Source: Burkholderiales bacterium
GTDB lineage: Bacteria > Pseudomonadota > Gammaproteobacteria > Burkholderiales > Burkholderiaceae_E
Assembly: GCA_017307915.1 (NCBI GenBank)
Contig: JAFKGG010000386.1
Span: 1-39,112, forward strand
Length of the DNA stretch: 39,112 nucleotides
Direction: 5' to 3'
Position numbers and translations under genes: made by a program. The notes below the pieces were generated by a model, which ran no database searches, was not told where the DNA came from, and saw only the letters and a list, made by a program, of their open reading frames with translations. Positions 1 through 39,112 of this stretch are shown here, piece by piece (position 1 is the first letter of the stretch; the number at the start of each line of letters is the position of its first letter).

Positions 1-153
1 ATGAGCACCGGCCCCGCGCATGACCATCAAGGCCAGCGGGCGGGCTTCGGTCCGATCCGCACAAACAGGCCGGATATAAGACCGCAGCCGTTTACCGCTC
101 AGTCAGAACTTCAAGAACTCGCTTGCCACACGGGAGGCGTCCATATAAGCAAC

Positions 154-918
154 ATGAACCAAGCAATCGACAACGAATTCGACGGACGCGTCGCGCTGGT
201 GACCGGCGCGGCCTCGGGCATCGGCGCGGCCATCGCGCGGCTGCTGGCGCAGCGTGGTGCCGCGGTGGCCGTGGCCGACTACGATGCAAAAGGAGCCGAT
301 GCGGTAGCCGCCGAGATCAGCGCGGCCGGCGGCAAGGCGATCGGCGTGCAGGTCGACGTGGCCGACGCCGCGGCCGTCGAGAAGATGGTGGCCCAGACAG
401 TGCGGCAGTTCGGCGCGCTGCATCTGGCGGTGAACAACGCCGGCATCGGCGGCACGCTGGCGCCCACCGCCGACCAGACGATCGAAGACTGGCAACGCGT
501 GATCGGCGTCAACCTGAACGGTGTCTTCTATTCGATGAAGTACGAGATCGCCGCGATGCTGGCCGCCGGCGGCGGCGCGATCGTGAACATGGCATCGATC
601 CTGGGTTCGGTGGGTACCGCCAACGCGGTCGGCTACGTGGCCGCCAAGCACGGCGTGGTCGGCATGACCAAGACAAGCGCTGCCGAATACGCGGCGCGCG
701 GCATCCGCATCAATTCGGTAGGGCCGGGCTATATCGATACGCCGCTGCTGACCGCGCTCGACGATGCCACCAAGCAGCATCTGATCGGCCTGCATCCGCT
801 CGGCCGGCTCGGGCGTTCCGAAGAGGTCGCCGAACTGACTGCCTTCCTGCTGTCACCGAGGGCGAGCTTCATCACCGGCAGCTACCACCTGGTCGACGGC
901 GGTTACACGGCGCTATGA
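154..918 (+). CDS. SDR family NAD(P)-dependent oxidoreductase
   Basis: A 254-residue classical short-chain dehydrogenase/reductase, a cytoplasmic NAD(P)H-linked oxidoreductase of unknown substrate. Visible motifs are the Rossmann dinucleotide site TGAASGIG near residue 17, the NNAG motif, the catalytic Ser ahead of YVAAK (Tyr-x3-Lys), and the C-terminal [11 protein letters not shown] typical of FabG-like members. An acidic D after the second beta strand (VADYD) suggests NAD preference, which is inference. The reading frame is open to base 1, but the ATG at 154 gives the usual family N-terminus and follows a GGAGG about 16 nt upstream, so the longer form is rejected. It converges on a GST gene. 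The family is very broad and no reaction is assigned. Confidence 0.9.
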
Positions 919-937
919 GACCGTAAGCGCCTGGGGT

Positions 938-970
938 GCGCCGGCCGGCAGCGCCAGCCGTAGCCGGCGC
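938..970. terminator. GC-rich stem-loop between convergent genes
   Basis: GCGCCGGC (938-945) is the exact inverse of GCCGGCGC (963-970), with a 17-nt loop. It lies between the convergent SDR and GST genes, where a bidirectional terminator would be expected. There is no T-run, so this is only a candidate. Confidence 0.35.
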
Positions 971-984
971 CGCTCTCCCTGCGC

Positions 985-1641
985 TCAGGCCTTCTTGAAC
1001 GTGTTCAGGTCGATGCGTTCGCGCGCGATGATCGTCGCCACCGGCTCGGTAGCGGCCACGCGCGCCACGAAGGCTTTGTAGGCCGGCAGCGAATCGGGAT
1101 CGATGCCAGCGAAACCGCCCCAGCGCAGCAGTGTCAGCGCATAGGCGTCGAGAATACCGACGCGCTCGCCGAGCCAGAACGGCTTGGCTTCACCGATCCA
1201 TTCCTGGATGCGCTCCAGGCAGGCGCGGTATTGCAGGCTGTTGAAACGCCGAAGCTCAGCCTGCGCCGCCTCGCCGTCGGCGAACTTCTGCGGCATGAAC
1301 ACGTGCGTGAAGGTCGGGTGCACGGTGTTGTTCATCCAGGCGAACTGCGACATCACCTTGGCGCGCGCCCACGGCTCGGTCGGCAGCAGGCCGACCTGGG
1401 GGAAGCGCCGGTCGAGGTAATCGCAGATGGCAACGATCTGCGACAACGGCTGCCCGTCGACGACCAGCACCGGCACCTGGCCGTTCGGGTTGATCGCCAG
1501 GAATTCGGGGGTCTTGTGCTCGCCCCGGTGCAGCTTGACCGGTTTCGGCGTGTACTCGGTGCCGGTGGCCGTCTTGATGATCTCGAGGGTCACGTGCGGA
1601 ATGAACGAGCAGGCGCCTGAGGCGTAATACAGTTCGAGCAT
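985..1641 (-). CDS. glutathione S-transferase family protein
   Basis: A 218-residue cytosolic GST-like protein. The thioredoxin-fold N-terminus (LYYASGACSFIPH) resembles bacterial beta-class GSTs, in which the Cys of the GACS motif (Cys11 here) contacts glutathione. NPNGQVPVLVVDG with the following LSQIVAICDYLD is the glutathione-binding cis-Pro and Ser/Asp region. The C-terminal helical domain runs from about residue 90. An AGGAGA ribosome-binding site precedes the ATG at a good distance. The likely role is glutathione conjugation or reductive detoxification. It stands alone, and the downstream efflux operon is a separate unit. The substrate cannot be read from sequence. Confidence 0.9.
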   Translation of the reverse strand: MLELYYASGACSFIPHVTLEIIKTATGTEYTPKPVKLHRGEHKTPEFLAINPNGQVPVLVVDGQPLSQIVAICDYLDRRFPQVGLLPTEPWARAKVMSQFAWMNNTVHPTFTHVFMPQKFADGEAAQAELRRFNSLQYRACLERIQEWIGEAKPFWLGERVGILDAYALTLLRWGGFAGIDPDSLPAYKAFVARVAATEPVATIIARERIDLNTFKKA

Positions 1642-1756
1642 CGGGTGTCTCCTGTGGGAACGGCGGCGCCGCGCGGGCCAGCGCGGCCGGGTCTGACGCA
1701 GATTGTCGCAGATCGCGACTGCGGCTTGCGCCGGCTACGCCAGACCAGCGCGCCGA

Positions 1757-3325
1757 CTACGGCCGAACCAGCGGACCGCCGACGGCGGCTGGCGTGCCGA
1801 CCGCCGGCGCGCTCGGCGCCCCCAACCCCCCCAGGTCGGCCAGCCCGACCTGATAGACGCCTCTGGCGGCGGCGAAGTCGTTCTCGGCCAGCATCGCCTG
1901 TTCGATGGCATCGATGTGCTCGATGCGCCGCTCGGCCACCGAGCGCGCCACGTCGATCAGTTCCAGCACCGAGCCGCGGCCGAAGCGATAGGCGTCTTCG
2001 GCCATTTCGCGCAGGCGCGGCAACTGCGACAGCACGTCGCGTTCGTAGGCGTTCAGCGCATCGATGCGCAGCCGCAGCACTTCATGGCTGCGGCGCAGCT
2101 CGACCTGCGCCTGTCGCTCGACCTGTTCGCGGCGCAAGGCGGCGAGCTGCGCCTCGGCGCGTGCGCGGGCGATCGGACCTTCGCCGCGATCAAACAGCGG
2201 CAGGTTCACCGATACGCCGATCACGGTGTTGCGATGTTCCTGCGCGACCCACTGCTGGCCCAGATTCAATGACGGCACCGGCACGAAATCCTTGCGCACC
2301 GCGTCGATGCGGCTGCGCGCGGCCAGTTCCTGCGCCTGCGCGGCACGTAGCGCCGGCAGACGGTCGCGGCTATCCAGCCAAGCCGCCTCCCAGGTCTCCG
2401 GCGGCGTGGTCGGGCGAAACTCGCCGGCCACGCCGGGCCGCCAATCGGGCACGCCGATCAGCACGCCCAGGCGCCCGCCGAGATCGGCGGCCGCGCTGGC
2501 CAGCGTACCGAGCTGTGCCGCCAGTGCGGCGCGCTCCACCGACATCCGATGCAAATCGAAACGACTGCGCGCACCGGCCTCGACCTGGCCGACTACGATC
2601 GCGTACAGGCGATCGAGATCATTCAAGGCCTCACCCCAGGCTTGCCGGCGATGCTGGTTGGCCTGCAGTTGCAGCAACAGCGAAACCGCTTCGCTGGCCA
2701 GCTCGGCATAGCCGGCACGCACGGTTTCCTGCGCCGCTGTCGTGCCGCTGCGCGCGGCCGCCTCGCGCGCCTGCCGCTGGCCGGACAACAGCAGCGGCTG
2801 CGACAGCAGCACATTGCGCTCGCCGCGACGCGTATCGAAGGACACTGCCGGATTCGGCCAGGCACGCGCGGTGATTTCGTCGGCGCGCGCCACGTCGATC
2901 TGCCGCCGTTCGGTGGCCAGCGCCGGGCTGCGCTCGCGCAGCAGCCGCAGCAGGCCGTCGCGGTCGATGCGTTCGGGCAGCACAGTGATATCGACAGCAC
3001 CGGCAGTGTCGGGACGCGAGCTGTCTGGAACCACGACCGGCATGACCTGCCGGCCCGAACCGGGTGCATCGGCGGCCGACTGCGCCAGCACCACCGGCGG
3101 CCTGCGCACGGCTGCGGGCGCTGGCGCGGCCGACTGTGCCTGCACGGCCGGCGGCACCTGCGCAGCCAACTGCGCCTGCACGGCCGGCGGCACCGCCATC
3201 AGCGCGGCGACACTGCTTGCCGCCATCTGCAGCGCGCGCTGGCGCAACTGCCCTCGCAAGCCTTGCAAGGATTGCGGCTGCTGACGCCGCCTTTGCTTCG
3301 AAGTGATCCGCTGCATCTCAACCAT
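1757..3325 (-). CDS. czcC: CzcC-like outer-membrane efflux protein (TolC family)
   Basis: A 522-residue outer-membrane factor of a heavy-metal RND pump. It shows the TolC/OEP pattern: two long helical repeats rich in Arg, Ala and Gln, a conserved RARAEAQLAALRREQ segment, and ESSPAL/LPALR-like motifs near the start of each repeat. It would form the channel that takes metal ions from CzcBA out of the cell. The ATG at 3325 overlaps the czcA stop by 8 bp, so the two are translationally coupled; a second ATG lies at 3316. The N-terminus is odd: an Arg/Gln-rich start, a hydrophobic signal segment ending about AVQAQ, then an Ala/Pro/Gln linker containing a 12-residue direct repeat. Metal specificity is not visible. 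It lies last in the operon, giving order B-A-C. Confidence 0.87.
   Translation of the reverse strand: MVEMQRITSKQRRRQQPQSLQGLRGQLRQRALQMAASSVAALMAVPPAVQAQLAAQVPPAVQAQSAAPAPAAVRRPPVVLAQSAADAPGSGRQVMPVVVPDSSRPDTAGAVDITVLPERIDRDGLLRLLRERSPALATERRQIDVARADEITARAWPNPAVSFDTRRGERNVLLSQPLLLSGQRQAREAAARSGTTAAQETVRAGYAELASEAVSLLLQLQANQHRRQAWGEALNDLDRLYAIVVGQVEAGARSRFDLHRMSVERAALAAQLGTLASAAADLGGRLGVLIGVPDWRPGVAGEFRPTTPPETWEAAWLDSRDRLPALRAAQAQELAARSRIDAVRKDFVPVPSLNLGQQWVAQEHRNTVIGVSVNLPLFDRGEGPIARARAEAQLAALRREQVERQAQVELRRSHEVLRLRIDALNAYERDVLSQLPRLREMAEDAYRFGRGSVLELIDVARSVAERRIEHIDAIEQAMLAENDFAAARGVYQVGLADLGGLGAPSAPAVGTPAAVGGPLVRP
3140..3211 (-). repeat. 36-bp direct repeat in czcC signal/linker region
   Basis: The 18-mer CTGCACGGCCGGCGGCAC occurs at 3140-3157 and again exactly at 3176-3193, a 36-bp period that encodes two copies of a 12-residue VPPAVQAQ-type unit just after the predicted signal peptide of the outer-membrane protein. 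The linker is low complexity, so the repeat is probably length-variable between strains. Confidence 0.75.
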
Positions 3326-6300
3326 GGCGGGGCGCCTCCGCCTCGACCGTTTCGGACGCATCGGGCGCGTCATTGTCGAGAATCTTCCGACGTGAACCGA
3401 CCCAGCGGTGCACCAGCGGCAACAGGAACAGAATGACGAAGGGCATCACTGCCATGCCGCCGACGATCACCGTGGCGAACGGCCGCTGCGTCTCGCTGCC
3501 CACGCCGGTGGAGAACGCCATCGGCAGCAGGCCGAGCATGGCCAGCAGGCTGACCAGCAGCACCGAGCGCAGCCGGTCGACGCTGCCTTCGGTGATTGCG
3601 CGATCGAGCGCGATACCGGCCTTGCGGCGCTCTTCGATGGCGCTGAGAATCAAGAGCCCGGCCAGCGCCACCTGACCGAGCAAGGCGATGAAGCCGATCG
3701 CCGCGCTCACCGACAAGGCGATGCCGGTCAGGTACAGCGCCACGATGCCGCCGGTCATCGCGAACGGCGCCACCAGCAGGATCGACAAGGCGCTGCGCGC
3801 GGAATCGAGCGCCCCATACAACAGCCCGAACACCACCAGCAGCGACAGCGGGATGACGACGCGCAGCCGTGCCACCGCGCGCTGCTGGTTCTCGAACGCG
3901 CCGCCCCATTCGAGGAAATAGCCGTCGGGCACCTTCACGGCGCCGTTGACCCGCTGCATCGCCTCGTTGATCACCGAGCCCATGTCGCGCCCTTCGATAT
4001 TGAACTTCAGGGCCATGAAGCGCGTATTGGACTCGCGGAAAATCGACGCGTTGCCGTTGCGGATCGACACTTCAGCCACCGCGCCCACCGGCACGTGGCC
4101 GGCCACCTTGGTGGCCAGCGGAATCTCGCGCACGCGGCGCTCGTCCATCCGGTCGACGTAGGGGAAGCTCACGCGCACCGGCACCATCCGTTCGCCTTCC
4201 CAATAGGTGGTGACGACCTGACCGGCCAGCGAGGTTTCCAGCGCGGTGGCGGCGTCCTTGATGCTCAGACCATGGCGCGCCAGCTTGTCGCGATCGAAGT
4301 TCACGTGCAGTTGCGGCGCCACCGCGTCGCGATACAGATCGAGATCGACGACGCCGGCAATCGGCCGCACCTGTTCGATCACTTCGCGCAGCGTGGCGCG
4401 CATCTTCTCCAGGTCACTGCCGAACACCTTGACGACGACGTGGCCTCGCGCGCCACTCGACGCCTCTTCGACGCTGTCGCGGATCGGCTGGGCGAAGTTG
4501 AACAACACGCCGGGAATGTCGGACATGGCCACGCGCATCGCCCCGACCATCTGCTTGCGATCGAAGCCAGGGCGCCATTGATCGCGCGACTTCATCCGCA
4601 CCAGCACCTTGGCGATATTGATGGTCTCGTTGTCGGTACCCTGCTCGGGCCGGCCTTGCTCGCTGACCACGCGGATCACCTCGGGGAAAGCGCCCAGCCG
4701 CTGCCTGACCTGAGCCAGCACCTGCTGGCCGGTTTCCAGCGAAATGCTGGATGGCATCTGCACCAGCACGTAGATGTCGCCTTCGTCGAGCTCGGGCAGG
4801 AACTCGGTACCGAGCCGGCTGGCAGCCACCCCACCGATGACCAGCATCACGGCCCCGACGACCATCGGCACCATCCGCGCGCTGCGCAGCGTGATCAAGC
4901 GCTCGACGCCGCGCTGGTAGCGCGCCCGCATCCGCTCGAACAGCGCCGGCTCGGCACCGATGCGCGAATTGGGCCGGAACGCGAACGCGCACAGCGCCGG
5001 CACGATGGTCAGCGAGAACACCAGCGCGCCGATCAGCGCGAATGAATAGGTCAGCGCCAGCGGCCGGAAGATGCGGCCTTCGACGCTTTCCAGCGTGAAC
5101 ACCGGGATCAGCGCGGCGATGACGATCGCCATCGCATAGACGATCGGCCGCGCCACCGACTGCGCCGAATGCACGATGATCTCGAACACCTCGCGCCGCG
5201 TCTGAGGTCGCTGCATGCGGATATGGTGGATCACCGTTTCGCTAAGCACGATGGCGCCATCGACGATGATGCCGAAGTCGATCGCGCCCATCGAGATCAG
5301 GTTGGCTGGCATGCCCAGCAGCGACAAGCCGATGAAGGCCACCAGCAGCGACAGCGGAATCACCGCCGCCACCACCAGCGAACCGCGCAGGCTGCGCAAA
5401 AACAGCCAGACCACGCCGACGATCAGGGCCGCGCCGAACATCAGGTTCGAATGCACGGTCTTCAGCGTCTTGCCGATCAGCTCGCTGCGATCGTAGATCG
5501 GCTCGATCTTCATGCCGGCGGGCAGGATGCGCGTATTGAGCTCGTCGACCTTGCTGTGGATGGCGTCGAGCACCTGCGACGGATTGGCTCCGCGCCGCAG
5601 CAGCACCACGCCGACCACCACGTCGTCGACCTCGTCGACGCCTACGGCGCCCTGCCGCGGCGCGTGCGACTGCACCACGCGCGCGACCTGGCCGACGCGG
5701 ATCGGCACCCCGTTCACGTTGCGCAGTACGACGTCTTCGATGTCACGCGGCGAGCGCATCAGGCCAATGCCGCGCACGATCAAGGCTTGCTCGTTGCGGC
5801 GCAGGATGCCGCCGCCTACGTTCAGGTTGGCGTTCTGCAGCGCGGTGGCGACTTCATCGAGATCGATGTCGAGCGCTACCAGGCGCGCCGGATCGACCTC
5901 GACGTGGATCTCCTTCAGGAAGCCGCCGATGCTGACCACGTCGGCAACGCCGCTGACCTGGCGCATCACCCGCGTCACGTTCCACTCCTGCTCGGCGCGA
6001 ACATCGGGCAGCGCATGGCGGTCGCTGGTCAACTGGTAGTAGAACACCTTGCCTAGCGGCGTATAGTTCGGCGCCATCTCGGCGGTGACGCCGGGCGGCA
6101 AATCAACCGAGGTCAGACGCTCGGCCACCAGTGCGCGCGAGCGGAAGCTGTCGGCATTGTCTTCGAAGATCAGCCAGACCAGCGACAAGCCGAAATGGCT
6201 TTCCGAGCGCATCGCAATCATGCCCGGGGTGCCGTTCAGCGCGCGCTCGAGCGGATAGGTGATCTGCCGTTCGATTTCCTCGGGCGCCAGCCCGGGCGCC

Positions 6301-6455
6301 ACGGCGATGATGCCGACCTGCAGATTGGTGACGTCGGGATAGGCTTCGATCGGCGTATTGCTATAGGCCCAGTAGCCATAGATGGCCACCAGCAGCGTGA
6401 TGACGACGGCAGCGAACCGGCGGTAGACCGCCGTGCGGATCATGGATTCCAGCAT
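3318..6455 (-). CDS. czcA: CzcA-family heavy-metal RND efflux transporter
   Basis: A 1045-residue inner-membrane proton/cation antiporter. The length and the start (MLESMIRTAVYRR, then a TM segment) match CzcA/CusA. The diagnostic HME-RND motif in the fourth transmembrane helix is present, with Asp393, Asp399 and Glu406 in DFGIIVDGAIVLSE; the spacing is that of the proton-relay residues of CzcA. Two large periplasmic loops and about twelve hydrophobic segments follow the RND plan. It starts 20 nt after czcB and is translationally coupled to czcC. With those two it should span the envelope and export divalent or monovalent metal ions. Which metal (Co/Zn/Cd or Cu/Ag) cannot be decided from the motif alone. 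Confidence 0.95.
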   Translation of the reverse strand: MLESMIRTAVYRRFAAVVITLLVAIYGYWAYSNTPIEAYPDVTNLQVGIIAVAPGLAPEEIERQITYPLERALNGTPGMIAMRSESHFGLSLVWLIFEDNADSFRSRALVAERLTSVDLPPGVTAEMAPNYTPLGKVFYYQLTSDRHALPDVRAEQEWNVTRVMRQVSGVADVVSIGGFLKEIHVEVDPARLVALDIDLDEVATALQNANLNVGGGILRRNEQALIVRGIGLMRSPRDIEDVVLRNVNGVPIRVGQVARVVQSHAPRQGAVGVDEVDDVVVGVVLLRRGANPSQVLDAIHSKVDELNTRILPAGMKIEPIYDRSELIGKTLKTVHSNLMFGAALIVGVVWLFLRSLRGSLVVAAVIPLSLLVAFIGLSLLGMPANLISMGAIDFGIIVDGAIVLSETVIHHIRMQRPQTRREVFEIIVHSAQSVARPIVYAMAIVIAALIPVFTLESVEGRIFRPLALTYSFALIGALVFSLTIVPALCAFAFRPNSRIGAEPALFERMRARYQRGVERLITLRSARMVPMVVGAVMLVIGGVAASRLGTEFLPELDEGDIYVLVQMPSSISLETGQQVLAQVRQRLGAFPEVIRVVSEQGRPEQGTDNETINIAKVLVRMKSRDQWRPGFDRKQMVGAMRVAMSDIPGVLFNFAQPIRDSVEEASSGARGHVVVKVFGSDLEKMRATLREVIEQVRPIAGVVDLDLYRDAVAPQLHVNFDRDKLARHGLSIKDAATALETSLAGQVVTTYWEGERMVPVRVSFPYVDRMDERRVREIPLATKVAGHVPVGAVAEVSIRNGNASIFRESNTRFMALKFNIEGRDMGSVINEAMQRVNGAVKVPDGYFLEWGGAFENQQRAVARLRVVIPLSLLVVFGLLYGALDSARSALSILLVAPFAMTGGIVALYLTGIALSVSAAIGFIALLGQVALAGLLILSAIEERRKAGIALDRAITEGSVDRLRSVLLVSLLAMLGLLPMAFSTGVGSETQRPFATVIVGGMAVMPFVILFLLPLVHRWVGSRRKILDNDAPDASETVEAEAPRHG

Positions 6456-6475
6456 GGAAGAGGTTCCGCCGTCGT

Positions 6476-7612
6476 TCAGAGGAGCTGATCGCCCGCGCCA
6501 TCAAGCAGGATCGCGCCCTTGGCGACGATGCGTTCGCCGTGGCGCAAGCCATCGAGAATATTGACGAAACCGTTGCTTGGATCTCCGACATGCACTTTGC
6601 GGCGCTCGAACACGCCGGCCTCGCGCTCGACGTAGACCACCGAGCGCGCGCCATCCTTGATGATCACCGCCGAGGCCGGCACGATGACGCCGCCGGAGGC
6701 TTGCGTCGAGATTTTCGCGGTGGCGAAGGCACCGACCCGCAGGTCAGGCGGCACTGCATCGAGCGCGATCGGCACGACGGCGCGCCGCACTTTCGGATCG
6801 ACGATCGGCGATACGCGCACGACCTTGCCCGACAGCGGCCGCGCGCCCGAGCCGATCGTCACCTTGGCAGTGGCGCCCGGATGCACCAGCGGCAGGTCTT
6901 CCTCGAAGACCTCGGCGACGATCCACAAGCGGTTGGCCACCCCCAGTTCGAGCAGCGCCTCGTCATCGGCGCGCACCATTGCGCCCGGCGTGACCCGCCG
7001 CGAGACGACCACGCCTGCGCTCGGCGCGCGCACCGTGATCTCGTCGACGCTGCCCACGCCCATGAACGACAGGTCGTAGCGCACACGCGCCAGCGCGCGC
7101 GCCGCTTCGCGCTCGCGCGCTTCGGCGGCGATCTTTTCGGATTCGATGCCGACGCCGCGTTCGAGCATGGTGCGTTGCCGGCCGGCCTCGATGCGCGCCA
7201 GGCGCAGCGCCTCGTCGGCCTGCGCCTCGTCGCTGCGCAGCCGCGCCGCCTCGGTGCTGCGCAGAACCAGCAGCGGCGCGCCCGCCTTGACGGTATCGCC
7301 TTCGCGCACCAGCACCTGCTGCACGCGGCCGGCTGCCGGCGGCAGCACGCCGATCAAGGCGTTGTCTTCAAAGGCACTGCGCGCCGGCGCGCGCACTTCA
7401 CCGCCTTCGGTGACCGGCTGCACCTCGACCACCTTCAGATGGGCGAGCACGCGGTCGCCGACCTTCAGGGCGTCGTCCTGCACGATGATCTTGCTGCTGT
7501 CATCGCGAACCGGCGCCAGCGACGGCACGTGCTCGCTACAGGAAGACAATAGAAAAAGACCCGAAACGGCGAACCCGGCGACGACGGCGCGGGCAGCGAA
7601 CGACGGACTCAA
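6476..7612 (-). CDS. czcB: CzcB-like periplasmic adaptor (membrane fusion) lipoprotein
   Basis: A periplasmic adaptor linking CzcA to the outer-membrane channel. It has a lipoprotein signal (hydrophobic run then LLSSC, so Cys25 would be lipidated), a lipoyl/hairpin region (PPAAGRVQQVLVREGDTVKAG), a helical hairpin, and beta-barrel segments (VTIGSGARPLSGKVVRVSPIV). No ATG fits the start. I chose the TTG at 7612 because GGAG lies 10 nt upstream and the signal peptide is then normal; a longer TTG start at 7636 adds eight residues. The length is 378 aa, in the family range. It is the first gene of the B-A-C operon, divergent from the response regulator, and is probably switched on by it. Confidence 0.88.
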   Translation of the reverse strand: MSPSFAARAVVAGFAVSGLFLLSSCSEHVPSLAPVRDDSSKIIVQDDALKVGDRVLAHLKVVEVQPVTEGGEVRAPARSAFEDNALIGVLPPAAGRVQQVLVREGDTVKAGAPLLVLRSTEAARLRSDEAQADEALRLARIEAGRQRTMLERGVGIESEKIAAEAREREAARALARVRYDLSFMGVGSVDEITVRAPSAGVVVSRRVTPGAMVRADDEALLELGVANRLWIVAEVFEEDLPLVHPGATAKVTIGSGARPLSGKVVRVSPIVDPKVRRAVVPIALDAVPPDLRVGAFATAKISTQASGGVIVPASAVIIKDGARSVVYVEREAGVFERRKVHVGDPSNGFVNILDGLRHGERIVAKGAILLDGAGDQLL

Positions 7613-7807
7613 GATGATGCAGCTCCAGTGGAACAAAGACCGCGGATGGCGACGCAGAGCAGTCTAGCGAGGCAGCCTTGCGTGAAGATGGAGCCATCCT
7701 TTCGCCAAGCTGAATCGCCGCCGGGCCGCCGCCCCCCCCGGCCGGCACCGGACTAGAATGGCGCAGTAACGACCAACACGGGCGCCGGTACCGCCGGCGC
7801 TGCTGGC
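7613..7807. promoter_or_regulatory. divergent control region, efflux operon / two-component genes
   Basis: Both divergent units must start here. On the + strand TAGAAT (7754-7759) is a good -10 match for the regulator gene, but no matching -35 is seen, which fits an activator-dependent promoter. A perfect 7-bp hairpin (GCGCCGG 7782-7788 / CCGGCGC 7794-7800) lies where the ribosome-binding site of the regulator would be. No clear regulator repeat was found. Confidence 0.35.
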
Positions 7808-8485
7808 ATGCGCATTCTGCTGACCGAAGACGACACGTCGATGGGCGAAGCGACGCGACGCGCGCTGCGCTCGCAAGGCTGGGCCGTCGACTGGATCGAA
7901 CAGGGCGAGGCTCTGGTGCCCGCGGCACGGCACGAGCAATACGATCTGATCGTGCTCGACGTGGGCTTGTCGGGCATCGACGGCTTCGAGGCGCTGCGCC
8001 GGCTGCGCGCCTTGCAGATCAGCGTGCCGGTGTTGATGCTGACGGCACGCGACTCGGTGGAAGACCGCGTGCGCGGCTTGGAAACCGGCGCCGACGACTA
8101 TCTGGTCAAGCCCTTCGCGATGCCCGAGTTGATCGCACGCGTGCGCGCACTGTCGCGGCGCGCGCTGGCGCACGCCAGCAACGAGCTGAAACTCGGCAGC
8201 CTGCGCATGGACCTGGGCGCCAAGCGCGCCTTCATCGGCGATGCGCCGCTGCAACTTTCGGCGCGCGAATGGGGCGTGCTCGCCTATCTGCTGAGCCAGG
8301 CCGGCAAGGTGGTCAGCAAGGAGCAGATCCTGTCGGCCCTGGTCGGCTGGGACGAAGGGCCGTCGAGCAATGCGATCGAGGTCTACGTTTCGCGCCTGCG
8401 CGCCAAGATCGGCGAAGCCGGCGTCACGATCCGCTCGATCCGCGGCTTTGGATACCTGGTCGAAGACGAATCCGGCAATGCCTGA
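7808..8485 (+). CDS. OmpR/PhoB-family two-component response regulator
   Basis: A 225-residue DNA-binding regulator. The receiver domain (1-120) has the acidic pair Asp8/Asp9, the phosphoacceptor Asp51 (IVLDVGL), Thr79 and Lys101 (LVKPF). The C-terminal winged helix (about 128-220) has LSAREWGVLAYLL and the recognition-helix region SNAIEVYVSRLRAKI, ending in RSIRGFGYLVE. It is the partner of the kinase whose start overlaps its stop codon. It is divergent from the metal efflux genes, so its most likely target is that operon, as in CzcRS/CopRS systems. However, the same family includes TctD, the tricarboxylate regulator, so the signal is not settled by homology alone. Confidence 0.94.
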   Translation: MRILLTEDDTSMGEATRRALRSQGWAVDWIEQGEALVPAARHEQYDLIVLDVGLSGIDGFEALRRLRALQISVPVLMLTARDSVEDRVRGLETGADDYLVKPFAMPELIARVRALSRRALAHASNELKLGSLRMDLGAKRAFIGDAPLQLSAREWGVLAYLLSQAGKVVSKEQILSALVGWDEGPSSNAIEVYVSRLRAKIGEAGVTIRSIRGFGYLVEDESGNA

Positions 8486-9971
8486 AGCGGACCGGCGCGA
8501 CACGTTCGATGCCCGGCCCATCGCCGAGGGAGCGGCACGCAATGGCGCAGGCGGCGATGGCCACGACACCGCGCACGGCGGCTGGCGCGCAGAATCGAGC
8601 CTGCGACGCCAGTTGCTGATCTGGCTGCTGGTGCCGATGCTGGTCATCGTGCCGCTGCTCGGCACGCTGCAATACTGGTTCATCGTCAAACCCGCCAAGC
8701 TCGAGCTCGACCAGCAATTGGGCGACATCGCCGTGGCCTTGTCGCAGTTGCTGCGCCTGGATCACGGCCGGCTGCGGCTGGAAATGAACGCGCAGACCGA
8801 GCGTTCGCTGCGCACCGACCAGTTCGACGCGGTCTATTTCGTCGTCATCGGCCCCGATGGCGAGGTCATCGCCGGCGACCAGTCGCTGGCCACCGTCAAC
8901 ATCGGCAAGCCGCCGGGCTGGCGCGGCTTCACCGTGGCGCGGCTGGGCCCGCAGGACGTGCGCATTGGCGTGTTCGAGATGCCGTGCGGCGACGATCATT
9001 CCTGCCAGATCCGGGTTGCCGAAACGCAGGTCAAGCAGCGCCAGGTGCGCGATCAGGCGCTGATCACGACGCTGGCGATCGTCATCGCGCTGGGCGTGTT
9101 GACGGTACTGGCCGCGGTGTTCGCCGTGACGCGCGGGCTGCGGCCGTTGAGCGATCTGCGCCACCAGCTCGCCGAACGTTCGCTGCATGACCTGCGGCCG
9201 CTCGACGCCGGCGCAGCGCCGCGCGAGGTGCGGCCGCTGGTATCAGCGATGAACCAGTTGTTCGCGCGGCTGCGCGATGCCTCGGCGGCGCAGAAGGCGT
9301 TCATCACCGACGCCGCGCATCAGTTGCGCACGCCGCTGGCCGCGCTCAAGACCGAGGCCGAACTGGCGCTGCTCGAACCCCATCCCGAATCCACGCACCC
9401 GGCACTGGAGCGCATCCATCGCTCGGCCAGCCGCGCCGCGCGACTGGCGGTGCAGTTGCTGGCGCTGGCCCGGCTCGATCCCGATGCGCGCGGCGCCGGG
9501 GCACCGGCACCGGTCGATCTGAAAGATGTTGCGGCGGACACGGCACGCGAATGGTCGGCACAAGCGATCGCCGGCGGCATCGACCTGGGCTTTGCGCTGG
9601 AATCGGCGATCGTCGACGGCGACGAAACGCTGCTGCGCGAGCTGCTGTCGAACCTGGTGCACAACGCGCTCGAATACGCCGGCCGCGGCGCCACCGTCAC
9701 GGTCAAGACTTTCGTCGACGGCGAGTTGCCGACGCTGGAGGTAGAAGACGACGGCCCTGGCATCGTCGAAGAGGAACGCCCGCGCATGCTGCGCCGTTTC
9801 GTGCGCGGCCGCGGCGCCGGCGGCCATGGTAGCGGGCTGGGGCTGGCCATCGTCAGCGACATCGCCGCCATTCACGATGCACGCCTGAGCATGCACACGC
9901 CCGCGGCGGGCCGCGGGCTGATCGTGCGCATCACCTTCGTGCCGCAGCGCAAGCACCCGCATCGTCCGTGA
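8478..9971 (+). CDS. sensor histidine kinase with TctE-like input domain
   Basis: A 497-residue inner-membrane kinase, partner of the upstream regulator; its ATG overlaps that stop by 8 bp. Order: an unusual hydrophilic Gly/Asp/Arg-rich 40-residue N-terminal tail, TM1 (about 46-69), a periplasmic sensor of the 2CSK_N (TctE/QseC) type, TM2 (about 195-216), a HAMP-like linker, HisKA with phospho-His281 in FITDAAHQLRTP, and HATPase with Asn392/Asn396 (ELLSNLVHNALEYA), the G1 box DDGPGI and the G2 box GHGSGLGLAI. The periplasmic part holds Cys170-Gly-Asp-Asp-His-Ser-Cys176, a possible metal site. Gene position argues for metal sensing; the input fold alone would also fit carboxylate sensing. Confidence 0.93.
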   Translation: MPEADRRDTFDARPIAEGAARNGAGGDGHDTAHGGWRAESSLRRQLLIWLLVPMLVIVPLLGTLQYWFIVKPAKLELDQQLGDIAVALSQLLRLDHGRLRLEMNAQTERSLRTDQFDAVYFVVIGPDGEVIAGDQSLATVNIGKPPGWRGFTVARLGPQDVRIGVFEMPCGDDHSCQIRVAETQVKQRQVRDQALITTLAIVIALGVLTVLAAVFAVTRGLRPLSDLRHQLAERSLHDLRPLDAGAAPREVRPLVSAMNQLFARLRDASAAQKAFITDAAHQLRTPLAALKTEAELALLEPHPESTHPALERIHRSASRAARLAVQLLALARLDPDARGAGAPAPVDLKDVAADTAREWSAQAIAGGIDLGFALESAIVDGDETLLRELLSNLVHNALEYAGRGATVTVKTFVDGELPTLEVEDDGPGIVEEERPRMLRRFVRGRGAGGHGSGLGLAIVSDIAAIHDARLSMHTPAAGRGLIVRITFVPQRKHPHRP

Positions 9972-9972
9972 C

Positions 9973-9996
9973 GGCAGCGTGCCGCAGCACGCTGCC
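9973..9996. terminator. bidirectional stem-loop between sensor kinase and leuA
   Basis: A perfect 9-bp stem, GGCAGCGTG (9973-9981) with CACGCTGCC (9988-9996), and a 6-nt loop. It begins 2 nt after the kinase stop and lies in the 41-bp gap to the convergent leuA end. There is no T-run on either side. Confidence 0.5.
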
Positions 9997-10012
9997 CGGC
10001 CCGGTCTATCGA

Positions 10013-11740
10013 TCAATCCACCACAGCGGCACGCTTGCCGCGCTGGGCCGCGGGCTGCGGCAGCAGCGCCGGGCGCGCCGCGGCATCGGCACGGCCGATC
10101 AGGCGGTTCAGCGCGCTCAACACGGCCAGGATCGACGCGGTGGTCAGGTTCTCATGAATGCCTACGCCGAAGCGGCTGCCGGCCACGCCGGGCGCTGACA
10201 GCTCGACGAAGGCGCAGGCCTTGGCGTCGGCCCCCTGCCCCAGCGCGCGCTCTTCGTAGTGCAGCACGGTGACCGGCACGGCCAACGCGTGCGACAGGGC
10301 ATCGATCGGGCCGTTGCCTTCGCCCTCGAACACCATGTCGTCGCCGGCCACGCGCGCTTGCAGGCGGATGGTCTGCCGGCCGTTTTCTTCCGACAAGGAA
10401 TGGCGCTGGTAGCGCACCGGATGCTCGGCGCCCAGGTACTCTTCCTTGAACAGGTTCCACAACTGCTCGGCACTGACTTCTTCGCCGGTCTGATCGGTGA
10501 GCCGCTGCACGGCACTGCTGAACTCGACCTGCAGGCGGCGCGGCATCACCAGGCCATAGCAGCTTTCGAGCAGGTACGAGATGCCGCCCTTGCCCGACTG
10601 GCTGTTGACGCGAATGATCGAATCGTAGGTGCGGCCCAGGTCGGCCGGGTCGATCGGCAGATACGGCACTTCCCAGATCGCATCGGGGCGCTGCGCGGCA
10701 AAGCCCTTCTTGATCGCGTCTTGATGCGAACCTGAAAACGCGGTGAACACCAAGTCGCCCACGTACGGATGACGCGGGTGGATCGGCAGTTGCGTGCAGT
10801 CTTCCACGGTGCGCGCGATCTCGTTGATGCGCGAAAAATCCAGCCCCGGATCGACGCCCTGGCTATACAGGTTCAAGGCCAGCGTCACCAGATCGACGTT
10901 GCCGGTACGCTCGCCGTGGCTGAACAGGCAGCCTTCGACGCGATCGGCGCCGGCCATCACGCCCAGCTCGGCGGCCGCCACCGCGGTGCCGCGGTCATTG
11001 TGCGGATGCAGGCTGATCAGGATGCTGTCGCGGCGGGCCAGATGGCGGTGCATCCACTCGATCTGGTCGGCATAGTGGTTCGGTGTGGCCACTTCGACGG
11101 TAGCCGGCAGGTTGATGATCATCTTGTGCTGCGGCGTCGGGCCCCAGGTTTCGATGACCGCGTTGCAGACGTCGCGCGCCACTTCCAGCTCGGTGGAGGT
11201 GAACACCTCGGGGCTGTACTGGAACACGAACTCGGTGTCGGGCTGCTCGGCCACCAACTGCTTGATCAGCCGCGCGCTGTCGACGGCGATCTTCTGCACG
11301 CCGGCCGGGTCGGTGTCGAACACGATGCGGCGAAACGCCGGCGCCACCGCGTTGTACAGATGAACGATCGCGCGGCGCGCGCCGCGCACCGATTCCATCG
11401 TGCGGCGGATCAGGTCTTCGCGGGCCTGGGTCAGCACCTCGATGGTCACGTCTTCGGGGATGTGGCCGCCTTCGATCAGCTCGCGAACGAAATCGAAATC
11501 GGTCTGCGACGCCGACGGGAAAGCGACTTCGATTTCCTTGAGGCCGATCGCCACCAGCATCTTGAACATGCGCATCTTGCGCTCGGCGTTCATCGGCTCG
11601 AACAGCGACTGGTTGCCGTCACGCAGGTCGGTGCTCATCCAGATCGGCGGCTGCGTCAGGCGGCGCGACGGCCATTGGCGGTCGGGCAGATCGACCGATT
11701 GGAAGGGACGGTATTTGGTAGCGGGGTTCTTCAGCATCAT
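10013..11740 (-). CDS. leuA: 2-isopropylmalate synthase
   Basis: A 575-residue enzyme of leucine synthesis that condenses acetyl-CoA with 2-oxoisovalerate. It is the longer LeuA type common in Burkholderiales and starts [13 protein letters not shown]. Visible features are the catalytic [11 protein letters not shown] motif (Arg40, Asp41), the metal-binding LHPHNDRG with [24 protein letters not shown], and a C-terminal allosteric domain from about residue 430. The ATG at 11740 (second ATG directly after) is preferred over an upstream in-frame TTG at 11821 because it matches the family N-terminus. It is a single-gene unit convergent with the kinase. The 340-nt leader carries a Leu-rich peptide and competing hairpins, so control by leucine availability is likely. 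Confidence 0.96.
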
Positions 11741-11742
11741 GA

Positions 11743-11895
11743 TCAACACCTGGATTCGAATCGTCGGGAAAAGCGAGTGGCCGACGGGCTGCCAGACTGC
11801 CACGGGCGCGAGGTCTGGCAACCGCTGCCTAGTCGCGCCAGCAGTGCGGCAAGCGGCAGGCGGGATTCAGCGGCGGTATGAATCGGGATGCTCAT
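11743..11895 (-). CDS. small ORF directly upstream of leuA (possible coupling or second leader peptide)
   Basis: A 50-codon frame whose TGA ends 2 nt before the leuA ATG. Codons 13-22 contain five leucines (CTG, CTT, CTG, CTG, CTA), and the first hairpin of the leuA leader starts three codons after the last of them. Translation through this frame would melt both hairpins next to the leuA start. The start codon has only a weak purine-rich stretch (GAGAAAG) in front. It may be a chance frame; there is no known homologue that I recognise. Confidence 0.35.
11762..11820 (-). promoter_or_regulatory. two hairpins in leuA 5' leader next to the start codon
   Basis: In leuA mRNA order, the first stem is TGCCAGAC/GTCTGGCA (genome 11813-11820 and 11790-11797, 8 bp, 15-nt loop). 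The second is CGTCGG/CCGACG (11781-11786 and 11762-11767, 6 bp). They lie 22-80 nt upstream of the leuA ATG, inside the small ORF. Neither is followed by a U-run, so translation control is more likely than termination here. Confidence 0.5.
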
Positions 11896-11942
11896 GTCGG
11901 GCTTTCTCGGATTTCTTCGGGTGGCGAAATCGAACGCGGCCG

Positions 11943-12072
11943 GGCTGTCCTTTTGGGACAGCCGCTCTGCTACAAACGACGGAAAGGGGGGTGGGGTTTT
12001 ATGCGCGCGAAACGCGCAGTAGCAGACCCGCGCTGCGTAGTAGCGCTAGCGACAGGAGAATGGCGGTCTGCT
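11943..12072 (-). promoter_or_regulatory. leucine attenuator-like leader RNA (alternative hairpins)
   Basis: Reading the leuA transcript, three segments can pair in two exclusive ways. Segment 1 is AGCAGACC (12072-12065), segment 2 GGTCTGCTAC (12028-12019), segment 3 GTAGCAGA (11973-11966). Segments 1 and 2 pair over 8 bp; segments 2 and 3 pair over 8 bp. Two bases after segment 3 is a perfect 8-bp hairpin, GGCTGTCC/GGACAGCC (11963-11956 and 11950-11943, loop CAAAA). Segments 1 and 2 lie within the Leu-rich leader peptide, the usual attenuator layout. The last hairpin lacks a U-run, so whether it ends transcription by itself, by Rho, or acts otherwise is open. Confidence 0.7.
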
Positions 12073-12082
12073 GGGAATGCAT
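11999..12082 (-). CDS. leuL: leucine leader peptide of leuA
   Basis: A 27-residue peptide beginning MHSQQTAILLSLALLRSAG and ending TAA at 11999. Eight of 27 residues are leucine (positions 9, 10, 12, 14, 15, 20, 21, 22), four of them the less common CTA codon. This density, its place upstream of leuA on the same strand, and the alternative hairpins it overlaps make it a leu operon leader peptide. Codons 4-6 form hairpin segment 1 and codons 19-22 segment 2. A ribosome stalled on Leu codons 9-15 would free segment 2. No ribosome-binding site is visible, and the predicted promoter puts the transcript start at or beside the ATG. The mRNA may therefore be leaderless, as known for trpL of Sinorhizobium meliloti. 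Confidence 0.8.
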   Translation of the reverse strand: MHSQQTAILLSLALLRSAGLLLRVSRA

Positions 12083-12088
12083 CGGGTT

Positions 12089-12118
12089 ATGATCGGCGAA
12101 CAAGGCCGGGCTTGTCAA
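12089..12118 (-). promoter_or_regulatory. sigma-70-type promoter for leuL-leuA
   Basis: On the - strand a perfect -35 TTGACA (12118-12113) and an imperfect -10 GATCAT (12094-12089), spacer 18. The expected start of transcription, about 12082, coincides with the leuL ATG. The rest of the gap up to 12232 holds no gene. Confidence 0.6.
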
Positions 12119-12232
12119 CTCGACTCAAGAGCGGGCAGGCATCGGTTGTTGTCTTTTTGGCCTTCATATGGTTTTGATTCGTCGCTTCGGCGATTTTTTC
12201 CGCCCTGATTCGCGCTCTGCCGCCCCATCGCC

Positions 12233-12733
12233 ATGCTGCGCTTTGCCCATATCGATCACGTCGTGCTGCGCGTAGTGAACCTGCGCACCATGCTTGATTT
12301 CTACGTTGGCGTGCTGGGCTGTACGCCCGAGCGCGACCGTCCCGACCTGGGGCTGTACCAGGTGCGCGCCGGCGCATCGCTGATCGACCTGGTGCCGATC
12401 GACGAACCGCTGGGCCGCGCCGGCGGTGCCGCGCCAGGGCGCGAGGGGCGCAACCTCGATCATTTCTGCCTGCAACTGCAAAGCTTCAATGGCGACGCGA
12501 TCATTGCCTGGCTGCACGAGCGCGGCGTGAAGATCGTCGGTGAACTGAAGACACGCTACGGGGCGCAGGGCGACGGGCCGTCACTGTACATCGAGGACCC
12601 GGAAGGCAACGTAGTGGAACTGAAGGGGCCGGTGGCTGAGGGCGAGTCGGTCGGCGGCGAGGCCGCTAGCCGCGGGATAGCGGGCGATGAATCGGCCGGC
12701 GTTGAGTCGGCCGGCGCGGGTGGCCAGCGCTGA
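12233..12733 (+). CDS. VOC family (glyoxalase/bleomycin-resistance fold) protein
   Basis: A 166-residue vicinal-oxygen-chelate protein. The two beta-alpha-beta-beta-beta modules are recognisable from FAHIDHVVLRVVNLRTMLDFYVGVLGC at the start, NLDHFCLQL in the middle and YIEDPEGNVVELKGP near residue 130. His9, the His of NLDHF and the Glu of VVELKG are the likely metal ligands. After that the chain runs into a 30-residue Gly/Glu/Ser/Ala tail with ESVGGEA and ESAGVESAG repeats that is outside the fold. The stop overlaps the next start (TGATG), so it is coupled to the flavoprotein. The family includes lyases, dioxygenases and resistance proteins; no reaction is assigned. No convincing ribosome-binding site is seen. 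Confidence 0.88.
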   Translation: MLRFAHIDHVVLRVVNLRTMLDFYVGVLGCTPERDRPDLGLYQVRAGASLIDLVPIDEPLGRAGGAAPGREGRNLDHFCLQLQSFNGDAIIAWLHERGVKIVGELKTRYGAQGDGPSLYIEDPEGNVVELKGPVAEGESVGGEAASRGIAGDESAGVESAGAGGQR

Positions 12734-14079
12734 TGCCCGACGTGACGATCGCCGTGGTCGGCGGCGGGCCGGCCGGCCTGATGGCGGCCGAGGTGCTGGT
12801 GCAAGCGGGTCTGCCGGTCGAGGTCTTCGATGCGATGCCGTCGGTGGGTCGCAAGTTCCTGCTCGCCGGCAAGGGCGGACTCAATCTGACCCATGCCGAG
12901 CCGATCGACGCATTCATGATGCGCTATGGAGCAAGGCGGGCAACGATCGAACCCTTGCTGGCGGCCTTCGGGCCGGCAGCGCTGCGCGAGTGGGCGCACG
13001 GGCTGGGCGTCGACACTTTCGTCGGCACTTCAGGCCGCGTGTTTCCGGCCGAGATGAAGGCGGCGCCGCTGCTGCGGCGCTGGCTGCACCGGTTGCGCGA
13101 GGCGGGCGTGCGCTTTCACATGCGGCATCGGTGGATGGGTTGGGACGAGGCGGCGGCCGAGTCGCCGGCGGGTGTCCAGCCGCTGCGCTTTGCCGCGCCC
13201 GATGGCGAACACCGGGTATCGGCCCGCGCCGTGATCCTGGCGCTGGGCGGCGCAAGCTGGGCGCGGCTGGGTTCCGATGGCACCTGGGTGCCGCTGCTGG
13301 CGCAGCGCGGCGTACCGGTGGCGCCGCTGGCCCCCGCCAACTGCGGCTTCGATGCCGGCGCGCATGCCACGCCGGGCTGGAGCGAGCATTTTCGCGAGCG
13401 CTTTGCCGGCGCGCCGCTGAAATCGGTGGCCGCCTGGATCGACGGCGACCCGGTGTTCGGCAACGCACGCCGCGGCGAATGCGTGGTCACCGCCACCGGT
13501 ATCGAGGGCAGTCTGGTCTACGTGTTCTCGGCGGCGCTGCGCGACCGCATTGCCGCGCACGGGCAGGCCGTGCTGCAACTCGATCTATCGCCCGAGCGCA
13601 GCGAACGGCAACTGGCGGCCGAGTTGTCACGGCCGCGCGGCTCGAAGTCGATGGCCAATCACTTGCGTGCCCGCGCCGGCATCGATGGCGTCAAAGCCGG
13701 CCTGCTGCGCGAGCTGCTGCCGGCTGATGCCTTTGTCGATCCGCAGCGCTTGGCCGCGGCGATCAAGTCGCTGCCGATCCCGCTGGCCGCGCCGCGGCCG
13801 ATCGACGAAGCGATCAGCACGGCCGGCGGCGTGCGCTTCGAAGCGCTCGACGATGCGCTGATGCTGCGTGCGCTGCCCGGCGTGTTCTGCGCCGGCGAGA
13901 TGCTCGATTGGGAAGCGCCGACCGGCGGCTATCTGCTCACCGCCAGCATGGCCAGCGGACGCGTGGCCGGGCTGGGCGCACAGGCGTGGCTGGCGGCTAA
14001 CGCCCCGGCTGCTTCCGGGCTTGGCGCCGTCACTCAGCCGCGCGACGGCGAGCCGGCTAGATCACTGTCCGGCGACTGA
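12733..14079 (+). CDS. NAD(P)/FAD-dependent oxidoreductase, HI0933/BaiN-like family
   Basis: A 448-residue flavoprotein. The N-terminus has the FAD-binding VVGGGPAGLMAAEVL (about residues 7-21), followed by GRKFLLAGKGGLNLTHAEP, the family signature around the flavin. The C-terminus closes the FAD site with LPGVFCAGEMLDWEAPTGGYLL and an alanine/glycine helix. It belongs to the HI0933/YhiN/BaiN group, specifically resembling the proteobacterial subgroup described as TIGR03862. Its physiological substrate is unknown; BaiN itself acts on bile-acid intermediates in gut clostridia, which is not expected here. It is translationally coupled to the VOC gene, and its 3' end overlaps the convergent dioxygenase by 46 bp. 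Confidence 0.9.
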   Translation: MPDVTIAVVGGGPAGLMAAEVLVQAGLPVEVFDAMPSVGRKFLLAGKGGLNLTHAEPIDAFMMRYGARRATIEPLLAAFGPAALREWAHGLGVDTFVGTSGRVFPAEMKAAPLLRRWLHRLREAGVRFHMRHRWMGWDEAAAESPAGVQPLRFAAPDGEHRVSARAVILALGGASWARLGSDGTWVPLLAQRGVPVAPLAPANCGFDAGAHATPGWSEHFRERFAGAPLKSVAAWIDGDPVFGNARRGECVVTATGIEGSLVYVFSAALRDRIAAHGQAVLQLDLSPERSERQLAAELSRPRGSKSMANHLRARAGIDGVKAGLLRELLPADAFVDPQRLAAAIKSLPIPLAAPRPIDEAISTAGGVRFEALDDALMLRALPGVFCAGEMLDWEAPTGGYLLTASMASGRVAGLGAQAWLAANAPAASGLGAVTQPRDGEPARSLSGD

Positions 14080-14804
14080 AACCCGTTGCGCCGATAGGTC
14101 AGCACCAGCGTGTCGCGGTGTGCCGCGTCACCGTCGGGCTGGATCGGCGTGGCCTCGTGGATCATGCGCAGATCGTCGAGCAGCACCGCGCTCCACGGCT
14201 CGCGCATCACGAAACGAATGCCCTGCGGCCCGTCGGCCTGAAACACGCGCGTTTCGCCGCCACGCAAATGGTGGCGCGCAACCAGCACGACGGCGACGAA
14301 ATCGACGCCGTCGCGGTGCGCGCCTTCCGGCGTGGGCCGCCCCACACCGTCGGTGGTGTCGATGCGAAACTGATGCGCTTCGATGAACCAGCGCTCGGCA
14401 GGTGCTACGTCGGCGAACAGCCGCCCGAGCGCCGCCAGCAGCTTGTGCCAGGCCGGCGCTGCCGCGACAGCCGGCTCGACGGGTTCGAACATGCGTTCGA
14501 TGCCGCCGTGCAGCGCGTTGTAGTCGAGCGGCTGCCAGTGGGCGCGATGCGGCGCCTGCGTGAGCCGGCCGCTGGCCGGCTCGTGGACGAAGCAGCTGTG
14601 GCGGCGGCAGCGGTAGCGGCCGCCGTCTTTCAGATAGCCATCGGGCAGCAGCCGATCCCAGCTTGGCCGCAGCGCTTCGAGCGCATCGATGTCGACGCCG
14701 GCCAATGCGCACAACTGCGCCGGCGCCAGATGCACGAACCCTTGCCGCGCGATCGTGGCGACGGGAGCATCGCCGGCCAGGGTCCAGGGTTCATTGGCGA
14801 TCAT
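14034..14804 (-). CDS. 2OG-Fe(II) dioxygenase family protein
   Basis: A 256-residue protein resembling the 2OG-Fe dioxygenase family that includes L-isoleucine 4-hydroxylase (PF10014 type). The facial-triad residues are His163 and Asp165 in GAHRDGVDF and His216 in RMIHEATPI; Arg230 (AAHRDTLVLTYRR) is the candidate for binding 2-oxoglutarate. The spacing between HxD and the distal His (about 50) fits. It probably hydroxylates a free amino acid or another small molecule in the cytoplasm. Its last 46 bp overlap the end of the convergent flavoprotein gene. The substrate is not readable; relatives act on Ile, Leu, Met and similar amino acids. Confidence 0.82.
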   Translation of the reverse strand: MIANEPWTLAGDAPVATIARQGFVHLAPAQLCALAGVDIDALEALRPSWDRLLPDGYLKDGGRYRCRRHSCFVHEPASGRLTQAPHRAHWQPLDYNALHGGIERMFEPVEPAVAAAPAWHKLLAALGRLFADVAPAERWFIEAHQFRIDTTDGVGRPTPEGAHRDGVDFVAVVLVARHHLRGGETRVFQADGPQGIRFVMREPWSAVLLDDLRMIHEATPIQPDGDAAHRDTLVLTYRRNGFQSPDSDLAGSPSRG

Positions 14805-14884
14805 CGCTGCGATCCATTTGCTCGAAGGTGTAAGCAGATGATCGTAGCACCGCGAGCGAGCCGGCTCGGGCCCGCTCCCCTTGA

Positions 14885-16489
14885 TTACCAGCGCCCGCCG
14901 CGGCGTTCACCGCCCTTGGCCGGGCCCCCCGCGGGGCCGTTGCCGCGCGGGCCGCGCCGCGGCCCTTGCCAGGATTCCTGCCGCTGGCCTTGGCGCGATT
15001 CGCGCGGCTGGCCATCGCCCGATCCATCCCGCCGGCCTTGCCATGGCGCCTGCCGGGGGCCCTGCCAAGGTTCCTGCGCTGCGCCGTGCCGCGGCTCCTG
15101 CCGCTGGCCTTGCGATTGATGCTGCCGCTGGCCTTGCCACTGATCTTGCCGTGGACCTTGCCAGGATTCCTGGCGCGGCCCCTGCCATGACTCCTGGCGC
15201 GGACCTTGCCACGGCTCCTGGCGCGAGCCCTGCCATTGCTCCTGGCGCGGCCGCTGCCACTGCTGCCCGCCCGGACCACGCCGCGCATCCGCTGCGTGGC
15301 CGGGCCGCCCACCGCGCCAGCCGGGCTTACCGGCCGGCCGCTGCGGACGCAGCCGCGGTTCCAGCCCCGCGATCACGTCGATGCGGATCGGTTGGCCGGT
15401 ATAGCGCTCGATGTCGCGCACGCGGTGCCGCTCGTGATGCCCCATCAGCGTCACCGCGATGCCGCGGCGCCCGGCACGACCGGTGCGGCCGATGCGATGC
15501 ACGTAGTCTTCGGCCGCGCGCGGCGCGTCGAAGTTGATCACGTGGCTGATGCCGGCCACGTCGATGCCGCGCGCCGCCACGTCGGTGGCGATCAGCACCT
15601 GCGTCTGGCCGTCGCGCAGCCGCTGCAGCGTGCGCGTGCGCTGGCCCTGCTGCATGTCGCCATGCAGCGCGGCAACGCGGAAGCCGCTCTCGGACAGCGC
15701 CTCGCACAGGTCTTCGGTGGAACGCTTGGTGGCGGCGAACACCACGCACTGATTCATCTCGACGTCGCGCAGCAGCGCGTCGAGCAGGCGCATCTTGTGC
15801 GCCAGATCGTCGGCAAACAGCATCGTCTGGTCGATGTCGGCGCGCCGCGCCGGCGTGGCAGCGATGTCGATACGCTGCGGATCGCGCGTCAGCTTGCGCG
15901 CCAGTTCGCCGACCACGCCGTCGAGCGTGGCCGAGAACATCAGCGTCTGCCTTTCGGCAGGCGTGGCCGCGACGACGGCTTCGATGTCGGGCAGGAAGCC
16001 CATGTCGAGCATGCGATCGGCCTCGTCGAGCACCAGCATTTCCAGCCGTGAGAAGTCGATCTTGCCGCGCTGCATGTGATCGAGCAGCCGGCCCGGCGTG
16101 GCGACGATGATGTCGACCGGGCGCTCGAGCATGCGCAGCTGCTGGCCATACGGCGTGCCGCCGACCAGCGTCAGCGTGCGCAGCCGTTTCACGCCGCGAC
16201 CATAGTCGAGCGCGGCCTTGTTCACCTGCATCGCCAGCTCGCGCGTGGGCGCCAGCACGAGCACGCGCGGCCCCTTGCCGCTCGCTTTAGGGGCTTGGGC
16301 CAGCCGCTGCAAGGCCGGCAGCATGAACGCGGCGGTTTTGCCGCTGCCGGTGTGCGAGGACACCAGCAGATCGTTGCCGGCCAGCGCGGCCGGAATCGCC
16401 GCATTCTGCACGGCGGTGGGTTGCGTATAGCCTGCTTCCGTCAATGCGGTGAGCAGAGCGTCGGCCAGGCCGAGATCCTTGAATTCCAT
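14885..16489 (-). CDS. DEAD-box ATP-dependent RNA helicase (RhlE-like) with repetitive tail
   Basis: A 534-residue helicase. Motifs in order: Q motif YTQPTAVQ (21-28), Walker A HTGSGKT with Lys51, Ia PTREL, Ib TPGRLLD, DEAD at 155-158, SAT at 186-188, ATDVAARGIDV, and HRIGRTGRAGR. The core ends near residue 375. The tail is a hydrophilic Gln/Arg/Gly/Trp array built from 24-bp repeats, then a Gly/Arg-rich end, as expected for RNA binding. The ATG at 16489 with AAGGA just upstream matches family N-termini; the frame is open another 96 codons, but that part looks non-coding. Likely roles are ribosome assembly, RNA decay or cold adaptation. It resembles RhlE, but the exact subfamily is uncertain. 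Confidence 0.93.
   Translation of the reverse strand: MEFKDLGLADALLTALTEAGYTQPTAVQNAAIPAALAGNDLLVSSHTGSGKTAAFMLPALQRLAQAPKASGKGPRVLVLAPTRELAMQVNKAALDYGRGVKRLRTLTLVGGTPYGQQLRMLERPVDIIVATPGRLLDHMQRGKIDFSRLEMLVLDEADRMLDMGFLPDIEAVVAATPAERQTLMFSATLDGVVGELARKLTRDPQRIDIAATPARRADIDQTMLFADDLAHKMRLLDALLRDVEMNQCVVFAATKRSTEDLCEALSESGFRVAALHGDMQQGQRTRTLQRLRDGQTQVLIATDVAARGIDVAGISHVINFDAPRAAEDYVHRIGRTGRAGRRGIAVTLMGHHERHRVRDIERYTGQPIRIDVIAGLEPRLRPQRPAGKPGWRGGRPGHAADARRGPGGQQWQRPRQEQWQGSRQEPWQGPRQESWQGPRQESWQGPRQDQWQGQRQHQSQGQRQEPRHGAAQEPWQGPRQAPWQGRRDGSGDGQPRESRQGQRQESWQGPRRGPRGNGPAGGPAKGGERRGGRW
14964..15275 (-). repeat. 13 x 24-bp tandem repeat in helicase gene
   Basis: From 14964 to 15275 the sequence divides into 13 consecutive units of exactly 24 bp with a conserved CCTTGCCA-like start on the + strand. 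On the coding strand each unit gives eight residues of the type WQGPRQES. The units are best conserved at 15156-15251 and decay toward the C-terminal end of the protein. The frame is kept throughout, so gain or loss of units would not break the gene. Confidence 0.9.
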
Positions 16490-16783
16490 GCGTGATCCTT
16501 GCAGGCGCCGCGCGGCAAGCGCGAACGCCAGAGAGCGGCAGGCCGACAGGGCATGCCGCGGGCAGCCCGCCGACGGCACGGGCAATAAACGATCGCTACG
16601 CGCGAATTCAAGGCTCGGGCGGGCGAACGGCGTCAAAACATCGACGCCAACCGGAAAGCCGCAAGCCAAAGCAGCCGAAAGAAGCGACAAGCGCTTGTTC
16701 GGCAAGGCCGAGAGGTCGGGGACGATGACAGAGGTCGCTTCGTCGATCCATGCAAGCACGGATGATGCGACGCACAACCGACA
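16490..16783. other. intergenic stretch between helicase and LysR genes
   Basis: This 294-bp gap holds the 5' leader of the helicase (AAGGA ribosome-binding site at its left edge) and the end of the LysR gene at its right. No gene, hairpin terminator or convincing promoter was seen. Confidence 0.4.
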
Positions 16784-17767
16784 CTATACGCGGGATTGGG
16801 AAAGCGTGCTGCCCTCTTCCACGGCCGCCGCCGATTTCCGCCCCACGGATTTCCGCCTGCCGGCCGCCAGCGGGCATTCGGCCGCCGTCGCCTCCCGCAG
16901 GATCTGCGCCAGCCGCAGCACGCCGGGGCCGGCCGCTTCGGCATCGGCCAGAATCAGGTAGAGCTGCACGTAGCGCTCGCCGCCGCCGCGCACCGACAAG
17001 GGCTTCAGGCGCCCGGCTTTCAGCTCGGCCCGGATCAGTTCATCGGGCAGCCAGGCAAAGCCATAGCCCATCGCCACCGCCTGCACCGACGTGCTCAGGT
17101 GCGACACCGTCCAGCGCCGCTGGGTTTCGATCGAGGCCGGCGTATCGCGCCGCGAGCCGGTTTCGCGCACCACCAGATGGCAATGCGCCTGCAGGTCGCG
17201 CGCCGTGACCGGTCGGCCGAGCTGATGCAGCGGATGCTGCGGATGCGCCACCAGCGAAAAACGCAGCTGCATCAGCGGCTCGCCGGCGAAGCCGGGCGGC
17301 ACGCTGCCGGCGATGGCCAGCTCGACGCGCTTGTCGCGCAGCGCTTCGCTGGTGCCGGCCAGCACCGATTCGTGCAGCTCGATGCGCGTGTGCGGGCTTT
17401 CCAGACCGAAACGATCCAGGCATTGCAGCAGCAGCCAGCTGGGAAAGATCAGTTCGACAGCCAGCCTGATCTCGGCTTCCCAGCCGGCCGACAGACGGCG
17501 CGCCGCGGCTTCCAGGCCACCGGCTTCCTCCAGCAGGTGGCGCGCGCGCCGATACAGCAGCTCACCGGTGGGTGTCAGCACCGCCTTGCGGCCGCGGATC
17601 TCGAACGCCTGCACGTCGAGCAGCGCCTGCAGCTTCTGCACGGCGTAGGTCACCGACGACTGCGTCTTGTGCAGCAGCCGCGCGGCGCCGGCGTAGCCGC
17701 CAGCCTCCACCACGGCGGTGAGCGCGCGCCATTGTTCGAGCGTGATGTGCGGAGCAGGATTTTTCAT
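16784..17767 (-). CDS. LysR-type transcriptional regulator
   Basis: A 327-residue LysR regulator. The N-terminal winged helix-turn-helix (about 8-65) reads LEQWRALTAVVEAGGYAGAARLLHKTQSSVTYAVQKLQ, with the typical FEIRGRKAVLTPTGELL wing. The effector-binding domain follows (about 95-300). The C-terminus has a 30-residue polar extension. It is divergent from azoR across a 116-bp AT-rich gap, the standard arrangement for a LysR gene and its target, so it probably controls azoR and itself in response to a quinone, azo or electrophile signal (inference). Confidence 0.93.
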   Translation of the reverse strand: MKNPAPHITLEQWRALTAVVEAGGYAGAARLLHKTQSSVTYAVQKLQALLDVQAFEIRGRKAVLTPTGELLYRRARHLLEEAGGLEAAARRLSAGWEAEIRLAVELIFPSWLLLQCLDRFGLESPHTRIELHESVLAGTSEALRDKRVELAIAGSVPPGFAGEPLMQLRFSLVAHPQHPLHQLGRPVTARDLQAHCHLVVRETGSRRDTPASIETQRRWTVSHLSTSVQAVAMGYGFAWLPDELIRAELKAGRLKPLSVRGGGERYVQLYLILADAEAAGPGVLRLAQILREATAAECPLAAGRRKSVGRKSAAAVEEGSTLSQSRV

Positions 17768-17807
17768 CGAAATATTCGATCTTTATGCCGGTAATTTTGA
17801 ACTTTTT

Positions 17808-17823
17808 ATTCTGATTTGTGAAT
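17808..17823. promoter_or_regulatory. candidate LysR operator between lysR and azoR
   Basis: ATTC-N8-GAAT is an inverted repeat (ATTCTGATTTGTGAAT) that also contains a T-N11-A spacing, the loose LysR-box consensus. It lies in the AT-rich divergent gap, 61 bp upstream of the azoR start. Short and only weakly supported. Confidence 0.3.
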
Positions 17824-17883
17824 GCTTCAATGCAGCATGCAAATCGCTCAACGTCATCCACCGGCTTCAACGAGGTAAGCATC

Positions 17884-18498
17884 ATGTCCACCCTGCTCCG
17901 CATCGATTCCAGCTTGTTCTCGGCCAATGGCCAATCCAGCCGCCTGGCCAGCGATTTCGTCGCCGCCTGGCAGCAGCGCTTCCCAGACGGCCGCGTGCTG
18001 CACCGCGATCTGGCGGCCGAGCCAGTCCCGCACCTGGGCGCCGTGCAATTCCAGGCCTTCATCACGCCGCCCGAGCAGCGTGACGCCGCACAGCGCGAGG
18101 CCGCGGCCGTTTCCGACGCGCTGATCGACGAACTGCGCACCGCCGACGTGCTGGTCATCGGTCTGCCGATGTACAACTTCGGCGTGCCATCGACGCTGAA
18201 GGCCTGGTTCGACCATATCGCGCGCGCCGGCGTCACGTTCAAATACACTGAGAAAGGCGCGGTAGGCCTGCTCACCGGCAAGAAGGCCTACGTGTTCGCT
18301 GCTCGCGGCGGGCTGTATGCGGGCACGCCGGCCGATACGCAGACTGCCTATGTGCGCGATTTCCTGCGCTTTTTGGGCATCGCCGACGTCGAGTTCGTGT
18401 TCGCCGAAGGCCTGGCGATGGGCGAGAGCCCGCGCGATACAGCGCTGGCTGGGGCGCGCGAGCGGATCGGCGAACTGGCGGACGAAGCGGTAGCTTGA
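17884..18498 (+). CDS. azoR: FMN-dependent NADH-azoreductase
   Basis: A 204-residue flavodoxin-fold oxidoreductase that reduces azo compounds and quinones with NADH. Signature segments are LLRIDSSLFSANGQSSRLASDF at the N-terminus (phosphate-binding loop), LPMYNFGVPSTLKAWFDHIARAGVTFKYTEKG (FMN and active site) and FLRFLGIADVEFVFAEGLAMG near the end. The ATG at 17884 follows GAGGTAAG and gives the usual start, so the 22-residue longer frame is rejected. It is divergent from a LysR gene that likely regulates it, and is followed by a strong terminator. Confidence 0.95.
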   Translation: MSTLLRIDSSLFSANGQSSRLASDFVAAWQQRFPDGRVLHRDLAAEPVPHLGAVQFQAFITPPEQRDAAQREAAAVSDALIDELRTADVLVIGLPMYNFGVPSTLKAWFDHIARAGVTFKYTEKGAVGLLTGKKAYVFAARGGLYAGTPADTQTAYVRDFLRFLGIADVEFVFAEGLAMGESPRDTALAGARERIGELADEAVA

Positions 18499-18840
18499 CC
18501 CACTGAAATCCCCACCATTCGAGGCGACGTGCGCAGGAAAGCAGCGCAGCGCCGAAAAAAGCGCAGCCGAGTTTTCCAGGCTGCGCTTTTTGATTGGCAG
18601 CACGTGAAAGGGCCGCAGACGTACTGTGCAGATGATGCGCGCCCGGCATCGGAAGCGATCGCGCGCGCGCCGCGCTTCGATGACACCGTCGGTTTCTGCT
18701 GAAGCCGACCGCGAACTGACCCAGGCCGCCGTCCGCATTACTGGAGCGGTAGAAAGTAGCCAAAAGGCTTGCACTCACGCGCCGGATCGTCTATTGCTAC
18801 GGTACGGCGCCCCCCGCCGCGCCGGTGAGGAGGTCGATCG
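18499..18840. other. 342-bp gap between azoR and the EF-G-like gene
   Basis: Besides the terminator at 18556-18591, this gap holds no gene I can support. Its right end carries a very good ribosome-binding site (GAGGAGGT at 18827-18834) for the next gene. No convincing promoter pair was found. Confidence 0.5.
18556..18591. terminator. rho-independent bidirectional terminator
   Basis: AAAAAGCGCAGCC (18556-18568) pairs perfectly with GGCTGCGCTTTTT (18579-18591) around a 10-nt loop. The A-run and T-run make it work in both directions. It lies 57 bp after the azoR stop. Confidence 0.93.
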
Positions 18841-20898
18841 ATGCCCGCGCACCCGAGCCAGCAGCTTCGCACCCTCGCCTTCGCCGGCCATGCCGGCGTC
18901 GGCAAGACCACGCTGATCGAGGCCCTGCTGGCCGCCGGCGGCGCGATCACCGCACCGGGTTCGATCGAACGCGGCAGCACCGTCTGCGATTACGACCTGC
19001 TCGAAAAAGAACACGGCCACTCGCTGAAACTGGCCTGCGCGCACTTCGAGCGCGACGGCGTGCGCGTGCATCTGCTCGATACGCCGGGTTATCCGGATTT
19101 CGTCGGCCAGGCGCTGGCGGCGCTCGATGCGGTCGATACGGCCGCCATCGTGGTCAATGCGCAGCACGGCGTCGAACTGACCGCGGCGCGACTGGCGCTG
19201 TGGGCGCAGACGCGCGGGCTGTGCCGCATGGTGATCATCAATCGCATCGATGCCGAAAAAGCCGATCCGGCCGGCTGCCTGGAAGCCGTGCGCGCCGCCT
19301 TCGGTCGTGAATGCCTGCCGGTGAATCTGCCGGTGCGCGGCTGCTCCGGCGTCACAGACTGCTTCTTCGCACCCTCGGGCGAAGACACCGACTTCGACAG
19401 TGTGGCCGCCGCGCACCAAGCGATCGTCGAGCAGATCGTCGAGGTCGATGATGCGCTGACCGAGCGCTATCTGGCCGGCGAAGCGATCGAGCCGCAACAG
19501 ATGCACGACGCCTTCGAGCGCGCGCTGCGCGAGGGCCACATCGTGCCGGTGCTGTTCACGTCGGCGCGCAGCGGCGCCGGCGTTGCGGCGCTGCTCGACT
19601 TCATCATCCGGCTGGCGCCCAACCCGCTCGAAGGCAACCCGCCGCTGTTCGAGCGCTGGCCCGGCGGCGATCGTGAACGCGCCGAGGCGATCACGGCCAG
19701 CCGCGCAGCGGGCGATCACGTGCTGGCGCACGTGTTCCGCATCGAGAACGACCCCTATATCGGACGCATCGGCCTGCTGCGCGTGCATCAGGGCACGATC
19801 ACGCCCGAGACGCTGCTGTTCGCCGGCGACGGCCGCCGCGCGTTTCGCGCCGGCACGCCGATGCTGGTGCAGGGCAAGGAGCACGTGCCGACGGCCGCGG
19901 TCGGCCCCGGCGAGATCTGCGCGCTGGCCAAGATCGACGAGCTGGCTTTCGACGTGGTGCTGCACGATGCGCCGGAAGACGCGGCGATCCATTTCCGGCC
20001 GCTGCCGATACCGCATGCGGTGTATGGGCTGGCCATCCGCGTCAAGCGCCGCGGCGACGAGCAGAAGCTGGCCGACGTGCTGCAACGGCTGATCGCCGAA
20101 GACCCGAGCCTGATGGTCGAGCACGACCCCACCACGCACGAAGCGGTGGTGCGCGGGCTGGGCGAGTTGCAGATCACGCGGCTGCTCGAGCGCATGCGCG
20201 CGCAATACCGGCTCGAAGTCGAGGCGCACCCGCCCAACATCGCCTATCGCGAAACCATCGCCGCACCGGCCGACGGCCATCATCGGCACCGCAAGCAAAG
20301 CGGCGGCGCCGGCCAGTTCGGCGAAGTGTTTCTGCGCGTGGCGCCCTTGCCGCGCGGCAGCGGCTTTCGTTTCGTCGACGAGGTCAAGGGCGGCGCGATC
20401 CCCGGCGTGTTCATTCCCGCGGTGGAAAAAGGCGTACGCATCGGCCTGACCGGCGGCGCGATCGCCGGCTTTCCGGTGCATGACCTGGAAGTCACCGTGT
20501 ATGACGGCAAGACGCATCCGGTCGACGGCAAGGAAATCGCCTTCATCACCGCCGGTCGCAAGGCCCTGCTCGATGCGATCCTGAAGGCGCAACCCACCGT
20601 GCTGGAGCCGATCGTGGCGGTGGAACTCACCGTGCCCGATGGCGCCATCGGCGCGGTGGCCGGCGAGATCTCGGCGCGACGCGGCCAGTTGTCGGGCACG
20701 CGCAGCGGGCGCGCCGGCATGGCGCTGGTCAGCGCGCGCGCGCCGCTGGCCGAGCTCGATGACTTCCACGGCCGCCTGAAATCGCTGACCGGCGGCCAGG
20801 GCAGCTATTCACTGGAGCTGATCGGCTATGAGGAAGCGCCACCGAATCTGCAGGGGCGATTGCGGGCGGCGTTCAAACCCAAGGAGGACGTGGGCTGA
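18841..20898 (+). CDS. EF-G-like GTPase (degenerate elongation factor G paralogue)
   Basis: A 685-residue five-domain EF-G homologue. G1 is intact (GHAGVGKT, 16-23). G3 is DTPGY (80-84), with Tyr84 in place of the catalytic His of DTPGH. G4 is NRID (134-137) rather than NKMD, and the switch I segment EKEHGHS lacks the RGITI threonine. Domains II-V follow (KQSGGAGQFGEV in domain IV, SYSLELIGYEEAP at the end). Loss of the His suggests it lacks normal ribosome-stimulated GTP hydrolysis, as reported for mycobacterial FusA2, which has the same Tyr. It is not the housekeeping translocase; its role is unknown. A perfect GAGGAGGT ribosome-binding site suggests good expression. Confidence 0.9.
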   Translation: MPAHPSQQLRTLAFAGHAGVGKTTLIEALLAAGGAITAPGSIERGSTVCDYDLLEKEHGHSLKLACAHFERDGVRVHLLDTPGYPDFVGQALAALDAVDTAAIVVNAQHGVELTAARLALWAQTRGLCRMVIINRIDAEKADPAGCLEAVRAAFGRECLPVNLPVRGCSGVTDCFFAPSGEDTDFDSVAAAHQAIVEQIVEVDDALTERYLAGEAIEPQQMHDAFERALREGHIVPVLFTSARSGAGVAALLDFIIRLAPNPLEGNPPLFERWPGGDRERAEAITASRAAGDHVLAHVFRIENDPYIGRIGLLRVHQGTITPETLLFAGDGRRAFRAGTPMLVQGKEHVPTAAVGPGEICALAKIDELAFDVVLHDAPEDAAIHFRPLPIPHAVYGLAIRVKRRGDEQKLADVLQRLIAEDPSLMVEHDPTTHEAVVRGLGELQITRLLERMRAQYRLEVEAHPPNIAYRETIAAPADGHHRHRKQSGGAGQFGEVFLRVAPLPRGSGFRFVDEVKGGAIPGVFIPAVEKGVRIGLTGGAIAGFPVHDLEVTVYDGKTHPVDGKEIAFITAGRKALLDAILKAQPTVLEPIVAVELTVPDGAIGAVAGEISARRGQLSGTRSGRAGMALVSARAPLAELDDFHGRLKSLTGGQGSYSLELIGYEEAPPNLQGRLRAAFKPKEDVG

Positions 20899-20905
20899 GA
20901 CGCTG

Positions 20906-20927
20906 AGCCGCCGGCAAGCCCGCGGCT
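20906..20927. terminator. weak stem-loop between convergent genes
   Basis: AGCCGC (20906-20911) pairs with GCGGCT (20922-20927) in the gap between the EF-G-like gene and the convergent hydrolase. It is short and without a T-run. Confidence 0.25.
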
Positions 20928-20969
20928 GACCGCTTGTCGCGCATCGCGCCAGTGCCGCAACATCATGGC

Positions 20970-21734
20970 TCAGCGCGAAAGAAAATCCATCAGCACCTGT
21001 GCGAACAGCTCAGGCGATTCCCAATGCGCGCCATGCGCGCATCCCGGCAGCACACACAGGCGGGCGTTCGGCAGTGCCGCGGCCAGTTGCTGCGCATCGC
21101 CAACGCTGAACGTGCGATCGCGATCGCCGAGCATCACCAGCGCCTCGTGATCGACGCTACTCAGCCGGCCGCTGAAATCAATGGTTTCGCATGCTTGCAG
21201 CGCCGCGGCGCCGGCGTCGACGTCCATCATCGCGCCGTGTTCGACGCAGGATGCATACGCCGTGGCGTGCTGCTGAGCGACGAACCAGGTGGCGCAGACG
21301 CGGCTGGCCGTGGCACGCGAGCCTTCAGCACGCAGACGCTCGATGGTGGCCCGCAATGTCTCGAAGCGGCCGCTGCGGCGCGCCGACAGGCCAGCACCGT
21401 AGAGCACGGCCTTGTCGATGCGCGCGCCATGCTGCAGCAGCAGATGCTGGACGACGAAACCGCTCATCGAATGGCCGAGCACGCTGAAGCGCGCCAAACC
21501 GAGCGCATCGGCCAGCGCGATCACGCGCCCGGCCATGGCATCGATCGATGTGCAGAAATGGCGATCGAGGCTGGCGCCGAAGCCGGGCCAATCGGGCGCG
21601 ATCACGTCGAAGCGACCGGCGAGCGTCTGCATCATCGCCTGCCAGCCGGCCGCTGCGCCGCAAAAGCCGTGCAACAACAACAGCGGCGCACCGGCTCCCT
21701 GCCGCAACACGGTCATCGGCAATGACTGGACCAT
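20970..21734 (-). CDS. alpha/beta-fold hydrolase
   Basis: A 254-residue alpha/beta hydrolase with a complete set of catalytic features: the oxyanion HGFCG, the nucleophile elbow GHSMSG (Ser89), a C-terminal acid in MLGDRD, and a His in GCAHGAHWE. There is no signal peptide, so it is cytoplasmic. The ATG at 21734 lies 10 nt after the Bug gene stop; an upstream ATG at 21764 would overlap that gene and gives a poor N-terminus. It is last in the sulfatase-Bug-Bug-hydrolase unit, so it may cleave an ester, lactone or C-C bond in the imported compound (inference). Families with this profile include dienelactone- and MhpC-like hydrolases. Confidence 0.88.
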   Translation of the reverse strand: MVQSLPMTVLRQGAGAPLLLLHGFCGAAAGWQAMMQTLAGRFDVIAPDWPGFGASLDRHFCTSIDAMAGRVIALADALGLARFSVLGHSMSGFVVQHLLLQHGARIDKAVLYGAGLSARRSGRFETLRATIERLRAEGSRATASRVCATWFVAQQHATAYASCVEHGAMMDVDAGAAALQACETIDFSGRLSSVDHEALVMLGDRDRTFSVGDAQQLAAALPNARLCVLPGCAHGAHWESPELFAQVLMDFLSR

Positions 21735-21744
21735 GGCGCGCACG

Positions 21745-22716
21745 TCACGACATCGAGATGCCAAGCCGCTTGATCAGCGCGCCCATGTGCGCATATTCGG
21801 GCCGCACCAGCGCCGCCACCGTTTCTTCGTCGCCGACGATCTGGTCCAGCCCCAATGGCCGCAGCTTGCCGACGTTGTCGGGCTGGGCCAGCGCGGCGGC
21901 GATCTCGCGCGCCACGCGGCCGCGAATCGGCGTCGGCGTACCCCTGGGCGCCACCAGCGCGCACCAGGCGCCGAGCCCCGCTTCGGGAACCAGCTCGGCG
22001 ATGGCCGGTGTGTCGGGCAGGATGGCCAATCGCTTGCTGCCGGCTGCGGCCAGCGTTTTCAGGCGGCCCTGCTGCAGAAAACCCGCGACGACCGAATACG
22101 CGACGATACCGACCGAGATCTGCCCCGCGATCACATCGCTGACCATCGGCATGCCGCCTTTATACGGCAGATGCGTCATGTCGACGCCGGCACGGTCTTT
22201 CAGCAACTCGCCGATCAGGTGCATCGGCGAACCGACGCCGGGCGTACCGTACGACAGCTTGCCCGGCTGCCGACGCGCGTCGTCCATCAGTTCGCCGATC
22301 GTCTTCCAGGGGCTGTCGGGCCGCACCACGAACACCATGCCGATATTGACCATCGGCAGCACGAAGCTCAGATCCTTGAACGGATCGACGCGCGCGGCCG
22401 TGAACAGATGCGGATTGGCCGTGAGCATCGTGTTGGTGGCCATCAGAAAGGTATAGCCGTCGGGCGGTGCCGTCACGCAGGCCTGCGCCGCGATGTTGCC
22501 GCTGGCCCCGGGGCGGTTCTCGACGATCACCGGCTGGCCCAGCGCCGCCTGCAACGGCGGGGCGGACAGCCGCAGCACGGTGTCGCTGGCGCTGCCCGTC
22601 GCATAGGCGTCGATCAGGCGCAGCGGGCGCGATGGCCAGCTTTGCGCGCGGCTTGCGGGCAGCGCCGCGAGACCGGCGGCTGCGGCAGCGCCCTGGATGA
22701 TGTGTCTACGATTCAT
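21745..22716 (-). CDS. Bug-family tripartite tricarboxylate transporter substrate-binding protein (copy 2)
   Basis: A 323-residue periplasmic binding protein of the Bug/TctC family, hallmark of Bordetella-like bacteria. The signal peptide MNRRHIIQGAAAAAGLAALPASRAQS has a twin Arg and an AxA cleavage site. The mature part starts WPSRPLRLIDAYATGSASDT and contains ENRPGASGNIAAQ and the YGTPGVGSPMHL loop typical of the ligand pocket. GAGGACAAG precedes the ATG. It closely resembles the upstream gene, and by eye about four of five residues match. No TctA/TctB membrane partners are in the window, so it works with a distant transporter or as a sensor. Confidence 0.93.
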   Translation of the reverse strand: MNRRHIIQGAAAAAGLAALPASRAQSWPSRPLRLIDAYATGSASDTVLRLSAPPLQAALGQPVIVENRPGASGNIAAQACVTAPPDGYTFLMATNTMLTANPHLFTAARVDPFKDLSFVLPMVNIGMVFVVRPDSPWKTIGELMDDARRQPGKLSYGTPGVGSPMHLIGELLKDRAGVDMTHLPYKGGMPMVSDVIAGQISVGIVAYSVVAGFLQQGRLKTLAAAGSKRLAILPDTPAIAELVPEAGLGAWCALVAPRGTPTPIRGRVAREIAAALAQPDNVGKLRPLGLDQIVGDEETVAALVRPEYAHMGALIKRLGISMS

Positions 22717-22772
22717 CTTGTCCTCGTCGATCGTGCCGTGCGGGCACACAATGTTTGCAAGCCGCGCTCGCG

Positions 22773-23744
22773 TCACGACATCGTGATGCCGAGCCGCTTG
22801 ATCAGCGCGCCCACGTGCGCGCTTTCGCTGCGCACCAGCGCGGCTACTGTGGCTTCGTCGCCGGCGATCTGATCGAGCCCCACCGGCTGCAGTTTCTTCA
22901 CCACTTCGGGCAAGGCCAGCGCCGCAGCCGCCTCGCGGGCCACACGGGCACGGATCGGATCGGGCGTTCCTTTGGGTGCCACCAGCGCGCACCAGGCGCC
23001 GAGCGCCGCCTCGGGAACGATCTCGCCGATCGCCGGCACCTCGGGCAGAATCGACAGACGCTTGCCGGCCGCAGCGGCGAGCGTCTTCAGGCGACCTTGC
23101 TGCAACAACCCAGCCACGACCGCGTAACCGACGATACCGACCGAGACCTGTCCGGCGATCACGTCGCTGACCATCGGCATACCGCCCTTGTACGGCAGAT
23201 GCGCCATATCGATGCCGGCGCGATCCTTCAGCAGTTCGCCGATCAGGTGCATCGGCGAACCGACGCCAGGCGTGCCGTACGACAGCTTGCCGGGGTGCCG
23301 GCGCGCGTCATCGAGCAGCTCGCCAGTCGTCTTCCACGGACTGTCGGGCCGCACGACGAACACCATGCCGATGTTGACCATCGGCTGCACGAAGCTCAGA
23401 TCCTCGAACGGGTCGACGCGGCCCGCGGTGAACAGATGGGGATTGGCCGTGAGCATCGTGTTGGTGGCCATCAGGAAGGTGTAGCCGTCCGGCGTCGCGG
23501 CCTTGCAGGCCTGCGCACCGATGTTGCCGCTGGCCCCGGGGCGATTATCGACCACCACTGGCTGACCCAGCGCCGCCTGCATCGGCGCCGCCACCAGGCG
23601 CAGCACGGTATCGCTGGAATTGCCGGGTGTGTAGGCCGAGATCATCCGCAATGAACGCGAGGGCCAGCTCTGCGCCGATGCGCCCGGCATCGCCGCGAAC
23701 GCCGCCGCCGCGGTGGTACCGGTGATGAAGCTTCTTCTATCCAT
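22773..23744 (-). CDS. Bug-family tripartite tricarboxylate transporter substrate-binding protein (copy 1)
   Basis: A 323-residue Bug protein, the same length as its neighbour. The signal peptide is Tat-like (MDRRSFITGTT, then an Ala-rich stretch ending in ASAQS). The core carries DNRPGASGNIGAQ, MATNTMLTANPHLF and YGTPGVGSPMHLIGELLKDRAG. The AGGAAAGGA ribosome-binding site is good. It lies 48 bp after the sulfatase and 56 bp before copy 2, so all are probably cotranscribed. It should bind a carboxylated small molecule in the periplasm. The differences between the copies fall mostly in the signal peptide, residues 25-60 and the last third, so ligands may have diverged. Confidence 0.93.
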   Translation of the reverse strand: MDRRSFITGTTAAAAFAAMPGASAQSWPSRSLRMISAYTPGNSSDTVLRLVAAPMQAALGQPVVVDNRPGASGNIGAQACKAATPDGYTFLMATNTMLTANPHLFTAGRVDPFEDLSFVQPMVNIGMVFVVRPDSPWKTTGELLDDARRHPGKLSYGTPGVGSPMHLIGELLKDRAGIDMAHLPYKGGMPMVSDVIAGQVSVGIVGYAVVAGLLQQGRLKTLAAAAGKRLSILPEVPAIGEIVPEAALGAWCALVAPKGTPDPIRARVAREAAAALALPEVVKKLQPVGLDQIAGDEATVAALVRSESAHVGALIKRLGITMS

Positions 23745-23792
23745 CGTTCCTTTCCTCGTGTCTTGATGCAGCGCGCCGGCTGGCCCCTGCGC

Positions 23793-25295
23793 CTAGGCCA
23801 TCCGGTACTTGTCGGTATCGGGCGCCTTGGTAGGCCCGGGATTGCCGCGTGCCCAGGCCGCATCGCGGCCACCGAAGCGCGCCACCAGATCGCGTTGCCG
23901 GCGCTTGGCCATGCGGTCGATCGCTTCGGGATCGAGCATGGCGCGCAACTGGTCTTCGAATCTGCGGCAGACGTCCGCGTAGCGCTTGTCGGCCGCGAGA
24001 TCGGTCGTTTCTTCGGGATCGAGTTCGAGATCGAACAGTTCGGGTCGATACCCAACGTAGTGGTGATACTTGAAGCGCGCATCGCACAACATGAAGGCTG
24101 CGCTGTCGGCGCCCACTGCGTGATACTCCGAGAAGCCCAGCCGCTGCGGTAGCTCTTGCCGAACGGCCAGATCGATCAGCGAAGCGCCCGGCAGATCACG
24201 TTCCTCGGGCAGCCGCGCCAGTCCGCAGCCGTGCAGCGCTGTCGGGTAGACATCGATCAGACCGACGTTGGTCGAGCACACGCGCCCCTGCGGCACGCCC
24301 GGCCCGGCGACGATCATCGGCACGCCGACCGATTCGCGGTACAGCGTCGACTTGTTCCATAGCCCGCGCGTGCCCAGGTTGTCGCCATGATCGGAGGTGT
24401 AGATGATGGTGGTCGACGCGCGCTGGCCCGTGTCGGCCAGCGCACGCAGCACGCGCCCGATCTGCTCATCGAGATAGCTGATCAAGCCGAAATAACAGGC
24501 GCGTGCCAGCCGGCGACGCTCGTCGCTGCCGAGTCCGGCATCGTGATCCCAGAATTCGGCCATGCGCTGTACCCAGGGATGACGGCGATATCCGTCGTGC
24601 GGCAGCAGCTTGGGCAATGCGGTGCCGTGCAGATACGGCGCCAGATGACGCTCGGGAACCACCAGCGGCATATGCGGGGCGACGAAACCGACGAACAGCG
24701 CCCAGGGCTTGCCGTCGCGATCAGCGGCGCGCTCGCGCAGCCAGCGCTCGGCGCCGGCGGCGATGCGCTCGTCGTAGCGGTTGTAGCTGGACGTGCCGGC
24801 GCCAAGTTCGTCGAAGATCGGAGAACGGCCGCGCGTCGGCGGCAGCGGATCGCGCAGCGCGCCCCAGACCAGGCCGATGCCATCCTGGATGTGCATCGCT
24901 TCGTGCTGCGCCAGAAAACCGGTGGGATCGGCGGCGCTGCGGAAATGCAGTTTGCCGATCGATTCGGTGCGCACACCGGCAGCGTTCAGACGATGGTGCC
25001 AGCTCGTCCACTGCCCTTCATAGGCCAGCGCATTGTCCCAATAGCCGCATTCATGAACGTGCCGGCCGGTAGCCAGCGCGGCGCGGGCCGGCACGCAGAT
25101 CGGGCTGGGTGTCCAGGCGCGATCGAAGCGGGTGCCGCCTGCCGCCAAGGCATCCAGATTGGGCGTGGCAAGCCACGAGGCGCCCGAGGCGCCGAGATAA
25201 CGCGGATCATGCTCGTCGGAGACGATGACCAGCAAGTTGCGGCCTTGGCCGTCGGCGGCTTGCGTAGCGGTAGTGGAACACATCGACGCGGGCAT
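23793..25295 (-). CDS. sulfatase family hydrolase
   Basis: A 500-residue arylsulfatase-superfamily enzyme. The formylglycine site is Cys67-Val-Pro-Ala-Arg71 followed by AALATGR, so it keeps the C-x-P-x-R core but has Ala where most type I sulfatases have Ser. Metal ligands come from SDEHD (Asp27) and TSDHGDN. The C-terminal part has FSEYHAVGADSAAFMLCDARFKYH, as in choline-sulfatase-like enzymes. No signal peptide is visible, so it acts in the cytoplasm on an imported sulfate ester or a related phosphonate/phosphate ester. It is first in the unit that includes both Bug proteins and the hydrolase, behind an operator-like repeat. A second ATG at 25283 is possible. The substrate is unknown. Confidence 0.9.
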   Translation of the reverse strand: MPASMCSTTATQAADGQGRNLLVIVSDEHDPRYLGASGASWLATPNLDALAAGGTRFDRAWTPSPICVPARAALATGRHVHECGYWDNALAYEGQWTSWHHRLNAAGVRTESIGKLHFRSAADPTGFLAQHEAMHIQDGIGLVWGALRDPLPPTRGRSPIFDELGAGTSSYNRYDERIAAGAERWLRERAADRDGKPWALFVGFVAPHMPLVVPERHLAPYLHGTALPKLLPHDGYRRHPWVQRMAEFWDHDAGLGSDERRRLARACYFGLISYLDEQIGRVLRALADTGQRASTTIIYTSDHGDNLGTRGLWNKSTLYRESVGVPMIVAGPGVPQGRVCSTNVGLIDVYPTALHGCGLARLPEERDLPGASLIDLAVRQELPQRLGFSEYHAVGADSAAFMLCDARFKYHHYVGYRPELFDLELDPEETTDLAADKRYADVCRRFEDQLRAMLDPEAIDRMAKRRQRDLVARFGGRDAAWARGNPGPTKAPDTDKYRMA

Positions 25296-25315
25296 GCGCT
25301 GTCTGTCTTCTATGT

Positions 25316-25349
25316 CGTTGTCATGACGATATCGTTGTCAAGACAATAT
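25316..25349. promoter_or_regulatory. 17-bp tandem operator-like repeat upstream of the sulfatase unit
   Basis: Two adjacent 17-bp copies, CGTTGTCATGACGATAT (25316-25332) and CGTTGTCAAGACAATAT (25333-25349), differ at two positions. Each contains the motif CGTTGTSAWGAC, also found at 28807-28818 in the divergent promoter of the same island. Inside are small palindromes (GTCATGAC, CGATATCG, TTGTCTTGACAA on the - strand). It probably binds the MarR regulator encoded at 27092-27682 (inference). Confidence 0.65.
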
Positions 25350-25355
25350 TGTGAA
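25326..25355 (-). promoter_or_regulatory. candidate promoter of the sulfatase unit
   Basis: On the - strand -35 TTCACA (25355-25350) and -10 TATCGT (25331-25326), spacer 18. The 17-bp repeats cover the spacer and the -10, a repressor-type placement. The -10 match is only four of six, so this is tentative. Confidence 0.35.
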
Positions 25356-25408
25356 AGCAACGAGAAGTCAAGCATCATGGATCGACCCGCACATCGGTAC
25401 GACGATGC

Positions 25409-25837
25409 TCAATCGAGCAGGATGATCTGCCGCCGTGCTGGATCGAGACGCACGCAAGCGCCGTCGACGAGACGGGCCGCCTGTGCGGGCGCGTAACCGG
25501 CCAGCAGCGCAATGCCCGCCAGCGAGGCGCCTTGCACCAGCACCGGGTTGACCTGCTCGCAGATCAGCCCGAGCGGCGCCAGCCCCCGCTGCGCGAGCGC
25601 ATCGAGCGCCCAAGAGGTAGCGATGCCGCCTTTCGGCCCCTGGAAGACGTAGATGCGGCCGGCCAGGCTCGATCCGTACAGATCATGGTCGGGACGGCTG
25701 AATACGCCAGTGGCCAGGTCAAGGTCATAACGGGCGTTGAAGCCTTGCCCCGATACCAGCAAGCGGCCTTCGCAAGGGCGACCAAGCGCGGCTGCGCATT
25801 CGATACGCACACTGCTTTCGACGTCATGATCGGTCAT
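25409..25837 (-). CDS. aconitase X swivel-domain (small) subunit
   Basis: A 142-residue protein of the AcnX swivel family (formerly DUF126). Recognisable segments are EGRLLVSGQGFNARYDLDLATG, the metal-free swivel motif YVFQGPKGGIATSWALDAL, and the end with VRLDPARRQIILLD. It pairs with the large subunit just upstream to form the bacterial two-chain aconitase-X dehydratase. The ATG at 25837 follows GGTGAGGG and lies 19 nt after the large-subunit stop; a longer frame to 25933 overlaps that gene and is rejected. Known bacterial two-subunit members dehydrate cis-3-hydroxy-L-proline, but other substrates are possible in this gene setting. Confidence 0.85.
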   Translation of the reverse strand: MTDHDVESSVRIECAAALGRPCEGRLLVSGQGFNARYDLDLATGVFSRPDHDLYGSSLAGRIYVFQGPKGGIATSWALDALAQRGLAPLGLICEQVNPVLVQGASLAGIALLAGYAPAQAARLVDGACVRLDPARRQIILLD

Positions 25838-25856
25838 CAAGCCCTCACCATGGCAT

Positions 25857-27095
25857 TCAACGCAAAACGCCTGCCACGGCCGCCTCGACGCATTCGTCGA
25901 CCGAACGCAAGGCCGGCCGGTAGCCGGCACCACCCAGAATGTTGGCCAGCTTGCACGACGGCGTCACCAGATGGCGGAAGTTGAACTGTTCGCGCACCAA
26001 GGCCGGCGCCATCACGTAGAAGCAGGTGCCGGCCAGCAGCTCGCCACCGGCTTCGGTCAGACGCTGCACCTCGCCCAGGCGTTCAAGCTCGGCCTGCACC
26101 TGATGATTGACGGTGATGATCAGGCGCGTTCCCGCCGCGACACGGCGACCCTGCAACTGTTCGATGATCGCCACCGCCTCGGGCAGCGACGCCTGCGGTG
26201 CACTGAACACGACCAGATCGACCTTGCCGCCCTCGCCCGAGAAGCCCTGATAGACGCCGTCGATCTCGGCCCGGCCGATCCGCCGCGGCGCGGGAGCCGG
26301 CGTGTCGCCGAAGGCCGCCTCCAGCGTCGCGGCCTCGGGCGTGGCGCCGACCAGATGCATCATCGCCAGCGAGCCGAAGCTGGCTGCGGCAGCCAGGCAG
26401 TGTTTCAATTCGTCGATGGTCGGCCCCGCACCGCGCAACAGCACAGCCGGCACGCTCCAGTAGTCCTTCACGTCGGCACCGATCCAGGCGCCCAGCGCGC
26501 TCCAGTCGCTGATGCCGCGCAGCGGCGTCGTCACTTCATACAGGCGGGTAGCCCTGCGGCGCTCGGGCAGATGGAAGCCGTATTCGGGTACCAGCCCGGT
26601 CAGTGCAGCGGCGATCGATGCCGGCCCGCCCTCGTAGTTCGAACAGGCGCCGGCAGCCGAGTTGGCAAACGCCACCGCACCGGTATCGCCCCAGCCCAGA
26701 TGCTCGCGAAAGCGCGGCGGGCTCACTGATTGATAGTTGACGCAGGTGGAGGTGTCGATGAAACCCATCTTGCGCAGCGCATCGTGCAGCCGCCGCTCGG
26801 CGGCGTATTGCGCAAACGGCAGGCGGAACTCGGCCCAGCGTTCGAAGTCCAGACTGCAGGCGGCGGTGAACGAGGGCACGCGCACGCGCGCTGCATCGGC
26901 CGCCAGCCGCTCCAGCAGCGCCAGACCCGAGGCGCCGGTAATGCCGATCTCGGCACCCGCCAGCACCGAGCCGACGGGAATCAGCCGCTCGGCGCCGAAG
27001 AAGCGCCCGACCTCGATCTGCTGCTCGATCGCCCATTGCACGGCGGGGCCGGCCGTGCCACGCCGCATCGCCAGTTGCGCATCGTCGAGCTTCAC
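25857..27095 (-). CDS. aconitase X catalytic (large) subunit
   Basis: A 412-residue AcnX catalytic subunit (formerly DUF521). It has the family features IPVGSVLAGAEIGITG, TSTCVNYQ (Cys118), FANSAAGACSNYEGGPAS (Cys151) and TPSCKLAN (Cys381), the last three being candidate iron-sulfur ligands. It acts as a hydro-lyase with the small subunit. The start codon is GTG at 27095, overlapping the MarR stop in a GTGA arrangement, so it is translationally coupled. The bacterial family has been assigned cis-3-hydroxy-L-proline dehydratase activity and the archaeal family phosphomevalonate dehydratase. No proline-pathway gene is nearby, so the substrate here may differ. Confidence 0.9.
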   Translation of the reverse strand: MKLDDAQLAMRRGTAGPAVQWAIEQQIEVGRFFGAERLIPVGSVLAGAEIGITGASGLALLERLAADAARVRVPSFTAACSLDFERWAEFRLPFAQYAAERRLHDALRKMGFIDTSTCVNYQSVSPPRFREHLGWGDTGAVAFANSAAGACSNYEGGPASIAAALTGLVPEYGFHLPERRRATRLYEVTTPLRGISDWSALGAWIGADVKDYWSVPAVLLRGAGPTIDELKHCLAAAASFGSLAMMHLVGATPEAATLEAAFGDTPAPAPRRIGRAEIDGVYQGFSGEGGKVDLVVFSAPQASLPEAVAIIEQLQGRRVAAGTRLIITVNHQVQAELERLGEVQRLTEAGGELLAGTCFYVMAPALVREQFNFRHLVTPSCKLANILGGAGYRPALRSVDECVEAAVAGVLR

Positions 27096-27682
27096 TTCGA
27101 CATACCACCAATGGGCTGCGTTTCCATCTGCTCGGCGCAGGTCAGCAGTTTTTCCAGGGCCGTGTTCAGCAAGGCCAACTCCGGTTTGGACAAGGCCGCT
27201 TCGAGATTCTTCTGCCGCAGCGTCGACACGGCCGAGCCTTTGAGGTGCAACTCGGCACCGGCGCGCGTCAGCGCCAGCGCAAACAGGCGTTCGTCTGCGG
27301 GATCGGGGGTACGCGACACCAGCCCGCGCGCTTCCAGACGCACCACCACACGGCTGATCCAGCCCTTGTCCACGGCCAGCACACGCGTGAGGGCCGCCAG
27401 CGACATTTCACCGCGACTGCCCAATGTCGCCAGCACGCGCCATTCGGGTACGGTCAGATCGATCTCGGCGGCGAAATCGCGCGCCGCCGAGCGGCTCAAC
27501 GAATTGGTCAGCGCCACCAGCTTGTAGGTCAGATGCCGCGTGACGTCGACACCGGTCGCCTTCTTCGTTGAGCGGCTGCTTGCGTTCATGGATTTGGCGA
27601 CACCGTTCGCGGACCTGCCAGCGGCGTTCGCGGGCCGGCCGGCAGCGCGTCTGCGCTCTGCGCTCATGTTTTCGGCGGTCAT
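27092..27682 (-). CDS. MarR-family transcriptional regulator
   Basis: A 196-residue MarR regulator. The winged helix is at about 75-140: LTVPEWRVLATLGSRGEMSLAALTRVLAVDKGWISRVVVRLEARGLVSRTPDPADERLFALALT, with the Asp/Arg wing. Terminal helices would form the dimer. The first 45 residues are an Ala/Arg/Ser/Asn-rich low-complexity tail unusual for the family; an ATG at 27589 would remove most of it, while the ATG at 27682 has a GGAAAAAGA before it. It lies between the nitrilase and the AcnX genes in one unit and probably represses both island promoters through the CGTTGTSAWGAC motif. The ligand would be the pathway substrate (inference). Confidence 0.92.
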   Translation of the reverse strand: MTAENMSAERRRAAGRPANAAGRSANGVAKSMNASSRSTKKATGVDVTRHLTYKLVALTNSLSRSAARDFAAEIDLTVPEWRVLATLGSRGEMSLAALTRVLAVDKGWISRVVVRLEARGLVSRTPDPADERLFALALTRAGAELHLKGSAVSTLRQKNLEAALSKPELALLNTALEKLLTCAEQMETQPIGGMSK

Positions 27683-27726
27683 GGTTCTTTTTCCAGGCTG
27701 TTCGTTCGAAGGTTGCGAGCGGCGGT

Positions 27727-28788
27727 CTACGCGGCTGATTGCGGTGTTGCCGGCGCCAAGACCTCGGCCTGGGCTTCGGTTTGTACCGCCCGCACCGCTG
27801 CATCACGCTGACCATGAACGACGCGCTGATTGCCATCGCCGCGCTCATTGCGTTCAACGCGATCGACCAGCAAGCGCACGACGTCGGGCCGCGTCGAATG
27901 GCCGACGCCATCGTAACCGCGTTTGGCCGCGGCCAGCTCAGCGGGGTCGATGTCGCAGTAGAGCAGCCCCTCTTCATCGGGCGCCAGCGCCTCGCACAAG
28001 GCATTGCCGTGCGGGCCGAAGGCCATCGCATGGCCACCGCCGAGCGCCAGCAGCGCGGCCTTTTCCGGCGTATCGCATACCCGCTCGCGCATCGCCGCGG
28101 TGACCGGCGCGCTGGGCGCCAGCACGTAGCAGCCGCCCTCGGCCGCATACACGCGGCTGATGGCCAGATTGACTTCGGCGCTTTGGCCTGGCGAAAAGGG
28201 TTGATAGATCGAGAAGCTCGGCCAGGCCGCCACGTGGATCTGCTCGTGCTGCACGTGCAGCGCGTGCTTGAACAGCGGGCTGCGGTGCTCGGCGCAGCAC
28301 AGCGCGCCGATGCGCCCGATCGGCGTGGCATCGACGCGCAGGTCGCTGCCGTCGCCTTCACCGAACATCAGGCGCTCTGCCGCGCCGGGTTTCAGCTTGC
28401 GCCGCCGCGCCAGCAGACGGCCGTCATCACCAATCAGCCACTGCGCGATGTACAGGCTGCCGTGCAGGCGTTCCGACAGACCCATCGACACAAAGATGCG
28501 ATGGCGGCGCGCAGCCGCAGCCAGCCGCTCGGCCGATGGCGAATCGACGGCGAGCGAATGCTCGCCGTATTCGGCAGCGATGCCCGAAGCGGCCGCCCAG
28601 ACGGGTGGCGCCAGCCACACCCACCATGGATAGCCCGGCAGCCACAGCTCGGGAAACGCCACCAGCCGCGCGCCCTCGCGCGCGGCGGTTTCGATCAGCG
28701 CGACGGCCTTGTCGATCGACCGCGGCAGATCCAGATATTCTGGCGCCGCCTGTGCGACGGCAGCGCGGTATGGCTCGAATCCGGGCAT
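27727..28788 (-). CDS. nitrilase-family carbon-nitrogen hydrolase
   Basis: A 353-residue nitrilase/cyanide hydratase-type enzyme. The catalytic residues are Glu47 (FPELWLPGYPWWVW), Lys131 (RRRKLKP) and Cys165 (ALCCAEHRSP). True nitrilases usually have CWE after the first Cys; here it is CAEH, so substrate preference may be unusual. IHVAAWPSFSIYQPF and SRVYAAEGGCYVLAPS are typical of the aliphatic and arylacetonitrilase group. It would turn a nitrile into a carboxylic acid plus ammonia. Starts at 28788 or 28797 are both possible, 27-36 nt downstream of the predicted transcript start. It is first in the nitrilase-MarR-AcnX unit. Confidence 0.9.
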   Translation of the reverse strand: MPGFEPYRAAVAQAAPEYLDLPRSIDKAVALIETAAREGARLVAFPELWLPGYPWWVWLAPPVWAAASGIAAEYGEHSLAVDSPSAERLAAAARRHRIFVSMGLSERLHGSLYIAQWLIGDDGRLLARRRKLKPGAAERLMFGEGDGSDLRVDATPIGRIGALCCAEHRSPLFKHALHVQHEQIHVAAWPSFSIYQPFSPGQSAEVNLAISRVYAAEGGCYVLAPSAPVTAAMRERVCDTPEKAALLALGGGHAMAFGPHGNALCEALAPDEEGLLYCDIDPAELAAAKRGYDGVGHSTRPDVVRLLVDRVERNERGDGNQRVVHGQRDAAVRAVQTEAQAEVLAPATPQSAA

Positions 28789-28801
28789 GGGTCGCATCCG
28801 C

Positions 28802-28831
28802 TTGATCGTTGTGATGACAACATCATATACT
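28802..28831 (+). promoter_or_regulatory. promoter of the FAD-linked oxidase gene
   Basis: On the + strand -35 TTGATC (28802-28807) and -10 TATACT (28826-28831), spacer 18. The operator-like dyad fills the spacer. The gene starts 78 bp further on. Confidence 0.65.
28807..28825. promoter_or_regulatory. operator-like dyad in the divergent nitrilase/oxidase promoter
   Basis: GTTGTGATGACAAC (28808-28821) is a GTTGT-N4-ACAAC palindrome, and it overlaps a second one, TGATG-ACAA-CATCA (28812-28825). With the preceding C it matches CGTTGTSAWGAC, present twice at 25316-25344. It lies in the spacer of the + promoter and just downstream of the -10 of the - promoter, so one bound protein could block both. 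Confidence 0.7.
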
Positions 28832-28850
28832 GAAGCCACACTACCCTCAA
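28822..28850 (-). promoter_or_regulatory. promoter of the nitrilase-MarR-AcnX unit
   Basis: On the - strand -35 TTGAGG (28850-28845) and -10 TATGAT (28827-28822), spacer 17. The -10 overlaps the -10 of the opposite promoter by two bases, so the two promoters compete for the same face. Confidence 0.6.
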
Positions 28851-28908
28851 CCCGGCGCCCGCGATCCCTTCGATGCAGCGGGCCCGTGCGCAGAAAGCAG
28901 ACGAGACC

Positions 28909-30312
28909 ATGACGCAACACAACGAGGAGCTGCTGCGCGAACTGCGCGGCGCGCTGGACGACAAAGGATTGGTCGTCGGCGATGAGGTCGATGCGCGTTA
29001 TTCGCACGACTGGATGCTCGACGTAGCGCCGGGCAACATCGTTGCGCTGGCACGGCCCACCAGCACCGAACAGGTTTCTCGGGTGCTGGCAATCTGTAAT
29101 GCCCATGCGATGCCGGTCGTTCCGCAAGGCGGGCGCACCGGCCTGGCCGGCGGCGCCACGCCGGTGACCCTCTGCGTGGCGCTGTCGCTGGAACGCATGG
29201 CCGGCATCATCGAAGTCGATCCTGCCGCCGCCACGCTGACCGCATGGGCCGGCACGACGCTGCAGGCCATCCAGGAAGCAGCGCACGAAGCCGGCCTGTT
29301 CTTCGCGCTCGACATCGGCGGCCGTGGCTCGTGCCAGATCGGCGGCAACGTGTCGACCAATGCCGGCGGCAACCGCGTATTGCGCTGGGGCATGGCACGT
29401 GCGCAGGTGCTGGGCATCGAAGCAGTGCTGCCCGACGGCACCGTGCTCAGCCAGTTGAACAAAATGCTGAAGAACAATGCCGGCTACGATCTGAAGCAAC
29501 TGTTCATCGGCAGCGAGGGAACGCTCGGCGTCATCACCCGATTGGTACTGCGCCTGCATCCGCGGCCGACCAGCGTGGCCACTGCGCTATGCGCGGTGGC
29601 GAGCTACGGGCAGGTGCTGCAACTGCTCGATGCAGCACGCAAGGGTCTGGGCGATGCTCTGTCGGCGTTCGAACTGATGTGGCCGGATTTCTACGAACTG
29701 GTCACCAGCCGCGTCGACGGCATCGACCGCCCCCTACCCTTGGGTGCCGCCGGCTACGTGCTGATCGAATCGATGGGCTTCGATGCGCAGCGTGATGCCG
29801 AAATCTTCGAGGCGCTGCTGGCACGCGCCGTCGACGATGACGTCGTCGCCGATGCCATCGTCGCGCAGTCGGAGGCGCAGCGCGAGGCGATCTGGCGCGT
29901 GCGCGACGCCTCGGGCGAGCTGCGTCGGCTGCTGCCGGCGCACGTCGGGTTCGACGTCAGCATTGCCACCGGAGAACTCGGCGAATTCGTCGCGACGCTG
30001 CTGGCGGGCACCGGGACGCGTTGGCCCGGCGCGCAAACGGTGCACTTCGGTCACATCGCCGATGCGAACGTGCACATCGGCATTCGCACCGGCCTGTCAC
30101 CCGAACCCGAAGCCGAGATCGAGGATTTCGTCTACGACCTGGTCAGCCGCTGGCACGGGTCGATCTCGGCTGAACACGGTATCGGTGCGATCAAGCGTCG
30201 CCATCTGGGCGCCAGCCGCAGCGCGGCCGAGATCGCGCTGATGCGCACCCTCAAGCAGGCGCTCGATCCGCGCGGCATTCTGAACCCCGGCAAGGTGATT
30301 CCGGATCGTTAG
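28909..30312 (+). CDS. FAD-binding oxidoreductase, D-2-hydroxyacid dehydrogenase type (VAO/GlcD/D2HGDH)
   Basis: A 467-residue flavoprotein. The PCMH FAD-binding domain (about 35-215) has PQGGRTGLAGGATP, GGNVSTNAGGNRVLRWG and FIGSEGTLGVITR. The C-terminal oxidase domain has the metal-site pattern HFGHIADANVH and SAEHGIGAIKRRHLG. Relatives oxidise D-2-hydroxy acids such as D-2-hydroxyglutarate, D-lactate or glycolate to 2-oxo acids, with electrons passed to ETF, cytochrome or quinone. I chose the ATG at 28909 over 28873 because it matches family starts. It is divergent from the nitrilase and shares its operator, so it likely belongs to the same pathway, perhaps oxidising the 2-hydroxy acid released from a nitrile. 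Confidence 0.91.
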   Translation: MTQHNEELLRELRGALDDKGLVVGDEVDARYSHDWMLDVAPGNIVALARPTSTEQVSRVLAICNAHAMPVVPQGGRTGLAGGATPVTLCVALSLERMAGIIEVDPAAATLTAWAGTTLQAIQEAAHEAGLFFALDIGGRGSCQIGGNVSTNAGGNRVLRWGMARAQVLGIEAVLPDGTVLSQLNKMLKNNAGYDLKQLFIGSEGTLGVITRLVLRLHPRPTSVATALCAVASYGQVLQLLDAARKGLGDALSAFELMWPDFYELVTSRVDGIDRPLPLGAAGYVLIESMGFDAQRDAEIFEALLARAVDDDVVADAIVAQSEAQREAIWRVRDASGELRRLLPAHVGFDVSIATGELGEFVATLLAGTGTRWPGAQTVHFGHIADANVHIGIRTGLSPEPEAEIEDFVYDLVSRWHGSISAEHGIGAIKRRHLGASRSAAEIALMRTLKQALDPRGILNPGKVIPDR

Positions 30313-30350
30313 CGATCGGCAATGCATCGATGCACGGCTCGGCGCGCGCC

Positions 30351-30420
30351 GCGACCGCCGCGCTAGTGCGACCGCCGCGCTACTGTAGCCGCCGCACTAC
30401 TGCTACCCCCGCGCGCTACT
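30351..30420. repeat. 17-bp intergenic tandem repeats
   Basis: GCGACCGCCGCGCTAGT (30351-30367) is followed directly by GCGACCGCCGCGCTACT (30368-30384, one mismatch), a more diverged copy (30385-30401) and a 19-bp variant (30402-30420) that runs into the stop codon of the - strand protease gene. It lies between convergent genes. Confidence 0.7.
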
Positions 30421-32920
30421 GCGGCAGTTCACGCGCCCCGGCCAGGCCCACCGCAATCGCTTGCGAACGCAAACGCTGCGCCTCCTGCGGCGCGCGGCTG
30501 TGCAACTGCCGATAGCGGGCTGACGCGTCCTGCGTTCGCCCCTGTATCAGATTGGCCAGCGTCGCCAACGCCAGCGCCGGCACAAAATCGCGCTGCTGGG
30601 CCAGTACCGTTTCGGCGTGCCGCAATGCCTTGGCGCCATCGTTGACGGCCAGGAACGCCTGCGCCGCGTACAAATGCGCATCGAGCGCATCGGGTTTGAG
30701 CTGCACCGCCTTTTCCAGCGCCGTGATCGCGCGCCCAATGTTGCGGCTGCGTAGCGCGGCATGCCCCAGGTTGATCCACGCATTGGCCAGCGCCGGGTCG
30801 AGCAGCACGGCGCGCTCCAGCGTCTTGACCGCTTCGTCGGGCGCGCCGCGCATCATCTGCAGATAGCCGAGACTGCTGGTGGCGGTGGCATTGCGCGGCG
30901 CCACTTCCAATGCGCGCTTCAAATAGGTCTCGGCCTGCGTCAGGTCGCCGCCGCGGCCATGCAAGGCGGCCAGATTGACCAGCAGGCCTTCATGGCGCGC
31001 ATCCATCGCTTCGGCACGCGCGAACACCTCCAATGCAGCGGGGCGCTGGTTCAGCCGGCCCAGCGCGTCACCCAGCGATGCCAGATCATCAATAGTGATC
31101 TTGCCCAGCGCATCGACCTTGCGGTAGGCCGCCACGGCGCCGTTCCAGTCTTGCGCGCTGGTGCTGTGGATAGCCAGAATACGCCAGGCCTGCGCCTCGT
31201 CCGGCGCGGTTTCGGTAGCCCGGCGCGCATCGTCGAGTGCGGCCGCGATCTGGCCGCGGCGCGCCTGCAGATTGCTGCGCTCCAGCCGTGCCATGACCGA
31301 CGCCGGATCGAGCTGCAACGCGCGGTCGAGCACCGGCGCTGCTTCGTCGTCGCGTTGCAGGCGCGCCAGTGCGCGCCCCAGTTGCGTCCAGCCCAGGCTC
31401 AGCTCGGGCGACGCTTCGGTAGCCTTGCGATACGAGGCCTCGGCGGGTGCGTAACGCTGCCGATCGAAATCGGCGTTGCCAATCGCGATCCAGGTCTGCG
31501 CATCGGTCTTGCCGCCGCTGCGATCGACCAGCGCGCGATGGGCCGCGACGTCGTCGCCGCGGCCAGCCAGCAAACGCGCCAGTTCGTTGCGGCTTCGTTC
31601 GTCGCGCTCATTCAAGCCGAGCGCGGCACGGTACGCAGCGATCGCTTCATCGGTGCGCCCCAGCTGCTGACGCGCGCGGCCCAGCATCACCCAGTGGGAA
31701 TGCTCGCCAGGGTCCAGCAATACCGCGCGCTCGGCCTGCTGCAGCGCCGCTTCGGCCTGCCCGTCGCCGAGCAGCCAGGCGGCACGTGCGTAATGCACTT
31801 CAGACAGAGCGGGCAGCAATTCGAGCGCGCGCGCCAGCGCCTGTTCGGCCTCGGCCCGCTTGCCGCGCTCGTACAGCACCAAGCCGAGATAGTGCCAACC
31901 CGCAGCCAGGTGTTCGTCATGCCGCAAGGCTTCGCGCACCGAACGCTCGGCCTCGTCGCTGCGCCCCAGATTGAGCAGCGCCACCGCCAGCGACAGATGC
32001 GCCCGTGCCGCGCCGGGTTGCGCCTGCTGCCAGGCCAAGGCATGTTGTTCCAGTTGCGCCCAGGATCGGGCCTGTTGCATCGCTATCGCTTCGTCGAACC
32101 AGCTCGGTTCCGGCGCCGGCGGTGCGCCCGCTACCTGCGGGGCGATGCCGCGTGCGTCGAGCTCGTCGATCCATTCGGCCGGCAGCGCGATATTCAGATT
32201 CTGGCCGGCACTGAGCACGCTGGTGCTGATGCCCAACAAGCGGCCTTGCGCGTCGAACAGGCCGCCGCCACTGGAGCCCGGCGATTGCGCGGCGCTGCTC
32301 AGGATCACGCGCTCGCCACCGATCTGGGCGAATTGCGTGATCAGACCGCTGCTCACCGCCAGGCCGAAGCCGAGCGGATTGCCGATCGCATGCACACGTT
32401 CGCCCACCGCCAACTCTGCCAGGCGCCGGATGCGCGCCGGCGTACCCGCTGGCGCGTCGCTTTCCAGCACGCACAGATCGCGCGAGCGGTCGGCACGCGT
32501 CCAGCGCGCATTGCGGCGCTCGGCGCCCACGATCAGTTCGAGCCGTACGGCGTCTTGCACCACGTGGCAGTTGCTGATGACGCGGCCGGCCTCGAACACC
32601 ACACCGCTGCCCTGGCCGCTGACGACACCCGCGGCATCGTAGGCCAGCACGGTGACGACCGAGGTGGAGGCCTGGCGAAAGACCTGCTGCGCTTCGGCCG
32701 CGTGCGGATCGGTGGTATCGGCCAAGGCTGACCGCAATGCGATTGCGGTAAGCAGCGCCGGCACGATCGCCGTCATGAGCGCCGGCACCAGCGCATTGGT
32801 GAATCCTGGCACCATCGACTTGATGAGCCTTGGCACCATTGCCGTGATGAACGCGGGCGCCATCGTCGTGCGCGCGGGCGACGTCGCCAAGGCCAAGGCT
32901 CGTGCCCTTCGTTGCATCAT
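30416..32920 (-). CDS. exported trypsin-like serine protease with TPR array
   Basis: An 834-residue protein. Its ATG overlaps the stop of the upstream gene by 4 bp (ATGA). The N-terminal 68 residues are a long signal region made of 8-residue repeats. The S1C (HtrA-like) protease domain at about 75-265 has the complete triad His119 (ISNCHVVQ), Asp148 (RSRDLCVLE) and Ser217 (SPGSSGGGLFD). There is no PDZ domain. From about residue 290 to the end there are a dozen or more TPR-like 34-residue helical pairs (AEAEQALARALELLPALSEVHYARA and similar) that should bind protein partners. It is probably periplasmic or surface-associated. It forms a pair with the inactive homologue encoded just upstream. 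Its function is unknown. Confidence 0.88.
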   Translation of the reverse strand: MMQRRARALALATSPARTTMAPAFITAMVPRLIKSMVPGFTNALVPALMTAIVPALLTAIALRSALADTTDPHAAEAQQVFRQASTSVVTVLAYDAAGVVSGQGSGVVFEAGRVISNCHVVQDAVRLELIVGAERRNARWTRADRSRDLCVLESDAPAGTPARIRRLAELAVGERVHAIGNPLGFGLAVSSGLITQFAQIGGERVILSSAAQSPGSSGGGLFDAQGRLLGISTSVLSAGQNLNIALPAEWIDELDARGIAPQVAGAPPAPEPSWFDEAIAMQQARSWAQLEQHALAWQQAQPGAARAHLSLAVALLNLGRSDEAERSVREALRHDEHLAAGWHYLGLVLYERGKRAEAEQALARALELLPALSEVHYARAAWLLGDGQAEAALQQAERAVLLDPGEHSHWVMLGRARQQLGRTDEAIAAYRAALGLNERDERSRNELARLLAGRGDDVAAHRALVDRSGGKTDAQTWIAIGNADFDRQRYAPAEASYRKATEASPELSLGWTQLGRALARLQRDDEAAPVLDRALQLDPASVMARLERSNLQARRGQIAAALDDARRATETAPDEAQAWRILAIHSTSAQDWNGAVAAYRKVDALGKITIDDLASLGDALGRLNQRPAALEVFARAEAMDARHEGLLVNLAALHGRGGDLTQAETYLKRALEVAPRNATATSSLGYLQMMRGAPDEAVKTLERAVLLDPALANAWINLGHAALRSRNIGRAITALEKAVQLKPDALDAHLYAAQAFLAVNDGAKALRHAETVLAQQRDFVPALALATLANLIQGRTQDASARYRQLHSRAPQEAQRLRSQAIAVGLAGARELPQ
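32757..32876 (-). repeat. 5 x 24-bp tandem repeat in the signal region of the protease gene
   Basis: Five exact-length 24-bp units (32757, 32781, 32805, 32829, 32853), each beginning GCCGGC/CTTGGC-ACC-like on the + strand. They encode octads MAPAFITA, MVPRLIKS, MVPGFTNA, LVPALMTA and IVPALLTA, which together form the hydrophobic signal segment. Confidence 0.88.
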
Positions 32921-34788
32921 CGCGCACCTCCCGCCGGCCCTACCGCACCAGCCGCATACGGTGCGATCGTCGCGCGATAAGCGCGTTCGGCCGCCGCCGC
33001 ATCCAGGCCGCGCAGGCTGGCATGCGCACGCAGCACGTCGTCGCGCCGGCCGGCGGCATGGTATTGCTCGATCAGCAAGCTCCACAACCGTGCCTGACGC
33101 GGTTCGATCGCCAGCGAACGTTCCAGTGCCGCGATGCTGTCGTCGGTGCGCGCCGCAGCGGCACTGGCCATGCCGAGCTGGCGCCAGGCCCCGGCTTCGT
33201 TGGGCAGCTCGGCCACCAATTGCCGATCGATGTCGAGCGCTTCGGCCAGATGGCCGCCGTCTTTCAGCGACACTGCCAGCCAGAAGCGGCGGTCGGCGAT
33301 CTGAGGCGCCAGCCGCACGGCTTCGCGATGCGCGGCGATCGATTCCGGAAAACGATGCAGCCGGTGATAAAGCTTGCCCAATTCGCTCCACGCCCAAGAC
33401 GGATCCGAGACCTGCTTGGCGAGGCTATCGCGCATCACGTCGATCGCTTGCGCCGGCCGCTTGAGGGCCGCCAGCGTCTGCGCCCGCCAGAGCAGGCCAT
33501 CGCCGCTGCCGGCCAGTTCGGCCGGCAGGCGCTCGAGCACGGCCCAGGCCCGTTCGGACTGACCCGCCAGCAACAGGCTTTGCAACTGCCGCCAGCGCAG
33601 CTCGGGCCGGTCGGGATACAGGCGCACCAGCCGCGCCCAGCCCGCCTGCGCCGCCGCATGGTCGCCGCGCTGCATGGCCAAGGTGATCAGCCCTTCATGC
33701 GCCGCCGCTTGCCAGGGATCGAGGGTCAGCACCTTTCGATAGGCTTCTTCGGCTTGCGTCTGGGCACCGCTGCCCTGATGCGCCCGCGCCAGCAGCAGCC
33801 AGATCGCCGCGTCTTCCTGGCGAACGGCCAGCAGCTCTTGCGCTACGCCGCGCGCTTCATCGAAGCGGCGCTGGCGCAATAAGGCACCGGCGACGCCCAG
33901 ACCGGGCAAGGGGGTGGCCTTGTCGAGCGAGCGGGCACGGCGCCAAGCCTGTTCTTCGGCGGTAAAGTCGCCGCGCAGCTGCGCCGCCAACGCCAGCCAT
34001 GCCCAGCCATCGACCTCGTCCGGCTCGGCCTGCGTCCATTCGCCGGCCAGTTCGGTCAGCGCTGCAGCATCGCGTTCGCGCAGCAGGCGCGGCGCGCGAT
34101 CGCGCCACGCCTGGCGTCGCGCATCGCCATCGTTGCGTGCCTCGATCTCGGCGATCCACGCGGCGGGCGCGGCAAAGTTCACGTTCTGGCCATCGCGCTG
34201 CCGGTAATCGATGACACCGATCAAGCGTGCCTGCGCGTCGAGCAGCGCGCCGCCCGCCGAACCGGGTGAAATCGGCGCGCTGAACTGCAACAGCGTCGAA
34301 TCGCCAAAGCGGCGCAGGCCCGAAATGACCCCTTCGGAAATGCCGATACCCAAGCCCAGCGCATTGGATACGGCGAACACGCGTTCGCCGGCCTGCAACT
34401 CGGCCCCCTTGGGCGCCAATTCGATCGCGGCAACGTCCTGAAGGGCAGGCGCCGACAACAGGCACAGATTGCGTCGCAGATCGCGCGCCACTGGCGTGGC
34501 TGTTGCATTCGAGCGGCTCGTCGTGAGGCGGATCGCATCGCTGCCGTCGAGCACGGTGCAAACGGTGACGAAGCGCCCTTGCCCAACGGCGATTGCGGTG
34601 GCCGCGCCCAGCACCCGCCCGTCGGCGGACAGCGCCTCGACGGCCGACAACGAAGGCTGCGCGCGCCGAAATGCGTCGGCGGGTTCCAGCGCAGCAGCCG
34701 GCCCGCTCACGCCGTACAGGCTGGTCGCCAGAACGGCAGTCAACGCCACGCTACGCGGCGCGTGAATCAGGGCCATATACGCTCTCAT
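32917..34788 (-). CDS. exported trypsin-fold pseudoprotease with TPR array
   Basis: A 623-residue homologue of the downstream protease with all three catalytic residues replaced. Aligned against ISNCHVV, RSRDLCVL and PGSSGGGL of the partner, it has FVTVCTVL (Thr78 for His), LRRNLCLL (Asn107 for Asp) and PGSAGGAL (Ala178 for Ser). The fold is otherwise kept. The signal peptide (about 1-34, ending GPAAA) is normal. TPR-like repeats fill about residues 225-600. The frame is clean and the spacing to the partner is coupled, so it is a maintained inactive protein, probably a partner, scaffold or regulator of the active protease, and not a decaying gene (inference). Confidence 0.87.
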   Translation of the reverse strand: MRAYMALIHAPRSVALTAVLATSLYGVSGPAAALEPADAFRRAQPSLSAVEALSADGRVLGAATAIAVGQGRFVTVCTVLDGSDAIRLTTSRSNATATPVARDLRRNLCLLSAPALQDVAAIELAPKGAELQAGERVFAVSNALGLGIGISEGVISGLRRFGDSTLLQFSAPISPGSAGGALLDAQARLIGVIDYRQRDGQNVNFAAPAAWIAEIEARNDGDARRQAWRDRAPRLLRERDAAALTELAGEWTQAEPDEVDGWAWLALAAQLRGDFTAEEQAWRRARSLDKATPLPGLGVAGALLRQRRFDEARGVAQELLAVRQEDAAIWLLLARAHQGSGAQTQAEEAYRKVLTLDPWQAAAHEGLITLAMQRGDHAAAQAGWARLVRLYPDRPELRWRQLQSLLLAGQSERAWAVLERLPAELAGSGDGLLWRAQTLAALKRPAQAIDVMRDSLAKQVSDPSWAWSELGKLYHRLHRFPESIAAHREAVRLAPQIADRRFWLAVSLKDGGHLAEALDIDRQLVAELPNEAGAWRQLGMASAAAARTDDSIAALERSLAIEPRQARLWSLLIEQYHAAGRRDDVLRAHASLRGLDAAAAERAYRATIAPYAAGAVGPAGGAR

Positions 34789-35041
34789 CGAAAACCAACG
34801 GCAAACCGGCCGTGCGTGAGTCTAGCGCATGGCGGCTACGTCGGCGGCGGCCTCGGTGCTTGTATCGACGGCCGCGTCGAACCGAATGCCCTGCGCTGAT
34901 CGCCAACCGATCATCGACCCGATTGCCGGCAAGCCGGCGCACGCCATTGCGGTATTCTCGACCCCCACGTTGCCGCGCGGCGAGATCGACTTTGCCGCGC
35001 ACGGCGCAGCCCACCGGCTGAGCTCACAAGGAGAATGATTC
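34789..35041. other. intergenic region upstream of the aldehyde dehydrogenase
   Basis: This 253-bp divergent gap must hold promoters for the protease pair (-) and the dehydrogenase (+). AAGGAG near 35029 is the ribosome-binding site of the latter. No convincing promoter pair or operator was seen. Confidence 0.35.
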
Positions 35042-36472
35042 ATGTACGACGATCTGTGCCTGTATATCGACGGCGAATTCATCAAGGGCGGTGGCCGCCG
35101 CGAGCAAGATGTCCTCAATCCGGCCGACGGCTCGGTGATCGGCAAGCTGCCGCACGCCTCGCGCGACGATCTCGACCGCGCGCTGACGGCCGCGCAGCGC
35201 GCCTTCGAAAGCTGGCGCAAGACCTCGCCGCTGGAGCGCAGCAAGATCCTGCGCCGCGCCGGCGAACTGCTGCGCGAACGCGCCGCGGCGATCGGCCGCA
35301 ACATCGTGCTCGACCAGGGCAAGCCCTTGGCCGAGGCCACCGCCGAGGCGATGAGCTGCGCCGAGCACGCCGAATGGCACGCCGAAGAAGGCCGACGGAT
35401 CTATGGGCGCGTGATCCCGCCGCGCCAGCCGAACGTGCGCCAGTTGGTGCTGCGCGAACCGATCGGCGTGTGCGTCGCATTCACCCCTTGGAACTTCCCG
35501 GCCAGCCAGGCGATCCGCAAGATCGGCGCGGCACTGGGCTCGGGCTGCACCCTCGTGCTCAAGGGCCCCGAGGATTCGCCCAGCGCCGTGGTCGCGCTGG
35601 CACGCGTGTTCCATGATGCCGGGCTGCCGGCGGGCTGCCTGAATATCGTCTGGGGCGTGCCCCATGAGGTGTCCGACTACCTGATCCGTTCGCCGATCGT
35701 GCGCAAGGTGTCGTTCACCGGCTCGGTGCCGGTCGGCAAGCAGCTCGCCGCGCTGGCCGCGCAGCACATGAAGCGTTCGACGATGGAACTGGGCGGCCAT
35801 TCGCCGGTGATCGTGTTCGACGATGCCGAGGTCGAGCGCGCCGCCGATCTGCTGCAGGCGTTCAAGTTCCGCAACGCCGGGCAGGTGTGCGTATCGCCGA
35901 CGCGCTTTTATCTGCACGAAAAGATTTATGACCGCTTCATGGCGCGCTTCCTCGACAAGACGCGCGCGATGAAGGTCGGCAGCGGCCTGGAAGAAGGCAC
36001 CCGGATGGGCCCGCTGGCCAATACGCGGCGGCTGCCGGCGATGCAATCGTTCGTCGAAGATGCCAATGCGCGCGGCGGCCGCATCGAGCTGGGCGGCGAG
36101 CGCTTGTCCGACAAGGGCAACTTCTTTGCGCCCACCATCGTCACCGAACTGCCCGACGATTCGCTGCTGATGACCGCCGAACCCTTCGGCCCGATCGCGC
36201 CGTTCGTGCGCTTCAAGGAGTTCGACGAAGTCGTGCGGCGCGCCAACAGCCTGCCCTTCGGGCTGGCCTCGTACGTGTTCACGACGTCGACCAAGAACGC
36301 CACCGCGATCTCGAATGCGCTCGAAGCCGGCATGGTCAACATCAACCACTTCGGCATGGCGCTGGCCGAAACGCCGTTCGGCGGCATCAAGGACAGCGGC
36401 TGGGGCAGCGAAGGCGGCGTCGAAACCTTCGATGGTTATCTGAACACCAAGTTCGTCACGCAGCTCGATTGA
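35042..36472 (+). CDS. NAD(P)-dependent aldehyde dehydrogenase (succinate-semialdehyde dehydrogenase-like)
   Basis: A 476-residue aldehyde dehydrogenase. Catalytic and cofactor residues are Asn151 (TPWNFP), Lys174 (LVLKGPED), the FTGS loop at 225-228, Glu249 (MELGGHSP) and nucleophile Cys283 (NAGQVC). It has FGPIAPF and the C-terminal [15 protein letters not shown], which is nearest to the GabD/succinate-semialdehyde and 2-oxoglutarate-semialdehyde groups. It oxidises an aldehyde to an acid in the cytoplasm. AAGGAG lies 9 nt before the ATG. It is monocistronic, followed by a perfect palindrome. The LKGPE variant (usually KPSE) hints at NADP or altered specificity, but that is weak. Confidence 0.92.
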
Positions 36473-36476
36473 GAGT

Positions 36477-36514
36477 CGCGATCCGGCCGGCGCGCCCGTG
36501 CCGGCCGGATCGCG
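36477..36514. terminator. strong GC-rich stem-loop after the aldehyde dehydrogenase
   Basis: A perfect 15-bp stem, CGCGATCCGGCCGGC (36477-36491) with GCCGGCCGGATCGCG (36500-36514), loop of 8. It starts 4 nt after the stop and is followed by CCGGCTTTG, only a short T-run. It is likely a terminator. Confidence 0.7.
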
Positions 36515-36601
36515 CCGGCTTTGTGAATCAGGATTTCCCCTGCGCCCCCCGGCCCAAGGGGATTGGCCATGTCCGCTGCCGGCAACGGTTAGACTCGGCG
36601 G

Positions 36602-37780
36602 ATGGACAACGTCCCCGCCATCATCGACACGCTACGTGCGCTGGTCGCCTTCGACACCGTCAGCGCCCACCCGAATGCGCCGCTGATCGAGTGGGTTGCC
36701 GAGCGGCTCGCTGCCCATGGCGTGCATGCCACCATCCAGTCCGGCCACGAGCCCGGTAAAGCCAATCTGTTCGCCACCATCGGCCCGAGCGATCGGCCGG
36801 GGCTGATGCTGTCGGGCCACTCCGACGTGGTGCCCGTAACGGGCCAACAGTGGCACAGCGATCCGTTCACGCTCACCGAACGCGACGGCAAGCTGCACGG
36901 CCGCGGCGCGGCCGACATGAAGGGCTTCATCGCCTGCGTGATCGAAGCCGTGCCACGCTTCGTTGCGGCGCGCCTGGCAACGCCGCTGCACATCGCGCTG
37001 TCGCACGATGAAGAAACCACGATGCACGGCATGCGCCGCCTGGCCGCGCAGCTCGCGGCTTCACCGGTGCGGCCCGCTGCCTGCATCATCGGCGAACCCA
37101 CGTCGATGCGCGTGGTGGTGGCCAACAAGGGCACGGCCGGCTATCGCGTCAAGGTGCGCGGCTATTCGGTGCATTCGTCGCTGCGCGACCAAGGCGTGTC
37201 GGCGGTCGAGATGGCGGCTGAAATCATCGTGTTCTGCAACGCCTTGCAGCAGCGCCTGAACGCGGCGGCGCGTCACGACGGCTTCGATTTTCCGCACACC
37301 AGCGTGCACGTCGGCCGCATCGAAGGCGGCACGGCGCACAACATCGTGGCCAAGGATTGCGAGTTCCTGCTCGAGATCCGCGCGCTGCCGGGCACGCGCT
37401 CAGGCGACGTGCTGGGCGAGATTCGCCGCTACTGCGACCAGACCTTGCTGCCGCGCATGCGGGCGATCTCGGCCGATGCCGGTATCGAATTCGAGGAGCT
37501 GTTCGATACGCCGGCGCTTGACGAGCGCGGCAACGTCTACCTGGCCAACGCGATCATGCCCTTGTGCGGCCATGGCGCCCCGGGGCGCGTCAGCTTCGGC
37601 ACCGAAGCCGGCATCCTGCAGGAAATCGGCGTGCCGACGATCGTCTGCGGCCCCGGCCAGATCAGGGTCGCGCATCAGCCCGACGAATATGTCGAGATCG
37701 ATCAGCTTGCGCGCTGCAGCCGCTTTCTGGCAACGCTGACCGAGCGTCTGGCGCGCGGCGAGCTGCCGTTGCGCGGCTGA
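36602..37780 (+). CDS. argE: acetylornithine deacetylase
   Basis: A 392-residue M20 metallohydrolase that releases ornithine from N-acetylornithine in arginine synthesis. Metal-site residues are His73 and Asp75 (SGHSDVVP), Asp105 (GRGAADMKG), Glu137/Glu138 (SHDEETT), Glu165 (GEPT) and His358 (AHQPDE). The dimerisation lid is at about 175-285. The pattern MKGFIACV, GEPTSMRVVVANKG and FGTEAGILQ is characteristic of ArgE rather than DapE. No ribosome-binding site is obvious before the ATG. Betaproteobacteria often use ArgJ for the deacetylation, so this copy may serve a catabolic N-acyl amino acid. Confidence 0.9.
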   Translation: MDNVPAIIDTLRALVAFDTVSAHPNAPLIEWVAERLAAHGVHATIQSGHEPGKANLFATIGPSDRPGLMLSGHSDVVPVTGQQWHSDPFTLTERDGKLHGRGAADMKGFIACVIEAVPRFVAARLATPLHIALSHDEETTMHGMRRLAAQLAASPVRPAACIIGEPTSMRVVVANKGTAGYRVKVRGYSVHSSLRDQGVSAVEMAAEIIVFCNALQQRLNAAARHDGFDFPHTSVHVGRIEGGTAHNIVAKDCEFLLEIRALPGTRSGDVLGEIRRYCDQTLLPRMRAISADAGIEFEELFDTPALDERGNVYLANAIMPLCGHGAPGRVSFGTEAGILQEIGVPTIVCGPGQIRVAHQPDEYVEIDQLARCSRFLATLTERLARGELPLRG

Positions 37781-37872
37781 ATTCGTTGACCTCACACGGC
37801 GTTTCGGTTTGAAGCGCTGTGAGAGAATCGTTGGTTTGCCTCACTCTCACCGGACCTGCCGGCCCCTTCGTG

Positions 37873-39112
37873 ATGCTGTTCTGGGTTTCGCTCGCCGTTC
37901 TCACCATTTTTGGCCGCGCGGCGCAAGCAAAACCCGGCGACGATGAGCAGCGCTTGGCCGTCTTTCGCGATCGCAAGCGCGAAATCACGGCCGAGCAGCA
38001 GTCCGGCCGCTTGAGCGACGAAGAAGCCGAGCGTGCGCTGAACGATCTGGCGCGCCAGCTTTCCGAAGAACTGCCGACGGCGCTGCGGTCGGCTACGGCA
38101 CCCGCCGCATCGGCAGCGCCCACCGCATCGACGGCCGCTGCCGCGGCCCCCAGCAGCCCGCCCTCACGCCGCGGCATTCTGGCCACGGCGCTGGTGGTGG
38201 CCGTCGTCGTGCCGCTGGCCGCGCTGATGGTGTATGGCCAGCTCGGCGCGCCGCAGCTCACCGATCCGGCAACGCTGGCCGCCCAGCCGGGCGCGGATAC
38301 GGCGCAGATCGACGTGCTGGCCGCCGAGATCGAGCGCCGCGTGCAGACGCACCCCGACGAGGGCGAGGCCTGGGCGATGCTGGCCGAGGCGCGCAAACTG
38401 CAGAACCGCCTGGAAGAGGCCGCCCGTGCTTTCGAGGAAGCGCGCAAGCGGCTGCCGCCGAACGCACGGCTGCTGACCGACTATGCCGAAACGCTGGTGA
38501 TGGCCGCTGGCGGCGATTTCAGCGGCCGGCCGGTCGAGCTGCTGGAAGAGGCGCTGCGCGTCGATGCCGACGAGCCCAAGGCGATCGCGCTGATGGGTGC
38601 CGCGCAATATCGGCTCGGCAACCTGGAGCGGGCCCACGGCTATCTGAAGCGGCTGTACGACGGCCTGGCGCCCGACTCGCCCGAAGCGCAGCAGATCGGC
38701 GCAGTGCTGGCGCGCGTGTCGGCCGAGCTGGCGCAGCGCGGCACCACGCCGGCCGAGGCGGCGGCGCCCAGCCTTGGCGCCGCTGCGCCGGGCCCGATCG
38801 CTTCGGCGCCGGCCGCGCCCGGCGCGGCGGCATCCGCCTCATCCGCCACCGATGAACGCCATGCCGCGGCGCAGGTCGGCGGCACCATCCGCATCGCCGA
38901 CGCACTGGCCGCGCAAGTACCCGCCGGCGCCACGCTGTTCATCGTGGCCCGCGAGGTCGACGGCCCGCGCATTCCGGTGGCGGTGGCGCGCATCGGCGGC
39001 CCGACGCTGCCGTATGCGTTCACGCTGGGCGATCAGCAGGCGATGGACCCTGCGCGCCTGCTGTCGCGCGCCGGCAGCCTGACGATCGAAGCACGCCTGA
39101 GCGCCAGCGGCG
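37873..39112 (+). CDS. ccmI: cytochrome c biogenesis protein CcmI (partial, runs off the right edge)
   Basis: The frame is open from 37873 to the end of the window (413 codons). It has an N-terminal TM segment (MLFWVSLAVLTIFG), a heptad-like charged helix (DEQRLAVFRDRKREITAEQQSGRLSDEEAERAL), an Ala/Pro linker, a second TM (about 97-116), TPR units (WAMLAEARKLQNRLEEAARAFEEARKRLP) and the C-terminal periplasmic domain IRIADALAAQVPAGATLFIVAREVDGPRIPVAVAR that marks CcmI. It should hold apocytochrome c for heme ligation in the periplasm. The start could be GTG at 37870 or a longer GTG form at 37819. No other ccm gene is on its left. Confidence 0.9.
   Translation, partial: MLFWVSLAVLTIFGRAAQAKPGDDEQRLAVFRDRKREITAEQQSGRLSDEEAERALNDLARQLSEELPTALRSATAPAASAAPTASTAAAAAPSSPPSRRGILATALVVAVVVPLAALMVYGQLGAPQLTDPATLAAQPGADTAQIDVLAAEIERRVQTHPDEGEAWAMLAEARKLQNRLEEAARAFEEARKRLPPNARLLTDYAETLVMAAGGDFSGRPVELLEEALRVDADEPKAIALMGAAQYRLGNLERAHGYLKRLYDGLAPDSPEAQQIGAVLARVSAELAQRGTTPAEAAAPSLGAAAPGPIASAPAAPGAAASASSATDERHAAAQVGGTIRIADALAAQVPAGATLFIVAREVDGPRIPVAVARIGGPTLPYAFTLGDQQAMDPARLLSRAGSLTIEARLSASG

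Follow-up and report, generated by a model that had tools for sequence, protein, structure and literature searches.

A putative leaderless leucine leader in tandem with a LEU-type pseudoknot element upstream of leuA in a Burkholderiales bacterium

The leuA gene in the window (the whole stretch of DNA that was analysed, 39,112 nucleotides of contig JAFKGG010000386.1 from a Burkholderiales bacterium) is preceded by a leucine-rich short frame, leuL, and by a conserved element (11743–11895) that lies between leuL and leuA and was overlooked in the original prediction. The explanation that we favour, and hold to be moderately likely, is that a leaderless leuL stands in tandem with a LEU element behind one promoter, and that leuA would be controlled mainly at translation, by ribosomes stalled on Leu codons. 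What began as a guess at an attenuator in one genome has become a recurrent class of apparently leaderless Leu leaders before leuA in many beta- and gammaproteobacteria. The features of the locus are collected in Table 1.

Table 1. Observed and predicted features of the leuA upstream region of the window, listed in the direction of transcription.
Feature	Position	Strand	Basis
-35 box, TTGACA	12113–12118	(-)	sequence check and sigma-70-like site scan; class-wide spacing
-10 box, GATCAT; spacer 18; 6 nt before ATG	12089–12094	(-)	promoter scan
leuL (ORF1), putative leaderless Leu-rich leader peptide; 27 codons + stop	11999–12082	(-)	sequence and leader comparison
Arm 1, leuL codons 4–6, CAGCAGACC	12065–12073	(-)	1:2 pairing across 19 leaders
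Arm 2, leuL codons 19–22, GGTCTGCTACTG	12017–12028	(-)	1:2 pairing across 19 leaders
Arm 3 of the original prediction, GTAGCAGA	11966–11973	(-)	2:3 pairing unsupported as a class
8-bp hairpin, GGCTGTCC-CAAAA-GGACAGCC, without U-run	11943–11963	(-)	sequence and hairpin scan
ORF2, 50 codons + stop; TGA ends 2 nt before leuA ATG	11743–11895	(-)	ORF list and element comparison
ORF2 Leu codons (CACTGCTGG), can pair with leuA SD region	11838–11846	(-)	42-element pairing test
Pseudoknot stem 1, 5' arm, GGTTGCCAGAC	11813–11823	(-)	alignment, fold, model
Pseudoknot stem 2, loop strand, GTGGC	11799–11803	(-)	stem 2 test
Pseudoknot stem 1, 3' arm, GTCTGGCAGCC	11787–11797	(-)	alignment, fold, model
Pseudoknot stem 2, 3' strand, GCCAC	11777–11781	(-)	stem 2 test
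leuA Shine-Dalgarno (SD) region, CCAGGTG	11747–11753	(-)	sequence and pairing test
leuA, 2-isopropylmalate synthase, 575 aa, NCBIfam TIGR00970	10013–11740	(-)	family match

The leuL frame and the leuA loci compared

The leuL frame (MHSQQTAILLSLALLRSAGLLLRVSRA, followed by a stop codon; 12082–11999) contains eight Leu codons, four of which are CTA, compared with 2 of the 291 Leu codons in seven long ORFs of the window (P 1.5e-7). Dinucleotide shuffling of the 400-nt region produced an equally Leu-rich short frame in 5 of 2000 runs. The letters of the frame, of its pairing arms and of the last hairpin are as the original prediction gave them, and the feature that it described is real and, as a Leu-rich, CTA-rich frame, goes beyond chance. 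The downstream gene matches NCBIfam TIGR00970 with 766 bits (cut-off 697).

For comparison, leuA loci were drawn from the window's family (at least 30, the window included), from named genomes (the best 80 of 593) and from the wider order (at least 30), 140 upstream regions in total and 128 non-redundant ones after removal of 12 near-duplicates. A leader was defined by a fixed rule as an ATG frame of 8–60 codons with at least five Leu, at least 17% Leu and three Leu within six codons. By this rule a leader is found in 79 of the 128 upstream regions, which supports the proposal of a Leu leader peptide before leuA, and CTA makes up 181 of the 598 Leu codons of the 79 leaders.

Leader pairings and the question of termination

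Attenuators in proteobacteria were reportedly described by Vitreschak et al. in 2004. The leuL region had been read as a classical attenuator, with alternative 1:2 and 2:3 pairings ahead of a last hairpin whose missing U-run was thought unusual. The U-run is indeed missing in the window, and its absence is general among the relatives. Among 48 leaders, 22 have a hairpin of 6 bp or more at 28–45 nt past the leader stop, six have one elsewhere in the scanned stretch and 20 have none, and only 1 of the 28 hairpins is followed by at least six T within 9 nt, a frequency that makes intrinsic termination unlikely as the output. Moreover, a scan of 11700–12260 revealed no terminator-like site on the minus strand.

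Termination might instead depend on Rho. Fast translation of leuL would then bare C-rich RNA after the stop codon, Rho would end transcription before leuA, and the 8-bp hairpin would act as a pause or coupling hairpin. The missing U-run, in the window and as a class, agrees with such a mechanism, and over 48 leaders the first 30 nt past the leader stop have an excess of C over G of about 0.2, a C-rich patch that makes Rho possible. However, a similar C excess recurs elsewhere in the leaders, at -60 and +75 nt, and Rho would leave unexplained both the pseudoknot and the pairing of Leu codons with the SD region that are described below; Rho-dependent attenuation is, in our judgement, unlikely but deserving of attention.

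The energies of the 1:2 and 2:3 pairings were obtained from 19 related leaders chosen by hand and by eye. Across these the 1:2 pairing has a mean of -18.7 kcal/mol, against -15.4 +/- 0.66 when the codons of arm 1 are shuffled (0 of 100 shuffles as low), and in the window alone it is equalled by 25% of codon shuffles. The segment called arm 3 (GTAGCAGA) is present, with a gap of 45 nt between TCTGCTAC and it (46 nt in the original prediction). For the 2:3 pairing the 19 chosen leaders have a mean of -30.8, which is 2.2 SD below mononucleotide shuffles (-28.9 +/- 0.89; the lowest of 100 was -31.6), and in the window alone 7.75% of shuffles give an 8-bp match and 44% reach the energy of the pairing. 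As an antiterminator over 47 leaders, it has a mean z of -0.6 and falls below -2 in 4 of the 47, three of which belong to the Halomonas/Chromohalobacter group. In that group (loci L102, L106 and L109) pairing between leader codons and downstream RNA is strong (z -3.1 to -4.1), and a real 2:3-type switch may operate there.

The minimum-energy fold of 11730–12082, one prediction for one sequence, has a z of -3.0 against shuffles. Both the 2:3 pairing and the 8-bp hairpin form in it, as does stem 1 of the pseudoknot, and the start of leuA is covered by an outer stem. The 2:3 pairing and the hairpin stand side by side in this fold and hence are not mutually exclusive. A search of Rfam over the window gave no match at the gathering threshold, and at a low threshold 11600–12250 gave three matches (E 1.6 to 4, far under the gathering scores), none of them to a leader family. 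Conservation upstream of leuA is supported for the Leu-rich frame and for the 1:2 arms and is not supported for 2:3. Classical attenuation, in which 1:2 alternates with 2:3 before an intrinsic terminator, can appeal to the conserved 1:2 pairing, to the presence of 2:3 in the fold of the window and to its depth in the chosen leaders, but a 2:3 pairing that is unsupported across 47 leaders and compatible with the last hairpin, together with the lack of a U-run and of an Rfam leader match, leaves it improbable.

A pseudoknot between leuL and leuA

In the window, ORF2 includes a Leu-rich stretch (five Leu among 11 codons) and, by eye, lacks a strong SD (CCGAGAAAGCCCGAC); it enters a conserved structure at 11823–11777. 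The alignment of this structure from 29 loci folds into an 11-bp stem (stem 1) with changes on both sides in 7 of the 11 pairs, and a model, R1, was built from the same alignment. In 100 sources R1 gave 31 matches with E below 1e-6, of which 28 were training sequences and three were new (L051, L096 and L059, the last a near-duplicate of L055). A further 48 sources gave 16 matches with E <= 5e-5, which include one training sequence (L107) and five loci that had been fetched with R1. When 14 genomes, mostly those of training loci, were searched, 13 had a strong match, at the leuA locus. Among 200 genomes of the wider order, at least 14 have a match at E <= 0.001, a lower bound as 24 candidates were scored per genome, and all 14 matches lie directly upstream of leuA; leuA of this type (E <= 1e-150) is present in 67 of the 200.

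A second stem can form between the loop of stem 1 and the RNA 3' of it. Over 47 elements, among which are a few near-duplicates and many that have GUGGC/GCCAC in common, the mean score of stem 2 is 13.85, narrowly above all 500 partner permutations (mean 12.92, maximum 13.83) and above the maximum of 200 shuffles (12.22). The versions of this stem include GUGGC/GCCAC, GCGGC/GCCGC, GCGAC/GUCGC, CCGGC/GCCGG and AAAGA/UCUUU; L146, with only three pairs, is an exception, as are L036 and L043, where another helix was picked by the script. Judged from these exchanges, stems 1 and 2 together are an H-type pseudoknot with compensatory changes. Nearly every element has an ORF that runs into the pseudoknot; it ends inside the loop in 22 of 42 (by a script rule) and reads on to the leuA start in others, for example in the window and in Zoogloea.

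Three further observations concern the distribution of the element. An Achromobacter genome (L126) has an extra strong pseudoknot match upstream of a second, shorter leuA-like frame of 345 aa. In four cyanobacterial loci (L040, L060, L083 and L087) leuA is 59–64% identical to that of the window and is accompanied by a similar Leu leader, with GLGLLLRL in two of the four, and by the pseudoknot; because all three likenesses are present, a joint transfer of leuA and leader is suggested. At the Sphingomonas parapaucimobilis locus (L195), inspection by eye revealed a short Leu-rich frame whose TAG falls within a CCGCCCTTAGGG...CCCTAAGGGCGG hairpin ahead of leuA; this may be a third way of realising the scheme.

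Pairing of Leu codons with the leuA SD region

In 42 elements, the 36-nt stretch that leads into the pseudoknot and holds the Leu codons was paired with the leuA SD region. The mean is -11.68, against -9.35 when partners are permuted (z -5.9; 0 of 300 permutations), and 40 non-redundant elements give a z of -5.8. If the downstream side is shifted away, z falls stepwise to -0.6 and 0.1, and if the upstream side is shifted it becomes -3.6, 0.4 and 0.2, with a weaker signal again 48–96 nt upstream (z -2.0 and -2.9). The pairing of the window itself, CAC-CUGG with CCAGGUG, has an average energy (-9.9 kcal/mol against the permutation mean of -9.35), so that for the window the SD-pairing step rests on class membership. 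The match of Leu codons to SD region points to one mechanism, in which a stalled ribosome opens the ribosome-binding site of the next gene.

It is also conceivable that the ligand of the pseudoknot is a protein, as PMC1262725 proposes for the LEU element of Actinobacteria, or leucine, and that the Leu codons are secondary. Compactness, conservation and strong matches at leuA would suit a ligand-binding structure, but the sequence-by-sequence match between the Leu codons and the leuA SD region, and the entry of the ORF into the pseudoknot in nearly every element, make such a role improbable as the principal explanation.

Leaderless leaders across leuA loci

In the window, TTGACA-18-GATCAT is the only sigma-70-like site found in 11700–12260 on both strands, and its -10 box agrees with the consensus at only four of six positions. 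The TTGACA is perfect, as had been stated; the leuL ATG at 12082 lies 36 nt, and not 37, after its first T (12118–12113, minus strand). Across the loci, 47 of the 79 leaders have a TTGAC that begins 33–39 nt ahead of the ATG, at exactly 36 nt in 30 of them. When the upstream 80 nt were shuffled, a mean of 0.6 and a maximum of 5 leaders had this spacing (1000 runs); it occurs at 15 of 1117 other same-strand ATGs and at 1 of 14 reverse-strand Leu-rich frames. For 41 of the 47 spaced leaders, 6 or 7 nt separate the end of the best -10 from the ATG. The hexamer has T as its first base in 42 of the 47, A as its second in 42 and T as its last in all 47, an agreement favoured by the choice of the hexamer as the best of four spacings. 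An anti-SD run of at least four precedes the leader ATG in 7 of the 47, whereas at the same loci it precedes the leuA ATG in 36.

Because the fixed TTGAC spacing, the position of the -10, the small number of SDs and the use of CTA all recur, the leaderless Leu leader before leuA is, as far as these comparisons can tell, a recurrent and broad class in the beta- and gammaproteobacteria. The 47 include the betaproteobacteria Burkholderia, Herbaspirillum, Massilia, Zoogloea, Chitinimonas and Methylobacillus, the gammaproteobacteria Halomonas, Chromohalobacter and Alkanindiges, and one cyanobacterium. The original suggestion of a leaderless start is supported by the promoter geometry, the class-wide spacing and the few SDs, and such a start is common in relatives rather than unusual. 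That transcription starts elsewhere and leuL goes untranslated, as the imperfect -10 box might be taken to suggest, is barely credible given the fixed spacing, the few SDs and the CTA bias.

Of 18 pseudoknot loci that lack the TTGAC spacing, eight have TGN-T[TC]GACT 6–8 nt before the leader ATG, a count made without a chance control. In the window's family, loci L004–L012, L014 and L015 have leaderless leaders of another sort (for example ...LLRLGTGRGRLLPVQGA) and are unmatched by the pseudoknot model.

Over the 128 loci, the spaced leaderless leader is present in 47, the pseudoknot (model E below 1e-6) in 39, both in 21, among them the window, and either in 65; thus the two elements occur alone or together. 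A leader is absent by the fixed rule from 49 of the 128 upstream regions, a spaced TTGAC from 32 of the 79 leaders and a strong match to the pseudoknot model from 89 of the 128 regions, and so neither element is universal.

Comparison with known systems

The LEU element upstream of actinobacterial leuA, in the accessible part of the description by Seliverstov et al. (2005; PMC1262725), comprises an ORF with Leu codons, a pseudoknot and a base stem between Leu codons and the leuA SD, and mutations cited there for the actinobacterial element are at odds with classical attenuation. The element before leuA in the window appears to match that element by its features, namely the upstream ORF with Leu codons, the pseudoknot, the base stem and the position at leuA; the base stem is found across the 42 elements and is weak in the window alone. 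In contrast to the actinobacterial element, ORF2 of the window is preceded by a distinct, putatively leaderless leuL and continues across the pseudoknot as far as the leuA start.

Of the five actinobacterial loci that were fetched, four (L188–L191) have an 11–12-bp stem after the Leu codons, which were read by eye in two of the four, and a stop codon in the loop. The Streptomyces locus (L194) has no Leu-rich upstream frame by the rule and was excluded from the stem check. The automatic pick of actinobacterial pseudoknot pairs was inconsistent, and the account in the available text of PMC1262725 was used for that pseudoknot. R1 gave no match with E <= 1 in L188–L191 or L194, so the likeness of the proteobacterial and actinobacterial elements is one of features rather than of sequence. 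The LEU pseudoknot, described in Actinobacteria with an unsettled mode of action, would thus be present in proteobacteria, where ordinary reporters are usable. Within the open-licence literature, in the text available, neither LEU elements nor leaderless Leu leaders were found to have been reported from beta- or gammaproteobacteria.

Several other leaders share part of this design. LeuL1 of Streptomyces lividans (MRFGLLLLSCRGEGL), in the accessible sections of PMC8079986, is like leuL a leaderless Leu-rich peptide before leuA without a typical intrinsic terminator; it has the form of the LEU-element ORFs of L188 and L190, whereas the leaderless peptide of the window is a separate upstream ORF. 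The leaderless trpL of Sinorhizobium meliloti, according to the text available for PMC7298713, has its 5' end at the leader ATG, and resembles leuL as a proteobacterial leader with such a start (predicted for the window); in contrast, it carries Trp and not Leu codons, and an sRNA is produced by attenuation there. The LeuL of the Campylobacter jejuni leuABCD operon (PMC3847290, PMC11955535) is, like leuL, a Leu leader with rare Leu codons before leuA; it was sought with an upstream ribosome-binding site, and the accessible text of the two papers does not mention a pseudoknot, whereas the window has one.

A model for the control of leuA

In the tandem arrangement that we favour, transcription would start at or within one base of the AUG of leuL (element I). 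A ribosome would start on the leaderless end and, when Leu-tRNA is short, stall at CUA or CUG, keeping arm 1 off arm 2. The effect of leuL on what follows could be to open or to close the ORF2 region, or else to admit Rho. At 11 loci there was no sign that the C-rich RNA beyond the leuL stop pairs with the ribosome-binding site of ORF2 (-7.27 versus -7.57 permuted). In element II, the LEU element, the Leu codons of ORF2, when free, would pair with the leuA SD region, with the H-type pseudoknot inside. A ribosome stalled on these codons would keep the SD open, and translation of leuA would rise when leucine is short. Since ORF2 ends so close to the leuA AUG, re-initiation may contribute as well; taken alone, a coupling between ORF2 and leuA would predict less leuA during stalling, a point that was counted against this explanation. 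The main output would be translation of leuA, not intrinsic termination. Leucine supply would probably set the strength of that translation, and the second ORF may hide the leuA ribosome-binding site. At the level of sequence, the comparison supports the promoter spacing, the missing U-run, pseudoknot stems 1 and 2 and the pairing of Leu codons with the SD region; translation, stalling, the direction of the response and the action of element I on leuA are steps that we infer.

A comparable device is reportedly at work in mycobacteria, where Canestrari et al. in 2020 are said to have described leaderless polycysteine short ORFs on which stalled ribosomes open the ribosome-binding site of the next gene. 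These ORFs share with leuL a leaderless, amino-acid-sensing design (predicted in the window) and differ from it in that cysteine and other genes are concerned; we know of no LEU pseudoknot in the polycysteine systems.

A wider reading has two parts, to which, taken jointly, we would give an even chance. The first is that the locus carries a two-stage leucine switch new to proteobacteria, in which a leaderless leuL subject to stalling lies upstream of a full LEU element, and ORF2 can hide the leuA ribosome-binding site by means of its Leu codons and the pseudoknot. The second is that the LEU element is of ancient origin as a module of TIGR00970-type leuA in beta- and gammaproteobacteria, cyanobacteria and actinobacteria, that it was combined with or fused to a leaderless leuL according to lineage, and that it may have travelled with the gene.

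Genomic context

The contig probably belongs to this genome, because the closest kin (about 70%) of a neighbouring flavoprotein frame at 12733–14079 come from the same genus, and mis-binning was rejected on this evidence. Among the 17 same-genus genomes (G057–G073), only one (G064) has leuA of this type (E < 1e-150), and most of the others have only a distant leuA match, like the second copy in the window genome on contig C420; leuA of this type may have been gained or lost within the genus. On the plus strand, a terminator-like hairpin with a T-run is present at 12179–12199, some 30 nt ahead of a divergent ORF that starts at 12233.
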